The notes beneath the pieces are model-generated. The model saw nothing but the letters and a program-made list of their open reading frames with translations, was not told the DNA's origin and ran no database searches. Both the position numbers and the translations under genes were made by a program. Shown here piece after piece: positions 1-64,000 of a DNA stretch of 64,000 nt; position 1 is the stretch's first letter; the number at the start of each line of letters is the position of its first letter. The DNA lies in the NCBI RefSeq assembly GCF_002362255.1, contig NZ_LPVV01000007.1, forward strand, positions 1 through 64,000. The letters run 5' to 3'. The DNA is from Microbacterium sp. SZ1. GTDB lineage: Bacteria; Actinomycetota; Actinomycetes; Actinomycetales; Microbacteriaceae.

Positions 1-1672
1 CGCGTCGGGACTCGTCGAAGGATCCGACGACCTCGATTCGAACCTCACCTGGGTCATCTCGAACGAGAAGGATGCCGCGGACGGCCTCGCCGACGGCACC
101 TATCAGGCCGTGATCACGATCCCCGCGGATTTCTCGGCCGCCGCGACCTCGGCCGGCCAGGCGATCTCCGACGGCGGCGGCCCGGCCGAGCAGGCCACCA
201 TCCGGGTCACCACGCCCGACGACGGCCTTGTGGCGGACGACCTCATCACGAGCCAGATCGCGAACGTCGCCGCGTCGAGCATGGGCACCATGCTGTCGGA
301 GGCGACGACCGACAACATCCTCGTCGGCTTCACCACGATCGGCGACCAGATCGGCGATGCCGCAGACGGCGCCGCCCAGCTCGCCACAGGAGCTCGGGAT
401 GCCGCGACCGGCGCAGCTGCGATACCCGACGGCGCGACGCAGCTCGCATCCGGCGCGACGCAGCTCGGGTCGGGAGCGACGACGCTCGCGTCCGGACTCG
501 ACACGCTCACGACGAAGACTCGGGAAGCGGCAGCCGGAGCCGCGACCATCGGGCAGGGACTGACGGTCGGGGCGCAGGAGCTGCAGACGAACGGCCTGAT
601 CCCGTCGGACCTCAGGGGCAACGCCTCGAGCGTGGCCACGGGCGTGCGGGAACTCGCGAATCAGTGCGACCCTCTGCTCTCCGGAGCCGACTACTGCAAC
701 ACCCTGACCCGCCTCGCGCTGCAGGCGGAAGGCACGTCTGCCGGTCTGACCCAGGTGAACACGCAGGGAACGTCGACGCTCGTCAGCCAGCTCAGTCAGG
801 CAGGAGCGGGCGCCTCGCAGCTCGCCAGCGGCCTCACGCAGCTCGCCAACGAAGGCCTCGTGCAGTCGGCCACCGGGGCGCGCACCCTTGCGACCGGGGC
901 CGACCAGCTGTCTACCGGCGCGACCGAGCTCGCCACGGGTGCGACCGAGCTCGCGACGGGCCTCGACGGTCTTGCCACCGGTACCGGCGACCTCGCCGGA
1001 GGGCTGCGCACCGCCTCCGACTCGCTGCCGTCGTTCAGCGACGCCGAGTCCACATCGCTCGCCTCGGTGATCGCCGACCCGGTGGCCGCCCAGGGCGCCG
1101 GTGACACGATCTTCGGACCGACGGCGATCCCGCTGCTGACCGCCGTCGTGCTGTGGTTCGGCGCACTGGCGTCGTTCCTCGTGCTGCGGCCGCACAGCCC
1201 TCGCACCCTCACGTCGCGTCGCTCCTCGGCGGGGCTCGCGCTTCGTGCGTTCGCCCCGGCGGCGGCGATCGGCGCGGGTCAGGGCGTGCTCGTGTCGCTC
1301 ATCGTTCAGATCGTGGCCGGGTACGACGCCGCGACCTGGTGGGCGTTCGCCGGCATGGCCGTGCTCTCCGGGGTCGCCTTCGGCGCGGTGAACCAGGCGC
1401 TCGTGGCGGTCTTCGGCGGCGTCGGCCGGTGGGCCGCCGCGCTCGTGGGCGTGCTCGCCATCGCCACAGGGATCGTGTCGACCGTGCCCGAGTGGCTCGC
1501 GGCGGTCGGGGCGGCGCTGCCGACGGCATCCGCCTTCTCCGGTCTGATCTCTGCGAACGGAGCGGCCGCCGCCGCGCTCGTCGTGTGGGGCGTGCTCGCA
1601 CTGGTGGCGACGACGCTCGCCGTGACGCTCCGGCGCACGACCTCGGCGAAGGCGGCCCTCGCGACCGCGTGA
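1..1672 (+). CDS. YhgE/Pip-type membrane protein, 3' part only
   Basis: The reading frame is open from base 2, so the gene starts outside the window and only the C-terminal ~556 residues are visible. The middle consists of many short repeats of the form A-x-x-L-x-x-G-A (TQLASGATQLGSGATTLASG and similar), the coiled-coil-like hydrophobic repeats typical of the YhgE/Pip family. After about residue 385 of the visible part come several membrane segments (for example ALASFLVL and neighbours, then an alanine-rich block at the end). This fits the ABC-2-like membrane domain that closes YhgE/Pip proteins. Family members are surface or export-related membrane proteins; the true role here is unknown. 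It is followed by convergent galE with only about 35 bp between. Confidence 0.75.
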   Translation, partial: ASGLVEGSDDLDSNLTWVISNEKDAADGLADGTYQAVITIPADFSAAATSAGQAISDGGGPAEQATIRVTTPDDGLVADDLITSQIANVAASSMGTMLSEATTDNILVGFTTIGDQIGDAADGAAQLATGARDAATGAAAIPDGATQLASGATQLGSGATTLASGLDTLTTKTREAAAGAATIGQGLTVGAQELQTNGLIPSDLRGNASSVATGVRELANQCDPLLSGADYCNTLTRLALQAEGTSAGLTQVNTQGTSTLVSQLSQAGAGASQLASGLTQLANEGLVQSATGARTLATGADQLSTGATELATGATELATGLDGLATGTGDLAGGLRTASDSLPSFSDAESTSLASVIADPVAAQGAGDTIFGPTAIPLLTAVVLWFGALASFLVLRPHSPRTLTSRRSSAGLALRAFAPAAAIGAGQGVLVSLIVQIVAGYDAATWWAFAGMAVLSGVAFGAVNQALVAVFGGVGRWAAALVGVLAIATGIVSTVPEWLAAVGAALPTASAFSGLISANGAAAAALVVWGVLALVATTLAVTLRRTTSAKAALATA

Positions 1673-1706
1673 TCTCCTGCGAGGCCCCGATCATCCGGGC
1701 GACGAC

Positions 1707-2684
1707 TCACATCGCGCGTCGGCGAGCCTCCCAGCCCGTGCGCACCATGTCGTCGACCGAGTAGCGCATCGTCCAGTCGAGGTCGCGGGCGGCGAGCTCG
1801 CCGGTCGCGACGATGCGGTCGGGGTCTCCCGCGCGGCGAGGTCCGATCTCGGGGGTGAACTCGATGCCGGTCACGCGCGCGACGGCATCCATGATCTGCT
1901 TGACGCTGAGTCCGTCGCCCGAACCGAGGTTGTACGCGGGCTCGACCGGCTCACCCGCGGCGAGGCGCTTCGCTGCGGCGACGTGCGCGGCGGCGATGTC
2001 GCCCACGTGCACGTAGTCGCGCACGTTCGTGCCGTCGGGGGTGTCGTAGTCGTCGCCGTTGATGCGCGGAGTCTCGCCGGCGATGAGCTTCTCGAACACG
2101 ATGGGGAAGAGGTTGTGCGGGCTCACGTCGTAGACGGTCGGGTCGGCCGACCCGACGACGTTGAAGTAGCGCAGAGAGGTGTGCCGCAGCGGCGCGTCGG
2201 AGTCGGCGGTCGCGACCGCCTGATCGCGCAGCAGCCACTCGCCGATGAGCTTGGACTCGCCGTAGGGGCTCGCCGGCTTCTTCTCGGTGCTCTCCACGAC
2301 GAGCGGCACATCGGGCGTGCCGAACACGGCGGCCGACGACGAGAACACGATGTTCTGCACACCCGCAGCCTGCATCGCCTCGAGGATCACGCGGGTGCCC
2401 TCGACGTTCTGCGCGTAGGTGTGCAGGGGGCGCTGCACCGAGACGCCCGCGTATTTGAAGCCCGCGACGTGGATGACGCCCTCGGCGCCGTGCTCGCGGA
2501 GAGCGCGCTCGACGAGCTCGCGGTCGAGGATCGAGCCCCGTACGAACGGCACTCCCTCTGGCACGAACGAGGCCACACCGCTGGAGAGGTCGTCGATCAC
2601 GACGGGGGAGAGCCCGGCATCCGCGAGTGCGCGGACGACGTGGGCTCCGATGTAGCCGGCTCCGCCGGTGACGATCCAGGACAT
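1707..2684 (-). CDS. galE: UDP-glucose 4-epimerase GalE
   Basis: Interconverts UDP-galactose and UDP-glucose, the last step of the Leloir pathway, in the cytoplasm. The 325-residue product has the Rossmann NAD-binding motif TGGAGYIG at residues 6-13 and the SDR catalytic pair Y141/K145 (PYGESK) with serines at 116-118. The ATG at 2684 is chosen because the NAD motif begins right after it and an AGGAGAGGAAG Shine-Dalgarno lies just upstream; the frame stays open further up but that extension is arginine-rich and reads through galK. It is the last gene of galT-galK-galE, about 50 bp after galK. Confidence 0.95.
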   Translation of the reverse strand: MSWIVTGGAGYIGAHVVRALADAGLSPVVIDDLSSGVASFVPEGVPFVRGSILDRELVERALREHGAEGVIHVAGFKYAGVSVQRPLHTYAQNVEGTRVILEAMQAAGVQNIVFSSSAAVFGTPDVPLVVESTEKKPASPYGESKLIGEWLLRDQAVATADSDAPLRHTSLRYFNVVGSADPTVYDVSPHNLFPIVFEKLIAGETPRINGDDYDTPDGTNVRDYVHVGDIAAAHVAAAKRLAAGEPVEPAYNLGSGDGLSVKQIMDAVARVTGIEFTPEIGPRRAGDPDRIVATGELAARDLDWTMRYSVDDMVRTGWEARRRAM

Positions 2685-2734
2685 GTCTTCCTCTCCTGCC
2701 GCGGTCGAGGCGGCCCGCTTCGATTCTGCCAGGG

Positions 2735-3930
<1,196 letters not shown>

Positions 3931-3934
<4 letters not shown>

Positions 3935-5115
3935 GCGGACACCTCCTCGATGCTCTCGATCGCCGCACGCAGCCGCGCGGCGCCCTGCTCGGGCGTCACC
4001 TCGGCGGCCCACGCCCACATCGCCGCCTCGGAGCCGGCGAGGAACTTGAGCTTGTCGGCCGCCCGACGCGGACTCGTCAGCTGCAGGTGCAGACGCACGG
4101 ACTCACGGCCGGTGTGCACCGGAGCCTGATGCCAGGCGGCGATGTACGGGGTGGGCGAGTCGTAGAGCGCGTCGACGCCGCGGAGCAGCCGCAGATACAT
4201 CGGCGCGAGCTCGTCGCGCTGCTCGGGCGTCGTGGCGGCGAAGTCGGGCACGTGCTGGTGCGGCACGAGATGCACCTCGAGCGGCCAGCGCGCCGCGAAC
4301 GGGACGAAGGCGGTCCAGTGCTCGCCGCGCAGGACGACCCGCTCGGACTCGCGCTCGAAGGCGAGAATGCGGTCGAAGAGGTCGGGAGCGGTGCGGTCGA
4401 TCGTCTCGAGCAGGCGGGTCGTGCGCGGGGTCACATACGGGTACGCGTAGATCTGGCCGTGCGGGTGCGGCAGCGTCACGCCGATCGCCTCGCCGCGGTT
4501 CTCGAACGGGAACACCTGCTCCACGCCGGGCAGCGCCGACAGTGCGGCGGTGCGGTCGGCCCAGGCCTCGATCACGGTGCGGGCTCGCGTGACGGTCTGC
4601 GTGCCGAACGAGCCGGTGTGCTCGGGGCTGAAGCACACGACCTCGCATCGACCGACCGACGTGCGGGTGCGGCCGAGGCCGAGCGCGTCGAGGTCGTCGA
4701 GTCCGCGCGGCGGGTTGCTCGCGGCCGGTGCGGCGCCGACGGCCTCCGCGAGGGCGGGACCGAACGCCGGGGAGCGGTTCTCGAAGACCGCGACGTCGTA
4801 GCGCGAGGGCACCTCGGAGGGATTGGTGGGCGTCTGGGGTGCCAGCGGGTCGGCGTCGGCGCCCGGCATCATCACGCGGTTCTGCCGGTTGGCGGCGACA
4901 GTGATCCAGTCGCCCGTGAGCACGTCGAGGCGCATCGTCGCCGTGTCGCCGCGGGTATCGAGCGCGCGTGCGTCGATCGCGCGCTCCGGTCCGAGCTCGG
5001 TATCGGGATCGTCGAAGTAGATGAGCTCTCGACCGTCGGAGAGCGTGGTGGAGCGCTTCACGACACCGGCGGTCAGGGGCTCGGTTCGCAGGTCGGCGAC
5101 AGAGGGCGTGTTCAC
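3931..5115 (-). CDS. galT: galactose-1-phosphate uridylyltransferase GalT
   Basis: Transfers UMP from UDP-glucose to galactose 1-phosphate. The catalytic His-Pro-His is at residues 217-219 (LPHPHGQIYAYP). The product from the GTG at 5115 is 394 residues. That GTG is preferred over an in-frame ATG at 5154: a TTGACG / 18 bp / TACCAT promoter places the transcription start at or next to the GTG, so the mRNA is probably leaderless, and the ATG would lie upstream of the transcript. First gene of galTKE, divergent from a LacI-family gene; two operator-like palindromes cover the promoter and start. Confidence 0.9.
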
Positions 5116-5153
5116 GTGAACATGGTAGATCGAGGGCCGTGGTAACGTCAACA
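5109..5153 (-). promoter_or_regulatory. galTKE promoter with two LacI-type operators
   Basis: On the minus strand: -35 TTGACG (5151-5146), 18 bp spacer, -10 TACCAT (5127-5122), six bases, then the GTG of galT. A perfect 14-bp palindrome TGTTCACGTGAACA (5109-5122) covers the start point. A second site TGTTGACGTTACCA (minus strand, 5153-5140) matches it at 11 of 14 positions and covers the -35. Their centres are 31 bp apart, close to three helical turns. The adjacent LacI-family gene at 5184 is the obvious candidate repressor (inference). Confidence 0.7.
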
Positions 5154-5183
5154 TGGCTGGTTGGGCGGCGGAGGAGGAGCCGG

Positions 5184-6146
5184 ATGGGTCGCGTATCGAT
5201 GGCCGCGGTGGCGGCGCGCGCAGGCGTCTCGGGCCAGACGGTCTCGCGCGTGGTGAACGAGAGTCCCCGCGTCGACCCGGCCACGCGCGAGCGCGTGGAG
5301 CGGGCCATGGCCGAGCTCGGATATCGCCCGCACCGCGCGGCGCGGGCGCTGCGCACGGGTCGTTCGCAGACCATCGGCCTGGTCGTCACCACGCTGGCCA
5401 CGGTCGGCAACTCGCGCATGCTGCAGGCCACCGCGGACGCCGCCGCCGAACGCGGCTACGCGCTGACCCTCGTGACCGCCGCCGCGGGAGAAGTCGGCGA
5501 GGCGTTCGAGCGGCTCGCCGATCAGGGAGTCGACGGCGCGATCGTGCTCAACGAGGCCTCGGCTCTCCTGCCCGCTCAGCGGCCGAGCGGATTGCATCTC
5601 GTCGCGGTCGACGCGCCGGAGGAGTCCGACCTCGTCGTCGTGCACAGCGATCACGCCGGGGGAGCGGCCGCCGCGACGGCGCACCTCCTGGGGCTCGGAC
5701 ACTCCACCGTGCATCACCTCGCGGGTCCCGCCGACTCCTTCGCGGCATCCGAACGCGAGCACGGATGGCGGGAGACGCTGCAGGCGGCCGGCGCCGCGAT
5801 CCCCGACGTGGTGCGCGGGGACTGGTCGCCCGAGAGCGGCCATTCGGCCGCCGACGCGCTCGCCGCGGCATCCGCGGTCTTCTGCGCCAACGACCAGATG
5901 GCGCTCGGGCTGCTCCGAGCGCTGGCCGAGTCCGGACGCCGCGTGCCCGACGACGTGGCGGTGGTCGGCTTCGACGACGTGCCGGATGCCGCGAACTACC
6001 GCCCCCCGCTCACGACGATCCGCCAGGACTTCCCGGCGCTCGCGCATCGCGCCGTCGCGCTGCTCGTCGGCGACATCGAGGGCGAGGCGGTGGCGAGGGC
6101 GTCCGTCGTGCCGACGACGCTCGTCGAGCGGTCGAGCGCGCGCTGA
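5184..6146 (+). CDS. LacI-family transcriptional regulator, probable galactose repressor
   Basis: A 320-residue LacI/GalR protein: N-terminal HTH and hinge (MAAVAARAGVSGQTVSRVV, then LGYRPHRAARAL), followed by a periplasmic-binding-protein-like sensor domain ending in the usual VGFDDVPDAANYRPPLTTIRQD block. The ATG at 5184 is used because a GGAGGAGGAG site precedes it at normal distance and the HTH starts immediately; the open frame extends 15 codons upstream but only over promoter DNA. It is transcribed divergently from galTKE and the two palindromes at 5109-5153 lie between them, so it probably represses both directions in response to galactose or a derivative. Confidence 0.85.
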   Translation: MGRVSMAAVAARAGVSGQTVSRVVNESPRVDPATRERVERAMAELGYRPHRAARALRTGRSQTIGLVVTTLATVGNSRMLQATADAAAERGYALTLVTAAAGEVGEAFERLADQGVDGAIVLNEASALLPAQRPSGLHLVAVDAPEESDLVVVHSDHAGGAAAATAHLLGLGHSTVHHLAGPADSFAASEREHGWRETLQAAGAAIPDVVRGDWSPESGHSAADALAAASAVFCANDQMALGLLRALAESGRRVPDDVAVVGFDDVPDAANYRPPLTTIRQDFPALAHRAVALLVGDIEGEAVARASVVPTTLVERSSAR

Positions 6147-6202
6147 TACCTCCGGCGGCGGGACCAGTCGCAGCCTGATCACTTCGATCGCACCGCCGAC
6201 GA

Positions 6203-6253
6203 AAGCGCTTGCGTAACCCCCTGGCGCCATGCCATGATCTCGGAAAGCGTTTA
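6203..6253 (+). promoter_or_regulatory. promoter of the Gfo-DUF993 operon flanked by two LacI-type operators
   Basis: Two CpG-centred LacI-family half-palindromes, GAAAGCGCTTGC (centre 6206/6207) and GGAAAGCGTTTACC (centre 6248/6249), are 42 bp apart, four helical turns. Between them are a plausible -35 TTGCGT (6209-6214) and -10 CATGAT (6233-6238) with an 18-bp spacer. The downstream operator would sit on the transcription start. The LacI gene at 9583, in the same gene cluster, is the likely binder; it has no similar site of its own. Confidence 0.65.
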
Positions 6254-6301
6254 CCCACCGCGAGCGAGATCGCGACGGCATCGACAGGAACGGAACCACT
6301 G

Positions 6302-7465
6302 ATGGCACAGGCGACGACCCGCGAGATCGGGATCATCATGAACGGCGTCTCGGGGCGCATGGGCTACCGGCAGCACCTGGTGCGGTCGATCCTCGCGATC
6401 CGCGACGAGGGCGGCATCGAGCTGCCCGACGGATCGCGCGTCACGGTCAGGCCGCTCCTCGTCGGCCGCAGCGAGGCCAAGCTCGCCGAGCTCGCCGCGA
6501 AGCACGGCATCGACGATTACACGACCGATCTCGATGCCGCGCTCGCCGATCCGCAATGGGAGATCTACGCCGACTTCCTCGTGACCAAGGCCAGGGCGTC
6601 GGCGCTGCGCAAGGCCATCGCCGCCGGCAAGGCGATCTACACCGAGAAGCCCACCGCGGAGTCGCTCGAGGAGGCGATCGAGCTCGCGCGCCTCGCCGAC
6701 GAGGCCGGGGTGAAGACCGGCGTCGTGCACGACAAGCTCTACCTGCCCGGCCTGCAGAAGCTCAAGCGTCTGATCGACTCGGGTTTCTTCGGACGCATCC
6801 TCTCCGTCCGCGGCGAGTTCGGCTACTGGGTGTTCGAGGGCGACTGGCAGCCCGCCCAGCGTCCGAGCTGGAACTACCGCACCGAAGACGGCGGCGGCAT
6901 CATCGTCGATATGTTCCCGCACTGGAACTACGTGCTCGAGAACCTGTTCGGCGAGGTGAGGAGTGTGTACGCGCAGGCGGCGGTGCATATCTCCGACCGC
7001 TGGGACGAGAAGGGTGAGCACTACACGGCGACCGCCGAGGACGCGGCGTACGGCATCTTCGAGATCGAGGGCGGCATCATCGCCGAGATCAACTCCAGCT
7101 GGACCGTGCGGGTGAACCGCGACGAGCTCGTGGAGTTCCAGGTCGACGGCACGCACGGGTCTGCGGTCGTCGGACTGTTCGGCGCGAAGATCCAGCCCCG
7201 GAACGCCACTCCGAAGCCGGTGTGGAACCCCGACCTCGAAGACGGCCACGACTACGACGCCGACTGGCAGCAGGTGCCGACCAACGACGTGTTCCTCAAC
7301 GGATTCCGCCAGCAGTGGCAGGAGTACCTGGTCTCGTACGTCGAGGGCACGACGTACCCGTTCGATCTGCTCTCGGGCGCCCGCGGCGTACAGTTCGCCG
7401 AGGCCGGCCTCACCTCCTCGGCCGAGGGGCGCAAGATCGCCCTCGAGCCGCTGACGCTGCGATGA
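6302..7465 (+). CDS. Gfo/Idh/MocA-family oxidoreductase
   Basis: Predicted NAD(P)-dependent sugar or polyol dehydrogenase of 387 residues. An N-terminal Rossmann segment (GIIMNGVSGRMG, 10-21) is followed by the family's EKP motif (YTEKP, E115-K116-P117; the lysine is catalytic in this family) and a C-terminal substrate domain. The ATG at 6302 is preceded by AGGAACGG; the frame is open further upstream but that stretch holds the operators and promoter. It opens a tightly overlapping operon (ATGA junctions) with a DUF993 protein and a sugar-phosphate isomerase, so it probably oxidises the pathway's sugar substrate; the substrate cannot be read from sequence. Confidence 0.85.
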   Translation: MAQATTREIGIIMNGVSGRMGYRQHLVRSILAIRDEGGIELPDGSRVTVRPLLVGRSEAKLAELAAKHGIDDYTTDLDAALADPQWEIYADFLVTKARASALRKAIAAGKAIYTEKPTAESLEEAIELARLADEAGVKTGVVHDKLYLPGLQKLKRLIDSGFFGRILSVRGEFGYWVFEGDWQPAQRPSWNYRTEDGGGIIVDMFPHWNYVLENLFGEVRSVYAQAAVHISDRWDEKGEHYTATAEDAAYGIFEIEGGIIAEINSSWTVRVNRDELVEFQVDGTHGSAVVGLFGAKIQPRNATPKPVWNPDLEDGHDYDADWQQVPTNDVFLNGFRQQWQEYLVSYVEGTTYPFDLLSGARGVQFAEAGLTSSAEGRKIALEPLTLR

Positions 7466-8664
7466 GCGGGCTCCGACTGCTCGCGCCCGACGGGTCGCTG
7501 TCCGACGTCGAGCTGCACGACGGCGCCGGCTACACACGCCCTACGGCCCCGCTGCAGAGCCGCGTCGCCTACGCCGCCGCACACGTCGTGCCGAAGGCGC
7601 ACGCCGACAACACGCCGGGCCGGCCCGCCGACATCGACTGGGACGCCACGCTCGCGTTCCGCCGCAACGTGTACTCGTGGGGACTCGGCGTCGCCGACGC
7701 CATGGACACCGCGCAGCGCAACATGGGCCTCGACCCGGCCGCCGTGCGCGAACTGATCGCCCGCAGCGCCGAGGTCGCCCGCGAGGAGGGCGGCTCCGTC
7801 GTGGTCGGGGTCAACACCGACCACGTCGACGAGCACCGCATCCCCCTCGACCGCGTGATCGACGCGTACAAGCAGCAGCTGCACTTCACGGAAGAGCAGG
7901 GTGCCGGCCCGGTGCTCATGGCCTCCCGTCATGTGGCGAGGGCGGCGGCGGATGCCGACGACTACCGCCGCGTGTACCGCGAGGTGCTGGCGAGCGCGAC
8001 CGTGCCGGTCGTGCTGCACTGGCTCGGGCCGGCCTTCGATCCGGAGCTGGAGGGCTACTTCGGCGCGAGCGACTGGCAGACGGCATCCTCCGTGCTGCTC
8101 GACATCATCGGCGAGCACCCCGACAAGGTCGCGGGCGTCAAGATGAGCCTGCTGAACGCGGAATCCGAGGTCTCGGTGCGCGAGCGGCTGCCCGAGGGCG
8201 TGCGCATGTTCACGGGCGACGACTTCAACTACGTCGGCCTCATCGGGGGCGACCGGTCGTCGAGCGAGCGGAGCGAGACGAACCGCACCCACTCCGACGC
8301 CCTGCTCGGCGCGTTCGCAGCGATCACGCCGGTCGCGTCGGCGGCGATCCAGGCGTTGGACGCCGGAGATCCGCAGCGCTACCTCGACATCCTCGGCCCG
8401 ACCGAGGAGCTCAGCAGGCAGGTGTTCGCCGCGCCCACGTTCTACTACAAGACGGGTGTCGCGTTCCTCGCGTGGCTGAACGGGCATCAGCCCGCGTTCC
8501 AGATGGTCGGTGGCCTGCACTCCGCGCGCAGCCTCCCGCACCTCAGCCGCATCGTCGAGCTCGCCAACAGCTCCCTCGCACTCGAGGACCCGGAGCTCGC
8601 CCGGGAGCGCTGGCACGGGATGCTGCGCCTGAACGGCTTCGACCTCGGGAAGGCCCGCGCATGA
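7462..8664 (+). CDS. DUF993 family protein (dihydrodipicolinate-synthase-like TIM barrel)
   Basis: A 400-residue protein of the DUF993 family, annotated elsewhere as distantly related to dihydrodipicolinate synthase. Seen: a barrel-like succession with VPVVLHWLGP (181-190) and KVAGVKMSLL (222-231); K227 is a plausible Schiff-base lysine by analogy with class I aldolases. It starts at an ATG overlapping the stop of the oxidoreductase (ATGA) and ends overlapping the isomerase the same way. Residues 265-275 (RSSSERSETNR) are encoded by a palindromic repeat that also occurs intergenically (see 8254-8286), so the gene carries an in-frame insertion. An aldolase-type cleavage role is inference. Confidence 0.8.
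   Translation: MSGLRLLAPDGSLSDVELHDGAGYTRPTAPLQSRVAYAAAHVVPKAHADNTPGRPADIDWDATLAFRRNVYSWGLGVADAMDTAQRNMGLDPAAVRELIARSAEVAREEGGSVVVGVNTDHVDEHRIPLDRVIDAYKQQLHFTEEQGAGPVLMASRHVARAAADADDYRRVYREVLASATVPVVLHWLGPAFDPELEGYFGASDWQTASSVLLDIIGEHPDKVAGVKMSLLNAESEVSVRERLPEGVRMFTGDDFNYVGLIGGDRSSSERSETNRTHSDALLGAFAAITPVASAAIQALDAGDPQRYLDILGPTEELSRQVFAAPTFYYKTGVAFLAWLNGHQPAFQMVGGLHSARSLPHLSRIVELANSSLALEDPELARERWHGMLRLNGFDLGKARA
8254..8286 (+). repeat. palindromic repeat element inside the DUF993 gene
   Basis: The bases match the intergenic element seen at 11812, 42441 (reversed) and 44802: core GGTCGTCGAGCGAGCG directly followed by GAGCGAGACGAACCGC. It is in frame and codes for RSSSERSETNR between IGGD and THSDALLG. 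Confidence 0.75.
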
Positions 8665-9524
8665 GCGTCGACCCGCGGCTCAGCATCAACCAGGCGACCA
8701 TCAAGCACGCCGATCTCGCGACCGCCCTGCGCGTGACGGTCGCCGCCGGCATCCAGGCCATCGGCCTCTGGCGGGAGCCCGTGAACGACGTCGGCCTCGA
8801 CGTGGCCGCGCGCATGCTCGCCGACTCCGGGCTGCGCTTCACGACGCACTGCCGCGGTGGGTTCTTCACGCTCCCCGACGGACCGGAGCGCGTGGCGGCG
8901 CTCGACGACAACCGTCGCGCGATCGAGGAGACGGCGACGCTCGCGGCGGCCGGCGCCGAGGGGTCGACGGCCGTGCTCGTCCTGGTGGCCGGCGGACTTC
9001 CGGAAGGCTCCCGCGACCTGCTCGGGGCGCGGGAGCGCGTCCGCGACGCACTCGGGGCGCTGGCGCCGGATGCCGAGGCGGCGGGCGTCACGCTGGCGAT
9101 CGAGCCGCTGCATCCGATGTTCGCGTCCGACCGCGCGGTCGTCTCGACGCTGGGGCAGGCTCTCGACCTCGCCGCCGACTTCGACCCGCACGTCGTCGGG
9201 GCTGCGGTCGACACGTTCCACATCTGGTGGGACCCGCAGGTGCTCGACCAGATCGCCCGCGCCGGGCGGGAGGGTCGCATCGCGACCTACCAGGTGTGCG
9301 ACTGGAAGACGCCGCTGCCGGCCGACGTGCTGCTGTCGCGGCACTATCCGGGCGACGGAGTCGTCGACTTCGGGTCGCTCACCCGCGCCGTCGTCGACGC
9401 CGGGTACGACCGCGACATCGAGGTCGAGATCTTCCACGCCGACGTGTGGGCCGACGACCCCGCGCGAGTCGTGCGGCGCACGGCGGAGTCGTTCGGCGCC
9501 GCGGTGTCGCCGCACCTGCCGTGA
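8661..9524 (+). CDS. sugar phosphate isomerase/epimerase family protein
   Basis: Xylose-isomerase-like TIM-barrel protein of 287 residues. Metal and substrate residues typical of the family are visible: E148 in LAIEPLHP, D184 and H187 in VDTFHIWWDP, and E256 in EVEIFH. Its ATG overlaps the DUF993 stop (ATGA), so it is translated from the same message. In context it would epimerise or isomerise the oxidised sugar made by the Gfo/Idh/MocA enzyme before cleavage by the DUF993 protein; that order is inference. Family assignment is firm, substrate is not. Confidence 0.82.
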   Translation: MSVDPRLSINQATIKHADLATALRVTVAAGIQAIGLWREPVNDVGLDVAARMLADSGLRFTTHCRGGFFTLPDGPERVAALDDNRRAIEETATLAAAGAEGSTAVLVLVAGGLPEGSRDLLGARERVRDALGALAPDAEAAGVTLAIEPLHPMFASDRAVVSTLGQALDLAADFDPHVVGAAVDTFHIWWDPQVLDQIARAGREGRIATYQVCDWKTPLPADVLLSRHYPGDGVVDFGSLTRAVVDAGYDRDIEVEIFHADVWADDPARVVRRTAESFGAAVSPHLP

Positions 9525-9570
9525 CCGGGGTGGGGTCGGATGGGCCGAACGTCGCGGCCGGCCCGACCAC

Positions 9571-9576
9571 TAGGCT
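9571..9576 (+). promoter_or_regulatory. -10 box TAGGCT of leaderless lacI-glxK transcript
   Basis: TAGGCT is followed by six bases (CGGGGC) and then the ATG at 9583, with no Shine-Dalgarno. This is the leaderless layout common in actinobacteria, and it gives lacI-glxK its own promoter. Confidence 0.6.
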
Positions 9577-9582
9577 CGGGGC

Positions 9583-10641
9583 ATGACGCTGCCGGAAAGC
9601 TCTTCCCGCGTGCGCCAGCCGCGCACGGCGCGAGGCGCCGCGCCGACGCTGCACGATGTGGCGCGTGAAGCCGGGGTCTCGCTCGCCACGGCATCCCGCG
9701 TGCTGAACGGCTCGGAGCGCAAGGTCGCCGAGTCGTTCCGCGAGCGCGTCGAGCAGGCGGCTGCCGCCCTCGGCTACACGGCCAATGTCTCGGCGCAGGC
9801 CACCGCCCGCGGGACGTCGCCGGTCATCGCGCTGCTCGTCGCCGACATCGCCGACCCGTACTTCGGCCTCATCGCCGCTGGCGTCGCCCGCGGAGCCGAC
9901 GAGCAGGGTCTCGTCGTCTCGATTTCGGTGACCGAGCGCGACCCGGCCCGCGAGGCGCGGATCGTTCGCGCGCTGCGCGGCCAGCGGCCGCAGGGACTCA
10001 TCATCGCGGCCTCGCGGTCGACCGGGGAGGACTTCTCCGCGACCGAGGCCGAACTCGACGGGTTCGGCCGATTCGGCAGCCGGGTCGTGACGTTCGGAGC
10101 CCGCGTCGGCGACAACCGCCTCGTCGAGATCGACAACCGATCGGGTGCCGAGGACCTCGGTCGTCGCATGGGCGCGCTCGGCTACCGGTCGGCGATCGTC
10201 GTCGGTGCGGCACCCGGCGTGCTCACGTCGGACGAGCGCGTCGCCGGATTCACGAGCGGCTTCGAGGAGGCGGGTGGCACGATCGACCGCGTGCTCCGCG
10301 GCGACTTCCGCCGCGAGTCGGGAGCCGAGGCGATGGCCGCAGCGCTGGCCGACGGCGTCGACCCAGGCACCCTCGTGTTCGGCATGAGCGACGTGATCGC
10401 GATCGGGGCGATGTCGGCGATCCGCGCGGCGGGACGCGAAGTGGGGGCGGACATCGCGGTGTGCGGCTTCGACGACGTGCCGTCGGCGATGGACGTCTCG
10501 CCCGCTCTCACCACGGTGCGGGTCCCGTTGAGCGAGATCGGCTATCAGGCGTTCCGGGCGACGGTCGACGAGGACTGGCGTCAGACGTCCCTGCCGCTCG
10601 AGGTCATCGAGCGGGGGAGCACGCCGGGGGCGGCCGCATGA
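9583..10641 (+). CDS. LacI-family transcriptional regulator of the DUF993 operon
   Basis: A 352-residue LacI/GalR regulator. After a short arginine-rich tail the HTH is clear (TLHDVAREAGVSLATASRVLNG, starting near residue 22), followed by hinge LGYTANVSAQATARG and a sugar-binding domain ending in CGFDDVPSAMDVSPALTTVRVP. It follows the isomerase by about 60 bp with its own leaderless promoter, and its stop overlaps the glycerate kinase start (ATGA). The twin operators at 6203-6253 are the probable target; the inducer is probably the pathway's sugar. Confidence 0.88.
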   Translation: MTLPESSSRVRQPRTARGAAPTLHDVAREAGVSLATASRVLNGSERKVAESFRERVEQAAAALGYTANVSAQATARGTSPVIALLVADIADPYFGLIAAGVARGADEQGLVVSISVTERDPAREARIVRALRGQRPQGLIIAASRSTGEDFSATEAELDGFGRFGSRVVTFGARVGDNRLVEIDNRSGAEDLGRRMGALGYRSAIVVGAAPGVLTSDERVAGFTSGFEEAGGTIDRVLRGDFRRESGAEAMAAALADGVDPGTLVFGMSDVIAIGAMSAIRAAGREVGADIAVCGFDDVPSAMDVSPALTTVRVPLSEIGYQAFRATVDEDWRQTSLPLEVIERGSTPGAAA

Positions 10642-11738
10642 CTCGCGTGGTGCTGGCGCCGGACAGCTTCAAGGGCACGATCACCGCGGCGGATGCGGCG
10701 GCGGCGCTTGCCGAAGGATGGGCGACCGTCGAGCCGGACGCCGAGTTCGTGCATCGGCCCATGGCCGATGGCGGGGAGGGGACGGTCGCCGCCTTCGCTA
10801 CGGCGATCCCGGGAGCGCGACGCATGCCCGTCGCGGTCGATGGTCCGGCAGGATCGTCGATCGACTCCGCGTGGTTGCTGCTGCCGCCCGACGCGGAGGC
10901 CCCCGGCGGCACCGCCGTGGTCGACCTCGCCTCGACCTCGGGCATCGAACTGCTCGACGAGCTGCGTCCGTGGGACGCCGACACACGCGGCTTCGGCCAG
11001 GCGATCGGCGCGGCTCTCGGCCACGGCGTCTCCCGCGTCGTCGTCGGCATCGGTTCGAGCGCCTCCACGGACGGCGGGATCGGGATGCTGAGCGCACTCG
11101 GCGCGCGGTTCCTCGATGCGGCCGGGGCCCCGATCGCGCGAGGTGCCCGCGGACTCCTCGATCTCGCGTCGGTCGACCTCGGCGCACTGCGTGCGGCCCC
11201 CGAGGTGCGCGTGCTCACCGATGTGACCAACCCGCTCACCGGACCGCGCGGTGCGGCAGCCGTGTTCGGTCCGCAGAAGGGACTGCTGCCTGCGGACATC
11301 GAACGGGTGGATGCCGCGCTCGCGCGCCTCGCGGACCTGCTCGGCCTCGACCCTGCACTGCCCGGCACGGGCGCTGCCGGCGGAACCGGCGCGGCGCTCG
11401 TCGCCTGGGGCGCCGTCCTCGCGCCGGGAGCCGGTGAGGTCGCGGAGCTCGTCGGCGTCGACGCCGCGATCCGCTCCGCCGACGTGGTCGTCACGGGGGA
11501 GGGGTCGTACGACGGTCAGTCCGGCGACGGCAAGGTGCCGTCGTTCATCGCCGGGCTCGCAGCATCCGCCGGCGCGGCTCCGATGCTTGCGGCGGGACGC
11601 ATCACAGACGACTCCGACACGTCGCTGTTCACGGCATCCGCCTCGCTCACCGAACTGGCCGGCTCATCCGCCGCCGCGCTCGCCGATCCCGCACGCTGGC
11701 TGCGCGAGGCCGGCGCGGCGCTCGCCCGCTCTCGCTGA
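10638..11738 (+). CDS. glycerate kinase
   Basis: Phosphorylates D-glycerate with ATP to 2- or 3-phosphoglycerate, feeding lower glycolysis. The 366-residue protein shows the GlxK-type pattern: N-terminal VVLAPDSFKGTITAADAA, glycine-rich GIGSSASTDGGIGML, and GEGSYDGQSGDGK. The ATG overlaps the lacI stop. Its presence at the end of the DUF993 cluster suggests the pathway yields glycerate or a precursor such as hydroxypyruvate. The last codons and stop lie in a stretch (11716-11742) that is almost exactly duplicated at 11774-11802, part of the downstream repeat. Confidence 0.9.
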   Translation: MTRVVLAPDSFKGTITAADAAAALAEGWATVEPDAEFVHRPMADGGEGTVAAFATAIPGARRMPVAVDGPAGSSIDSAWLLLPPDAEAPGGTAVVDLASTSGIELLDELRPWDADTRGFGQAIGAALGHGVSRVVVGIGSSASTDGGIGMLSALGARFLDAAGAPIARGARGLLDLASVDLGALRAAPEVRVLTDVTNPLTGPRGAAAVFGPQKGLLPADIERVDAALARLADLLGLDPALPGTGAAGGTGAALVAWGAVLAPGAGEVAELVGVDAAIRSADVVVTGEGSYDGQSGDGKVPSFIAGLAASAGAAPMLAAGRITDDSDTSLFTASASLTELAGSSAAALADPARWLREAGAALARSR

Positions 11739-11758
11739 GCGGCGTCGTCGGCGGTCGC

Positions 11759-11843
11759 CGCGTTTCGTCTCGTCGCGGCGCTCGCCCGCTCGCGCTGAGC
11801 GGACTCTCCCGGGTCGTTGAGCGGGCGGAGCGAGACGAAACGC
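11759..11843. repeat. inverted pair of palindromic elements between glxK and pgm
   Basis: Left arm begins GCGTTTCGTCTCG (11760) and right arm ends CGAGACGAAACGC (to about 11843), with GGTCGTTGAGCGGGCG inside the right arm. It separates convergent glxK and pgm and could act as a bidirectional terminator. The same element recurs at 44802-44889 and inside two genes. Confidence 0.75.
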
Positions 11844-11850
11844 GCCGAAC

Positions 11851-13494
11851 TCAGCCCTCGAGCGCGGCGGAGACGACGGCTCGCGCCTCCTGCTGCACCT
11901 CGGCGAGGTGCTCCGGGCCGCGCAGACTCTCGGCGTACAGCTTGTAGACGTCCTCCGTGCCCGACGGTCGAGCGGCGAACCAGGCGTGCTCGGTCTGCAC
12001 CTTGAGCCCGCCGATCGCGGCGCCGTTGCCGGGCGCGTGCGAGAGCTTCGCCGTGATCTCCTCGCCCGCGAGGGTCGTGGCGGCGACGGCATCCGGTGCG
12101 AGCTTGCCGAGCGTGGCCTTCTGCTCGGGGGTGGCCGGGGCGTCGACCCGCTGGTAGGCCGACGAGCCGAAGGCCTCTTCCAGCTCCCGGTACCGCTCCG
12201 AGGGCGTCTTTCCCGTCACGGCGATGATCTCCGCGGCGAGCAGGCAGAGCAGGATGCCGTCCTTGTCGGTCGACCAGACGCTGCCGTCCTTGCGGAGGAA
12301 CGACGCACCGGCCGACTCCTCGCCGCCGAACGCGACGGTGCCGTCGAGCAGGCCGGGGACGAACCACTTGAAGCCCACCGGCACCTCGAGCAGGCGGCGG
12401 CCCAGGGACTCGGCGACGCGGTCGATGATCATCGACGACACCAGCGTCTTGCCGACCGCGGCGTCGCGCGGCCACTCGGCGCGGTGCGAGAACAGGTAGT
12501 CGATCGCGACAGCGAGGTAATGGTTGGGATTCATGAGCCCGGCGTCGGGGGTCACGATGCCGTGGCGGTCGGCATCCGCGTCGTTGCCGGTGAGCACGTC
12601 GAAATCGCCCTTCCTGGCGACGAGCGAGGCCATGGCCGACGGCGACGACGGATCCATGCGGATCTTCTCGTCCCAGTCGAGCGTCATGAAGCGCCAGGTC
12701 GGGTCGACCTCGGGGTTCACGACGGTCAGATCGAGGTCGTGGACCTCTTTGATGTGCGCCCAGTAGTCGACCGATGCGCCGCCGAGGGGATCGGCGCCGA
12801 TGCGCACCCCGGCGCGGCGGATCGCGTCGACGTCGATGATCGACGACAGGTCGCGCACGTAGGCGTCGCGGAAGTCGTAGCTCGGCAGGGCGTCCCCGTC
12901 GATGTCGGCGAAGCGCTCGCGCTTGACGCCGTCGAGGCCGTTCGCGATGAGCTCGTTCGCGCGGTCGGCGATCCATCCGGTCGCGTCGGTGTCGGCGGGG
13001 CCGCCGTGCGGCGGGTTGTACTTGAAGCCGCCGTCGCGCGGCGGGTTGTGCGAGGGGGTGACGACGATGCCGTCAGCGCGCCCCGCGGCATCCGGTGTCA
13101 GGTCGCGGTTGAAGGCGAGAATGGCGTGGCTCAGCGCGGGCGTCGGCACCCAGGAGTCGCGGGAGTCGACCCGCACGTCGACGCCGTTCGCGACGAGGAC
13201 CTCGATCGCGCTGCGCTCGGCCGGCAGCGAGAGCGCGTGCGTGTCGCGGCCGAGGAAGAGCGGCCCGGTGATGCCCTGCGCCGTGCGGTAGTCGACGATC
13301 GCCTGCGTGGTGGCGAGGATGTGGTTCTCGTTGAAGCTGTTGGAGAGCGAGGAGCCGCGGTGGCCGCTCGTGCCGAAGACCACCCGCTCGGCGGCGACAT
13401 CGGGATTCGGCGTCCGATCGTAGTAGGCGGCGATCAGCTCGTCGACGTCGATCAGGTCAGTGTCCTCCGCGGGGAGGCCGGCACGGCTCGTCAT
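11851..13494 (-). CDS. pgm: phosphoglucomutase (alpha-D-glucose-specific)
   Basis: Interconverts glucose 1-phosphate and glucose 6-phosphate, linking the Leloir pathway and glycogen/cell-wall sugars to glycolysis. At 547 residues it has the length of the bacterial Pgm subgroup. Hallmarks: phosphoserine loop VVTPSHNPP with S148, metal loop NDADADRHG (D305/D307/D309), sugar-binding GGEESAGAS and a C-terminal phosphate-binding RPSGTED motif. The ATG at 13494 is chosen because the frame upstream of it adds only nine unconvincing residues. Standing alone between convergent glxK and divergent pheA. Confidence 0.95.
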   Translation of the reverse strand: MTSRAGLPAEDTDLIDVDELIAAYYDRTPNPDVAAERVVFGTSGHRGSSLSNSFNENHILATTQAIVDYRTAQGITGPLFLGRDTHALSLPAERSAIEVLVANGVDVRVDSRDSWVPTPALSHAILAFNRDLTPDAAGRADGIVVTPSHNPPRDGGFKYNPPHGGPADTDATGWIADRANELIANGLDGVKRERFADIDGDALPSYDFRDAYVRDLSSIIDVDAIRRAGVRIGADPLGGASVDYWAHIKEVHDLDLTVVNPEVDPTWRFMTLDWDEKIRMDPSSPSAMASLVARKGDFDVLTGNDADADRHGIVTPDAGLMNPNHYLAVAIDYLFSHRAEWPRDAAVGKTLVSSMIIDRVAESLGRRLLEVPVGFKWFVPGLLDGTVAFGGEESAGASFLRKDGSVWSTDKDGILLCLLAAEIIAVTGKTPSERYRELEEAFGSSAYQRVDAPATPEQKATLGKLAPDAVAATTLAGEEITAKLSHAPGNGAAIGGLKVQTEHAWFAARPSGTEDVYKLYAESLRGPEHLAEVQQEARAVVSAALEG

Positions 13495-13585
13495 GCAGAC
13501 AGTCTGCCCCCATCTCGGCATCCGCGCATCTCGATGTCCGGTGCTTGACAGCGGGCAGCGCGGGGGTCTCGAGCGGCGAGTGCCC

Positions 13586-13591
13586 TAAGGT
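13586..13591 (+). promoter_or_regulatory. -10 box TAAGGT of leaderless pheA
   Basis: TAAGGT, seven bases, then the GTG start of pheA at 13599; no Shine-Dalgarno is present between them. Confidence 0.6.
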
Positions 13592-13598
13592 GAAACGC

Positions 13599-14540
13599 GT
13601 GACCGAACGCCGCACCTACAGCTATCTGGGCCCTGCCGGAACGTTCACGGAGGCGGCGCTCGACCAGGTCGCCGAGGCGCGTGGTCAGGACTGGCGGGCT
13701 GTGCACAACGTCGGCGAGGCGCTCGCCGACGTGCTCGAGGGGCGCAGCTACGCCGCGATGATCGCGATCGAGAACTCGATCGAGGGTGGCGTCTCCACGA
13801 CGCAGGACGCGCTCGCGACGCTGCCCGGACTCCGCATCATCGGCGAGTACCTCGTGCCGGTGAACTTCGTGCTCGTCGCGCCGCGCGGCACGACCCTCGC
13901 CGAGGTGCAGGTGATCGCCGCGCATCCCGTCGCCTACGCGCAGTGCCACGGCTGGCTCGGCGCGAACGTACCGTCCCACTCGCACGTGCCCGCTGCCAGC
14001 AACGTCGCCTCGGCGATCGGCGTGCTCGACGGATCGCTCCCGGCCCAGGCCGCGATCGCCGCGCCCGGCATCGTGAAGCACCTCGACGTCGACGTGCTCG
14101 CGGAAGGCATCGGCGACAACGCCCAGGCCGTCACCCGCTTCGTGCTCGTGACGCGGACGACCACGGCCCCCGCGCCCACCGGCGCCGACAAGACGTCACT
14201 CATCGTCGAGCTGCCCCACGACCACCCGGGTTCGCTGCTGGAGATGCTCGAGCAGTTTTCGACCCGAGGCATCAACCTCTCGCTCATCGAGTCGCGACCC
14301 ATCGGCGACGAGCTCGGACGGTATCGCTTCGTGATCGACGCCGACGGTCACGTCTCCCACGAGCGCATGGCCGATGCGCTGCTCGGCATCCGCCGGTTCA
14401 GCCCGCGCGTCGTGTTCCTGGGCTCGTATCCGCGTGCCGACCGCAAGGTCGTGCAGTACCCCGACCGCTACGCCGACGACGTGTTCGTCGAGGCGCGGGA
14501 CTGGCTGCGCGGCATCCTCTCCGGCGAGCCGGAGGCGTAG
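13599..14540 (+). CDS. pheA: prephenate dehydratase
   Basis: Converts prephenate to phenylpyruvate in phenylalanine synthesis. Monofunctional, 313 residues. The catalytic domain starts YSYLGPAGTFTEAAL, has IENSIEGGVS (57-66) and the conserved Thr-Arg-Phe at 179-181. A C-terminal ACT domain follows from about residue 200 with the ESRP motif (231-234) that in this family takes part in feedback inhibition by phenylalanine. No chorismate mutase domain is fused. The GTG start at 13599 is supported by the -10 box seven bases upstream and by the family's usual N-terminus; longer in-frame starts would precede the promoter. Confidence 0.95.
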   Translation: MTERRTYSYLGPAGTFTEAALDQVAEARGQDWRAVHNVGEALADVLEGRSYAAMIAIENSIEGGVSTTQDALATLPGLRIIGEYLVPVNFVLVAPRGTTLAEVQVIAAHPVAYAQCHGWLGANVPSHSHVPAASNVASAIGVLDGSLPAQAAIAAPGIVKHLDVDVLAEGIGDNAQAVTRFVLVTRTTTAPAPTGADKTSLIVELPHDHPGSLLEMLEQFSTRGINLSLIESRPIGDELGRYRFVIDADGHVSHERMADALLGIRRFSPRVVFLGSYPRADRKVVQYPDRYADDVFVEARDWLRGILSGEPEA

Positions 14541-14556
14541 CGCGCGCCGACCAGGG

Positions 14557-14606
14557 AAGATCAGAACTGCTTCCGAACACGGCCGCTCAGAAGCGTTTCT
14601 GATCTT
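14557..14606. terminator. inverted repeat between convergent pheA and a small gene
   Basis: Arms AAGATCAGAACTGCTTC (14557-14573) and its near-complement (14590-14606) form a 17-bp stem with two mismatches and a 16-nt loop. It lies right after the pheA stop and before the 3' end of the small leftward gene, so it can serve both. No strong T-tract. Confidence 0.55.
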
Positions 14607-14625
14607 GCGTCGCCCCAGCCCGAGG

Positions 14626-14832
14626 TCAGTGCTCGACGAACATCGGCCAGGCGCTGCCCGGCCGCATCTTCGAGTGCAACGCGCCCTTCGCCGAGGCGAG
14701 GCTCGGGTAGGTGCCGGCCGCGGCATCCGAGCCCGCCATCACGACGGTGTATCCCTCGTCGTCGTGTCGGATGCTGCCGACCACGCCGTTCGTCCCGTAC
14801 GCCACCCAGAGTGCCAGGGTCTTGGTGCTCAT
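14626..14832 (-). CDS. small protein of unknown function
   Basis: A 68-residue protein starting at MSTKTLALWVAYG, preceded by GGAAGGGG at normal distance. It contains repeated short glycine/alanine-bounded segments (YGTNGVVGSI, VVMAGSDAAAGTYPSLASAKGALHSK) and ends FVEH. It has no signal peptide, membrane segment or cysteine. I do not recognise the family. The codon pattern and the good ribosome binding site support it as real; it is convergent with pheA and transcribed alone. Confidence 0.6.
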   Translation of the reverse strand: MSTKTLALWVAYGTNGVVGSIRHDDEGYTVVMAGSDAAAGTYPSLASAKGALHSKMRPGSAWPMFVEH

Positions 14833-14916
14833 CGTCGAACCCCTTCCGTTGCGGCCGACGCTACGCCCCACCGCGGGCGAAAACCAGCCCTTGCGGGCGA
14901 CGCGGGATGCTGTGCG

Positions 14917-15954
14917 CTACCGCATCGCGGCGGCGACGAGCTCGAGCGTCTGCGCCCGGCCGGCGGCGCTGTCGCGCGGCTCGGACTCGTACGCGCCGGC
15001 GACCGGCGAGAGCATGACCTCGTCGACGCCGTGGGTCGCCGCGAACGCGCGGAGCTCGTCGGCCACCGACTCGCCCGTGCCGACGAACCACCGCGAGCGT
15101 GCTGCCTCGACGACCTGATCGGTCGCGGCATCCGTCTCGGCGGCAAGCGCCTCCTCGACCGTCTCGAGGGCGACGAGCGGCTTGTTCAGCCGCAACCGCG
15201 CCATCATGCGCAGCTGAGGGAGGGCGCGCGCCTCCGCCTCCTCCTGTGAGGCGGATGCGACAGCGTTGACGGTGAGGAACGTGCGCGGCTCGGGGTGCTC
15301 CTCGCTGGGGCGGTAGCCGCTGCGGTACAGGTCGAGCGCGCGTTCGAGACCCTGACCCGAGAAGTGATTCGCGAACACATACGGCAGTCCGTGCGAGGCA
15401 GCGAGCTGGGCGGAGTAGTCGCTCGATCCGAGCAGCCACACCTCGGGGGCGCCGGTGGCGGCCGGGGTCGCGCGCACGGTGTACTCGCCGCCCGACGTGA
15501 AGCGCACGGTCGCGCCGTCACCCGACACGAGAGCGCCGATGTCCTGCACGTGGCGGGGGAACTGCTCGACATCGCTGGTCGTGCCCGATCCGCGCAGCAG
15601 CTGGGTGATGACGGGGTCACTGCCCGGTGCGCGGCCGAGACCGAGGTCGATGCGGCCGGGGGCGATGGCCTCCAGCGCGGCGAACTGCTCCGCGACGATG
15701 AGCGGCGCGTGATTCGGCAGCATGACGCCGCCCGAGCCCAGACGGATCGTCGAGGTGCGCGTGGCCGCGGCAGCGATGAGCACCGGGGGAGTGGTGGATG
15801 CCACGGCGGGCATGTTGTGGTGCTCGGCGAACCAGTACCGGCGATAGCCGAGCCGGTCGGCCGCCTCGGCGAGGGACAGCGAGGCCGCGATGGCCTCGGC
15901 GCTGGTCTGCCCGGTGCGCACCGGGACGAGGTCGAGGACGGAGAGAGCAGTCAC
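14917..15954 (-). CDS. LLM-class flavin-dependent oxidoreductase (luciferase-like)
   Basis: A 345-residue F420- or FMN-type luciferase-like monooxygenase-family protein. Features: LSVLDLVPVRTGQTSAEA at the N-terminus, RYWFAEHHNMP around residue 50, GSGGVMLPNHAPLIVAEQFAALEAIAPGRIDLGLGRAPGSDP, typical of the MsnO8/alkanal-type subgroup annotated as LLM oxidoreductase. The GTG at 15954 is used because it directly precedes the family N-terminus; the upstream open frame crosses a palindromic repeat. Substrate unknown. It is downstream of hsp20 on the same strand but separated by 258 bp with a large palindrome. Confidence 0.85.
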   Translation of the reverse strand: MTALSVLDLVPVRTGQTSAEAIAASLSLAEAADRLGYRRYWFAEHHNMPAVASTTPPVLIAAAATRTSTIRLGSGGVMLPNHAPLIVAEQFAALEAIAPGRIDLGLGRAPGSDPVITQLLRGSGTTSDVEQFPRHVQDIGALVSGDGATVRFTSGGEYTVRATPAATGAPEVWLLGSSDYSAQLAASHGLPYVFANHFSGQGLERALDLYRSGYRPSEEHPEPRTFLTVNAVASASQEEAEARALPQLRMMARLRLNKPLVALETVEEALAAETDAATDQVVEAARSRWFVGTGESVADELRAFAATHGVDEVMLSPVAGAYESEPRDSAAGRAQTLELVAAAMR

Positions 15955-16071
15955 CCCGAGACCAACGTCGGGCGGCGTGCGGGCATTCCCGACCGTGCGG
16001 ATGAAGGAGCGTGCGGACGGGGGGCAGCCGCCTGACACCTCACCGCCCTCCGCCGACCCACCCCGTCTTGC

Positions 16072-16153
16072 CGAGCCACCCCCTACCGCGCGAGCCACCC
16101 CGGTGCGCGCGGTACACGCAGGGGTGGCTCGGCGCGAAAGGGGTGGCTCGGCG
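16072..16153. repeat. four-arm palindrome built from GAGCCACCCC
   Basis: CGAGCCACCCC occurs at 16072-16082 and 16091-16101; its complement GGGGTGGCTCG occurs at 16121-16131 and 16140-16150. The arms can pair outer with outer and inner with inner, or cross-pair. It lies after hsp20 and may terminate its transcript. Layout matches the palindromes at 18890 and 36018, although the sequence differs. Confidence 0.7.
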
Positions 16154-16212
16154 TTCATGGCGGGATGGGGCGGCGGAGGGGGCGGAGCGAGGTCCGCCCC
16201 CTCACGACCGGA

Positions 16213-16635
16213 TCAGGCGTCGATCGCCTGACGCTGCTCCGTCGACTCGACCGTGATCTTGCGCGGCTTGGCCCGCTCGCTGACCGGGATGATGACCGAC
16301 AGCACGCCGCTCTCGTACGAGGCGCTGATGCCGTCGAGGTCGACCCCGTCACCCAGCGTGAACTGGCGCAGGAACGAGCCGGCGCCGCGCTCGCGCGCGA
16401 GCCAGCGCACTCCCTCGCGGGTATCCGCGGTGCGCTGAGCGCGGATCGTCAGCTGCCCGCCGTCGAGATCGACGTCGATCGAGCCGGGGTCGACCCCGGG
16501 CAGGTCGGCATGCAGGATGTAGCGGTCGCCGTCGCGGTAGAGGTCCACCGGCATCAGCCGGGGTGCGCGAACGGAGTCCAGCACGCTCGCGGCGAAGCGA
16601 TCGAGCTGGCTGAAGGGATCGAAGGTCAGTGCCAT
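16213..16635 (-). CDS. Hsp20/alpha-crystallin family small heat-shock protein
   Basis: ATP-independent holdase chaperone, 140 residues. The N-terminal segment MALTFDPFSQLDRFAAS is typical of actinobacterial Hsp20; the alpha-crystallin domain (about 35-130) includes YILHADLPGVDPGSIDVDLDGGQLTIRA and ends in GVLSVIIPVSERAKPRKITVES. The ATG at 16635 follows AAGGAGAA at proper distance. It is divergent from a MerR-type regulator, with an unusually AT-rich 124-bp control region carrying two dyads, which suggests heat or stress control by that regulator. Confidence 0.92.
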   Translation of the reverse strand: MALTFDPFSQLDRFAASVLDSVRAPRLMPVDLYRDGDRYILHADLPGVDPGSIDVDLDGGQLTIRAQRTADTREGVRWLARERGAGSFLRQFTLGDGVDLDGISASYESGVLSVIIPVSERAKPRKITVESTEQRQAIDA

Positions 16636-16674
16636 GAGGTTCTCCTTTCGTGCGGCCCAGAGGGCGGAACTTGT

Positions 16675-16720
16675 GATGCAGGTAATCTGCATCTGTTGCT
16701 ATAGATTTTTTATAGAACAG
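16675..16720. promoter_or_regulatory. two dyad operators between hsp20 and merR
   Basis: A perfect dyad GATGCAG-5-CTGCATC (16675-16693, 19 bp, the length typical of MerR operators) abuts a second dyad CTGTT-CTATA ... TATAG-AACAG (16693-16720, one bulged G). This is the most AT-rich stretch for kilobases around. Probably the site where the divergent MerR protein controls hsp20 and itself. Confidence 0.6.
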
Positions 16721-16759
16721 GGCGAGATAGAATGCAAGTCCCCAGTGAAGGAAGCGTCG

Positions 16760-17053
16760 ATGAGCGATCGAGACCCAGGGATGCCGGTGTACGGCATCGC
16801 CGTCGCCGCACAGTTGAGCGGCGTGCCCGAGGCGAGCCTGCGCCTGTTCGAGGCCAAGGGGCTCATCGCGCCCGCACGCAGCGATGGCGGCACGCGGCGC
16901 TACAGCGACGACGACCTCGCGCGCGTGCGCCGCGTCACCGATCTCCGTGACGAGGGCATCAACATCACCGGCATCCGACGCGTGCTCGATCTGCAGGACG
17001 AGAACGCGGACCTCCGCGGCGAACTGGCCGAGGGAGCGACCGGACGCGAGTGA
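16760..17053 (+). CDS. MerR-family regulator, probably of hsp20
   Basis: A 97-residue protein that is nearly only a MerR HTH-wing domain: YGIAVAAQLSGVPEASLRLFEAKGLIAPARSDGGTRRYSDDDLARVRRVTDLRDEG. The short C-terminus (IRRVLDLQDENADLRGEL) is the dimerisation helix, and there is no effector domain or cysteine. HspR-type heat-shock repressors have this architecture. The ATG at 16760 follows GAAGGAAG; an upstream ATG is inside the operators. Divergent from hsp20, so an HspR-like role is likely, but the classical HAIR inverted repeat was not seen. Confidence 0.85.
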   Translation: MSDRDPGMPVYGIAVAAQLSGVPEASLRLFEAKGLIAPARSDGGTRRYSDDDLARVRRVTDLRDEGINITGIRRVLDLQDENADLRGELAEGATGRE

Positions 17054-17072
17054 GCCGCGCGACCGACGGCAG

Positions 17073-17078
17073 TATCTT
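17073..17078 (+). promoter_or_regulatory. -10 box TATCTT of leaderless antiporter gene
   Basis: TATCTT, six bases (GAGGGC), then ATG at 17085. No separate ribosome binding site. Confidence 0.55.
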
Positions 17079-17084
17079 GAGGGC

Positions 17085-18818
17085 ATGGATGCCGAGATCT
17101 TCTACGTGCTCGTCGGTGCGGTCGTCGTGGCGGCGATCGCGCGATGGCGGGGGTGGCCGGCGCCGCTGCTGGTGACGGTGGTCGCGCTCGCGGCATCCTT
17201 CCTCCCCTTCGTGCCGGACGTCGACATCGACGGGCACCTGCTGCTCAACCTCGTGCTCCCGCCGCTGCTGTACTCGGCGGCTCTCGACGTGTCGTTCGTG
17301 GGTTTCAAACGCAGCCTCCCGCAGATCCGGCGCCTGGGGATCACCCTCGTGCTGCTCACGGCGCTCGCGGTCGGTTTCGTGGCGTGGTGGATCCTGCCCT
17401 CGCTCACTCTCCCCGGCGCGCTGCTGCTCGGAGCGATCGTCGCGCCGCCCGACGCCGTGTCGGCGGCGGCGATCGGCCGCAAGCTCGGCCTCCCTCGCCG
17501 CATCATGACCGTGCTGTCCGGGGAGAGCCTCATCAACGACGCGACCTCGCTGACGCTGTACCGGGTGTTCGCGGCGATCCTCGCGGGCGCCACGCTCACA
17601 GTGTGGGACGGCATCTGGCAGTTCCTGCTCGCGGTCGGCGTGGGCGTCGCGATCGGACTCGTCTTCGGCGCCGTGCTGCATCAGCTGCGGATGCGCATCT
17701 CGGACCCGGTCGTGATCGGCACGTTCGGGCTGCTCGCCCCGTTCGGCGCCTACGCGATCGCCGAGCACCTGCTCGGCTCGGGTGTGCTGGCGGTCGTGGC
17801 GATGGGCCTCTTCGTCGGCTACAACTCGCCGCGGACCGACTACACGACGCGTCAGCAGGAGAAGCCGCTGTGGCTGTCGGCCGACCTGCTGCTCGAGAGC
17901 TTCGTGTTCGCGTACATCGGGCTGCAGTTCCCGCGCGTGCTCAGCGACCTGGGCGGTGAGGAGGTCGGCCGCATCCTGCTGCTCTCCGCAGCGGTGCTTC
18001 TCGTGGTGCTCGTCGTGCGGCCGCTGTACGTGTATCCGGCGAACGCGTGGGCCAACTTCCAGGACCGCCGACGGCTCGCCCGCTGGGACCGCGCGGTCGA
18101 GTCCGGGGCGTTCGAGGGCCGTCGTCGCGAGTCGCGACGCTGGCGCGAGTACGACCCCGAGGAGCTGCGATCGAAGATCGTGCGCGACCGGATGGCCGGT
18201 CTGCAGCTGACCTGGAAGGACAACGCGATCATCTCGTGGGCGGGCATGCGCGGCGTCGTCACGCTCGCGACCGCGCTCGCCGCGGCCGACCTCGCGACGC
18301 TCGGCACGGAGCCGTCGCACGCGATCGTCGTCGTCGCGTTCATCGTGACGGTCGGCACGCTGCTGCTGCAGGGGCTGACGCTGCCGGTGCTGATCCGCGG
18401 CCTGGGCATCGCGAGCGACACCGACGAGCAGGACGACGAGAGGGCGCTCGAGGCGGTCAAGGCGAAGAGCCGCGAGGCCGGCAAGAAGTACCTCGCCGAG
18501 AAGCGCGCCGAATGGGAGGCCACGCACGGCCACGTCGACCTCGAGATGTTCGACGCGTTCACGCGGCGCATGACGCGGGTCGAGCGCGACACCGACGAGG
18601 CGCAGGAGGTGGAGGATGCCGCGCAGCGGCGTCCCTCGTTCGACGACCTCGCCGCGCTCTCCCGGGGGTGGCTGCAGGTGCGCCGAGACATCCTCCTCGA
18701 GGAGCGCGACGCCGGCAACCTCGACGAGGAGGTCATGCGCGAGCTGCTCGCGGCGATGGATGCCGAGGAACTCGCGCTCGACACCCGTGGCGCCACGCGT
18801 CAGCAGGGCCGCGCCTGA
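17085..18818 (+). CDS. CPA1-family Na+/H+ antiporter
   Basis: Membrane cation/proton antiporter of 577 residues (NhaP/YjcE type). About a dozen hydrophobic segments cover residues 4-430. The family signatures are present: IVAPPDAVSAAAIGRKLGLP (118-137) and the ion-binding N151-D152 pair in SGESLINDATSLTLYR. A long hydrophilic, highly charged cytoplasmic tail follows (about 445-577), as in other actinobacterial members. The ATG at 17085 is immediately followed by the first membrane segment and has a leaderless -10 box. It follows merR by 31 bp but has its own promoter. Confidence 0.9.
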   Translation: MDAEIFYVLVGAVVVAAIARWRGWPAPLLVTVVALAASFLPFVPDVDIDGHLLLNLVLPPLLYSAALDVSFVGFKRSLPQIRRLGITLVLLTALAVGFVAWWILPSLTLPGALLLGAIVAPPDAVSAAAIGRKLGLPRRIMTVLSGESLINDATSLTLYRVFAAILAGATLTVWDGIWQFLLAVGVGVAIGLVFGAVLHQLRMRISDPVVIGTFGLLAPFGAYAIAEHLLGSGVLAVVAMGLFVGYNSPRTDYTTRQQEKPLWLSADLLLESFVFAYIGLQFPRVLSDLGGEEVGRILLLSAAVLLVVLVVRPLYVYPANAWANFQDRRRLARWDRAVESGAFEGRRRESRRWREYDPEELRSKIVRDRMAGLQLTWKDNAIISWAGMRGVVTLATALAAADLATLGTEPSHAIVVVAFIVTVGTLLLQGLTLPVLIRGLGIASDTDEQDDERALEAVKAKSREAGKKYLAEKRAEWEATHGHVDLEMFDAFTRRMTRVERDTDEAQEVEDAAQRRPSFDDLAALSRGWLQVRRDILLEERDAGNLDEEVMRELLAAMDAEELALDTRGATRQQGRA

Positions 18819-18889
18819 CCCCTGCCCCGCCGCATCGCCCTCCCCGCCGCATCCGCCCTGCCCCGCGGCGTCCCGCCCTCCCTCACGCT

Positions 18890-18965
18890 GAAACCCACCA
18901 CAAGCGTCGAAACCCATCACGCAACACGCCGCGGGCGGTGGGTTTCGACGCGGGTGGTGGGTCTC
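18890..18965. repeat. four-arm palindrome built from GAAACCCACCAC
   Basis: GAAACCCACCAC (18890-18901) and CGTCGAAACCCATCAC (18905-18920) face GGTGGGTTTCGACG (18937-18950) and GTGGTGGGTCTC (18954-18965). It sits between convergent antiporter and symporter genes, so it may be a bidirectional terminator. Same two-plus-two layout as 16072 and 36018. Confidence 0.7.
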
Positions 18966-19049
18966 GGCGTCGGGCAAGAGAGGCGAGACCCGCACGCAGA
19001 AGCGCCCCGCCCGGGCGGGGCGAGGCGCTTCATGACGCGGAGCCGCGGG

Positions 19050-20474
19050 TCAGCGAGCTCCGGCGGGTTCGGTGCTGGATGCCGCAGCATCCGCCTCGGG
19101 CGCGTCCTCGTCGTCGCTGTCATCGGCGAAGGGCAGGCCCTCGCGCGGCGCGTTGTAGAGCTCCTCGTCGAGGATGCCCTCGCGCTTGGCGACGATCGCC
19201 GGGACGAGCGCCTGGCCCGCGACGTTGACCGCGGTGCGGCCCATGTCGAGGATCGGGTCGATCGCGAGCAGCAGCCCGACGCCCTCGAGCGGCAGACCAA
19301 GGGTCGACAGCGTGAGCGTGAGCATGACGGTGGCACCGGTCGTGCCGGCGGTTGCGGCGGATCCCACGACCGAGACGAGCACGATCAGCAGGTACTGCAC
19401 GATGTTCAGCTCGATGCCGAAGAACTGCGCGACGAAGATCGCGGCGATGGCGGGGTAGATCGCAGCGCAGCCGTCCATCTTCGTCGTGGCGCCGAACGGC
19501 ACCGCGAACGAGGCGTAGGAGCGGGGCACGCCGAGGTTGCGCTCGGTCACGCGCTCGGTGAGGGGCAGCGTGCCGATCGACGAGCGGCTGACGAAGCCGA
19601 GCTGCACGGCGGGCCACACCCCCGAGAAGTACTGCTTGATCGACAGGCCGTGCGTCTTCACGAGCACGGGGTAGACGACGAACAGCACGAGAGCGAGACC
19701 GACGTAGACGGCGATCGCGAACCACCCGAGCGACGCGAGCTTCTCCCAGCCGTACTTGACGACCGCGGCGCCGATGAGGCCGAACGTGCCGATCGGGGCG
19801 ATGCGGATGATCCACCACAGCACGCGCTGGATGACCTTGAGCAGCGACTCGGTGAACGCGAGGAACGGCTCGGCCTTCTTGCCGGCCTTGAGGGCCGCGA
19901 TGCCGACGGCGACCGCGACGACGATGACCTGCAGGATGTTGAAGCTCACGCTCGAGGTGAAGGTGCCGTCGGTGGCACCCGGGTTGGTGCTGACGCCGAG
20001 ACCGAGGAAATTCTGCGGGATCAGGCCGAGCAGGAAGTTCCACCAGGTGCCGACCGTGTACGGGTCGCTGGGCTCGAGGCCCTCTCCGGCGCGCGACCCG
20101 GGCTGGATGACGAGCCCGAGGACGATGCCGATCGTCACCGCGATGAACGCGGTGATCGCGAACCAGAGCAGCGTCTGGCCGGCGAGGCGCGCGGCGTTCT
20201 GCACGCGGCGCAGGTTCGAGATGCTGGCGACGATCGCCGTGAAGATCAACGGCACGACCGCGGCGCGCAGCAGCGTCACGTACGAGCTGCCGATCGTGTC
20301 GAGGGTCGCGGAGAGGCCGTTCGGGCTGTCAGGGGTCGCTCCGAGCTGGCGGGCGATGAGGCCCGCGGCGATGCCGAGGACGAGGGCGGCGAGGATCTGG
20401 AAGCCGAACGAGGTCAGCAGCTTCCGGACCGGCCCGCGAGTGTCAGGCGCCTTGGTGCGCGCAGTGGTGCTCAT
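19050..20474 (-). CDS. dicarboxylate/amino acid:cation symporter (DAACS family)
   Basis: A 474-residue secondary transporter of the GltP/DctA type. The N-terminal membrane core begins LLTSFGFQILAALVLGIAAGLIARQLG; the re-entrant-loop region and substrate site are seen in SSIGTLPLTERV, FAVPFGATTKMDGCAAIYPAIAAIFVAQFFGI and GTTGATVMLTLTLSTLGLP. The ATG at 20474 is the first start giving a normal N-terminus. The acidic C-terminal tail (DDSDDEDAPEADAA) is cytoplasmic. Substrate class could be C4-dicarboxylates or glutamate/serine; not decidable from sequence. Monocistronic. Confidence 0.9.
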   Translation of the reverse strand: MSTTARTKAPDTRGPVRKLLTSFGFQILAALVLGIAAGLIARQLGATPDSPNGLSATLDTIGSSYVTLLRAAVVPLIFTAIVASISNLRRVQNAARLAGQTLLWFAITAFIAVTIGIVLGLVIQPGSRAGEGLEPSDPYTVGTWWNFLLGLIPQNFLGLGVSTNPGATDGTFTSSVSFNILQVIVVAVAVGIAALKAGKKAEPFLAFTESLLKVIQRVLWWIIRIAPIGTFGLIGAAVVKYGWEKLASLGWFAIAVYVGLALVLFVVYPVLVKTHGLSIKQYFSGVWPAVQLGFVSRSSIGTLPLTERVTERNLGVPRSYASFAVPFGATTKMDGCAAIYPAIAAIFVAQFFGIELNIVQYLLIVLVSVVGSAATAGTTGATVMLTLTLSTLGLPLEGVGLLLAIDPILDMGRTAVNVAGQALVPAIVAKREGILDEELYNAPREGLPFADDSDDEDAPEADAAASSTEPAGAR

Positions 20475-20597
20475 GGGGTGGGGAACTCCAGGATCGATGC
20501 GCGCCTGGGGATGCGCGCGGGAACAGAACGATGCGCGCGAATGCACGCCATATCGCTCAACGCTAGGAGTGCGCCGTCATTCCCCGGGCCGATATGA

Positions 20598-20635
20598 CGA
20601 AGGATGACGGATGCCGAGGCATCCGTCATCCTTCG
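20598..20635 (-). terminator. perfect 17-bp hairpin after the lipoprotein gene
   Basis: CGAAGGATGACGGATGC, loop CGAG, then the exact complement. It lies just past the stop of the leftward lipoprotein gene. The stem contains the GGATGC word that is common in this window. No T-tract follows on the minus strand. Confidence 0.65.
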
Positions 20636-20652
20636 AGACGATCGGGTCGGCG

Positions 20653-20991
20653 TCAGGCCGCGCACTCCTCGAGGTTGTCCGTGATGATCTTGGTCGTCAG
20701 GTCCTTGTCCTCCTGGTTGGCCTGCTTGTCCTCGCCGTTGGCGATGTAGCGCAGGGTCTCGTCGCTGAGGTCGGAGTCGACGAGCTTCTCAGCGAAGCAG
20801 TCGGCGACGTCGTCGGTGATGACGTCACCCATTCCCTGGTCTTCGAAGACCTGACCGAGGCCCTCGGACACGTCGTCGGCGGACGGACGGCCAGGGCCGC
20901 CGCAGGCGGCGAGGGAGAAGGCGAGTGCCGCGATGGGCAGAGCCATGAGGAGGCGGGAGGCGGGGCGCAGGTTCCGGTCGGTGAGCTTCAT
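20653..20991 (-). CDS. small putative lipoprotein
   Basis: A 112-residue secreted protein. Signal peptide with lipobox: LLMALPIAALAFSLAACGG, so Cys at the LAAC site would be lipidated and the protein held on the outer face of the membrane. The mature part is acidic with a repeated pattern VxDCFAEKLVDSDLSDETL and two further cysteines (DCFAEK and EECAA at the C-terminus). No known enzyme motif. The ATG at 20991 is preceded by a leaderless-type -10 box (TACTCT, seven bases upstream). Function unknown; resembles the many short DUF-type lipoproteins of Microbacteriaceae. Confidence 0.75.
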   Translation of the reverse strand: MKLTDRNLRPASRLLMALPIAALAFSLAACGGPGRPSADDVSEGLGQVFEDQGMGDVITDDVADCFAEKLVDSDLSDETLRYIANGEDKQANQEDKDLTTKIITDNLEECAA

Positions 20992-20998
20992 GCACACC

Positions 20999-21004
20999 AG
21001 AGTA
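20999..21004 (-). promoter_or_regulatory. -10 box TACTCT of leaderless lipoprotein gene
   Basis: Minus-strand TACTCT, seven bases, then ATG at 20991; no Shine-Dalgarno. Confidence 0.5.
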
Positions 21005-21098
21005 TTGGTGCACAGCGAATTCATAGAGGGGGTTGCATGGGGACAAATCCCCACCCCCTGATCTGTCATCGCACCGCGGGCTCTGTCACGATTGCGTC

Positions 21099-21455
21099 AT
21101 GTTCATGGTGACGACGAACGACATCCCGGGCTACCGCATCACCCAGGTGCTCGGGGAGGTCATGGGCCTCACGGTGCGGTCGACCGACTTCGGGCAGGGT
21201 TTCGCCGCGGGGTTCCGCTCCCTCGGCGGCGGCGAGATCCCCGAGTACACGCAGGTCATGTACGAGGCGCGCCAGGTCGTGATGGGACGCATGTGGGCCG
21301 AGGCGCAGCAGCGCGGCGGCAACGCGATCGTCGCCATGCGGTTCGACGCGGGATCGATCGCGAACTTCACCGAGATCTGCGCATACGGCACCGCCGTCGT
21401 CGTCGAGCCCCTCACGCCGCCCGTGCCCCAGCCTCCGCAGCCCCCGCGCGCCTGA
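21099..21455 (+). CDS. YbjQ/UPF0145 heavy-metal-binding-domain family protein
   Basis: A 118-residue member of the YbjQ family (PF01906). The hallmark core is complete: IPGYRITQVLGEVMGLTVRSTDFGQGFAAGFRSLGGGEIPEYTQVMYEARQ, then GNAIVAMRFDAGSI and AYGTAVVVEPL, ending in a proline-rich tail. The name reflects a proposed metal role that is not proven for the family. The ATG at 21099 is six bases after a weak -10-like CACGAT; another ATG two codons on is also possible. Divergent from the lipoprotein gene. Confidence 0.85.
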   Translation: MFMVTTNDIPGYRITQVLGEVMGLTVRSTDFGQGFAAGFRSLGGGEIPEYTQVMYEARQVVMGRMWAEAQQRGGNAIVAMRFDAGSIANFTEICAYGTAVVVEPLTPPVPQPPQPPRA

Positions 21456-21458
21456 CCC

Positions 21459-21893
21459 TCAGGCCTCTGTCGCCGGGTCGAACCACTTCAGCTGCGGGAA
21501 GCGCCCGAAACCGCGATCCCGGGTGGCAAGGCGGGCGCCGTTCGCGAGACACAGCGCAGCGATGTACGCATCGGGAACGAGGTTGCCGCGGATGGCGGCA
21601 TCCGACGAAGACAACGCATCGAGCCGCTCCCACGTCGGCGCTCCCGCGGTGAGCCACTGCGTGCGGGGGGCTGCCAGCAGGCTGCGGGTGAACGACATCG
21701 CCGTCGCGACGGGAGCGGGTGCCGTGGTGATGCGCGGATGAGTCACGATGCGGAGGAACCCGCTGAGGATCGTGTCGGAGACGCCGACCGGCTCTCGCGC
21801 CAGTGTCTCGTTGAGCCATGGCGCATACGTCTGATGCTCGTCCGCATCCGCGCGGAAGGCGTAGACGAGGATGTTCACGTCGGGAACGATCAC
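21459..21893 (-). CDS. vapC: VapC-type PIN-domain toxin
   Basis: A 144-residue PIN ribonuclease. Acidic residues of the metal site: D5 (VIVPDVNILVYAF), D40 region (VSDTILSGF), D108 (VPDAYIAAL) and D126 (ATRDRGF). Members cleave tRNA or rRNA when not bound by antitoxin. The GTG at 21893 overlaps the vapB stop (GTGA), the standard coupling in type II modules. It converges with the YbjQ gene, whose stop is four bases away. Confidence 0.88.
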   Translation of the reverse strand: MIVPDVNILVYAFRADADEHQTYAPWLNETLAREPVGVSDTILSGFLRIVTHPRITTAPAPVATAMSFTRSLLAAPRTQWLTAGAPTWERLDALSSSDAAIRGNLVPDAYIAALCLANGARLATRDRGFGRFPQLKWFDPATEA

Positions 21894-22135
21894 CGGCCGT
21901 GCCCCTCGTCCAGCGCCTCCCACAGCGCATCGCGGTCATCGATGTCGACGAGGAAACGAGAGGTGGCCGGGTCGCCGAAGGTCGGAAGCGGCTGGTGCGC
22001 GGCCGGCGTCTCACTCCGAGCGAGACGATCCCGCAGCGCCTCCTCGATGTAGCTCGTCAGCGTCCGCCCCTCGCTCGCGGCGCGACGTTTCGCTTCCGCC
22101 GTGAGGGCGTCCGACAGGTTCAACGTGGTGCGCAT
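21890..22135 (-). CDS. vapB: VapB-type ribbon-helix-helix antitoxin
   Basis: An 81-residue antitoxin. The N-terminal ribbon-helix-helix is clear (MRTTLNLSDALTAEAKRRAASEGRTLTSYIEEALRDRL, 1-38); the rest is the toxin-binding tail, with a HQPLPTFGDPATSRFLVDIDDRDALWEALDEG pattern seen in MazE/VapB-type antitoxins of actinobacteria. It neutralises VapC and usually autoregulates the operon. Start ATG 22135; it is upstream of and overlaps vapC. Confidence 0.88.
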   Translation of the reverse strand: MRTTLNLSDALTAEAKRRAASEGRTLTSYIEEALRDRLARSETPAAHQPLPTFGDPATSRFLVDIDDRDALWEALDEGHGR

Positions 22136-22212
22136 GCAGACCAGCATACGCTCCGTCGCAGACATCTGCCTGGGCCGGCCTCTCCGACCGACATGTGCAC
22201 GGCATTCGAGCC

Positions 22213-22443
22213 TCAGGCCAGCACGAGCAGGTCGCCGACCTCGCACTGCAGCGCGTCGCAGATCGCGCGCAGTGTCGAATAGCGGATCGCCCTCGCCCTG
22301 TCGTTCTTCAGCACCGACAGGTTCACGATGCTCACACCCACGCGGGTGCTGAGCTCGGTCAGCGTGATGCCGCGCTCGGCCAGCAGCTCGTCGAGGCGGC
22401 AGTGGATGCCGGTGAGCTCGTCGTCGCTCTCGGCCGGGCTCAC
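22213..22443 (-). CDS. small Cro/C1-type HTH regulator (YozG-like)
   Basis: A 76-residue DNA-binding protein that is a single HTH: LDELLAERGITLTELSTRVGVSIVNLSVLKNDRARAIRYSTLRAICDALQCEVGDLLVL. The GTG at 22443 overlaps the end of the DUF2975 gene. Such HTH genes nearly always follow a DUF2975 gene; the pair is widespread but the signal it senses is unknown. The three direct repeats upstream of the DUF2975 gene are the likely operator. Confidence 0.85.
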   Translation of the reverse strand: MSPAESDDELTGIHCRLDELLAERGITLTELSTRVGVSIVNLSVLKNDRARAIRYSTLRAICDALQCEVGDLLVLA

Positions 22444-23057
22444 ACCAGGCCCTCCGTGTCCTTCTGCAGGCGGTCGCCGATCGAGAACACCGTCGTGATG
22501 AGTGCCACGACGAACGCGCCGAGGATGAAGGTGAAGGGCTCGACCGTGATGACGGCGTTGTCGATGGCATTGTCGGTGAGGCGAGCGACCGTGGCGTTCG
22601 CGAGCATGTTGTCGAAGAACCGCACCGCCGCGAAGCCGAGGAGACCGGTGATTCCCGCCGTCGCGACGAGGGCGGTGCGCCCTCGTCCGAAAATACGTCC
22701 GCCGATCGTCATCCGGGCGAGCAGGATCAGACAGGCGACGACGACCACGACGGTGATGATCTGCACCACCTGAGCGATGATCCCCGGCACGATGGCGATG
22801 AGTGGCAGCTGCGGCGCGGTGATGGTGCCGCTCTCGAGCGCGACCGCGATGGTGCCGCCGGTCGACAGAGGCAGGTCCACGCTGTCGCCGAGGAACTCGA
22901 CGGCCACGGGCACCTGCTGACCGCCGGCCAGCTCGATGATCCGGATGATCGAGTACACCGTGAAGTACATGGCGATGACGGCACCGGCGATGCAGAACCC
23001 GACGAGGGCTGCGATGTCGCCTCGGCTCAGCGCGCGGTCGTTCTTCGTGGAGGACAT
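22440..23057 (-). CDS. DUF2975 membrane protein
   Basis: A 205-residue integral membrane protein with four hydrophobic segments: about 15-35, 95-120 (VPGIIAQVVQIITVVVVVACLILLAR), 135-155 and 175-195. Between the first two is an external loop of some 60 residues. It fits DUF2975, normally encoded with a YozG-like HTH as here (overlapping stop and GTG). The ATG at 23057 follows AAGGAGTGG. Regulation is probably by the partner HTH through the three 16-bp repeats just upstream. Function unproven in the family. Confidence 0.82.
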   Translation of the reverse strand: MSSTKNDRALSRGDIAALVGFCIAGAVIAMYFTVYSIIRIIELAGGQQVPVAVEFLGDSVDLPLSTGGTIAVALESGTITAPQLPLIAIVPGIIAQVVQIITVVVVVACLILLARMTIGGRIFGRGRTALVATAGITGLLGFAAVRFFDNMLANATVARLTDNAIDNAVITVEPFTFILGAFVVALITTVFSIGDRLQKDTEGLV

Positions 23058-23066
23058 GGTCCACTC

Positions 23067-23116
23067 CTTATCGACTATCGTTGTTACCGACAATCGTTAA
23101 CATATTGACTTTCGAT
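23067..23116 (-). promoter_or_regulatory. three 16-bp direct repeats upstream of the DUF2975-HTH pair
   Basis: Reading the minus strand: ATCGAAAGTCAATATG, two bases, AACGATTGTCGGTAAC, then directly AACGATAGTCGATAAG ending in the ribosome binding site. Copies two and three agree at 12 of 16 positions, copies one and three also at 12 of 16. AT-rich compared with the surroundings. Probable operator of the HTH protein at 22213. Confidence 0.65.
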
Positions 23117-23284
23117 ATGTGGGTCAACAGCGGATCCGGCATCCGCTCGTCATCCGGCGACCCGGCGCTATGCCGACGGCGAACACGGGCATACTGCCTC
23201 CGCACGGTGGTTACTCTCGATGTACAGGCGCGGAGACCGTCGAGGGATCCTCGCTTCGCCCCAGTGCGAATAAGGAGTCACAGC

Positions 23285-25813
<2,529 letters not shown>

Positions 25814-25825
25814 TCACGCACCACG

Positions 25826-25857
25826 AGAGGGGCGGATGCTGCGGCATCCGCCCCTCT
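25826..25857 (+). terminator. clpC terminator hairpin
   Basis: AGAGGGGCGGATGC, loop TGCG, then the exact complement (14-bp perfect stem), followed by TGCGT. It lies 12 bp after the clpC stop. The stem again contains GGATGC/GCATCC. Confidence 0.8.
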
Positions 25858-25890
25858 TGCGTACCCGGCGTGCGATCAGGCGGACGGTTC

Positions 25891-25896
25891 TAGGCT
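25891..25896 (+). promoter_or_regulatory. -10 box TAGGCT of leaderless acetyltransferase gene
   Basis: TAGGCT, six bases (GGACGG), then GTG at 25903; identical hexamer and spacing to the lacI gene at 9583. Confidence 0.6.
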
Positions 25897-25902
25897 GGAC
25901 GG

Positions 25903-26403
25903 GTGAGCGAGTACATCGTCCGGCCCGCGCGGAGTGTCGACGTCGTCGGCATCCGCGATCTCCTGCAGCCCATGGTCGAGCAGCGCATCCTGCTCGGCAA
26001 GGACCTGGCCGTGCTCTACGGCGCCGTGCAGGAGTTCGTCGTCGCCGAGGCCGATGGGGAGCTCATCGGATGCGGTGCCCTGCACGTGTTCTGGGAGGAC
26101 CTCGGCGAGGTGCGCACGCTCATGGTGCGTGAGGACTGGCTGCACCACGGCGTCGGTCGAGCGATCGTCGACCGTCTCGAAGAGCAGGCGCGCGGACTCG
26201 GACTCAGCCGGCTCTTCTGCCTCACCTTCGAGGTCGACTTCTTCGGCCGTCGCGGCTACACCCCGATCGGCGAGCAGGTCGTCGACTCCGACGTCTACTC
26301 CCAGCTGCTCCGCAGCGGTGACGCGGGTGTCGAGGAGTTCCTCGACCTCGCGCACGTCAAGCCGAACACGCTCGGCAACACGCGGATGCTCAAGCGGCTC
26401 TGA
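25903..26403 (+). CDS. amino-acid N-acetyltransferase (GNAT family, ArgA-like)
   Basis: A 166-residue GNAT protein. Acetyl-CoA motif: VRTLMVREDWLHHGVGRAIVDRLEEQARGLG, with preceding VVAEADGELIGCGALHVFWEDLGE, and SRLFCLTFEVDFFGRRGYTPIG. This is the pattern of the short amino-acid N-acetyltransferases that in mycobacteria and relatives act as glutamate N-acetyltransferase for arginine synthesis. No arginine genes are nearby, so the pathway assignment is from family only. Starts at GTG 25903 on a leaderless message. Confidence 0.82.
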   Translation: MSEYIVRPARSVDVVGIRDLLQPMVEQRILLGKDLAVLYGAVQEFVVAEADGELIGCGALHVFWEDLGEVRTLMVREDWLHHGVGRAIVDRLEEQARGLGLSRLFCLTFEVDFFGRRGYTPIGEQVVDSDVYSQLLRSGDAGVEEFLDLAHVKPNTLGNTRMLKRL

Positions 26404-26433
26404 TCGCGTCGATCTGAGGATCGGCGTTCCATC

Positions 26434-26449
26434 GGATCGTCCATATACT
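26434..26449 (+). promoter_or_regulatory. GGATCGTCCATAT motif over a TATACT -10 box
   Basis: GGATCGTCCATAT (26434-26446) runs into TATACT (26444-26449), a strong -10 for the DUF5107-mutarotase transcript. Twelve of 13 bases recur at 31517-31529 before the ABC transporter, there running into TATGAT. Candidate site for the AraC protein encoded at 30505. Confidence 0.55.
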
Positions 26450-26565
26450 TCCCTGTTCGCACCATGGGGGTGTGCTCGGGGCGCGGATAGCTTCGTGGCA
26501 GGACCATGCGTCCTGTCGTCGATGGAGCGATGTCGGCGGCTCGCTGCTGCACGGAGGACCCTCAG

Positions 26566-29544
26566 ATGAACGACCGCCGCCCCGACGTCGGATCGACCAT
26601 GGACCCGCCCGCGACGGAACCCCGCATCGATCGCAGGATCGTCCTGCCCGAGGCGACCGGCGCAGCGCGCGAGGCGCTCGACCGCGGCGACGCGGTCGCG
26701 TGGAGCGAGCCGCTGCAGATCCGCACCTACGAGGCGGGGGAGGCGAGCATCCATCCGCTCTACCTCGACCAGCGGGTGTACCAGGGGTCCAGCGGCAAGG
26801 TCTACCCGATCCCGTTCACCGAGCACATCGCCGACGAGCCGGTGATGCGCGAGTGGCAGGCGATCCACCTCGAGAACGAATACGTGCGTCTCGTCGTGCT
26901 GCCCGAACTCGGCGGCCGCATCCACATCGGCTTCGACAAGACCACCGGCTACGACTTCTTCTATCGGAACAACGTCATCAAGCCCGCGCTCGTCGGTCTC
27001 GCGGGCCCGTGGATCAGCGGCGGCGTGGAGTTCAACTGGCCCCAGCACCACCGACCGGGAACCTACCTGCCCGTGGAGGCGACCATCGAGAACGCCGACG
27101 ACGGGTCCGTCACGGTGTGGTGCCACGACCACGACCCCTTCACCCGCATGTCGGCGCAGCACGGCATCCGTCTGCGCCCGGGCAGCTCGGTGGTCGAGCT
27201 CGTCGCCCGCCTGCACAACCGCACGAGCGAGCGGCAGTCGTTCCTCTGGTGGGCGAACGTCGCGGCGCGCGTGCACGACGACTACCAGTCGTTCTTCCCG
27301 GAGGACGTTCGCTACGTCGCCGACCACGCGCGACGCGCGCTGACGGCGTTCCCGCGGGCCGATCGTCCGTACTACGGCGTCGACTACCCGGCGCTGGCGG
27401 CCGAGCGCGAGGGCGCCGACCGCATCGACTTCTACCGGAACATCCCTGTTCCGACGTCGTACATGATCGTCGACTCGCAGCAGGACTTCTTCGGCGGATA
27501 CGACCACGCCGCCGGCGCCGGGTTCGTGCACTGGGCGGAGCGCCGCCACGCGCCCGGCAAGAAGCAGTGGACGTGGGGCGACGCGCCGTTCGGCCACGCG
27601 TGGGATGCGCAGCTGACGGATGCCGACGGCCCGTACGTCGAGCTCATGGCCGGCGTCTACACCGACAACCAGCCCGACTTCGCGTGGCTGCTGCCCGGCG
27701 AGACGAAGGTGTTCTCGCAGTACTGGTACCCGATCCCCGCGATCGGGGCGGCTCACCAGGCGACGCCCGACGCCGCCGTGCACGTCGAGCGGGGAAGCAG
27801 GGTCTCCGCACGGTTCGCCGTGACGAGCCCGCGCCCGGGTGCCGCACTCCGCATCCTCGACGGAGAGCGCGTCGTCGCCGAGCGCACAGCGGATCTCGTG
27901 CCGGGCGAGCCGCAGGCTCTGGATTCGGACGCTGCGCCCTCACCGGATCTGTCGGTGGAGCTCGTCGACGCCGACGGCACACTGTTGGTGCGCTGGGCTC
28001 CGTCCGACGCTCCCGACGAGGAGCCGTGGGTGGCCGAGGAGCCGCCCGGCCCCGACGAGATCGACAGCGTCGAGGAGCTCTACCTCACGGGTCTGCATCT
28101 CACGCAGAACCGGCACCCCACGCGGTCGCCGCTGCCGTACTGGCGCGCCGCGTTGCGGATCGATCCGGGCGACGCCCGTACGCGCCTCGCCCTCGCCGAC
28201 CGCGCCTACCGGGCTGGCCGGTTCGAGACGGCGCTGGAGCATGCGCGTGTCGCGATCGCCCGCCTGACCCGCCGCAACGCGAACCCGACGGACACGGAGG
28301 CGTACTACCTCGCCGGTCTCGCGCTCGCCCGCCTCGGTCGAGAGGACGAGGCGCAGCGCATGTTCGGCAAGGCGGGCTGGGACGGCGCCTGGGCCGCGGC
28401 ATCCGGCGTCGAGCTCGTGCGTTCGCTGCTGCGCACCGGGCGGGTGCGTGCGGCCCTGCGTGTGCTCGACCAGCTCGACGCGACCGTCGGCCACGACACC
28501 CGTCGCATCGCGCTCCGCGCGCTGGCGCTGCGCGCGCATGGAGACCTGGTTCAGGCGAGTGCGATCGCGGCGGCGGCGCTGACCGTCGACCCGCTCGACG
28601 CCACGCTGCGCGTGCTGGCCGGGCAGGACCTCGACGACGACGCCGGGCTGCTGCTGGACGTCGCCCTCGACCTGACGCTCGCCGGCGCAGGCGATGACGC
28701 GCTGCCCCTGCTGGACGCCGTCGTCGCCGCGCCCGTGCGGCGGTCGGGCAACGTGCGTCCGGTGGCCGATTACATCGCGGCGGCGATCCTCGACGATCGC
28801 GGCGAACCCGCGGAGGCCGCCCGCCACCGCGCCAGGGCCCGCGCCGCGGACCAGCGCTGGGCCTTCCCGTTCGGCCTCGACGCCCTGCAGGCGCTCGAGC
28901 GTGCGGTCGCCGCGGACCCGTCCGACGCGGTCGCTCTCTCGCTCGTCGGCATGCTGCTGTACGCGCACGGCCGCCGACGCGACGCGGCCGTCGCCTGGAA
29001 CCGCGCGATCGACAGCGGGCACCGGGATGCCGTGCTGCTGCGCAACGCGGGGCTCGCCGCCTACAACGTCGAGCACGACGCGGAGCGCGCGTGGGCGCTG
29101 TACGGCCAAGCGGTCGAGCTCGCCCCGCACGACGCGCGCATCCGCTACGAGCAGGACCAGCTGGCCGCGCGCCTCGGTCACGACTCGGCGGAACGGCTCG
29201 CCGCGCTGCGCCCGGTCGAGGAGCTCGTGCTCACGCGCGACGACTTCACGATCGAGTACGTGCGGCTGCTCGTGGCCGACGGCGACGCCGCACACGCCCA
29301 CGGCATCCTGCTGACCCGATCGTTCCGACCGTGGGAGGGCGGGGAGGGGCAGGCGATCGCCGCGTGGGATCTCACGCTCGACGCGCTCGGAATGCCGCGC
29401 GCCGACCCGCCCGTGACGCTCGGCGAGGCCCGAGCGGCCTACGTGCCGCCGGTCGCGAGGCGCGACGACGGGGTCACCGACTACTTCGCCACGAGCCTGC
29501 CCGAGCTGCTGCTGTTCACGCAGGAGGCGGAGGACGACGCGTGA
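26566..29544 (+). CDS. DUF5107-domain protein with tetratricopeptide repeats
   Basis: A 992-residue cytoplasmic protein with no signal peptide. The N-terminal half (about 40-370) is a DUF5107 domain, which has a galactose-mutarotase-like sandwich fold: LENEYVRLVVLPELGGRIHIGFDKTTGYDFFYRN, GLAGPWISGGVEFNWPQHHRPGTYLP. After about residue 480 come TPR-like helical repeats (YLTGLHLTQNRHPTRSPLPYWRAALRIDPGDARTRLALADRAYRAGRFETAL and others) to near the end. The ATG at 26566 follows ACGGAGGACC; an earlier in-frame ATG is less likely. Followed with a GTGA overlap by a mutarotase and close to an AraC regulator and sugar ABC importer, so it most likely acts on imported carbohydrate. Exact activity unknown. 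Confidence 0.85.
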   Translation: MNDRRPDVGSTMDPPATEPRIDRRIVLPEATGAAREALDRGDAVAWSEPLQIRTYEAGEASIHPLYLDQRVYQGSSGKVYPIPFTEHIADEPVMREWQAIHLENEYVRLVVLPELGGRIHIGFDKTTGYDFFYRNNVIKPALVGLAGPWISGGVEFNWPQHHRPGTYLPVEATIENADDGSVTVWCHDHDPFTRMSAQHGIRLRPGSSVVELVARLHNRTSERQSFLWWANVAARVHDDYQSFFPEDVRYVADHARRALTAFPRADRPYYGVDYPALAAEREGADRIDFYRNIPVPTSYMIVDSQQDFFGGYDHAAGAGFVHWAERRHAPGKKQWTWGDAPFGHAWDAQLTDADGPYVELMAGVYTDNQPDFAWLLPGETKVFSQYWYPIPAIGAAHQATPDAAVHVERGSRVSARFAVTSPRPGAALRILDGERVVAERTADLVPGEPQALDSDAAPSPDLSVELVDADGTLLVRWAPSDAPDEEPWVAEEPPGPDEIDSVEELYLTGLHLTQNRHPTRSPLPYWRAALRIDPGDARTRLALADRAYRAGRFETALEHARVAIARLTRRNANPTDTEAYYLAGLALARLGREDEAQRMFGKAGWDGAWAAASGVELVRSLLRTGRVRAALRVLDQLDATVGHDTRRIALRALALRAHGDLVQASAIAAAALTVDPLDATLRVLAGQDLDDDAGLLLDVALDLTLAGAGDDALPLLDAVVAAPVRRSGNVRPVADYIAAAILDDRGEPAEAARHRARARAADQRWAFPFGLDALQALERAVAADPSDAVALSLVGMLLYAHGRRRDAAVAWNRAIDSGHRDAVLLRNAGLAAYNVEHDAERAWALYGQAVELAPHDARIRYEQDQLAARLGHDSAERLAALRPVEELVLTRDDFTIEYVRLLVADGDAAHAHGILLTRSFRPWEGGEGQAIAAWDLTLDALGMPRADPPVTLGEARAAYVPPVARRDDGVTDYFATSLPELLLFTQEAEDDA

Positions 29545-30473
29545 GCACGCCGCGCTCCGGCATCCGGGTCGATCTGTCCGCGGGGCCGTACAGTGCGTCC
29601 ATCGCCAGCGTCGGTGCGACGCTGCGGATGCTGCAGCACGACGGCGCCGACCTGATCGTGCCGTTCGCCGCCGACGAGCTGCGCCCCGCGATGCGCGGAG
29701 CGCTGCTCGCGCCGTGGCCGAACCGCATCGGCGACGGCGAATACGCTTTCGGCGGGGAAGCGCACCGGCTCGTGCAGAACGAGCCCGAGACCCGCACGGC
29801 CGCGCACGGTCTCGTCGCCTGGACCGACTTCGCGGCGGTGGAGGCGGACGCCGACCGGGCAGTGTTCTCGGCGGTCGTCGCCCCGCAGCCCGGGTATCCC
29901 TGGCGGCTGCGCATCGACGTGGAGTTCCGGCTCGGGATCGACGGGCTCGCGCAGGAGGTCACCGCGACCAACGAGAGCGACACCGCTGCGCCGGTCGGGC
30001 TCGGTGGGCATCCCTACCTCACGGCAGGGGCTGCGGGGCAACGCTCCATCGACGCGCTGACCTTCGAGCTGGACGCCGCGCGCGTGCTGCTCGTGACTGA
30101 GGATCGGATGCTCCCCGATCGCCTCATCGCGGTCGCCGACGGTGCCGGGAGCCGCGACTTCCGGCACCCCCGACGCCTCGGCGGCACCGTCGTGAACAAC
30201 GCGTTCACCGGGCTGTCCCGCCGCGACGGCCGCGCCAGGGCGCGCCTCACCGACGACGAGGGCCGCGGTGCGGAGGTCGAGTGGGACGAGCGATGCCCCT
30301 GGGTCCAGGTCTACACGGCCGATCACGGCGTCGACGTCGATCACCGGGTCGGCCTCGCCGTCGAGCCGACGACCTGTCCGCCCGACGCGTTCCGCTCCGG
30401 TCGTGACCTCCTCGTCGTGCCGCCCGGCGGGTCGGTGGGTGCGGGGTGGGTGATCCGCAGCGTCGGACGGTGA
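29541..30473 (+). CDS. aldose 1-epimerase (mutarotase) family protein
   Basis: Interconverts alpha and beta anomers of aldoses. 310 residues; the family core is visible: MRGALLAPWPNRIGDGEYAFGGEAHRL, HGLVAWTDF, and the substrate histidine in VGLGGHPYLT, with a late VGLAVEPTTCPPDAF providing the catalytic-glutamate region. It starts at a GTG overlapping the DUF5107 stop (GTGA). In context it works on the same sugar as the DUF5107 protein and the ABC importer. Confidence 0.88.
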   Translation: MSTPRSGIRVDLSAGPYSASIASVGATLRMLQHDGADLIVPFAADELRPAMRGALLAPWPNRIGDGEYAFGGEAHRLVQNEPETRTAAHGLVAWTDFAAVEADADRAVFSAVVAPQPGYPWRLRIDVEFRLGIDGLAQEVTATNESDTAAPVGLGGHPYLTAGAAGQRSIDALTFELDAARVLLVTEDRMLPDRLIAVADGAGSRDFRHPRRLGGTVVNNAFTGLSRRDGRARARLTDDEGRGAEVEWDERCPWVQVYTADHGVDVDHRVGLAVEPTTCPPDAFRSGRDLLVVPPGGSVGAGWVIRSVGR

Positions 30474-30498
30474 GGCGCGGCATCCGTCTCCTTCGTCG

Positions 30499-30526
30499 CC
30501 GCGCTCAGCCCTTGTGCTGAGCGCGG
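30499..30526. terminator. hairpin shared by mutarotase and araC ends
   Basis: CCGCGCTCAGC, loop of six, then the exact complement. It overlaps the stop codon and last codons of the leftward AraC gene and lies 25 bp past the mutarotase stop, so it can terminate both. Confidence 0.65.
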
Positions 30527-31395
30527 TAGCTCGTCGGGTTCACCCCGTGCAGGCGTCGGAAGTGCCGCGAGAAGTACAGCGGGTCGGTGTACCCGACCGC
30601 GGTCGCGATCTCGCGCACCGACAGCGAGGTGGTGTCGAGCAGGTTGCGGGCGTGGCTCATGCGCAGCGACGTGTGGAACGCAGCCGGACCGCTGCCCGTG
30701 GCCTGCCGGAACAGTGCGCTCAGATGAGACGGCGACATGCCGACCAGCGCCGCGAGCTCCGCGACCTGGATGTTCCCGTCGACACGCGATTCCAGGTACC
30801 GCATCGCGCGTTCCAGAGCTGACCCGTCACCGGGGAGGATGCTGTCAGCGGCGATCCGTGTGAGCAGATTCCAGGCGATGCCCGAGGCGACGAGCAGCTG
30901 CGGGGGCGACAGCCGCCTCTCCAGCACCGTCACAAGCTCATCGAACAGGGCGACGACGCGGTCGAGCGACCGCAGGCGCGTGATCGGAGTCTGCCGCCCG
31001 AGCGTCTGCACGGCGAGCTCCGTGGCGTCGGTCCCGCGTACGTGGAGCCACCAGATGCTCCACGGGTCCTCGTCCGAGGCCTCGTACGAGTGCGGGGTGC
31101 CGGCCGAGATCGCGATCGACGTCGACGGGGTGAGCATGTGTGTCTCGCCGCCGATCGTCACGGTGCCGCGTCCGGCCACGCACAGCAGCACGACGGTCTC
31201 GGCCGCCCCTCGAGAGCGCACACGGCGGTGTCCTCGCGCGAGCGGGAAGTATCCGGCGTCCGTGACGAGCAGCCGACGCGTGCCGGCGGTGGTGAGGGCG
31301 GTGTCGACGAGCGGCCGGGGCAGCACGCACAGGCGCTGATGCTCGAACCCCTCCATCCGGTAATGCGGGGGAGGGATGATCGGCGTCTCGTCCAT
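30505..31395 (-). CDS. AraC-family transcriptional regulator
   Basis: A 296-residue regulator. An N-terminal cupin sensor (about 45-150: LLVTDAGYFPLARGHRRVRSRGAAETVVLLCVAGRG, ISAGTPHSYEAS) precedes two C-terminal HTH motifs (VAELAALVGMSPSHLSALFRQATG and VREIATAVGYTDPLYFSRHFRRLHGVNPTSYR), the XylS/AraC signature. It is divergent from the sugar ABC operon and convergent with the mutarotase, and is the natural regulator of both. The ATG at 31395 follows CCCAGGACAG. Confidence 0.92.
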   Translation of the reverse strand: MDETPIIPPPHYRMEGFEHQRLCVLPRPLVDTALTTAGTRRLLVTDAGYFPLARGHRRVRSRGAAETVVLLCVAGRGTVTIGGETHMLTPSTSIAISAGTPHSYEASDEDPWSIWWLHVRGTDATELAVQTLGRQTPITRLRSLDRVVALFDELVTVLERRLSPPQLLVASGIAWNLLTRIAADSILPGDGSALERAMRYLESRVDGNIQVAELAALVGMSPSHLSALFRQATGSGPAAFHTSLRMSHARNLLDTTSLSVREIATAVGYTDPLYFSRHFRRLHGVNPTSYRAQHKG

Positions 31396-31467
31396 GAGCT
31401 GTCCTGGGGGTCGGCGGTGACACGGGCCGCCGTAGCGGTCGATAGTGCCAGGCTAATGCTCCGTGCC

Positions 31468-31496
31468 GTTCACAGCGCGAGCAGGTATCTGTGAAC
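31468..31496. promoter_or_regulatory. perfect dyad between araC and the ABC operon
   Basis: GTTCACAG (31468-31475) and CTGTGAAC (31489-31496) are exact inverted complements; centres are 21 bp apart, two helical turns. It lies about 75 bp upstream of araC and 25 bp upstream of the shared motif at 31517. Could be an araC autoregulatory site or a site for another regulator. Confidence 0.5.
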
Positions 31497-31516
31497 ACCG
31501 GTGTGGTGGAGTCAGA

Positions 31517-31532
31517 GGAACGTCCATATGAT
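31517..31532 (+). promoter_or_regulatory. GGAACGTCCATAT motif over a TATGAT -10 box (ABC operon promoter)
   Basis: GGAACGTCCATAT (31517-31529) overlaps TATGAT (31527-31532). Same arrangement as at 26434-26449, which drives the DUF5107 gene. It gives a leader of about 100 bp before the binding-protein gene at 31640. Confidence 0.55.
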
Positions 31533-31639
31533 CCGTTTGATCGTCCTCCATTCCCGGCGATCCGGCGGGGTACGGTCGATCTGTTCCGCACACCAGCCGG
31601 TCGCCCTGGCCGGTCACGCACGAAGACGAAGGAGTCTCA

Positions 31640-32677
31640 ATGTTCGCCACCCGCAGCCGCCTCTGGGCGCGGACCGCCGCCGGCGGCGCCGCCGTCCTCG
31701 CGCTCGCAGCGCTCACCGCCTGTTCGTCCGGAATGGAGACCGCCGAGCCCGCCGGCGGCGGCGGAGGCACGTCGGACGGTCCGCTGACGATCGCCCTCAT
31801 CCAGAAGCAGGGCGACCAGCAGTACTTCATCGACGAGGCGAACGGCGCGAAGGAGGCGGCGAAGGAGGACGGCGACGTCACGATCAACGTCGTCGACGTC
31901 AGCACCGACTCGAACAAGGCGATCTCCGAGGTCGAGGCCGCGATCGCCCAGGGCGTCGACGGCATCATCATCGTCGTCCCCGACACGCAGATCGGCCCGC
32001 AGGTGATCCAGCTCGCCGCCGACGCCGGCATCCCGCTCATGGCCGCCGATGACCCGATCGTCGACGCGAAGGGCGACGCCGCTCCGTTCACCGGCTTCGA
32101 CGGCACCTCGATGGGCGAGAAGGTCGGCGCGGACGCCGCCCGCCTCTACCAGGAGGCCGGATGGACGGCTGCCGACACCCGCATCCTCTCCGCCTACAAG
32201 CAGGACCAGCCGAACTGCGTCGAGCGCGTCGACGGCGCGATCGACGCCTTCTCGCAGGCGGTGGCCGATGGGCCCGAGGTCATCGAGGTCGGCACCGACA
32301 ACTCCGCCACCGATGCGCAGGACAAGGCCGGTGCCGTGATCACCGCGAACTCCGGCGTGAAGCACTGGGTCGTCTGGGGCTGCAACGACGAGAACGAGAC
32401 CGGCGTCGTCACGGCGCTGCAGAACGCGGGCGTCGCCCCAGCCGACATCATCGGTGTCGGGCTGGGCGCCTACCTCACCTGCAAGGACTGGAACGCGGGC
32501 CAGGAGACCGGCAACAAGTCGGCGCTCTTCATCTCGGGCGTCGAGGTCGGCAAGGCCGCCGTCACCTCGATGATCGACCTGCTGCGCAACGGCACCGAGC
32601 TGCCGCCGAAGACCGTCGCGAACACCGAGATCGTCGATGCCTCCAACTGGGAGGAGAAGGGCGTCGTCTGCACCTGA
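31640..32677 (+). CDS. sugar ABC transporter substrate-binding lipoprotein (AraF-like)
   Basis: A 345-residue binding protein of the periplasmic-binding-protein I fold. Lipobox LTAC with Cys28 anchors it on the outer membrane face. The pattern AAIAQGVDGIIIVVPDTQIGPQVIQLAADAGIPLMAADD and VKHWVVWGCNDENETGVVTALQNAGVAPADIIGVGLG is close to that of L-arabinose-binding protein AraF (which I recall as HPEVKHW... GMNDSTVLGGV), more than to ribose proteins. ATG at 31640 follows GAAGGAG. First gene of a binding protein-ATPase-permease operon, next to AraC. L-arabinose or a similar sugar is the best guess. Confidence 0.88.
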   Translation: MFATRSRLWARTAAGGAAVLALAALTACSSGMETAEPAGGGGGTSDGPLTIALIQKQGDQQYFIDEANGAKEAAKEDGDVTINVVDVSTDSNKAISEVEAAIAQGVDGIIIVVPDTQIGPQVIQLAADAGIPLMAADDPIVDAKGDAAPFTGFDGTSMGEKVGADAARLYQEAGWTAADTRILSAYKQDQPNCVERVDGAIDAFSQAVADGPEVIEVGTDNSATDAQDKAGAVITANSGVKHWVVWGCNDENETGVVTALQNAGVAPADIIGVGLGAYLTCKDWNAGQETGNKSALFISGVEVGKAAVTSMIDLLRNGTELPPKTVANTEIVDASNWEEKGVVCT

Positions 32678-32687
32678 CGTCTCTCCC

Positions 32688-32717
32688 GCGGGGCGGCCGA
32701 GCGTACGGCCGCCCCGC
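32688..32717 (+). terminator. intercistronic hairpin after the binding-protein gene
   Basis: GCGGGGCGGCCG, six-base loop, exact complement. It sits between the binding-protein stop and the ATPase start; such stem-loops often protect the upstream mRNA and lower downstream expression. A near-identical core recurs at 50700-50727. Confidence 0.65.
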
Positions 32718-32747
32718 CTTTCCGGCATCCGATCACGAGAGGACACC

Positions 32748-34247
32748 ATGACCGATCAGGCCGTCGCGCTGCGCGCACAGGCGATCACCAAGTCGTTCGG
32801 CCCCGTGCGCGCACTGCGCGGCGTCGAGCTCGAACTCCGGGCCGGCGAGGTCACGGCGCTCATGGGCGAGAACGGGGCCGGCAAGTCGACGCTCCTCAAG
32901 ATCCTCGGCGGTGACTACCAGCCCGACGGCGGCGAGCTGTCGATCGGCGGAGAGGCGGTGTCGTTCTCCGGCCCCGCCGACGCGCGGGATGCCGGGCTCC
33001 GCGTCATCGCGCAGGAGCCTGAGATCGTGCCCTGGGTCTCGGTTGCCGAGAACATCTACATCGGCGCGCTCGGCGCCGGCGGATTCCGCCGCAGCCGCCT
33101 CGAGCGCACCGCCACCGAGGAGCTGCGCCGCTGGGGCTTCGACCGCGTCATCGACGCCCGCACGCTCGGAGCAGATCTGTCGCCCGCGCAGCGCCAGATC
33201 GTCGAGATCATGCGCGCCGTCATCGCGCGGCCGAAGGTGATCTGCTTCGACGAGCCGACCTCGTCGCTCGGCGACGAGGAGGTGACCCTGCTCTTCGCGC
33301 TCATCCGCCAGCTGCAGGAGGAGGGCGTCGCGATCGGCTACGTCTCGCACCGCATGGGTGAGATCTTCCAGCTCGCCGACCGCATCACCGTGCTCCGCGA
33401 CGGTGCCTACGTCGGCACCAAGACCGTCGACGAGACCGACCACGACGAGCTCGTGCGCATGATGGTCGGTCGCGACCTCACCCAGTTCTTCCACCGCGAG
33501 CCCGCGGCCCCCGGCGGAGTGGTGCTGGAGCTCGACGGGGTGTCGAACGAGTTCGTGCAGGATATCTCGCTCTCGGTGCGGGCCGGCGAGGTCGTCGGCA
33601 TCGCGGGCCTCGTCGGCGCCGGACGCAGCGAGCTCATGAAGACCATCGCGGGCGACCTGCCCGTCGACGGCGGCGCGATCAGGGTCGACGGAAAGGCCAG
33701 GCGATTCCGCAGCCCCCGCGACAGCATCCGCGCCGGCATCGGGTTCGCGCCCGAGGAGCGCAAGGCCGAGGCGCTGCTGCTCGAACGCAGCGTGCGCGAC
33801 AACGCCGCGCTCGCCGTGCTGCGCTCCCTGTCGCGCTGGATCTTCGTCAAGGACTCCGCCGAGACCGCGCTCGCGCAGGGCTACGTCGACTCGCTCCGCA
33901 TCCGCACCCCCAGCACCGAGCAGCTGGTCGGACGCCTCTCCGGCGGCAACCAGCAGAAGGTGGTGCTGGCGCGCTGGCTCGCAACGGCACCGCGGATGCT
34001 GCTGCTCGACGAGCCCACGCGCGGCATCGACGTCGGCGCGAAGGCCGAGATCTACGCGATCATCGACCGCCTGGCCCACGAGGGCGTCGCGGTGATCGTC
34101 GTCTCGAGTGAACTCCCCGAGGTGCTCGGCGTCTCGGACCGCATCTATGTCATGGCCCACGGCCGGATCACGGGAGAGCTCCCGCGCGCCGAGGCAACCG
34201 AAGAGAGCATTCTCGCGCTCGCGATGGACGAGGAGGTCGCCGCATGA
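32748..34247 (+). CDS. sugar ABC transporter ATP-binding protein (double ABC domain)
   Basis: A 499-residue protein with two ABC domains, as in AraG, RbsA and MglA. First domain: Walker A GENGAGKST (40-48), LSPAQRQ signature, ICFDEPTSSL, SHRM. Second: the degenerate loop GLVGAGRSE normal for this family's second site, RLSGGNQQK, LLLDEPTRGID. It energises import of the sugar captured by the binding protein. ATG at 32748 follows GAGAGGAC. Its stop overlaps the permease start (ATGA). Confidence 0.95.
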   Translation: MTDQAVALRAQAITKSFGPVRALRGVELELRAGEVTALMGENGAGKSTLLKILGGDYQPDGGELSIGGEAVSFSGPADARDAGLRVIAQEPEIVPWVSVAENIYIGALGAGGFRRSRLERTATEELRRWGFDRVIDARTLGADLSPAQRQIVEIMRAVIARPKVICFDEPTSSLGDEEVTLLFALIRQLQEEGVAIGYVSHRMGEIFQLADRITVLRDGAYVGTKTVDETDHDELVRMMVGRDLTQFFHREPAAPGGVVLELDGVSNEFVQDISLSVRAGEVVGIAGLVGAGRSELMKTIAGDLPVDGGAIRVDGKARRFRSPRDSIRAGIGFAPEERKAEALLLERSVRDNAALAVLRSLSRWIFVKDSAETALAQGYVDSLRIRTPSTEQLVGRLSGGNQQKVVLARWLATAPRMLLLDEPTRGIDVGAKAEIYAIIDRLAHEGVAVIVVSSELPEVLGVSDRIYVMAHGRITGELPRAEATEESILALAMDEEVAA

Positions 34248-35299
34248 GCGACAAGATCGACAACCCGGATGTCAAGACGGGCGCAGCCGCGGCGGCCGCC
34301 GTCGAGCGGCCCGCGACCGAGCGGCCATCGCTGGTGCGTCGTGTGCTCGGGGGAGTGGGGGTGCAGAACGTCTCGCTCATCCTCGCGATCGTGCTCGTCG
34401 TCGCCGTCATCGGGCTGCAGAACCCGCTGTTCTTCAGCGTCGCGAACCTCAAGGTCATCGGCACGGCCATCGCGATCATGGGACTGCTGGCCGTGGTGCA
34501 GACCATCGTCATCATCCTCGGAGCGCTCGACATCTCGGTCGGGTCGATCGCGGGTCTCACCTCGGTGACCTCGGCGATGATCTTCACGGCGGCGGGGCCC
34601 GTACTCGGCGTTGCCGGCGCCATCGGCATCGGCGTGCTCTGCGGGCTCGTGAACGGCTGCATCATCGTGTTCGGACGCGTCAATCCCGTGATCGCGACCC
34701 TCGCCACCCTCGCGGCGTTCAAGGGCATCGCGCAGCTCATCTCCGACGGCCGCGCGCAGGGGTACACCGGCGCCGACCCGTTCTTCGTCTTCCTCGCGCG
34801 CGGCGCGATCGGCGGCATCCCGACCCTCATCCTCGTGCTGCTGCTCGTCGCGCTGCTCGCGCACATCGTGCTGCGGTACACGTCGGTCGGTCGCAACATC
34901 TACGCGGTGGGCGGCAACAACATCGCCTCCCGTCTCGCCGGCATCGACATCAACCGCTACATCATCGGCGTGTACATGGTCACCGGTGCCGTGGCGGCGA
35001 TCGCCGGCATCCTCATCACCGCCCGCACCGGGTCGGGTCAGCCCATCTCGGGCTCGGAGGGACTGGAGCTCCAGGCCATCACGGCCGCGGCGCTCGGCGG
35101 CGCGGCGCTCAAGGGCGGCAAGGGCACGATCTCGGGGACGATCCTCGCCGTCATCCTGCTGGGGGTGCTGACGAACGGCATGACGATCCTCGGAGTGAAC
35201 TCGTTCTGGCAGAACGTCGCCCAGGGCGCGTTGCTCGTGATCGCCGTCGTGATCCAGCAGCTCCGGTCCGGCGAGCGGCGCATCGGGATACCGGGCTGA
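34244..35299 (+). CDS. sugar ABC transporter permease (RbsC/AraH family)
   Basis: A 351-residue membrane protein of the branched-chain/ribose permease family. After a 40-residue cytoplasmic N-terminus there are about nine hydrophobic segments. Family patterns: ALDISVGSIAGLTSV, GLVNGCIIVFGRVNPVIATLATLAAFKGIA, GRNIYAVGGNNIASRLAGIDINRY, QAITAAALGGAALKGGKGTISGTILAVILLGVLTNGMTILGV. Overlaps the ATPase gene as ATGA. Last gene of the operon. Confidence 0.93.
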   Translation: MSDKIDNPDVKTGAAAAAAVERPATERPSLVRRVLGGVGVQNVSLILAIVLVVAVIGLQNPLFFSVANLKVIGTAIAIMGLLAVVQTIVIILGALDISVGSIAGLTSVTSAMIFTAAGPVLGVAGAIGIGVLCGLVNGCIIVFGRVNPVIATLATLAAFKGIAQLISDGRAQGYTGADPFFVFLARGAIGGIPTLILVLLLVALLAHIVLRYTSVGRNIYAVGGNNIASRLAGIDINRYIIGVYMVTGAVAAIAGILITARTGSGQPISGSEGLELQAITAAALGGAALKGGKGTISGTILAVILLGVLTNGMTILGVNSFWQNVAQGALLVIAVVIQQLRSGERRIGIPG

Positions 35300-35328
35300 G
35301 GCTCCGGGGGATCGACAGGTCGATCGCT

Positions 35329-35334
35329 TAACCT
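35329..35334 (+). promoter_or_regulatory. -10 box TAACCT of leaderless membrane-anchored protein gene
   Basis: TAACCT, six bases (GGAGTC), ATG at 35341. The six bases GGAGTC recur exactly at 36401-36406 in the same position. Confidence 0.55.
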
Positions 35335-35340
35335 GGAGTC

Positions 35341-35997
35341 ATGCCCCGTCAGTCCGCCGCCGTCTATCGTCGTCGCCGACTGGTGGCGATCGTCGGACTG
35401 ATCCTGTTCCTCGCCGTCATCGGCATCGCGGTGTGGCTGCTCGTCTCCCGGCCGTGGGCCAGCGCGGCCGAGACCGTCCCGCCCGCGAGCCCGTCGGCGA
35501 CACCGACCCCGACGGTCGATGCCACTCCCGCCGACACTCCATCCGCGGACCCGTCGGAGGAGCCGGTGGCGGAAGAGACGCCCGGCGTCGTCGCCTGCGA
35601 GGCGAAGGACGTCGTCGTCGCGGCCGTCACGGACGCCGACACGTACGCCGCCGGCGAGCTGCCGAACCTGTCGATCTCGCTCACCAACAACGGCCCCGCC
35701 GACTGCACCATCGACGTCGGATCGAGCACCCAGGTGTTCACGGTCTCGAGCGGCGCCGACGTGTGGTGGCGGTCGACCGACTGCCAGGAGAACCCGAGCA
35801 GCATGATCGCGACGCTCGCCGCGGGCGCGACGGTCACCAGCAAGGTGCCGGTGGTGTGGGATCGCACGCGCTCGAGCGTCGAGACCTGCGCGCAGGAGAA
35901 CCGACCGCGCGCTCCGGGCGGCGGATCGTCGTACCACGTGGCCGTCGAGATCGGCGGGTTCGCCGGCGCTGCGACCAAGCAGATCCTGCTGTATTGA
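35341..35997 (+). CDS. membrane-anchored extracellular protein of unknown function
   Basis: A 218-residue protein with a short arginine-rich N-terminus, one membrane helix (VAIVGLILFLAVIGIAVWLLV, about 15-35), a linker of about 45 residues rich in Pro, Thr, Ser and Glu, and an exposed domain (about 82-218) with three or four cysteines (VACEAKD, ADCTID, STDCQEN, ETCAQEN) and a beta-rich pattern like DUF4232-type domains. Probably an outside-facing structural or binding protein. No enzyme motif. Leaderless start at 35341. Not obviously tied to the ABC operon before it. Confidence 0.75.
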   Translation: MPRQSAAVYRRRRLVAIVGLILFLAVIGIAVWLLVSRPWASAAETVPPASPSATPTPTVDATPADTPSADPSEEPVAEETPGVVACEAKDVVVAAVTDADTYAAGELPNLSISLTNNGPADCTIDVGSSTQVFTVSSGADVWWRSTDCQENPSSMIATLAAGATVTSKVPVVWDRTRSSVETCAQENRPRAPGGGSSYHVAVEIGGFAGAATKQILLY

Positions 35998-36017
35998 GCC
36001 CGGAACCTGCGCCTGAC

Positions 36018-36092
36018 ATCAGGAGGCTCGCCCGAGATCAGGACCCTCCGGACCGAAACCTCCTGATTTCGGGTCACCCTCCTGATCTCGGG
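36018..36092. repeat. four-arm palindrome built from CCTCCTGATCTCGGG
   Basis: ATCAGGAGG (36018-36026) and CCCGAGATCAGGA (36031-36043) face CCTCCTGATTTCGGG (36059-36073) and CCTCCTGATCTCGGG (36078-36092). Follows the gene ending at 35997. Same two-plus-two layout as 16072 and 18890, unrelated in sequence. Confidence 0.7.
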
Positions 36093-36394
36093 AAGCGTCT
36101 GTACTGAATATCGATGCAGTTTTCCGGCGTGTGTCCGGCGCATGAATACCGACCCCGGTTCAGCTTCGAGAGTGACGGCGGGGCTTCTTTGGGATACCAT
36201 TGACACGGCTCTCCAGATCTTGCGGCACCATGCCATCCCCAGTGGCGTCGAATCACAGCGTCCCCAGCGCTTCGACACTGCCGCGCGAGAGCCTGGGCCC
36301 TCTCGAGTACCCCAGTCCCCAATGGATGACTCGAGAGGGCCCCATTCTGTCTCCGGGCCTGCCTCGCCGCAGCCTCGCCCGCGTCGTTGCTGAA
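36093..36394. other. non-coding stretch with a perfect 14-bp inverted repeat
   Basis: No convincing gene: frames are short or lack actinobacterial codon bias. It contains GGGCCCTCTCGAGT (36295-36308) and its exact complement (36329-36342) with a 20-base loop, but no T-tract. The base composition is more even than in neighbouring genes. It may be a decayed insertion. Confidence 0.5.
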
Positions 36395-36400
36395 TAAGCT
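36395..36400 (+). promoter_or_regulatory. -10 box TAAGCT of leaderless gene
   Basis: TAAGCT, six bases (GGAGTC), ATG at 36407. Confidence 0.6.
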
Positions 36401-36406
36401 GGAGTC

Positions 36407-36817
36407 ATGGCAGCGAAGAAGGCGAAGCCCGGCAAGAACAAGCCCGCACCCGAGGATTTTCGATCGGATGCTCTCGCCCAGGCGCTCGAGAAGCAGGACG
36501 TCGCGGCGGTCGCCCTCGCCCTGCGCCACGGCACCACCGTCGTGCCGCTGATCTCGCCCGGCGCTCGTGACAACCCGCTCGACAGCGGCGAGGTATGGAC
36601 GTACCGCGACCCGAACAGCGGTGATCTCGCACTGCTGCTGTTCAGCGACGCGAAGAACAAGCCCGCGAATCTGCCGCCCGGCGTCGGCATCTACGGCGCC
36701 GACTGGCTGCGGAAGTTCCTCTCCGCGCACCCGATCACCACGGTGTTCCTCGACATCGCGGGACCGCATCCGATGCAGGCGTCGCCCGAGGAGATCCTCA
36801 AGGCCCTCGACGCCTGA
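36407..36817 (+). CDS. small cytoplasmic protein, SseB-like
   Basis: A 136-residue soluble protein: lysine-rich start (MAAKKAKPGKNKPAPEDF), then LAQALEKQDVAAVALALRHGTTVVPLI, WTYRDPNSGDLALLLFSDAKNKPANLPPG, ending HPMQASPEEILKALDA. The order 'short helix, value strand, data field, LFSD, ... PEEI' resembles SseB N-terminal-domain proteins, but the match is weak and I cannot name a function. Leaderless start at 36407. It converges with radA. Confidence 0.65.
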   Translation: MAAKKAKPGKNKPAPEDFRSDALAQALEKQDVAAVALALRHGTTVVPLISPGARDNPLDSGEVWTYRDPNSGDLALLLFSDAKNKPANLPPGVGIYGADWLRKFLSAHPITTVFLDIAGPHPMQASPEEILKALDA

Positions 36818-36846
36818 GCTGCCGCGGGGAGTCCCGAGGCTCGGCG

Positions 36847-38214
36847 TCAGAAGGGCGGGATGTCGCCCTCGTGACGGCGCGACGTGTTGCGGGCGCGCAC
36901 GTCGCTCAGCGCCGCGCGCAGGGTCTTCGATCGGTCATCGACGACCTGCTCGTACCCGAGACGCGATGCCTCGGACCGGCGCTGCGCCGACTGCGTGACC
37001 GGGCGGATCTCTCCCGCGAGGCTGAGCTCGCCGACCGCCGCCACGGTGCGCGGCACGCGGATCTGCTGGATCGACCCGGCCACCGCGATGGCGATCGCGA
37101 GGTCGGCCGCCGGCTCCGTGAAGCGCACACCGCCGACGGTCGACACGTACACGTCGAGCGTGCTCGTCTTGATCTGCGCGCGGCGTTCGAGGATCGCCAG
37201 CACCATCGCCACGCGCGACGCGTCGAGGCCGTGCACGACCCGCCGGGGGTTCGGCGCCGTCGTGTTCACGGTGAGCGCCTGCACCTCGACCGGCAGCGCC
37301 CGGCGCCCCTCGAGCGAGATCGCGACACAGGTCCCCGGCTCGGTGTCTCCCTGCGACAGGAACAGCCCGGAGGGGTCGGGGACCTCGGCGATGCCGTCTC
37401 CGGTCATCTCGAAGCATCCGACCTCGTCGGTCGGGCCGAAGCGGTTCTTGAGCGCCCGGATGAAGCGCAGCGACGTCTGCCGGTCGCCCTCGAAGTGACA
37501 CACGACGTCGACGAGGTGCTCGAGCACCCGGGGACCTGCGACCTGACCGTCCTTGGTCACATGACCCACGATGATGATCGGCAGTCCGCGCTCCTTCGCG
37601 ATGCGGATCAGCGTCGCCGCGACCTCGCGCACCTGGCTCGGCTGCCCGGCCGCTCCGTCGATGAGCGAGGACGACACCGTCTGCACCGAGTCGACGATGA
37701 CGAGCTGCGGCGCGACCTCGTCGATGTGGCCGAGGATCGTTGCCAGGTCGGTCTCGCTCGCGAGGTAGAGCTCGTCGTGCAGCGCCCCGGTGCGCTCGGC
37801 GCGCAGACGCACCTGCGCCGGCGACTCCTCGGCGCTCGCATAGAGGACGCGGCGCCCCGCGTGCGCGGCGCGCGCCGCGACCTCCAGCAGCAGGGTCGAC
37901 TTGCCGACCCCCGGCTCACCGCTCAGCAGGATCGCCGCCCCGGGCACGATGCCGCCGCCCAGCACCCGATCGAACTCGGCGACCCCGCTCGTGCGTCGAG
38001 GCGCGTCGGTCGTCGTGATCTGCGTGATCGGCCGCGCCGCGCGATCCGCGCTCGGCGCGAGCGGCGTGACGCGGCTGAGGATGCCGGTCTGCGCGCCCTG
38101 CTCCTGCACCGTTCCCCACTGCTGGCATTCGGCGCAGCGGCCGACCCACTTCGCCGTCGTCCACCCGCATTCCGTGCAGACGTACGCGGGGGGAGCGGGT
38201 TTACGGGCAGCCAT
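36847..38214 (-). CDS. radA: DNA repair protein RadA
   Basis: Hexameric branch-migration helicase of recombination. 455 residues with all hallmarks: N-terminal zinc finger C13-C16-C27-C30 (CTECGW ... CAEC), Walker A GEPGVGKS (99-106), RadA-specific KNRFG motif (256-260), and C-terminal Lon-protease-like domain with the VRTVGGVRFTEPAADLAIAIA-type block. The ATG at 38214 is the standard start. Single gene, divergent from a transcriptional regulator. Confidence 0.96.
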   Translation of the reverse strand: MAARKPAPPAYVCTECGWTTAKWVGRCAECQQWGTVQEQGAQTGILSRVTPLAPSADRAARPITQITTTDAPRRTSGVAEFDRVLGGGIVPGAAILLSGEPGVGKSTLLLEVAARAAHAGRRVLYASAEESPAQVRLRAERTGALHDELYLASETDLATILGHIDEVAPQLVIVDSVQTVSSSLIDGAAGQPSQVREVAATLIRIAKERGLPIIIVGHVTKDGQVAGPRVLEHLVDVVCHFEGDRQTSLRFIRALKNRFGPTDEVGCFEMTGDGIAEVPDPSGLFLSQGDTEPGTCVAISLEGRRALPVEVQALTVNTTAPNPRRVVHGLDASRVAMVLAILERRAQIKTSTLDVYVSTVGGVRFTEPAADLAIAIAVAGSIQQIRVPRTVAAVGELSLAGEIRPVTQSAQRRSEASRLGYEQVVDDRSKTLRAALSDVRARNTSRRHEGDIPPF

Positions 38215-38302
38215 GCAGCCAGGCTATCGCCGGTATCCGACATCCCTATCGCGGCGGGCATTATTCACGGCCGGAAGCCTCCGGCGGCCGCGACCGCCGC
38301 GG

Positions 38303-38308
38303 GATACT
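38303..38308 (+). promoter_or_regulatory. -10-like GATACT of leaderless regulator gene
   Basis: GATACT, six bases (GGATCC), ATG at 38315. First base deviates from TANNNT, so weaker than the others. Confidence 0.4.
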
Positions 38309-38314
38309 GGATCC

Positions 38315-38941
38315 ATGGCCAACGGAGCGCCCGTCTGCGGGCCGATCTCGACGTTCTCCCGGGTGCGCATCCTGCACCTGGTGCAGAGCCGTGCCGAGCG
38401 CACGATCGGCGAGCTGTGCGAGGCCACAGGGCTGCATCCGAACACGGTGCGCGAGCACCTGCAGCGCCTCATCGAGGGCGGCTACGTCATCCAGGCCACC
38501 GAGCACCGCACCACCCGCGGTCGGCCGCGCACCCTGTACAGCGCGGCGACGGGCACGGGTGACGCGTCGAGCCCCATCGCGCGCGACAAGGCGAAGGCCG
38601 CGGCCCAGCGGGGCGATCTGCTCCGCCGGATGCTGCCGGGCACGGCATCCGCGCTCGGTCGCGACGCGACCTACCAGCTGGATGCCCTGATCGAACACCT
38701 GGAGGAGAGCGGCTTCGAGCCCGTCGTCGACGACGAGCAGCTCACGGTCGACCTCAGCCCCTGCCCGCATGCCGCGGGCCGTGCCGAAGACCGTCCGATG
38801 CTGTGCTCCGTGCACATCGGCCTCATGCAGGGGGTGCTCACCGAAGCCGGTGGGCCGCTCGCCGCCGAGGCCGTGCGCACCTCCGACCTGCCGGAGGACT
38901 GCACGGTGCAGCTGCGTCTCACGGAGATGACCGCCGCCTAG
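38315..38941 (+). CDS. HTH transcriptional regulator with C-terminal Cys/His cluster, upstream of cydABDC
   Basis: A 208-residue regulator. Residues 12-80 form a winged HTH of the ArsR/MarR kind (RVRILHLVQSRAERTIGELCEATGLHPNTVREHLQRLIEGGYV). The C-terminal part has LSPCPHAAGRAEDRPMLCSVHIGLMQGVL: C150, H152, C164, H167, and a late C196. This resembles the CPF-x-x-C block of SufR-like, iron-sulphur-sensing regulators. It ends 90 bp before cydA on the same strand, so it could sense redox, oxygen or metal state and control cytochrome bd. Cluster binding is inference. Confidence 0.75.
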   Translation: MANGAPVCGPISTFSRVRILHLVQSRAERTIGELCEATGLHPNTVREHLQRLIEGGYVIQATEHRTTRGRPRTLYSAATGTGDASSPIARDKAKAAAQRGDLLRRMLPGTASALGRDATYQLDALIEHLEESGFEPVVDDEQLTVDLSPCPHAAGRAEDRPMLCSVHIGLMQGVLTEAGGPLAAEAVRTSDLPEDCTVQLRLTEMTAA

Positions 38942-39031
38942 CGCGCGTCACCTGATCGACGGTCAGCCGCCCGACGGGGGCGGCAGACCTCTCACCGGCG
39001 TACCCGCAGACAGAGAAGAAGGAGTGGTCCC

Positions 39032-40447
39032 ATGGAATGGCTCGACCCGCTCGCACTGTCCCGATGGCAGTTCGGTCTGACGACCGTCTACCACTACCTC
39101 TTCGTGCCGCTCACGATCGGCATGGCGCTCGTCGCGGCGATCTTCCAGACCGCGTGGGTGCGGACCGGCAAGGTGCAGTACCTGCACCTGACGCGCTTCT
39201 TCGGCAAGATCTTCCTCATCAACTTCGCCATGGGCGTCGTGACCGGCATCGTGCAAGAGTTCCAGTTCGGCATGAACTGGTCGGACTACTCCCGGTTCGT
39301 CGGCGACGTGTTCGGCGCCCCGCTGGCTTTCGAGGGTCTGCTCGCCTTCTTCTTCGAGGCCACGTTCATCGGGCTCTGGATCTTCGGGTGGGACAAACTC
39401 CCGCAGAAGCTGCACCTCGCCACGATCTGGTGCGTCTCGATCGGCAGCATCCTGTCGGCGTACTTCATCATCGCCGCGAACGCCTTCATGCAGAACCCGG
39501 TCGGCTACGTCTTCAACCCCGAGACCAACCGCGCGGAGCTCACCGATTTCTGGGCGCTGCTGACCAACCCGGTCGCGCTCGCCGCCTTCCCGCACACGAT
39601 CTTCGGCGCGCTCATGTTCGCCGCGGGCGTCGTGATCTCGGTGTCGGCCTGGCACCTGGCCCGTGGGCAGCACTTCGACACCATGCGCATCTCGCTGAAG
39701 TTCGGCCTGTGGGCGATGATCGTCTCGACCGCCGGCGTCGTGCTCACGGGCGACCAGCTGGGTCTCGCGATGTACGCGGCGCAGCCCATGAAGATGGCTG
39801 CGGCCGAGGCGACGTTCAACACGGTCTGCGGACCGGACGCCTCGTTCAGCCTCTTCACGCTCGGCACCCCCGACGGCAGCTCGGAGCTGTTCAGCATCCG
39901 CGTGCCGTACCTGCTGTCGCTGCTGTCGACGCACACCTTCGACGCCTGCGTGCACGGCATCAACGACCTCAACGCCGAGTACGCGACGACGTACGCCGAC
40001 ACCGGCCTCACCGAGTTCGCGCCCATCCTCTGGGTCACGTACTGGGCGTTCCGCTGGATGATCGGCCTCGGCATGGCGGCCGGCCTCGTCGCCGTCGTCG
40101 GCCTGTGGCTGACCCGCAAGGGTGCCTCGAAGCCCCCGGCACAGTGGATGTGGAAGCTCGCGATCTGGTCGTTCCCGCTCGCGCTCGCCGCCAACATCAT
40201 GGGCTGGGTCTTCACCGAGATGGGCCGCCAGCCGTGGATCGTCTTCGGGCTCATGACCACCCGTGACGGCGTCTCGCCGGGCGTCACCGGCGTCGACGTG
40301 CTGATCTCTCTCGTCGCGTTCACCGCGATCTACGCCGCTCTCGCGATCGTCGAGGTGCGCCTGATCGTCAAGGCCGCGCAGAAGGGTCCGGACACCGACG
40401 AGCAACCCCACGAGGAGACGGCACAGCTGCCGTCGGTCGTGTACTGA
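39032..40447 (+). CDS. cydA: cytochrome bd ubiquinol/menaquinol oxidase subunit I
   Basis: Oxidises quinol and reduces O2 to water, carrying hemes b558, b595 and d. 471 residues, a short Q-loop form. H21 in TTVYHYLFVPLTIGMAL is a heme ligand; FAMGVVTGIVQEFQFGMNWSDYSRFVGDVFGAPLAFEGLLAFFFEATFIGLWIFGWD is the conserved core; GWVFTEMGRQPW is the subunit I signature near the end. ATG at 39032 follows GAAGGAG. First of cydA-cydB-cydD-cydC. Confidence 0.97.
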   Translation: MEWLDPLALSRWQFGLTTVYHYLFVPLTIGMALVAAIFQTAWVRTGKVQYLHLTRFFGKIFLINFAMGVVTGIVQEFQFGMNWSDYSRFVGDVFGAPLAFEGLLAFFFEATFIGLWIFGWDKLPQKLHLATIWCVSIGSILSAYFIIAANAFMQNPVGYVFNPETNRAELTDFWALLTNPVALAAFPHTIFGALMFAAGVVISVSAWHLARGQHFDTMRISLKFGLWAMIVSTAGVVLTGDQLGLAMYAAQPMKMAAAEATFNTVCGPDASFSLFTLGTPDGSSELFSIRVPYLLSLLSTHTFDACVHGINDLNAEYATTYADTGLTEFAPILWVTYWAFRWMIGLGMAAGLVAVVGLWLTRKGASKPPAQWMWKLAIWSFPLALAANIMGWVFTEMGRQPWIVFGLMTTRDGVSPGVTGVDVLISLVAFTAIYAALAIVEVRLIVKAAQKGPDTDEQPHEETAQLPSVVY

Positions 40448-40461
40448 GAGAAGGAGACGTC

Positions 40462-41490
40462 ATGGATCTCGCAACGCTCTGGTTCTTCATCGTCGCCTTC
40501 TTCTTCGTCGGCTACTTCGTGCTCGACGGGTTCGACTTCGGCGTCGGCATGTCGCTGCCGTTCCTCGGCAGAGACGACGTCTCGCGCCGCCAGGTCATCA
40601 ACACGATCGGCCCGGTGTGGGATCTCAACGAGACCTGGGTCATCGTGGCCGGTGCGATCCTGTTCGCGTCGTTCCCCGAGTGGTACGCCACGCTGTTCAG
40701 CGGGTTCTACCTGCCCTTGCTGCTGATCCTGCTCGCGCTCATTCTGCGCGGGGTGTCGTTCGAGTACCGCCATCAGCGCGACGACATCGCCTGGAAGCGC
40801 CGCTTCGACCGCATGATCGTGATCGGCTCGACCGTGCCCGCCCTGCTGTGGGGCGTCGCGTTCGGCAACATCGTGCAGGGTGTCGCGCTGAACGCCGACC
40901 ACGTCTACGTCGGCGGGTTCTTCGCGCTGCTCAATCCGTACGCGCTGCTGGTCGGGGTCACGACGCTGCTGCTGTTCTTCCTGCACGGCGTGCTGTTCGT
41001 GGCGCTCAAGACCGACGGGCAGGTGCACGAGGACGCCCACCGTCTGGCCAAGCTCGCGGCAGGTCCGACGGTGCTCGCCGCCGCCGGCACCGTCGTCTGG
41101 ACGGCCGTCATCGCGATGAACCGCGAGGCGCCGCTGCTGTGGCTCGTGCTCGGGGCGGGCGCTCTCGCCGCCGTCGCGCTGGTCGCGGCGGTCGGGTTCT
41201 CGCTGGTGCGGCGGGACGGCTGGGCGTTCGTCTCGGGCATGGTGACCGTGATGCTGGCGGTCGTGATGCTGTTCGCCGCGCTCTTCCCGTACGTGATGCC
41301 CTCGACGATCGACCCGGCCTACAGTCTGACGATCGCGAACGCCTCGAGCACGCGCTATACCCTGGAGATCATGAGCTGGACGGCGCTGATCGCGACTCCG
41401 CTCGTGCTCGCCTACCAGGCGTGGACCTACTGGGTGTTCCGCAAGCGTGTCACCCGCCGTTCGATCGAGGGGGCTCCGGCGCACGCGTGA
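40462..41490 (+). CDS. cydB: cytochrome bd oxidase subunit II
   Basis: 342-residue membrane subunit. The N-terminus (LWFFIVAFFFVGYFVLDGFDFGVGM) and IGPVWDLNETWVIVAGAILFASFPEWYATLFSGFYLPLLLILLALILRGVSFEYRHQ are diagnostic of CydB. About eight membrane segments. Starts 14 bp after cydA with AGAAGGAG; its stop overlaps the cydD start as GTGA. Confidence 0.97.
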   Translation: MDLATLWFFIVAFFFVGYFVLDGFDFGVGMSLPFLGRDDVSRRQVINTIGPVWDLNETWVIVAGAILFASFPEWYATLFSGFYLPLLLILLALILRGVSFEYRHQRDDIAWKRRFDRMIVIGSTVPALLWGVAFGNIVQGVALNADHVYVGGFFALLNPYALLVGVTTLLLFFLHGVLFVALKTDGQVHEDAHRLAKLAAGPTVLAAAGTVVWTAVIAMNREAPLLWLVLGAGALAAVALVAAVGFSLVRRDGWAFVSGMVTVMLAVVMLFAALFPYVMPSTIDPAYSLTIANASSTRYTLEIMSWTALIATPLVLAYQAWTYWVFRKRVTRRSIEGAPAHA

Positions 41491-43103
41491 AACCCGTCGA
41501 CATCCGGCTCATCCGGTACGCGAGCGCCGCGCGGGGGTTCCTGCTCCTGTCGGGCGTGATCGGCGTCGTGCAGACGGCGGTCACGATCGCTTTCGCCTGG
41601 ATGCTGACGGATGCCGTGACCGGCGCCCTCGCGGGACGCGACGTGACGGCATCCCTGCTGTCGCTCCTGGGTCTCGCGCTGCTGCGCGGCGCGCTCATCG
41701 CGGCGTCTGACGCTGCGGGCACCAGGGCGGCGGCGAGGACCGGGCTGCAGTTGCGCTCGGCGCTCATCGCCGCGATCGGGCGCCTCGGGCCGGGCTGGCT
41801 CGCGCAGCGGAACCGCACCGAACTCGCCGTCACCGCCGGGCACGGGCTCGAAGCGCTCGACGCGTACTTCGCCCGGTACATCCCGCAGCTCGTGCTCACC
41901 GTCGTCGCGACCCCGGTGATCCTCGCCGTGATGTGGTGGCAGGACTGGCCGAGCGGACTCACGGCCGCGATCACCCTGCCGCTCATCCCGCTCTTCCTCA
42001 TCCTCATCGGCATCGCGACCCGCACGGTGCAGCGCCGACAGTGGCAGACGCTGCAGCGACTCGCCGCCCGATTCGCCGACACGGTCCAGGGACTCGCGAC
42101 GCTGCGGCTGTTCGGGCGTGAGCGCCGCGCCGCCGCGCAGATCGAGCAGACGGCCGACGACTACCGTCGCGAGACCATGAAGGTGCTGCGGTTCTCGTTC
42201 CTGTCGGGGTTCGCGATGGAGCTGCTGTCGTCGCTCGCCGTGGCGCTGATCGCGGTCGCGGTCGGGTTCCGCCTGCTGTCGGGCGACCTGTCTCTCGAGG
42301 TGGGGCTGTTCGTGCTGCTCCTCGCGCCGGAGGCGTTCCTGCCGATCCGTCAGGTAGGGGTGCAGTTCCACGCCGCGGCCGAGGGCGTGGCGGCGACCGA
42401 GGACGTATTCGCGGTGCTCGACGAGGCGGGACATTCTCCCCGCGTTTCGTCTCGCTCCGCTCGCTCGACGACCGGGGGAACACCCATCCATGGTCCCCTC
42501 GTCGTCGCCGACCTCCGGGTGCGCGATCTCCCGCCCGTCTCCTTCACCGCCGCCCCCGGCACGGTCACGCTCATCGAGGGTCCGAGCGGAGCCGGCAAGT
42601 CGAGTCTGCTCGCCGCCCTCCGCGGCGCGGTCGCGTTCGAGGGGACGGCCGCCGTCGGCGGCGCCGACGTGCGCGACCTGTCGCCCGCCGACTGGCTGGC
42701 GTGGGCGGGACAGCGTCCGCAGCTGAGTCGCGGAACCATCGCCGCGAACGTGGCGCTCGGGGACGCGGAACCGGATGCCGACGGCATCCGTCGCGCACTG
42801 GCGTCCGCGTGCGCCGACGATCTCGACCCCGCGCTGGAGCTCGGCGTGCAGGGGAGCGGGCTGTCGGGCGGGCAGGCGCAGCGCGTCGCCGTCGCGCGGG
42901 CGCTGTACCGGCAGTCGCGCCGACCCGAGGCGGTGCTCGCCCTCGACGAGCCATCGAGCGCGCTCGACGCCGCGACCGAGCAGCGGCTCTGGGACTCGCT
43001 GCGCGAGCGGGCGGATGCCGGAGCCACCGTGCTCGTCGTCTCGCACCGCCGCTCGGCCCGCCGCATCGCCGACCAGGTCGTCGAGCTGGGGGTGCGGGTG
43101 TGA
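41487..43103 (+). CDS. cydD: thiol reductant ABC exporter subunit CydD
   Basis: Half of the CydDC exporter that moves cysteine/glutathione-type thiols and is needed for cytochrome bd assembly. 538 residues: six membrane segments (1-300), then an ABC domain with Walker A EGPSGAGKSS, signature LSGGQAQRVAVARAL and ALDEPSSALDA. The stretch at about residues 318-331 (PRVSSRSARSTTGG), in the linker between the two domains, is encoded by the same palindromic repeat found intergenically, here reversed, so the linker has an in-frame insertion. GTG start at 41487 overlaps the cydB stop. Confidence 0.93.
   Translation: MKPVDIRLIRYASAARGFLLLSGVIGVVQTAVTIAFAWMLTDAVTGALAGRDVTASLLSLLGLALLRGALIAASDAAGTRAAARTGLQLRSALIAAIGRLGPGWLAQRNRTELAVTAGHGLEALDAYFARYIPQLVLTVVATPVILAVMWWQDWPSGLTAAITLPLIPLFLILIGIATRTVQRRQWQTLQRLAARFADTVQGLATLRLFGRERRAAAQIEQTADDYRRETMKVLRFSFLSGFAMELLSSLAVALIAVAVGFRLLSGDLSLEVGLFVLLLAPEAFLPIRQVGVQFHAAAEGVAATEDVFAVLDEAGHSPRVSSRSARSTTGGTPIHGPLVVADLRVRDLPPVSFTAAPGTVTLIEGPSGAGKSSLLAALRGAVAFEGTAAVGGADVRDLSPADWLAWAGQRPQLSRGTIAANVALGDAEPDADGIRRALASACADDLDPALELGVQGSGLSGGQAQRVAVARALYRQSRRPEAVLALDEPSSALDAATEQRLWDSLRERADAGATVLVVSHRRSARRIADQVVELGVRV
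42441..42478 (-). repeat. palindromic repeat element inside cydD
   Basis: Plus strand reads CGCGTTTCGTCTCGC, then TCCGCTCGCTCGACGACC and GGGGG. This is the reverse of the element at 8254 and matches the left arm at 44802-44840 almost base for base. Reads in frame through the inter-domain linker. Confidence 0.8.
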
Positions 43104-44776
43104 GCGGCATCCGATCCGAATCGCGCGCGCTGCGCATCCGCGAGGTGCTGCGGCTCGCACAGCCGCCGCTCCTGCGTTTCCTCCCCGGGCTGATCTGGGG
43201 TGTGCTCTCCGCCGGTGCCGCGGTGAGCCTGCTCGCGGTGAGCGGCTGGCTGATCGTGAGCGCGTCGATCGTCGACTCGCTCGTTCCGCTGTCGATCGCA
43301 GTCGTCGGGGTGCGGTTCTTCGCGGTGACGCGCGCCGTGACGCGGTATCTGGAACGTCTCAGCGGGCACGACGCCGCGCTGCGGCAGCTCGCCGACACCC
43401 GCGCCGACATGGTGCGGCGACTCACTCCGCTGTCGCCCGCCGGACTCGGACGCACCGACCACGGGCGGGTGCTGTCGGCTCTCGTCGACGACGTCGAGAA
43501 CCTGCAGAATCTGCCGCTGCGGGTCGTGCAGCCCTTGGCCGTGTCGGGCGTCGTCGCACTCGGCGCCGTCGGTTTCCTGTTGTTCGTGTCGGTACCTGCG
43601 GCCCTCACGCTCGCGGTGTGCCTCGTCGTCGCCGCGCTGGCCGCCATCGGGCTCGGCTGGCTGTTCGGCTCGCGGGCCGAGGCGGTCGTGTCGACCCGCC
43701 GCGGCGACCTGACCGCCGCGCTGACCGACTACATCGGCGGGCTCGACGTGCTGCTCGCCTACGGCGCAGAGCCCCAGGCGCGGGAGCGAGTGCGCGAGGC
43801 GGACGCCGCGCTGCGTCGGGCCGTGGGCCGGGCGTCGCTCGCTCAGGCCGTCGCCGCGGGAGTCGTGTCGGCCGTGGCCGGCGCGGCATCCGTCTGGGCG
43901 CTCGCGGTCGCGGCCCCCGGCCTGGCCACCGGGGCGATCGACGGTCCGTGGCTCGCTGTGGCCGTGCTCGTGCCCATGGTGGCGTTCGAGGTGTTCGGGG
44001 CGGTGCCGATCGCCGCGGCATCCTGGCGCAGCGTGCGCGCGAGCGCCGAGCGCATCGTCGACGTGCTCCCCGACCGGATGCCGGAGCAGCTGCGGTCCGA
44101 CGACGGAGCCGACACGGAGATCGACGGAACGCCCGCTCTGCGATTGCACGATGTGCGCGCGCAGTGGCCCGGCGGGGCGCCCGCACTGCGCGGCGTCGAC
44201 CTGGAGCTGCGGCCGGGGGAGCGTGTGCTGATCTCGGGGCCGAGCGGGGCTGGCAAGAGCTCACTCGCCGCAGTGCTCGTCGGTTTCCTGCGCGCGGAGG
44301 GGACGTACACGGTCGGTGGGATCTCGGCTGACGAGCTCTCGGGCCCCGCGCTGCGGCGCACGATCGGGCTGTGCGAGCAGAGTCCCCAGCTGTTCGACGA
44401 GGACGTCCGGCAGAACCTGCTGTTCGCGAGGGACACCGCGACCGACGAGGAGCTCCTCGCCGTGCTCGACCGGGTCGGGCTCGGGGAGTGGGTGCGAGAG
44501 CGCGGCGGTCTGGATGCCCGGGTGGGCGACCGCGGCGGGCTGGTGTCGGGCGGACAGGCGCAGCGCATCGCACTCGCCCGGGCGCTGCTGCGCGGATTCC
44601 CCGTCCTCGTGCTCGACGAGCCGACCGCGGGGGTGGACCCTGACGCATCGGACGCCCTGCTCGCGGACCTGCTCGGAGCGGCGGGGGAGCAGTCGGTGCT
44701 GCTCATCTCGCACGTCGCGCCGCCCGAGGGCAGCGTCGACCGCGTCGTGCGGCTGGAGGACGGTCGCACGGTCTGA
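43100..44776 (+). CDS. cydC: thiol reductant ABC exporter subunit CydC
   Basis: Second half of the CydDC exporter. 558 residues: membrane domain begins LLRFLPGLIWGVLSAGAAVSLLAVSGWLIVSASI and carries SGHDAALRQLADTRADMVRRLTPLSPAGLG; ABC domain has SGPSGAGKSSLAAVLVGFL, LVSGGQAQRIALARALLRGFPVLVLDEPTAGVD. The GTG at 43100 overlaps the cydD stop (GTGTGA context). Last gene of the operon; a palindromic repeat follows. Confidence 0.95.
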   Translation: MSGIRSESRALRIREVLRLAQPPLLRFLPGLIWGVLSAGAAVSLLAVSGWLIVSASIVDSLVPLSIAVVGVRFFAVTRAVTRYLERLSGHDAALRQLADTRADMVRRLTPLSPAGLGRTDHGRVLSALVDDVENLQNLPLRVVQPLAVSGVVALGAVGFLLFVSVPAALTLAVCLVVAALAAIGLGWLFGSRAEAVVSTRRGDLTAALTDYIGGLDVLLAYGAEPQARERVREADAALRRAVGRASLAQAVAAGVVSAVAGAASVWALAVAAPGLATGAIDGPWLAVAVLVPMVAFEVFGAVPIAAASWRSVRASAERIVDVLPDRMPEQLRSDDGADTEIDGTPALRLHDVRAQWPGGAPALRGVDLELRPGERVLISGPSGAGKSSLAAVLVGFLRAEGTYTVGGISADELSGPALRRTIGLCEQSPQLFDEDVRQNLLFARDTATDEELLAVLDRVGLGEWVRERGGLDARVGDRGGLVSGGQAQRIALARALLRGFPVLVLDEPTAGVDPDASDALLADLLGAAGEQSVLLISHVAPPEGSVDRVVRLEDGRTV

Positions 44777-44801
44777 CGGCGTCGTCACCCCGCAGGTCGT
44801 G

Positions 44802-44889
44802 GCGCGTTTCGTCTCGCTTCGCTCGCTCAACGACCGGGGGTACCCCACAGGCCGCCCTGCGAGGAGCGAAGCGACGAGACGAAACGCGG
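44802..44889. repeat. inverted pair of palindromic elements after cydC
   Basis: Left element at 44802-44840 (GCGCGTTTCGTCTCGC ... CTCAACGACCGGGGG) faces a right element ending CGAGACGAAACGCGG at about 44889. It separates convergent cydC and the 44899 gene and may terminate both. Family as at 11759-11843. Confidence 0.75.
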
Positions 44890-44898
44890 TGAATGACC

Positions 44899-45675
44899 TC
44901 AGACGCTGAGGTCGGCGCGGGGTTCCATGACGATGCCCTGCGCCTCGAACGCGCGGCGGCGCTCCTCGATGCGGCGGTGCAGCTCCACCTGCGCCTCCTC
45001 GATGAGCGTGGGGTCGAGGTCCACCATCGCCGGGTGCGCATCCCCATGGTTCGACGCGATGTACGCGTCGAGCTCAGGCCCCGACGTCCATGACGTGATG
45101 AGCGCGAAGCGCGGAGCTGTGCCCCGATGCCAGACGGCGTGCCAGAAGCGCTGCGTGTCGACGATGATCCGCGAGCCCGCGGGTAGCGGCAGCCGGATCT
45201 CGGTTGCCGGGTCGAAGCGGTCGGAGCGGAGCAGCAGCAGCGAGTCGGGGTCGTCGGTGAGGTTGTAGTACCCCCGCACGACCCATCCGGTGCCGTCCTC
45301 GTTGAGGCGGTTGTTGTCGTCCTGGTGCAGGTTGTACACGGCATCCGCGTACGTGTTGGGCTGCAGCTCGATGACGCGGCAGCGTCCGACCCCGGCGCCC
45401 GGCTCGAGCGCGCGTGCCTGCAGGGTCGGCGCGATCGCCACCTGTGACGGCACCCACACGCCGTCCTTGTCGGTGCGGGGAGGGGTGTGGTTCCAGAACC
45501 CGTTGCACTCGATGTCGCCGGCGTAGCTCGCGAGCGGGGCGAACCGCGTGATGCCCGACGAGCGCCAGCCGATGTACTGCAGGTCGAGCCATTCGGCGGG
45601 GTCGGACGCCTGGTCGTGATCGTCGAGGACCACGTATCCGGTCTCGGCGAGAGCCTCCGACGTGATGAAAGCCAT
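44899..45675 (-). CDS. putative Fe(II)/2-oxoglutarate-type oxygenase, iron-box controlled
   Basis: A 258-residue soluble protein without a recognised name. It shows a likely two-histidine-one-carboxylate iron site: H117-Q-D119 (VYNLHQDDNN) and H179 (DTQRFWHAVWHRG), followed by R185/R189, the layout of double-stranded beta-helix dioxygenases. The surrounding pattern VVRGYYNLTDDPDSLLLLRSD ... GSRIIVDTQRFWHAVWH fits such a fold. The ATG at 45675 follows GGGAGGG; a GTG three codons upstream is possible. A DtxR/IdeR-like box overlaps its promoter, so it should be made mainly under iron limitation, suggesting a role in iron acquisition or siderophore-type metabolism (inference). Monocistronic. Confidence 0.7.
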   Translation of the reverse strand: MAFITSEALAETGYVVLDDHDQASDPAEWLDLQYIGWRSSGITRFAPLASYAGDIECNGFWNHTPPRTDKDGVWVPSQVAIAPTLQARALEPGAGVGRCRVIELQPNTYADAVYNLHQDDNNRLNEDGTGWVVRGYYNLTDDPDSLLLLRSDRFDPATEIRLPLPAGSRIIVDTQRFWHAVWHRGTAPRFALITSWTSGPELDAYIASNHGDAHPAMVDLDPTLIEEAQVELHRRIEERRRAFEAQGIVMEPRADLSV

Positions 45676-45692
45676 GGTGCGCACCCTCCCGT

Positions 45693-45706
45693 TTAGGCAA
45701 TCCTAA
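45693..45706 (-). promoter_or_regulatory. DtxR/IdeR-type iron box
   Basis: TTAGG-CAAT-CCTAA, a perfect inverted repeat; on the minus strand TTAGGATTGCCTAAAC matches 13 of the first 16 bases of the consensus I recall for DtxR/IdeR sites. It contains TAGGAT, a usable -10 box, so a bound repressor would block the promoter of the gene at 44899. Confidence 0.7.
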
Positions 45707-45770
45707 CCAGGATGCCGCGGCGATGCCGGGACCCCCGGACCGGACAAAACCGCCCGGGGCCCGTCGTCGT

Positions 45771-45842
45771 CTCCTCCCCGAGTTGGCACCTCCCGCGGGA
45801 ATTCCGCGGGAATTGCGGCATCGGGTGCCAACTGAGCGGAGG
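45771..45842. repeat. long palindrome with internal CCGCGGGAATT repeats
   Basis: AGTTGGCACC (45781-45790) pairs with GGTGCCAACT (45824-45833); flanks CTCCTCCCCG and GAGCGGAGGA extend the stem partly. The loop holds CCGCGGGAATT twice, itself a palindrome around GAATTC. Between the divergent oxygenase gene and tRNA-Ser. Confidence 0.6.
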
Positions 45843-45901
45843 AAGGATGCCGCGACCTCGCCGATTCGCGCCACGGCGCGCGGTGTCGTAAGCTAGTCGG
45901 C

Positions 45902-45992
45902 GGTGACGTGTCCGAGCGGCCGAAGGTGCAACTCTCGAAAAGTTGTGTAGGGTAACCCCCTACCGTGGGTTCAAATCCCACCGTCACCGCCA
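45902..45992 (+). tRNA. tRNA-Ser (anticodon CGA), CCA encoded
   Basis: Acceptor arms GGTGACG (45902-45908) and CGTCACC (45982-45988), discriminator G and encoded CCA (45990-45992). Anticodon arm CAACT / loop CTCGAAA / AGTTG gives anticodon CGA, reading UCG. A long variable arm (TAGGGTAACCCCCTA) confirms a class II serine tRNA; the T arm GTGGG-TTCAAAT-CCCAC is intact. Confidence 0.95.
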
Positions 45993-45995
45993 TGG

Positions 45996-46021
45996 AAACC
46001 CCCGAGAAATCGGGGGTTTTT
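45996..46021 (+). terminator. tRNA-Ser rho-independent terminator
   Basis: AAACCCCCGA, loop GAAA, exact complement TCGGGGGTTT followed by a T-run. Textbook intrinsic terminator four bases after the CCA end. Confidence 0.92.
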
Positions 46022-46357
46022 CCGTTTCTCGGGTGAGGAGCGGTGCATTCGTGGTGCAGATTTTGACTGTGGACCCGCCAGCGCGCTGCCATCGTGGTGA
46101 AGTAGCTCGCAGCTCAACCAACCAGCGCCCACCTGTTGCCAGCGGGCGACCGGGAGCAAAGGACTCGCTGGTCCGCCTCGACCGCCAGCAGCACCCTGGC
46201 GGTGACGACGTCGTTGGGGACTGTTATGGGCAACATCCGATGAGCGGATCGCGCCAGCCGATTTATAACCGTATCTGGTGCCGCATCAGGAGTGCATCGC
46301 CCTGCATCGCGTGATGGGGCGGGGTTGAATAACGCGTGAGTTCGATGCGTGGTGGGG
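46022..46357. other. gene-free stretch between tRNA-Ser and the glycan island
   Basis: About 335 bp with no supported gene; frames lack codon bias and ribosome binding sites, and the composition is less GC-rich than the genes on either side. No integrase remnant or copy of the tRNA 3' end was recognised. It marks the left edge of the 46-56 kb carbohydrate island. Confidence 0.5.
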
Positions 46358-47362
46358 TCAGACTGTATTGCGTACAACGACGTGATGGTCCGCGATCTCG
46401 GCCGTCGGCCCCTCCTGCTCGCCGGCGATCCTGGCGAGCAGGAGCTCCACCGAGCGGGCGGCGACCCAGCCGAGGCCGGAGTCCACGGTCGTAAGGGCCG
46501 GGGTCGAGAAGGTCGCCTCCTCGACGTTGTCGAAGCCGATGACCGCCACGTCGCCGGGAACGGCGATGCCCTGAGCCTGGAGGGCGCTGAGCGCGCCCAG
46601 CGCCAGGGCGTCGTTCAGCCCGAAAACGGCATCAAACTCGACACCGGCGGCGATGAGATTCTCGATCGTGGAGGCCCCGGAGGCTCGAGTCCAGGGGATG
46701 GGCCCCGAGAGCAGATCGGGGTCGACCGCGAGCCCGTGTTCCCGGAGCGCAGCGCGAAAGCCGCGTGATCGCAGCGAAGCGGCGGCCGGCGCCTCGGTGT
46801 TCTCGGCGCCGAGTCCGACGATCCGTCGTCTGCCGGATGCGATCAGATACGCGGTCGCGTCATACGCGCCGCGTTCGTTGTCGACCGTGACGAAGTCGAA
46901 GCGGCGTGAATCGGCGCGGTCGCCGACCAGGACGATGGGGACGTCTGCGGTCGCCGCGGCGATGTCGTCGGCCCCGAGCGCGAGGGGGCCGAAGATGAAG
47001 CCGTCCACGGATCGGCCCTTCCCTCCGCTGAGGACGTCGAGCTCCTGAGCGCGGTCGCCGCCGGTGACCTCGACGAGCACGTTCACGCCTCGCAGCTGAG
47101 CGGCCGCGACGACCGCCTGTGCGAACTCGGAGAAGTACGGATGCGCGAGCTCGGGGATCGCCAGCCCGATCGCTCCGGTGCGCCCTGAGCTGAGGTTGCG
47201 GGCCGAGATGTTCATCTTGTAGTTGAGCTGGTGCACGGCATCCGCGATCCGCGCCTTCGTCTCCTCGCGCAGATAGCGGTACCCGTTGAAGTAGTTGGAG
47301 ACGGTCTTTTTCGACACGCCGGCGAGGCGGGCGACATCTGCCATCGTCGGCGAGCTGTTCAT
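46358..47362 (-). CDS. LacI-family transcriptional regulator of the glycan island
   Basis: A 334-residue LacI/GalR protein: HTH TMADVARLAGVSKKTVSNYFNGYRYLREETKARIADAVHQLNYKMNISARNLSSGRT, then sensor domain ending VIGFDNVEEATFSTPALTTVD. The start ATG 47362 is close to the HTH as usual. It is divergent from the GH127 gene; two palindromes of the TAGTACA...TGTACTA type between them are its evident operators. It probably represses the island until an oligosaccharide signal arrives. Confidence 0.9.
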   Translation of the reverse strand: MNSSPTMADVARLAGVSKKTVSNYFNGYRYLREETKARIADAVHQLNYKMNISARNLSSGRTGAIGLAIPELAHPYFSEFAQAVVAAAQLRGVNVLVEVTGGDRAQELDVLSGGKGRSVDGFIFGPLALGADDIAAATADVPIVLVGDRADSRRFDFVTVDNERGAYDATAYLIASGRRRIVGLGAENTEAPAAASLRSRGFRAALREHGLAVDPDLLSGPIPWTRASGASTIENLIAAGVEFDAVFGLNDALALGALSALQAQGIAVPGDVAVIGFDNVEEATFSTPALTTVDSGLGWVAARSVELLLARIAGEQEGPTAEIADHHVVVRNTV

Positions 47363-47387
47363 GGATTCAACTTTCTGCGGAAGCCTG

Positions 47388-47439
47388 TTGCGAGTCTAGT
47401 ACATCGGTGTACTATCCCTTTTAGTGCACCGGTGTACTA
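47388..47439 (+). promoter_or_regulatory. GH127 operon promoter with two LacI operators
   Basis: -35 TTGCGA (47388-47393), 16 bp, -10 TACTAT (47410-47415). Operator one TAGTACATCGGTGTACTA (47397-47414) fills the spacer and -10; operator two TAGTGCACCGGTGTACTA (47422-47439) starts at the expected transcription start. Each is an 18-bp near-perfect palindrome with one mismatched pair; centres are 25 bp apart. Confidence 0.75.
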
Positions 47440-47477
47440 CCGGGATCGCGACTTCCATCAGCTCAACGAGGAGAACC

Positions 47478-49349
47478 ATGGTCAGCGTCTCTGACTCGCT
47501 CGTCACCCCTGCGGCACCGGCACGTGCCACTGCCCTTCGCCCCGTGGATCTTCGTCGGGTGCGGCTCGACGGAGGCTTCCTCGGCGACTGGCAGCGCGTC
47601 AATCGCGAGGGCACGATCCCTCACGTGATCGAGCGTCTCGAGTCGTCTGGTGTGATCGACAACCTCCGCCGCCTCGTGGGGGAGAGCGACGCGGAGTTCC
47701 GCGGTCCGCTGTTCGCCGATTCCGACCTCTACAAGACGCTCGAGGCCATCGGCTGGGAAGCGACGCGCGGCGACGTCAGCGCGTTCCTTCCCTTCGTGGA
47801 CGACGCTGTACGCCTGCTCGCGGCCGTGCAGGAGGAGGACGGCTATCTCGACAGCTACTACCAGGGCCCGCACGCAGGAAAGCGTTTCACGGATCTGGCC
47901 CAGGGGCATGAGATGTACAAGCTCGGCCACCTCATCCAGGCGGCAGTCGCCTGGGCGCACGCCGGGCGCACGGATCTTCTGGAGATCTCCCTCCGCTATG
48001 TCGAGCTCGTGCACTCGACCTTCGGCGCCGGAGGGCGGGACGACATCGACGGCCACCCGGAGATCGAGACGGCGCTCGTGGAGCTCTCCCGCCTGACCGG
48101 CGACGACAGGCATCGTCAGCTGGCCAAGCGGATGCTGGATCTCCGCGGCTATCGCACGATCGGCGAGGGGCAGTTCGGCGGCGCGTATTACCAGGACTAC
48201 ACGCCGGTGAAGGAATCCCGCGAGGCCACCGGTCACGCCGTCCGCCAGCTCTACCTGCTGGCCGGAGCGGCGGACGTCGAACTCGATGAGGCGGATGCCG
48301 GATACCGGGAGTCGCTGGACGCCCTGTGGACGAGCGTGCATGAGCACAAGATGTACGTCACGGGCGGGCTCGGTTCCCGTCACCGCGGGGAATCATTCGG
48401 CGATCCGTACGAGCTGCCCGCCGACCGCGCCTATTCCGAGACCTGCGCGGCGATCGCCAACCTGCACTGGAATTGGCGGATGCTGCTGCTCGACGGGGGC
48501 GCGCGATACGCCGACGAGATCGAGCGCGGCCTCTATAACGCGATCGCCGTCTCGACATCGGTGGACGGGAAGTCGTATTTCTACTCCAACCCGCTGCAGC
48601 TGCGATCGGGCCACACCCACGAGGAGGACGCACCGTCGACCCGACTCGACTGGTACTTCTGCGCGTGCTGCCCGCCCAACCTCGCCCGGCTGCTGTCCTC
48701 GATCACCGGCTACCTGCTCACGGAGACGGACGAGGCAGTGCAGTTCCATGTGTATGCGCCCGGAAGGTATGAAATCGAAGACGGGATCACCGCGACGGTC
48801 GCCACGACCTATCCTTGGGATGAGATCATCGAGATCGCCTTCGATGAGCCGACTGTGCGCGAGACGCACCTCCATGTACCCGCCTGGGCGAAGGGCGCGA
48901 CCCTCGCGGTAGACGGCGCCGAGCCGCATCCGGTCGAGAGCGGCTATGTTCGCGTCCCCGCCGGCGTGCGCTCGCTGACGCTGACGATCCCGGTCGAGCC
49001 CGTGTTCGAGAAAGCACACCCCTGGGTCGATGGGGTGCGCGGAACGCTCGCGCTGCGCCGAGGCCCCGTCTACTACTGCATCGAGGAAGCCGATCTCGCT
49101 GACGGCATCCGACTCGAAGACGTCGTCATCCCGGCTGCGCCTGTCGCGCGAGAGGCCGGTCGCGACGAGGCTCTAGGAGCCCCCGTCCTGACGATCGAGG
49201 ACGGCCGACGACGGGCGGCAGCGGGCGACCTGTACGCATCCGCTTCCGCGGGCGACACCACTGAGCTCGGCGACGTCCGAGCGATCCCCTACTTCCGGTG
49301 GGCGAACCGTGCCCCCGGGGCCATGCGTGTGTGGGTGCCGACGGTCTGA
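47478..49349 (+). CDS. glycoside hydrolase family 127 protein (beta-L-arabinofuranosidase-type)
   Basis: Predicted retaining glycosidase of 623 residues with no signal peptide, so it acts on imported oligosaccharides. The GH127 zinc-thiolate site is visible: E321 and C323 in YSETCAAIANLHWNWRM and C397-C398 in DWYFCACCPPNLARLL, corresponding to the Glu, Cys and Cys-Cys residues of the characterised family member HypBA1; the second cysteine region gives the nucleophile. N-terminal alpha/alpha barrel to about 410, then beta-sandwich. The ATG at 47478 follows AACGAGGAG; an earlier GTG lies in the operators. Exact sugar may differ, as GH127 has mostly unproven members. Confidence 0.9.
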   Translation: MVSVSDSLVTPAAPARATALRPVDLRRVRLDGGFLGDWQRVNREGTIPHVIERLESSGVIDNLRRLVGESDAEFRGPLFADSDLYKTLEAIGWEATRGDVSAFLPFVDDAVRLLAAVQEEDGYLDSYYQGPHAGKRFTDLAQGHEMYKLGHLIQAAVAWAHAGRTDLLEISLRYVELVHSTFGAGGRDDIDGHPEIETALVELSRLTGDDRHRQLAKRMLDLRGYRTIGEGQFGGAYYQDYTPVKESREATGHAVRQLYLLAGAADVELDEADAGYRESLDALWTSVHEHKMYVTGGLGSRHRGESFGDPYELPADRAYSETCAAIANLHWNWRMLLLDGGARYADEIERGLYNAIAVSTSVDGKSYFYSNPLQLRSGHTHEEDAPSTRLDWYFCACCPPNLARLLSSITGYLLTETDEAVQFHVYAPGRYEIEDGITATVATTYPWDEIIEIAFDEPTVRETHLHVPAWAKGATLAVDGAEPHPVESGYVRVPAGVRSLTLTIPVEPVFEKAHPWVDGVRGTLALRRGPVYYCIEEADLADGIRLEDVVIPAAPVAREAGRDEALGAPVLTIEDGRRRAAAGDLYASASAGDTTELGDVRAIPYFRWANRAPGAMRVWVPTV

Positions 49350-49406
49350 CACTTCCCACGCGGCCGGTCATCGGCCACCCTTCACCATAGAGAGAGGAAC
49401 CACGCA

Positions 49407-50690
49407 ATGAGGCGTCACATCAAGCCTTTCATCGCCCTGGCCGCAGTGTCGGCCTTGGGCATCAGCCTGGCCGGCTGCTCGACTACCGGATCGGGCGGCT
49501 CCGACGACGGAGGCGGCACCGTCACCATGTGGGTGCGCGACTCGCAGTCGCGGTTCATGCAACAGCTCGCCGACGCGTTCAACGAGAGCCACGACACGCA
49601 GGTCGAGATCACCCTGATCACCTCGGGTGACTACGTCCAGAAGTTCGGAACCGCCGCAGCAGGCGGGGATGCTCCCGACATCGCTTCGCTCGACCTCGTC
49701 TACGTGCCGTATTTCGCCTCGGTCGGGGCGCTCAGTGACATCAGCGATCAGTGGAACAGCCTCGACTACAAGGACGACATGAGTCCGGGGCATGTCGCTC
49801 AGGGCGTCTACGAGGGCGGCGTGTACTCGGTGCCGTTCACGGCAGACGTGTCGGCGATGTTCTACAACAAGGACCTCTTCCGTGCGGCGGGTCTCGACCC
49901 CGAGGCGCCGCCGACCACGATGGAGGAAGTCAAGGCCGCCGCGACCGCGATCACCGCGACCGGTGACGGCAACTACGGCTTCGCCTTCTCCGGTGCCTGC
50001 GGCGGGTGCAACATCTTCTCGATGGGCCCGTACGTGTGGGCGCAAGACGGCGACGTGCTCTCGGAGGACGGCATCGACGCGAAGTTCGACAGCCCGGAGG
50101 TCACCTCGACCCTGGAGCTGTACCGCGACATGTGGGATTCCGGCGCGATGCCTGCCCTCGTGCAGTCGGACGGCGGGTCGAACGCCGGTGACGCCTTCAA
50201 CCAGGGCAAGGTCGGTATCTATAACTGGGGCACCTTCTTCCTCAGCTCGCTCGAAGAGGAGGCGACGTTCGACTGGGGCGTCGCTCCGATCCCGGGCGCC
50301 GAGGACGGGAAGATCGGGTCTTTCGCGGGCGGTGACAACCTCACCATCCCGTCAGGCGCCAAGAACCCAGACGGCGCCTGGGAGTTCCTGGAGTGGGCGA
50401 CCGGCGAGGACGCACAGGCCGTGATCGCCGAGAACGGCGTCATGCCGACGCGACTCGACCTGCTGGAGGACCTCTACATCTCGCAGGACCCGCGGTTCCA
50501 GGTGTTCGCGGACGCTCTCGAGGTCGGGCGAGTGCCCTACAGCGTGATCGAGAACGAGATCATCAACGACCCGAACGGCGTCTGGTCGACCATGATCCAG
50601 GAATCCGTCTTCGGTCCGGGCTCAGTCTCCGACGCCCAGAAGAAGGCACAGGAGGCCGCGCAGGCGCTCCTCGACGACGCCAACAGCTGA
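49407..50690 (+). CDS. carbohydrate ABC transporter substrate-binding lipoprotein
   Basis: A 427-residue family 1 solute-binding protein (MalE/UgpB type). Signal with lipobox SLAGC (Cys23) anchors it outside. The mature N-terminus GGTVTMWVRDSQSRFMQQLADAFNESHDTQVEITLITSGDYVQKFGTAAAGGDAPDIASLDLVYVPYFASVGALSDIS is typical, as are DWGVAPIPGAEDGKIGSFAGGDNLTIPSGAKNPDGAWEFLEWATG near the C-terminus. ATG at 49407 follows GAGAGGAACC. With the next two permeases it forms an oligosaccharide importer; the ATPase (probably a shared MsiK-type) is elsewhere. Confidence 0.92.
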   Translation: MRRHIKPFIALAAVSALGISLAGCSTTGSGGSDDGGGTVTMWVRDSQSRFMQQLADAFNESHDTQVEITLITSGDYVQKFGTAAAGGDAPDIASLDLVYVPYFASVGALSDISDQWNSLDYKDDMSPGHVAQGVYEGGVYSVPFTADVSAMFYNKDLFRAAGLDPEAPPTTMEEVKAAATAITATGDGNYGFAFSGACGGCNIFSMGPYVWAQDGDVLSEDGIDAKFDSPEVTSTLELYRDMWDSGAMPALVQSDGGSNAGDAFNQGKVGIYNWGTFFLSSLEEEATFDWGVAPIPGAEDGKIGSFAGGDNLTIPSGAKNPDGAWEFLEWATGEDAQAVIAENGVMPTRLDLLEDLYISQDPRFQVFADALEVGRVPYSVIENEIINDPNGVWSTMIQESVFGPGSVSDAQKKAQEAAQALLDDANS

Positions 50691-50699
50691 CACCTCACG

Positions 50700-50727
50700 C
50701 CGGGGCGGCCGATGTCGGCCGCCCCGG
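50700..50727 (+). terminator. intercistronic hairpin after the binding-protein gene
   Basis: CCGGGGCGGCCGA, tiny loop, exact complement (13-bp stem). Same position and GGGGCGGCCG core as the hairpin at 32688 in the other ABC operon. Confidence 0.65.
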
Positions 50728-50745
50728 CTCATCCGGAGAGAGATC

Positions 50746-51669
50746 ATGACCGCACTTCAGCAAGCCACCCCTCCGACGCGGACACGCACGGATCGGATCG
50801 CCCGCCGGCGTGGGCGCCTCGGCCTCGTACTCAGCCTTCCGGCGTTCGTCCTGCTCGCGCTGTTCTTCGTGTGGCCGCTCATCCGCACGGTCGTCATGTC
50901 GTTGCATGACTGGCCCCTCCTCGGGGAGCCGGAGTTCACTGGCCTTGACAACTACTTCACGGCATTCCAGGACGCGAACTTCCTCAGGGCCGCCGGGTTC
51001 ACACTGCTGTACACGGTCGTGACGACGCCGATCCTCATCATCCTCGCGTTCCTGCTCGCCTTCCTGGTACGCGGCGGAACACGCGCCCACCGCTTCTTCC
51101 AGACCATCTACTTCCTCCCCGTGGTGATCGGGCTCGCCTCGGGCAGCTACATCTGGCTGTTCATGTGGCAGTCGGACATCGGGCCGACGACGATCCTGCT
51201 CGGCAACCTCGGGCTAGTCGACCCGACGCGCAACTTCTTCGCGGAGTTCGGTTCCGCATTCGCGATCGTGGTCGCCATGGTCACGTGGAAGGTCGTCGGG
51301 CTGCAGATGCTCCTCGTGCTCGCCGGCATCCAGGGCGTCCCGGAAGAGGTCAACGAGGCGGCCCGCATCGACGGCGCCAGCCCGTGGCAGAGCTTCTGGC
51401 ACATCACCGTGCCGCTGCTGCGTCCGACGCTCGCGCTGGTGCTCGTCTTCTCGGTCGCCGGCTCTCTGCTCGCGTTCGACCAGTTCTACATCATGACCAC
51501 CGGCGGACCCGCGGGGTCGACCATCACCGCGGTGTTCGAGATCTACCGCTCGGGCTTCGTCAAGTTCGACGTCGGCTACGCCTCGGCCCTCTCCATCCTC
51601 CTCATGCTCGCGCTCGGCGTCGTCAGCGCGGTGCAGATGCTGCTCCTCAGGAACTCGGACAACTCATGA
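50746..51669 (+). CDS. carbohydrate ABC transporter permease (MalF-type)
   Basis: A 307-residue permease with six hydrophobic segments: LGLVLSLPAFVLLALFFVWPLIRTVVMS at the N-terminus and the family EAA loop EVNEAARIDGASPWQSFWHITVPLLRPTLALVLVFSVAG, contact site for the ATPase. ATG at 50746 follows GAGAGAGATC. Its stop overlaps the second permease start (ATGA). Confidence 0.94.
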   Translation: MTALQQATPPTRTRTDRIARRRGRLGLVLSLPAFVLLALFFVWPLIRTVVMSLHDWPLLGEPEFTGLDNYFTAFQDANFLRAAGFTLLYTVVTTPILIILAFLLAFLVRGGTRAHRFFQTIYFLPVVIGLASGSYIWLFMWQSDIGPTTILLGNLGLVDPTRNFFAEFGSAFAIVVAMVTWKVVGLQMLLVLAGIQGVPEEVNEAARIDGASPWQSFWHITVPLLRPTLALVLVFSVAGSLLAFDQFYIMTTGGPAGSTITAVFEIYRSGFVKFDVGYASALSILLMLALGVVSAVQMLLLRNSDNS

Positions 51670-52514
51670 CCGCCACACTCTCCTCCACGACCCTCGTCGT
51701 CCTGCCCAAAGCCACCCAGGCTCCGCGCCCGAAACAGCGCATCCTGCCCCGGTTCGCCTGGTGGGTCGTCAGCATCTGCCTCGCGGTGCTGTTCCTGTAC
51801 CCCATCGGGGTCATGCTCTCCCAAGTGGGCACGGACGACCTCGCGCAGATCTTCGACTCGAGTCGAGGTCTGAGTGTCTGGACGAGCGCCGGCAACTCGG
51901 CGTTCGTCGCGCTGCTCGCGACCGCCGTGGCCGTCGTCATCAGCACCTGTGCCGGGTACGCGTTCGCGAAGCTGCCGTACCGGGGCAGCAAGATCGCGTT
52001 CTTCGTCACGCTCGTGACGTTGATGATCCCCTTCCAGGCGATCATCACGCCGCTCTACCTGGTGCTCCGCGATATCGGCTTGCAGAACAACCTGGTCGGC
52101 GTCGCCCTGGTCATCGCGACCTTCAACCTGCCGCTCGGGATCTTCCTCATGCGCAACTCCTTCGCGGCCATCCCCTCGTCGCTCGAGGAGGCCGCGCAGA
52201 TCGACGGCGCCACGGCGTTCAGTGCGATGTGGCGGGTCATGCTGCCGGTCGCGCTCCCCGGTGTCGTCTCGACCGCGCTGCTGTCGTTCTTCGCGGCGTG
52301 GAACGAATTCTTCGCCGCTCTCATCCTCATCACCGACCAGAAGCTGTACACACTGCCCGTCAGCATCGGCATCCTGTCGGCCGACGCGAACTTCCAACTC
52401 GACTTCGGACTCATGCAGACCGGCGTGGCCATCACCGTCATCCCCTGCGTGGTCGTCTACCTGGTGCTCCAGAAGTACTACGTCGCCGGACTGCTGAACG
52501 GCGCGCTCAAGTGA
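51666..52514 (+). CDS. carbohydrate ABC transporter permease (MalG-type)
   Basis: A 282-residue partner permease with six hydrophobic segments and the EAA loop SLEEAAQIDGATAFSAMWRVMLPVALPGVVSTALLSFFAAWNEFFAALI. Overlaps the first permease as ATGA, so the two are made as a pair. The C-terminus KYYVAGLLNGALK is normal for this class. Confidence 0.94.
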   Translation: MTATLSSTTLVVLPKATQAPRPKQRILPRFAWWVVSICLAVLFLYPIGVMLSQVGTDDLAQIFDSSRGLSVWTSAGNSAFVALLATAVAVVISTCAGYAFAKLPYRGSKIAFFVTLVTLMIPFQAIITPLYLVLRDIGLQNNLVGVALVIATFNLPLGIFLMRNSFAAIPSSLEEAAQIDGATAFSAMWRVMLPVALPGVVSTALLSFFAAWNEFFAALILITDQKLYTLPVSIGILSADANFQLDFGLMQTGVAITVIPCVVVYLVLQKYYVAGLLNGALK

Positions 52515-52543
52515 CACTGGACACGACGATCGAAAGGCACTCT

Positions 52544-54982
52544 GTGACCGTCACCCGACGATTCCTCCACGACGGATGGACCGCGCACGCCGAGCACGGT
52601 CCGGTTCCGGACGACATCCTGGACGCCGGCGCTGTGCGCGCCGAGGTGCCGGGGAGCATCCACACCGACCTCCTCCGGGCGGGGCTCATCCCCGACCCGT
52701 ATCTCGATGAGAACGAGAAGACGCAGTCATGGATCGGGCTCACAGACTGGACGTACCGCATGTCGTTCGAATGGTCGCCGTCGTCTGACGACCGTCATGA
52801 ACTCGTCTTCGCAGGCCTCGACACAGTCGCCTCGATCCGCCTCAACGGTGAGGAGATCGCGACCGTCCAGAACATGCACCGCACCCATCGCATCGACGTG
52901 ATGTCGACCCTGCGCGACGGCGAGAACGAACTCGAGATCGCGTTCCGGTCGCCGATCCGCGCTGCGGACGCGGCGAGCCTTGAACTCGGCGCCCGCCCGC
53001 ACGCCAACCACCATCCCTACAACGCGATCAGGAAGATGGCCTGCAGCTTCGGCTGGGACTGGGGCATCGACACCACGACGTCCGGGATCTGGCGCCCCGT
53101 CGCGCTGGAGAGCTGGTCGGGCCCCAGATTGCGCGACGCCGTGATTTTCGGGGACCTCATCGGGGGATCTCCGCGCGTTCGCGCCAGCGCGTCCGTCGAC
53201 GGTGCGGCCGATGGCACCCCTGCGCGTCTGTCCGTCGCCGGAACAGTCCTGGACGGAGAGGTGCGCGACGGTGTCCTCTGTCTCGACGGCGACGTCCCCG
53301 CGGCGCGACTCTGGTGGCCGCGCGGACACGGCGACCAGCCGCTCTACGATGCGACGCTCGAGCTCCTCGGCCCGGACGGCGCCGTGGACCGACACGATCG
53401 CCGGATCGGATTCCGTTCGGTCGAGACGCGACTGGGAGCGGATGCGGCAGGTGTCGGGTTCACGGTCTTCGTCAACGACAAGCCCGTCGAGATCCGGGGC
53501 GCGAACTGGATCCCCGATGACGCGTTCCCCCACCGGGTCGACCGCCAGCGCTACGCGGCACGCCTCGAACAGGCGGAGTTCGCCGGACTCAACCTCATCC
53601 GCGTCTGGGGTGGTGGCATCTACGAATCCGACGACTTCTTCGCCGAGTGCGACGAGCGCGGCCTCCTGACATGGCAGGACTTCCTCTTCGCCTGCGCCGC
53701 GTACGCCGAGGAGGACCCGCTGCGCTCCGAGATCGAGCTCGAGGCGAAGGATGCCGTGACGCGGCTCGCATCTCACCCCTCGCTCATCATCCTCAACGGC
53801 AACAACGAGAACATCTGGGGCCGTCAGGATTGGAACTGGGAAGGGCGCCTCGACGGACGGACCTGGGGTGCGGGCTACTATTACGATCTGCTGCCGGCCC
53901 TCGTCGGGGAGATCGCGCCGCACATCGCCTACACGCCCGGGAGCCCGTTCAGCCCAGACCCGGAAGAGCGGCAGAACGCGGCGGACCGCGGCACCATGCA
54001 CGTGTGGGACGTCTGGAACGAGAAGGACTGGACGCACTACCGAGCCCACCGCCCGCGTTTCGTCTCGGAGTTCGGCTGGCAGGGGCCGCCGACCTGGAGC
54101 ACGCTCACTCGCGCGGTCGGAGACGATCCGCTGACTCCGGAGTCGCCCGGCATGGTCGTGCACCAGAAGGCCATCAAGGGCAACGACAAACTCACGGACG
54201 GACTCGTCGCGCACCTCCCGTTGCCGAACGACATGAACGACTGGCACTGGGCGATGTCGCTGAACCAGGCTGTCGCCGTGCGGACGGCCATCGAATGGTG
54301 GCGTTCGCTCGCCCCGCACTGCACCGGCACGATCACCTGGCAGCTCAACGACTGCTGGCCGGTCACGTCATGGGCGGCCGTGGACGGGGACGGCCGGCGG
54401 AAGCCGCTGCTCTACGCGCTCCGCGCTGCCAACGCCGAGCGCCTCGTCACGATCCAGCCCTCGGACGACGGACTCGCTGTCGTCGTCCTGAATGACACGG
54501 ACGAAGACTGGAGTGCGCACTTCACGATCGCGCGACGCGGATTCGACGGCGCGATGCTGGCGCAGGAGCCATGGAGCGTCGTCGTGCCGGCGCGCGGCGT
54601 CGAGCGCCGCGGCATCGGTGCGCAGGTGGTCACTCCTACCGACCCGGCGAGGGAGCTCATCCGCGTCACCTCCGCGACAGCCAGAAGCGACTGGTTCTTC
54701 GTGGAGCCTCGCGACTCCGCGCTGCCGGTCGCATCGGCGGGCGTCGTCGCCCGGCCGAGCGCGACAGGATGGGCCGTGGAGATCACCGCGGAGACGATCA
54801 TCCGCGACCTGACCCTGCTGGTCGACCGCATCCACCTTGAGGCGGAGACCGACGAGGCCCTCGTAACGCTTCTGCCCGGCGAGACCGCGGTCTTCACGGT
54901 CCGTGGTGCCGCGGAGGCGGAGCCCGCATCGTTCGCGGATCCGCTGGTGCTGCGCTCGACCAACGATCTGCTCGCACGCTGA
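52544..54982 (+). CDS. glycoside hydrolase family 2 protein, beta-mannosidase-like
   Basis: Cytoplasmic exo-glycosidase of 812 residues, close to family 2 beta-mannosidases. Domain order: sugar-binding jelly roll (1-190; [16 protein letters not shown] is typical of beta-mannosidases), immunoglobulin-like domain, TIM barrel (300-600), and C-terminal sandwich domains. Catalytic acid/base E422 in [10 protein letters not shown] and nucleophile E509 in [10 protein letters not shown] are intact. The GTG at 52544 is chosen for its GAAAGG site; a GTG at 52511 overlapping the permease stop would add 11 residues. No signal peptide, so substrate is imported. Confidence 0.9.
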
Positions 54983-54984
54983 CG

Positions 54985-56223
54985 ATGGCGATCGACAAGG
55001 CTGAGGTCATCGTCACGAGCCCTGACCGGAACTTCGTGACGCTGAAGATCACGACGGCGGACGGGGTGACCGGGCTGGGAGATGCGACGCTGAACGGGCG
55101 TGAGCTCGCGGTCGTGGCGTATCTGACGGAGCATGTGTTGCCGCTGCTGATCGGTGCGGACGAGTCCCGCATCGAGGACACGTGGCAATTCCTGTATCGG
55201 GGGGCGTATTGGCGGCGTGGCCCGGTGACGATGGCGGCCATCGCCGCGGTCGACATGGCGCTGTGGGACATCAAGGGCAAGATCGCCGGGCTCCCGGTGT
55301 ACCAGTTGCTCGGTGGCGCGTCGCGGAACGGGCTGATGGCGTACGGGCACGCGTCCGGGAAAGAGCTGCCAGAGCTGTTCGACTCGATCCGCGCGCACCA
55401 GGAACAGGGATACAAGGCGATCCGAGTGCAGACTGGCGTGCCGACGCTCAAGGCCATCTATGGCATCGCCGCTCAAGGTGCCGACGTGGGGGATGCCTCC
55501 GTGCGATACGACCACGAGCCGGCACGTCGGGGTGCGAAGCCGGTGGAGGAGGACTGGGACACCCGGGCGTATCTGAATCACCTGCCCGGGGTGTTCGAGG
55601 CGGTACGCAACGAGTTCGGGCCAGACATCCCGCTGCTGCATGACGGGCATCATCGGATGACGCCGATCCAGGCAGCGCGCCTGGGCAAGGACCTCGAGCC
55701 GTATGACCTGTTCTGGCTGGAGGACTGCACGCCGGCGGAGAACCAGGAGGCGCTGCGCCTGGTGCGTCAGCACACCACGACCCCGCTGGCGGTCGGGGAG
55801 ATCTTCAACACGGTCTGGGACTTCAAGGACATCATCCGCGATCAGCTGATCGACTATGTTCGCGGCGCGGTCACCCACATGGGTGGGATCAGCGCGCTGA
55901 AGAAGACGCTCGACTATGCGGCGATGTATCAGATCAAGTCGGGCATGCACGGGCCGACCGACATCTCCCCGGTGGGGATGGCGGCGGCGATGCACCTGGG
56001 CCTGTCGATCCACAACTTCGGCATCCAGGAGTACATGAAGCACGGCGCGAAGACGGATGAGGTGTTCCAGCAGTCGTTCACCTGGACCGACGGATACCTG
56101 CACCCCGGCGACAAACCGGGCCTGGGTGTCGACCTCGACGTAGACGAGGCGGGTAAGTACCCGTACGAGCAGGCCTACCTGCCGTACAACCGCCTGCTCG
56201 ACGGCACGATCCACGACTGGTGA
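54985..56223 (+). CDS. enolase-superfamily dehydratase, D-mannonate dehydratase (ManD) type
   Basis: A 412-residue acid-sugar dehydratase. Capping and barrel residues match ManD: R147 and Y159 ([14 protein letters not shown]), metal and base residues D220 and H222 (LLHDGHHR), E246 (WLEDCTPAE), E272 (AVGEIFNT), late H332 ([10 protein letters not shown]), and the terminal [11 protein letters not shown]. ManD-group enzymes dehydrate D-mannonate and sometimes D-gluconate to 2-keto-3-deoxygluconate. Starts 3 bp after the mannosidase stop, same message. Suggests that mannose or an oxidised mannoside is an end product; a mannonate-forming step is not encoded here. Confidence 0.88.
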
Positions 56224-56500
56224 GATCGCCGAGCCGTTCCTGACTCGAGCTCGCTAAGACAGATAAGGTCGGACTTTCCGTCTTGGCGCAGACAAGCGGT
56301 TTCAGCACACCGACGGTTCCGTCTCGTCCACTCGGCGAGGTCGAGCGAAGTATGCGACTTGCTTCATATTCGCGAAGCCGCTGAGGTTGGCTCTCGGCGT
56401 GGCCTGCTGCGCCTTCGCGGATTCTGATCGACGATGAGCCCGAACCTAGCCCGCTTCTAGTCAAGTCGCGCAGCTAAGCCGTGACCGATTCAGGCGCGGC
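56224..56500. other. gene-free right flank of the glycan island
   Basis: No supported gene. A hairpin CGCTAAGAC ... GTCTTGGCG lies at 56252-56288 (nine pairs, one G-T), probably ending the island transcript. Composition is less biased than in flanking genes. Confidence 0.5.
56252..56288 (+). terminator. hairpin after the ManD-type gene
   Basis: CGCTAAGAC (56252-56260) pairs with GTCTTGGCG (56280-56288) with one G-T pair and a 19-base loop. About 30 bp after the stop. No T-tract. Confidence 0.5.
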
Positions 56501-56720
56501 ACCGCCGTTGTCCGCTCCTACGGCACCGCGGCGATCACCGAGGCACGGATCGTCGCCGCTCTGAGGTCGGGCGGGTACGGCATCCCGCTCGTGGCAGAGA
56601 TTCTGGATCAGGTGCGCGTACACGGGCTCACCGCCGACGCACAGCGCGTGCTGACCGAGCGGCTGGCCGCGATCACACGTCGGAGTGTGGCTCTGCTCTC
56701 CGCCGCTTCAGCCCTGCACG
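56501..56720 (+). pseudogene. remnant of a MerR-family regulator (C-terminal part)
   Basis: An open frame without any start codon reads RSYGTAAITEARIVAALRSG, then GYGIPLVAEILDQVRVHG, then DAQRVLTERLAAITRRSVAL and LLSAASALHALV. This is the pattern of the region after the HTH in TipA-like/other MerR regulators; the DNA-binding part is missing and a stop at 56447 precedes it. It runs into the 3' end of the leftward gene. Probably a decayed gene at the island boundary. Confidence 0.55.
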
Positions 56721-57367
56721 CTCTGGTCGTCGCCGAGAATCGGAACGCCCCAGATCCGCGAGGCATCTGAGATGAGGCGGTCGATGCCGTCAGGAGTCTC
56801 GCGACGAAGGGGTGCGCCATCGCGCGTGACGGGTACCGGAATCGTGACCTGTTCCGCGCCATGCGACACGACGATGACGAGGGTCGGGTAGAGGAAGGCG
56901 CCCTCCTGGATACCGCCTCTCGTGACCCCCATGATCCGATCGCGGGGGACGCTGTAGGCGGTGAGCAGCCGTCCGCCGCCGCGAAACAGGCGGAACCCCG
57001 AGGGGTCGATCACGCCCGTGGGGCTCGACGTCAGCAGCCCTCGCGGCGCGGTGCCGAGCCCGAGCAGAGGGATCGCGCGTGAAAGGAACGCCGCGACGCC
57101 GTTGAGCGCGTACGAACCGAACACGCGCGCGTGCGGCTCACGCTCGTGAAGCGCCTTCCTCTGTCTGCGTTGCAGCCGCTGGATCCGACCGAGCACGATC
57201 CAGACGATGAGGCCGGCGAACACCACCCCCGCGCCGAACACGAGCGCGGTCGCGACGGGGGACTCTCCGTTGATCAGTGGGCGCACAAGCGCAGCCCACA
57301 CGAAGAAGGCAGCCAGCGCGGCGGCGATCACGACGACCAGCGGGTGTGCGGGCGGGTTCTTGCGCAC
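56708..57367 (-). CDS. membrane protein of unknown function
   Basis: A 219-residue protein with two N-terminal membrane helices (HPLVVVIAAALAAFFVWAALV and VATALVFGAGVVFAGLIVWIVL), a basic helix QRLQRRQRKALHEREPHARV and a C-terminal cytoplasmic domain rich in beta pattern (GFRLFRGGGRLLTAYSVPRDRIMGVTRGGIQEGAFLYPTLVIVVSHGAEQVTIPVPVTRDG), reminiscent of PH-like membrane-associated domains but not provably so. The GTG at 57367 follows AAGGAGAG. Co-directional with the next small membrane protein. Confidence 0.75.
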   Translation of the reverse strand: MRKNPPAHPLVVVIAAALAAFFVWAALVRPLINGESPVATALVFGAGVVFAGLIVWIVLGRIQRLQRRQRKALHEREPHARVFGSYALNGVAAFLSRAIPLLGLGTAPRGLLTSSPTGVIDPSGFRLFRGGGRLLTAYSVPRDRIMGVTRGGIQEGAFLYPTLVIVVSHGAEQVTIPVPVTRDGAPLRRETPDGIDRLISDASRIWGVPILGDDQSVQG

Positions 57368-57444
57368 GGGAAGTCTCTCCTTCAGGCAGGGGTCGGGGAG
57401 GGCGTCGTTCGAACACGGTTCGTCCGTGCCTCGGATGCGACACG

Positions 57445-57753
57445 TCAGCCCAGGAAGGCGGCCGCAGGCAACAGCTGCACCACGCCGAGCACGACTCCGA
57501 CGATCGGCCACGCATACCCGCCGCGATCCGCCCGAGCGAGCACGATACCGATGATGCCGAGGACGAGGGCGACAGCTCCGAAGAACACCGCGATCGGCAG
57601 CGTGACGAACAGCAGCCAGCCGTAGTTCGGATCGATCGTGGAGGCGAGAACGAAAACGATCGCCGTCGGCACGATCCCGACGAGGGCCACGACCGTGGCC
57701 GCGATACCGCAGCCGAGAGCCCGGCGCCGGCGCGGTGGGGGAAGACCTGTCAC
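57445..57753 (-). CDS. small three-helix membrane protein
   Basis: A 102-residue protein: arginine-rich start (MTGLPPPRRRRAL), then three hydrophobic helices (about 15-37, 45-68, 78-98). No conserved motif. The GTG at 57753 has a leaderless -10 box TAAACT seven bases upstream. Unknown function. Confidence 0.7.
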   Translation of the reverse strand: MTGLPPPRRRRALGCGIAATVVALVGIVPTAIVFVLASTIDPNYGWLLFVTLPIAVFFGAVALVLGIIGIVLARADRGGYAWPIVGVVLGVVQLLPAAAFLG

Positions 57754-57760
57754 GCGGACG

Positions 57761-57766
57761 AGTTTA
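57761..57766 (-). promoter_or_regulatory. -10 box TAAACT of leaderless small membrane protein gene
   Basis: Minus-strand TAAACT, seven bases, GTG at 57753. Confidence 0.55.
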
Positions 57767-57884
57767 TCGATCGGCGTCGGAGGGGCGTCGAGCGCGGCCT
57801 GACGCGCCCATCGCTCGCCGAGTTTGCGTCGTCCGCGCGACAGCGAGAGGATGCCCCGGGACCCACACGGAGATGAGGCACATC

Positions 57885-58187
57885 ATGCACGCGATCCTCG
57901 AGTACACCTACGTCGACGACTACCTCGACCGCCGCGACGCCCTGCGCGCGGCACACCTGGAGAAGGCGTGGGCGGCCGTCGACAACGGGGACCTGCTGCT
58001 CGGCGGAGCGGTCGGAGACGGCCCGTACACCGCGCTGCTGATCTTCACGGGGGAGGACCCGCTGCGCGCTGCCCGCGCATTCGCCGAGGCCGACCCCTAT
58101 GTCACCGGCGGCCTCGTCCTGGCGTGGGAGGCGCGACCCTGGACGACGGTCGTCGGGAACGGCGCGGCGACGCCCGTGCGCCCCTGA
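57885..58187 (+). CDS. YciI-like protein
   Basis: A 100-residue alpha/beta protein of the YciI family (ferredoxin-like fold): MHAILEYTYVDDYLDRRDALRAAHLEKAWAAVDNGDLLLGGAVGDGPYTALLIFTGEDPLRAARAFAEADPYVTGGLVLAWEARPWTTVVG. The His of RAAHLEKA and the Asp of AEADPYV are the conserved pair. Biochemical role in the family is mostly unknown. ATG at 57885 follows GATGAGG; an ATG four codons earlier is possible. Confidence 0.85.
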   Translation: MHAILEYTYVDDYLDRRDALRAAHLEKAWAAVDNGDLLLGGAVGDGPYTALLIFTGEDPLRAARAFAEADPYVTGGLVLAWEARPWTTVVGNGAATPVRP

Positions 58188-58247
58188 GGTGCGGCCGCTG
58201 CACCCTCGTGCGGCACAGCGCGCCCGCTCCGGTGAGCGTGCGACGAA

Positions 58248-58601
58248 TCACTCGTCCGTCGAGTCGATGAGCTCGAGCAGCTTGCGCAGCTCGTCTCTGA
58301 TCTCGGTGTGGTCGTACTGCCCGGCGCGGCTCTCGCCCGAGATCACCCCCGAGCGATGCACGGAGCGGAAATCGCCGAACGGGAAGGTGTATGCCTTCTT
58401 CGTCTCGGAGTCCTCGCCTCTGTCTACCCCGAGATGCCAGTGCGAGAACTCCGTCCACCCGTGTTCTTCGATGAATCGGTTCTCGTCGTCGGCGCCGGGC
58501 GCCGCCTCCGACCAATCGTCGCGTTCGTCTCTGACGACCTTTCCTGCTCGTACGAGGGAGCGCGCGTGCTTCAGGGCTGGGCGATTCAGTTCGATGACCA
58601 T
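58248..58601 (-). CDS. protein of unknown function
   Basis: A 117-residue acidic, soluble protein: MVIELNRPALKHARSLVRAG, then a charged middle (DERDDWSEAAPGADDENRFIEEHGWTEFSHWHLGVD), TYTFPFGDFRSVHRSGV-like block and a helical C-terminus (IRDELRKLLELIDSTDE). Several Trp and His residues (WTEFSHWHLG) could form a small-ligand or metal site. I do not recognise it; similar proteins exist in actinobacteria as hypotheticals. The ATG at 58601 has a leaderless -10 box (TACCGT) six bases upstream. Confidence 0.7.
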   Translation of the reverse strand: MVIELNRPALKHARSLVRAGKVVRDERDDWSEAAPGADDENRFIEEHGWTEFSHWHLGVDRGEDSETKKAYTFPFGDFRSVHRSGVISGESRAGQYDHTEIRDELRKLLELIDSTDE

Positions 58602-58607
58602 GCCGGA

Positions 58608-58613
58608 ACGGTA
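58608..58613 (-). promoter_or_regulatory. -10 box TACCGT of leaderless gene
   Basis: Minus-strand TACCGT, six bases (TCCGGC), ATG at 58601. Confidence 0.55.
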
Positions 58614-58715
58614 GATCCTCGGGGGCCGGGCGTCGGAGCCCCTTGACGAGCCTGCATCGACCTCTCGCATCTCGGCGGCCTGGGCCGACGGCGGATGGTG
58701 TGAGACCCTGCGGGG

Positions 58716-59630
58716 ATGGATGAAGCACCACCCACCGGATCCCCGCTCATCATCGGCGTCATCGGGCTCGGACGCATGGGCGCGCCGGTCGCGCGGGCGT
58801 TGGCGGCGGAATTCGCGGTCGGCGGGTTCGATATCGATCACGCGCGCGGCGCGTCCGTTCCCGGTATACGGAGCTTCGGCACCGCCAGGGACCTGGCCGC
58901 GGCGAGTGAGGTGCTCGTGACCGTTCTGCCGGGTCCGGCCGAGCTGCGGGAGGTCATGTCCGAGGCTCTTCCCGCGCTTCCGGCCGGCGCGCTCTGGCTG
59001 GATCTCACCTCGGGTGATCCACTCGTCACTCGGGCTCTCGCGGCACAGGCGCACGACGGCTCGATCGATGTCGTGTCGGCTCCGATGGGCGGCTCCGTCG
59101 CCGAGGCCGAACGAGCCGCGCTCATCTTCTACCTCAGCGGCGCGGAATCCGCCGTGGAGCGTGCGGTGTCCGTCCTGCGACCGCTGTCCCGTCCGGACGG
59201 ACTGCGGCGGGCGGGGTCGCGCCCCGAGGACGCGCAGATCGCGAAGCTGCTCGCGAACGGGCTCTGGTTCGCCCACGCCCTGGCTGCGGCGGAGGCGTTG
59301 CTCATCGGCCAGGGGCTGGGGATGCAGCCGTCGGACCTCCATCGACTCCTGCGCGACAGCGCCGGCGGCAGCCGATTCCTCGACGACCATGCGGAGCGGC
59401 TCCTGGAGGGCGACTACCTCACGACGTTCGGACTCGACCGAGTCGTCGACGAGCTCGACACCGTCGCCGCCATGGGTCGCGCCGCCGGTACGCCGACCCC
59501 GGTGCTCGATGCATCGGGCGCCGCGCACCGCGCCGCGCTGGAGCGGTACGGCCCGGAACTCGGAGAACTGCTCGCGGCGAGGATGCTGGAGGAGGATGCC
59601 GGACGCACGCTGCGGCGTGAGCAGGGTTGA
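58716..59630 (+). CDS. NAD(P)-dependent dehydrogenase, 3-hydroxyisobutyrate dehydrogenase family
   Basis: A 304-residue beta-hydroxyacid dehydrogenase. N-terminal Rossmann motif GVIGLGRMGAPVARAL (14-29), substrate loop VVSAPMGGSVAEAE (119-132), and catalytic K177 with N181 (IAKLLANGLWFAHALAAAEAL). Members act on 3-hydroxyisobutyrate, tartronate semialdehyde or related acids; the substrate is not clear, and no valine or glyoxylate genes adjoin. Start ATG 58716; no clear ribosome binding site, perhaps leaderless with a weak box. Confidence 0.85.
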   Translation: MDEAPPTGSPLIIGVIGLGRMGAPVARALAAEFAVGGFDIDHARGASVPGIRSFGTARDLAAASEVLVTVLPGPAELREVMSEALPALPAGALWLDLTSGDPLVTRALAAQAHDGSIDVVSAPMGGSVAEAERAALIFYLSGAESAVERAVSVLRPLSRPDGLRRAGSRPEDAQIAKLLANGLWFAHALAAAEALLIGQGLGMQPSDLHRLLRDSAGGSRFLDDHAERLLEGDYLTTFGLDRVVDELDTVAAMGRAAGTPTPVLDASGAAHRAALERYGPELGELLAARMLEEDAGRTLRREQG

Positions 59631-59709
59631 CCGACCCCGCTCGCGGTCGGGCTGGGCGTGCACGATCCGGGCGGGGCCGGTGGCTGCCGGCCCCCGCCGA
59701 CCCGGCAGG

Positions 59710-59756
59710 TACAATGGGAAGCGGAGTGTCGGGAAGCCTGGTCGACGGATCCGTCG
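59710..59756 (+). promoter_or_regulatory. nhaA promoter and leader palindrome
   Basis: A strong -10 TACAAT (59710-59715) gives a leader of about 75 nt. The leader has a perfect 14-bp palindrome CGACGGATCCGTCG (59743-59756) that would form a hairpin or bind a dimeric regulator. No match to a riboswitch I can verify. Confidence 0.5.
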
Positions 59757-59795
59757 CCGACCCTGGACGACGGAGATCGACCAGAGGAGACCTTC

Positions 59796-61055
59796 TTGCG
59801 TATACCGACCCGCATCACGAACGCCCGAGCGCGGACCCGGCGGTGGGTCACAGCCGAGACGACGAGCGGCGTCATCCTGATGGTCGCCGCGGCCGTCGCC
59901 CTGCTGTGGGCGAACTCGCCGTGGCGGGAGGGCTACCAGGCGCTCTCCGAGATCACGATCGGTCCGGCCGCGCTGCACCTCGACCTGAGCCTGGCGACCT
60001 GGGCGGCCGACGGCCTGCTCGCTGTCTTCTTCTTCGTGGTCGGCGTCGAGCTCAAGCACGAGATCGTCGCGGGAAGCCTCCGCAACATCAAGACCGCCGC
60101 TGTGCCCGTGCTGGCGGCGGTGGGTGGCATGGTGATGCCGGCCCTCATCTTCATCGCGATCGTGTCGTTCGCCGGCGACCGGACCGCCGCGCACGGCTGG
60201 GCGATCCCCACCGCGACCGACATCGCGTTCGCCCTCGCCGTGCTGGCGATCTTCGGCCGCGGCCTGCCCCGCGCGCTGCGGACCTTCCTGCTCACGCTCG
60301 CCGTGGTCGATGACCTGCTCGCGATCGTCGTGATCGCGGTGTTCTACACCGGGGACATCAACCTGGTCTCGCTGCTGATCTCGCTCGCCTGCGTCGCGGT
60401 GTTCGCGCTGCTGACGCGGATGCGCAGGACCCGGTGGTGGCTGCTCGCTCCGGTCGCTCTCGCGGCGTGGGTGTTCATGCACGAGTCCGGCGTGCATGCC
60501 ACCATCGCGGGCGTGCTGCTCGGCCTCACGGTGCCGGCGCTCCGCATGCACGGCGAGACCGAATCGCGGACCCATCGCTTCGACGATGCGATCCGCCCGT
60601 TCTCGTCGGGTGTCGCGCTGCCGATCTTCGCGTTCTTCGCCGCGGGGGTCACGCTCGTGGGCGGTGACGCGGCATCCGTGTTCCTGCAGCCGGTCGTCTT
60701 CGCGATCGTCGCCGGTCTCGTGATCGGCAAGGTGGTCGGCGTGCTCGGGGTCACGGCCCTCGTCACCCGGTTCACGCCCCTGCGGCTGCCCGATGCGATC
60801 GGCATCCGCGACCTGCTGCCGGTCGGTCTGCTCACCGGCATCGGCTTCACCGTCTCGCTGCTGATCGCCGAGCTGTCGTTCCCCGACACCGAGCACACCG
60901 ACGGCGCGAAGATCGCCGTGCTCCTCGGCACCGTCATCGCCGCGGTGCTCGCCGCGGCGCTGCTGCGGTGGGATGCCAGGGCGGCGCGTCACACCGATAT
61001 GAACGAGGACGGCGTGGTCGACGTCGACACCGCCCGCATCGGCGACGACGACTGA
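59796..61055 (+). CDS. nhaA: Na+/H+ antiporter NhaA
   Basis: Electrogenic Na+/H+ antiporter of 419 residues. Ion-site aspartates D172-D173 (LAVVDDLLAIVVIAVFYT) and the TDIAFALAVLAIFG unwound-helix segment (D142) are intact, with the TM1 HESGVHATIAGVLLGL and GLLTGIGFTVSLLIAEL regions. A TTG at 59796 is the best start: AGAGGAGACC sits at ideal distance and the family N-terminus follows; a longer frame upstream would cross the promoter. Convergent with aztD. Confidence 0.92.
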   Translation: MRIPTRITNARARTRRWVTAETTSGVILMVAAAVALLWANSPWREGYQALSEITIGPAALHLDLSLATWAADGLLAVFFFVVGVELKHEIVAGSLRNIKTAAVPVLAAVGGMVMPALIFIAIVSFAGDRTAAHGWAIPTATDIAFALAVLAIFGRGLPRALRTFLLTLAVVDDLLAIVVIAVFYTGDINLVSLLISLACVAVFALLTRMRRTRWWLLAPVALAAWVFMHESGVHATIAGVLLGLTVPALRMHGETESRTHRFDDAIRPFSSGVALPIFAFFAAGVTLVGGDAASVFLQPVVFAIVAGLVIGKVVGVLGVTALVTRFTPLRLPDAIGIRDLLPVGLLTGIGFTVSLLIAELSFPDTEHTDGAKIAVLLGTVIAAVLAAALLRWDARAARHTDMNEDGVVDVDTARIGDDD

Positions 61056-61081
61056 GAGATCGGGCGTTCTGAGACGAAGAC

Positions 61082-61114
61082 GCGGGCAGGGCGCCCCGAG
61101 GATGCCCTGCCCGC
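61082..61114. terminator. hairpin between convergent nhaA and aztD
   Basis: GCGGGCAGGGC (61082-61092) and exact complement (61104-61114), 11-base loop, followed by TTGGTT. Serves nhaA and possibly aztD. Confidence 0.7.
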
Positions 61115-61135
61115 TTGGTTCGCGGATGCCGTCGA

Positions 61136-62335
61136 TCAGCCGATCGCGACAGCCAGCTCGTTCGGCGTGTGGTCGAGCTCCACCGAGGCGATGACCTCGC
61201 CGGTGGTGAGATCCACCGCGTGCACGCTGTTCGCGGCGGGCTCGGTCACGTAGGCGATGTCGCCGTCGACCTTGATCGCGGGGTGCGCGTCCCGCCACTC
61301 GGCCGGGCCCTCCCACGGGTCGATGACCGGGTACGACTCGGTCAGCTCGCCGGTCTCGGGGTCGAGCACGTGGATCTGCCCGTCGGTCGAGAGGATGTAC
61401 GCGAGGTCGCCGGGACCGCGGGCGATGTCACGGAACGTGTACCGCACCTCGGCCGGCAGCTCGACGACCTCGAGGGTCTCGGCTGCGGTGTCGATCAGTG
61501 TCACGGCGCTCAGCAGGTAGCCCTCGGCATCCGGGTCGTTCTTGTAGTCGCCGACGACGATCGGGCTGGTCTCCGAGACGAAGGCGTTGCCCATGCGGCC
61601 GTACGCGTCGGGCGCGGTCAGCTTCGTGAACGTCTCGTCCTTGAACAGCAGCGCGCCGTTCTCGCAGCCGAAGATCACGGCCTCGTCCGCAGCGGTTCCC
61701 TCGCCGTGGATGCCGGGGCACTCGGCGCTTGCCGCGGCCTCGTCCCAGTGGTCGTCGTGGGCGTGCAGCGCCATCGCGCCGGAGCGAGAGGTCTCGTCGC
61801 CGACGGTCGTGACGAGCGTGCCGTCCTCCAGCACGATCGAGACGCCGTGGTGCGCGGCATCCGCCGTGTAGGTCGTCGATTCGGGCAGCGCGTCGTAGCC
61901 CTCGGCGAATCCATCGGTCGGCACGATCGTGGTGGTGCCGGTGCCGTCGTCGAACAGCACGGTGTTCTCGCCGTGAATGACGACGTGCCCCGCCGTGGTC
62001 GCCTCGAACAGCGCATCCGTGAGGGCGGGCTCGGCGGTGTCGAGCATCTGGAAGCCCTCGGAGGTGGTGACGGCGATCGTGCGGCCGTCGCCGAAGGGGT
62101 TGAGGCGCGTGAACTCCTCGGTCTCGAACTCGTCGACGACCTCGAGCGTCTCGGGGTCGAGCACGGCGATCCCGCCGGGGTACGAGATCGCGACGCGCCC
62201 GGTCTCGGTCGCGGCGGCCGGCGATTCCTCGTCGGCGGGCGCGGTGCTGCCCGCGCCGCCTGCACAGGCGGTGGCGAGCAGCGAGACGCCCGCCAGTGCC
62301 GCGACAGCGGCACTCATCCTCATGTGTCGCTTCAT
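61136..62335 (-). CDS. aztD: zinc metallochaperone AztD
   Basis: Extracellular chaperone that hands zinc to the binding protein AztC. 399 residues with lipoprotein signal (LLATACAGG, Cys24) and a beta-propeller-like repeat pattern (IAVLDPETLEVVDEF, IHVLDPETGELTES, VHAVDLTTGEVIASV). Histidines that may form zinc sites: H162-H163 (AHHGVSIV) and H191, H193, H196 (LHAHDDHWDEA), plus C206 and C224 likely as a disulfide. ATG at 62335 follows GAGAGGAAAC. It lies downstream of aztC on the same strand, 37 bp apart. Confidence 0.88.
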   Translation of the reverse strand: MKRHMRMSAAVAALAGVSLLATACAGGAGSTAPADEESPAAATETGRVAISYPGGIAVLDPETLEVVDEFETEEFTRLNPFGDGRTIAVTTSEGFQMLDTAEPALTDALFEATTAGHVVIHGENTVLFDDGTGTTTIVPTDGFAEGYDALPESTTYTADAAHHGVSIVLEDGTLVTTVGDETSRSGAMALHAHDDHWDEAAASAECPGIHGEGTAADEAVIFGCENGALLFKDETFTKLTAPDAYGRMGNAFVSETSPIVVGDYKNDPDAEGYLLSAVTLIDTAAETLEVVELPAEVRYTFRDIARGPGDLAYILSTDGQIHVLDPETGELTESYPVIDPWEGPAEWRDAHPAIKVDGDIAYVTEPAANSVHAVDLTTGEVIASVELDHTPNELAVAIG

Positions 62336-62372
62336 TGTGTTTCCTCTCGTGTCGGGCCCCGTCGGGGTCCTG

Positions 62373-63293
62373 TCATGGGTTCAGTCCGTCGGCGATGCGC
62401 TCGGTGTTGGCGCGCATCATCGTCAGGTAGGTGTCGGCGCCCTCGCCCGGGCCGGTGAGGGACTCGGTGAACAGCTCGACGACGTCGACCTGGATGCCGG
62501 CCTCGGAGGCCAGCACCTGGATCAGTCGGTCGGGCTGCGACGACTCGGCGAAGATCGTGCGCACGCCCGCCTCATCGATCGCGTCGGTGAGGTCGCGCAG
62601 ATCGGCCGCGCTCGGGGCGGCGAGCGTGGTGCCGCCGGGGATGACCGCGCCGACGAGCCGGAAGTCGAACCGGTCGGCGAGGTAGCCGAAGACATGGTGA
62701 TTGGTCACGAGCGCCCGGCGATCCGCGGGGATCTCGGCGAAGGCCGCCGACATCTCCTCGTCGAGCTCGGCGAGCTCGGCGCGGTAGTCGTCGGCGTTGG
62801 TCCGGATCTGCTCGGCGTCGATCCCGTTCACGCTCAGCAGCGCGCTCTCCAGAGCGTCGACCACGTCGACCACGCGCGCCGGGTCGGTCCAGAAGTGCGG
62901 GTCGTCGGCGCCGGCGGCATCCTCCGAGGTGTACGGGAGCACGTCGATCACATCGCCGGCGACGAGAGTCGGCACGCCCGCGGATGCCGTGCGATCGATG
63001 TGCTGCTGCAGGCCCTCTTCGAGCCCGAGGCCGTTCGTGACGAGCAGATCGGCGGCGTCCATCCGCGCCGCCTCCTGCGCCGAGATCTCGAACGAGTGCG
63101 GATCGGCATTCGGCTTCATGAGGGTCATGATCTCTGCGGCATCGCCGACGACGTTCGCGACGACGTCGCCGAGGATGTTCGTCGTCACGACGATCTGCGG
63201 TCGGTCCGAGCCCGCCGCCTCGGCGCAGCCGGTCATGCCGACACCGACCAGTGCGGCCGCGGCGAGCAGCGCGGAGGCGCGCAGCATCCTCAT
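62373..63293 (-). CDS. aztC: zinc ABC transporter substrate-binding protein AztC
   Basis: A 306-residue cluster A-I metal-binding lipoprotein (signal with MTGC, Cys23). Metal ligands expected from family: H66 (NADPHSFE), H133 (DDPHFW), H199 or H200 (VTNHHVFGY). The fourth ligand, usually Asp in a TDSL motif, is in the TESL segment here (E277). No long His-rich loop, as in AztC. ATG at 63293 overlaps the stop of the upstream gene (ATGA). Delivers zinc to the AztB permease, expected beyond the right edge. Confidence 0.88.
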   Translation of the reverse strand: MRMLRASALLAAAALVGVGMTGCAEAAGSDRPQIVVTTNILGDVVANVVGDAAEIMTLMKPNADPHSFEISAQEAARMDAADLLVTNGLGLEEGLQQHIDRTASAGVPTLVAGDVIDVLPYTSEDAAGADDPHFWTDPARVVDVVDALESALLSVNGIDAEQIRTNADDYRAELAELDEEMSAAFAEIPADRRALVTNHHVFGYLADRFDFRLVGAVIPGGTTLAAPSAADLRDLTDAIDEAGVRTIFAESSQPDRLIQVLASEAGIQVDVVELFTESLTGPGEGADTYLTMMRANTERIADGLNP

Positions 63294-64000
63294 CGTCCGA
63301 CCTCCGTGACGAACGTCGGAGCCGTCGGGGTCTCGAGTGACCGCGCGATGCGGGCGGCGTCTGCGTAGTCGATCTCGTGCACGACGCCCGCTGCGGGGTC
63401 GCCGACGTAGGCACGCTGCTCGTCCACGACGAGCGACGTGGCGGTTCCGCCGTCGGCGAGCACCGGCTCGGTGGCACCGACGCGCGCGCCGCCCTCGGCG
63501 AGGTGGACGACGATCCGCCCGTCGGCGTCGATCGCGACGACGTGGCCCTCGGCGTCGTCCACGGCGACCACGCGGGTGAGCGGGCGCTCGGTCGGCACCA
63601 GCGTCCACGTGCGCTCGCGAGTGTCGAGCAGCCAGAATCCGGTGGTCCCGGCCACGGCGGCGACGGTCGGGCGGCCCTTGCGGCCGTCGAACGTCAGGGC
63701 GCGGTCGGACGCCCCCGCCGGATACGGGATGCGCTCGGTGGCCAGCTCGCCGTCCTGCCAGATCGCGAGCACGGCGCCGTCTGCGCATCCGACGACGAGT
63801 CCGACGCGGGTCGTGATCGCCCCCTCGGGCTCCACGCACTCGACGGGAGTACCGGCCGACTCGCCGTCGCGGCCGTGGAACACGAGCGCATCGCCGTCGG
63901 TCACGAGCGCGCCGTCGCCGATCGGGGCGACGAGTCCGGTATCCGCCCCGGTGTCGATGCGGAACAGCGCGTCGATCCGTCCGTCGGAGAGCGCCTTGTT
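63290..64000 (-). CDS. secreted beta-propeller-like protein of the zinc cluster, 5' part missing
   Basis: The frame is open to the window edge (reading NKALSDGRIDALFRIDTG inward), so the start lies outside and 236 residues are visible. Repeated beta patterns (GLVVGCADGAVLAIWQDGEL, VVAVDDAEGHVVAIDADGRIVV, VVDEQRAYVGDPAAGVVHEIDYADA) resemble AztD. It overlaps aztC by ATGA and so is in the same operon. Likely a second AztD-like protein; a signal peptide would be in the missing part. Confidence 0.7.
   Translation of the reverse strand, partial: NKALSDGRIDALFRIDTGADTGLVAPIGDGALVTDGDALVFHGRDGESAGTPVECVEPEGAITTRVGLVVGCADGAVLAIWQDGELATERIPYPAGASDRALTFDGRKGRPTVAAVAGTTGFWLLDTRERTWTLVPTERPLTRVVAVDDAEGHVVAIDADGRIVVHLAEGGARVGATEPVLADGGTATSLVVDEQRAYVGDPAAGVVHEIDYADAARIARSLETPTAPTFVTEVGR

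Follow-up and report, generated by a model that had tools for sequence, protein, structure and literature searches.

A putative Fe(II)/2-oxoglutarate oxygenase behind a candidate IdeR/DtxR box in Microbacterium sp. SZ1, and its possible role in iron scavenging

The window analysed here, a stretch of 64,000 nucleotides from Microbacterium sp. SZ1, carries on its minus strand a gene whose product very probably belongs to the Fe(II)/2-oxoglutarate (2OG) oxygenases, preceded by a putative operator of the IdeR/DtxR type. Residue numbers count from the ATG, and the clade label is that of the family tree described below. The features of the locus are:

44899 to 45675, minus strand: putative oxygenase gene, clade A; ATG at 45675, 258 aa, stop codon at 44899-44901
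45676 to 45684, minus strand: in-frame extension to a GTG at 45684, the less likely start, at which the Shine-Dalgarno-like sequence begins
45684 to 45690, minus strand: Shine-Dalgarno-like GGGAGGG, read from the sequence
45693 to 45706, minus strand: iron box TTAGGATTGCCTAA (gene strand), a putative IdeR/DtxR operator
45700 to 45705, minus strand: TAGGAT, a -10-like hexamer within the box, read from the sequence
45319 to 45327, minus strand: codons of H117, Q118 and D119, the HxD of a putative iron triad
45139 to 45141, minus strand: codon of H179, the third putative iron ligand
45109 to 45111, minus strand: codon of R189, a putative 2OG ligand

The open frame can be read from GTG 45684; in most relatives the start codon matches the position of ATG 45675, which is the better start because GGGAGGG lies 8 nt upstream of it. 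The gene-strand leader reads GGTTAGGATTGCCTAAACGGGAGGGTGCGCACCATG, in which a perfect TTAGG-N4-CCTAA box ends 17 nt upstream of the ATG and covers TAGGAT. The first-pass annotation had described a single gene under this box, and the oxygenase gene does stand alone: a cyd cluster, with Pfam-assigned cydA and cydB followed by ABC transporter genes, is transcribed towards it, and the opposite flank holds tRNA-Ser(CGA), a LacI-type regulator, a GH127 gene and a solute-binding protein. That flank (46358-50690), with its regulator, GH127 beta-L-arabinofuranosidase and sugar-binding protein by the tRNA-Ser, bears no relation to the iron finding. The neighbourhoods of relatives revealed no constant gene neighbour or operon partner and none pointing to siderophores; some A relatives adjoin apparent molybdopterin genes, others a lactate/malate dehydrogenase. 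A subclade (L014, L087, L088 and L093) has its A gene directly behind another gene, with no recognisable box; in L087 the preceding gene is a lactate/malate dehydrogenase by Pfam.

Searches with the window protein gave a single Pfam match at E ≤ 1, unrelated (E 0.62), no NCBIfam match at E ≤ 1, one unrelated match among PDB sequences (E 0.49) and nothing useful in PHROGs; at that threshold neither the Pfam nor the NCBIfam models of 2OG-FeII oxygenases matched. A profile of 45 relatives found nothing useful among PDB sequences, and no member scanned across the wider family reached the curated cut-off of a Pfam model or matched an NCBIfam model. The Asp/Arg (and Pro) hydroxylase model PF05118, which has no match to the window protein at E ≤ 1, weakly matched 17 of the 45 relatives' rows (best E 0.0072). 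Conservation was more informative. We aligned 109 Microbacteriaceae-like rows (104 distinct proteins, the window protein and near-copies included) and 15 distant ones, giving 124 readable rows, outside which stand L154 (no frame called) and L162 (misframed, a single gap row). H117, D119, D120, N121, N122, R123, R134, H179 and R189 are invariant in 124/124, and position 183 is H in 112 rows, Q in 10 and N in 2. Fe(II)/2OG oxygenases carry an HxD/E...H iron triad and, about ten residues past its last His, an Arg for 2OG. In sequence terms, the putative triad and R189 supply both.

An AlphaFold2 model built from 45 sequences (pLDDT 79.1, pTM 0.80) places H179 inside a strand predicted for residues 178-182, while R189 opens the next one (189-197), as expected of this fold. 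Foldseek matched the predicted double-stranded beta-helix to 113 PDB chains at E ≤ 0.001, and all but one of the 50 listed are named as enzymes of the 2OG type, the exception being 8jms, for which the title states no function. L-proline cis-4-hydroxylase occupied ranks 1 and 2 (4p7w at E 1.4e-5, the second at E 2.3e-5), followed by SnoN, proline 3-hydroxylase, PHD2, AlkB and FTO, with AspH at rank 26. Structural alignment with VIA-align likewise gave Z scores of 13.0, 12.7 and 12.5 for the proline hydroxylases 1e5r, 4p7x and 4p7w; a Burkholderia 2OG oxygenase scored 12.5, PHD2 at most 12.1 and AspH 11.7. As the best folds lie less than 1 Z from PHD2, the fold names no substrate and only the class is secure. 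The first-pass annotation had suggested a structure-based search for phytanoyl-CoA-dioxygenase-like folds; the nearest solved folds to the model are instead those of L-proline cis-3/cis-4-hydroxylases and PHD/AspH-type enzymes. The PhyH model (PF05721) has no match to the window protein, and its only match in the genome at E ≤ 0.001 lies elsewhere, at C4:269336. The same annotation had numbered the H117/D119/H179 triad correctly from ATG 45675, and its proposal of an Fe(II)/2OG-type active site is borne out by the invariant residues, R189 included, together with the predicted fold. Overall, sequence and model indicate that the window protein is very probably an Fe(II)/2OG oxygenase, from which we infer 2OG dependence and catalysis.

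The family spans several Actinomycetota families. Among 58 genomes searched, 25 match it, one only at E 8e-4; across 35 genomes of the genus, that of SZ1 included, clade A occurs in 13, a second type, B, in 23, and both in 12. B proteins are 59-66% identical to A, and in the tree A and B fall into distinct clades with support of 100/100 and 98/98. Of 396 genomes screened across the phylum, 19 have a match, 3 being from the genus and 16 from other classes. At the 17 distant Actinomycetota loci, with 45-51% identity, we found no upstream box with fewer than three mismatches, upstream distance being counted from the start of the match and not from a proven start codon; the 15 readable distant relatives keep the active-site residues. 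Since these relatives have no such box, the enzyme's original function may have had nothing to do with iron uptake, and from sequence an older actinobacterial enzyme seems to have been brought under iron control in Microbacteriaceae. When genome contigs were scanned, the best 80 of 387 relatives were retained, none of those 80 coming from bacteria outside the phylum, and searches of plasmids, phages and viral contigs gave no family member; at the level of predicted viral folds, matches were phage and giant-virus 2OG oxygenases, unnamed proteins and plant-virus polyproteins. Searches of an open-licence library turned up no paper on the family, which does not prove its absence from print.

The box itself, TTAGGCAATCCTAA at 45693-45706, is the sole match in the window at two or fewer mismatches, a count made uninformative by a shuffle mean of 1.66. 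The 3.45 Mb genome has 3 perfect matches to the pattern versus 0 to the reversed pattern, and with one mismatch allowed there are 13 true-pattern sites versus 19 reversed ones. Such counts alone prove nothing, so conservation and location must decide. For conservation we drew on 71 A-type loci (L002-L014, L032-L088 and L093), of which 69 have enough upstream sequence (the contigs of L005 and L047 end upstream), affording 65 distinct leaders. The box is perfect in 41 of these, has one mismatch in 12, two in 4 and three or more in 8, such that 53/65 carry it at no more than one mismatch, compared with 0.09% of dinucleotide-shuffled leaders. Among A relatives it lies anywhere between 13 and 50 nt from the ATG, meaning that the box has been retained while its surroundings drift. 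Boxes at this threshold also precede paralogue B within the genus (14/16 leaders) and other Microbacteriaceae-like genes (13/22), seven of the latter having three or more mismatches (L096, L098-L100, L102, L104 and L107).

The hexamer TAGGAT within the box (45705-45700, gene strand) fits TAnnnT, the -10 consensus. Five A loci, L056, L070, L071, L077 and L081, have lost the box and retained both the gene and TAnnnT at the -10 position, which agrees with the earlier description of a perfect box lying over a -10 hexamer. A promoter scan that also required a -35 hexamer reported no promoter at the box. TAGGAT within the dyad is a plausible -10 element.

The company of the box includes several iron genes: when one mismatch is allowed, 6 of the 13 genomic sites lie before such genes and 2 belong to the two oxygenase paralogues. 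One site lies 18 nt upstream of a DtxR/IdeR gene and one 10 nt upstream of a heme oxygenase gene (PF01126); two stand at SIP genes (PF04954), one of these two sites being shared with a Peripla_BP_2 and FecCD pair; two further ones accompany other Peripla_BP_2 genes, and two precede an Nramp gene near an MntR-like gene. Three sites have no evident iron link, being associated with trpD-like/cytochrome c genes, a solute-binding protein and a GntR/FCD regulator. The first of these, a perfect TTAGG-N4-CCTAA at C38:326578-326591 of the SZ1 genome (G000; locus L129) between a trpD-like (glycosyltransferase-3-family) gene and a cytochrome c gene region, possibly reflects iron control of respiration, or chance. 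Fifteen of the 19 reversed-pattern sites fall inside predicted coding sequence, and none of the 19 adjoins relatives of the boxed iron genes, a comparison that is partly circular because the list of iron genes was drawn from the 13 true-pattern sites. The iron control proposed in the first-pass annotation accords with a box common to the DtxR/IdeR, heme oxygenase, SIP and Peripla_BP_2 genes.

Which repressor would read the box can be judged from its sequence. The genome holds two PF02742 genes. The first, assigned to DtxR/IdeR, has its own box and matches PF01325 and, below threshold, the DtxR SH3 model. The second is MntR-like with a FeoA-type end, and lies near the Nramp gene (G000 C10:27985-30082, L136). 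The two similar boxes upstream of that Nramp gene would favour a reading in which the MntR-like repressor acts on the oxygenase box too and the gene answers to manganese, not iron. However, each Nramp-gene box has one TTCGG/CCGAA half and A/T flanks, whereas the oxygenase box has a GG flank, as at the SIP and Peripla_BP_2 boxes; on this basis IdeR is the likelier reader. Moreover, plus-strand positions 45693-45707 share 14 of 15 bases with the start of the DtxR site of Corynebacterium glutamicum cg3404, TTAGGCTATCCTAAC, a gene for which a relative expression of 364 by real-time RT-PCR is given in the same source (PMC1382209). Control by manganese is consequently improbable, and IdeR is the likelier, if not certain, repressor. 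A longer DtxR dyad pattern, AGGNNAGNCTNNCCT, has 3 sites in the genome versus 1 for its reverse. One of these, on contig C41, is TTAGGATAGCCTTGCCTAA (L138, about 4090-4108), at the start codon of a Peripla_BP_2 gene that also has a short box further upstream; TTAGGATAGCCTTGCCTAA is a near-match to the 19-bp DtxR consensus, TTAGGTTAG(G/C)CTAACCTAA (PMC1382209). Overall, an upstream operator common to known iron genes and a repressor encoded in the same genome suggest membership of an IdeR/DtxR regulon, with IdeR binding and derepression at low iron as the expected behaviour.

The SZ1 genome encodes a second member of the family, paralogue B (C38:141059-141802, minus strand; L137 and L161), which is 61% identical to the window oxygenase and has its own iron box, TTAGGCTTGCCTTA. 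The first-pass annotation had called the window gene a good lead; the iron-boxed oxygenase is real but not unique. Paralogue B and its Microbacteriaceae orthologues share a covarying leader hairpin shortly after the box position (L161:2266-2330, minus strand), with five stem pairs, a mismatch, two more pairs and a conserved UGU-N-AAAAC...GC loop. It was evaluated by five measures on an alignment of 35 leaders (28 distinct; A2), with L092, L093 and L097 left out owing to their differing leader layout. Pairing holds in 94.3% of cells, versus 84.3% in shuffles and 36-55% when the alignment is slid by one to three columns, and 19 cells are changed on both sides versus 7.0 (0/500 shuffles as high). 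Two of the measures were not outstanding: pairs with a change on both sides (3 versus 2.3; 219/500 shuffles as high) and further pair types (12 versus 10.4; 93/500). The SZ1 leader itself folds only moderately better than shuffles (z -1.59, 12/200).

A search of 38 genomes with the hairpin model, R1, gave 17 best matches (E ≤ 1.1e-4), one each before B in 17 B-bearing genomes; within the genus this agreement is partly by construction, as 15 of the 35 model leaders come from it. All eight weaker matches inspected lie in genomes without the oxygenase family, and no Rfam family matched the leader of any locus tested. Hairpin and box are separable elements, since seven leaders have the former and not the latter. 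As a feature of the window gene the hairpin was rejected: R1 found no leader match in a set of 37 loci that included 35 of type A, and three A leaders fold no better than shuffles.

Many relatives of the window gene share their promoter region with a divergent gene of 348-350 aa, found in 27 of 58 A-type loci among the best 80 of 387 contig relatives, or 28 by clustering (for example L046:4884-5927, minus strand, and 26 further loci). Its product has no Pfam match; among PDB folds the model of this product (pLDDT 80.4) best matches 3rpd (Foldseek E 2.0e-9), with MetE next. Price et al. named 3rpd MesD, a protein that needs MesX and O2 (PMC7857596), and a pairing with an oxygenase is of interest because MesD needs an O2-dependent partner in MesX. 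The divergent gene occurs in 8/13 A-bearing versus 2/22 A-less genomes of the genus (p 0.0017, ignoring shared descent). One could therefore suppose that in relatives the oxygenase serves this MetE-like protein, making a methyl donor with O2. However, the divergent gene has no match in the SZ1 genome, which argues against the pairing as the main function of the oxygenase; nor does it lie beside paralogue B or in non-A family loci among those best 80, and the window oxygenase is not a DUF1852 protein by Pfam. We regard this explanation as very unlikely.

That a bacterium short of iron should invest iron in an oxygenase calls for an explanation. We propose that the window gene encodes a soluble Fe(II)/2OG oxygenase of the L-proline cis-hydroxylase/AspH fold class and that, with plentiful Fe(II), IdeR/DtxR would sit on the -10 region and repress it. 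Iron shortage would release the repressor and turn the gene on, and the enzyme would then hydroxylate or otherwise oxidise a small iron chelator, imported or cell-bound, such as a foreign siderophore. This oxidation would form part of a scavenging programme in a genome in which the two commonest routes to an own siderophore were not found. We put the probability that the enzyme oxidises a small iron chelator during iron scavenging at roughly 0.4; the iron chelator as substrate class is a guess, and salvage of foreign siderophores is possible. The genome does hold boxed uptake genes, a boxed heme oxygenase and boxed SIP genes. A more ambitious version, in which an undescribed Fe(II)/2OG family with two IdeR-wired Microbacterium paralogues processes foreign chelates for actinobacteria that make no siderophore, one paralogue being also under a new gene-specific 5' leader hairpin, is decidedly doubtful.

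Two other readings accept iron control and differ on the substrate. The first-pass annotation had pointed to siderophore tailoring or salvage; for tailoring, an iron box and an oxygenase fold would be apt. As a role in making the bacterium's own siderophore this fails for the two commonest routes: neither the NIS synthetase model PF04183 (IucA/IucC) nor the NRPS condensation model PF00668 has a match in the SZ1 genome, and 11 of the 13 A-bearing genomes have no PF04183 (it occurs in 2, and 2 have one weak PF00668 match each, at E 4.2e-9 and 4.6e-8). Tailoring of an endogenous siderophore is, in our estimate, the least likely of the explanations considered. The genus is mixed: PMC7438953 mentions Microbacterium isolates that grow only with desferrioxamine B, which speaks for the scavenging reading, and also reports that 41% of the tested isolates were CAS-positive and that six genomes had desferrioxamine-like clusters, so that the genus is not siderophore-free, which counts against that reading. 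The other reading is that the oxygenase does an ordinary job on an amino acid, a metabolite or a protein residue, and that IdeR control in Microbacteriaceae offsets poor iron loading of the enzyme. The 15 readable distant relatives with an intact active site, the absence of an iron box at the 17 distant loci, neighbourhoods unrelated to iron, and the A loci that lost the box and kept the gene would all suit such an enzyme. Less readily accommodated are the boxes at the two paralogues in Microbacterium and in 13 of the 22 leaders from other Microbacteriaceae-like loci, and the frequent placement of the same box at iron-uptake genes in the same genome. Compensation of this kind is somewhat unlikely in itself and ranks close behind chelator oxidation, which we retain as the preferred reading.

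Comparison with known systems places the window oxygenase between several precedents. L-proline cis-3/cis-4-hydroxylases (1e5r, 4p7w and 4p7x) are its top predicted-fold matches and also carry an HxD...H triad. In contrast, identity in the fold alignments is 10-14%, the window protein has no PF05118 match, and we found no description of these hydroxylases as iron-repressed. The MesD/MesX methionine synthase pair resembles the arrangement in many relatives, where a MetE-like core-synthase fold is encoded beside a putative oxygenase; it differs in that the oxygenase has no PF08908 (DUF1852) match and the SZ1 genome no match to the partner. With the DtxR/IdeR regulon of C. glutamicum the box shares the TTAGG/CCTAA halves of the 19-bp consensus, but the window box is a short 14-nt dyad with a 4-nt centre, and the word "dioxygenase" is absent from the main text of PMC1382209.

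The nearest functional precedent, by analogy, is CciO with its relatives PiuC and YbiX. As presented in PMC12004947, these are iron-repressed Fe(II)/2OG oxygenases, of which CciO is Fur-regulated and has an unknown substrate; in Caulobacter the transporter CciT depends on CciO to function. Like them, the window gene appears to place a 2OG-type oxygenase under an iron repressor; unlike them, it has a DtxR-type and not a Fur box, no transporter neighbour and an actinobacterial host. The same source describes the proteobacterial paradox of spending iron under iron shortage as unsolved and links homologues of the partner transporter to cefiderocol resistance (PMC12004947). A DtxR-boxed, Pfam-invisible counterpart in environmental actinobacteria would offer a tractable and independent setting in which to approach the same paradox.
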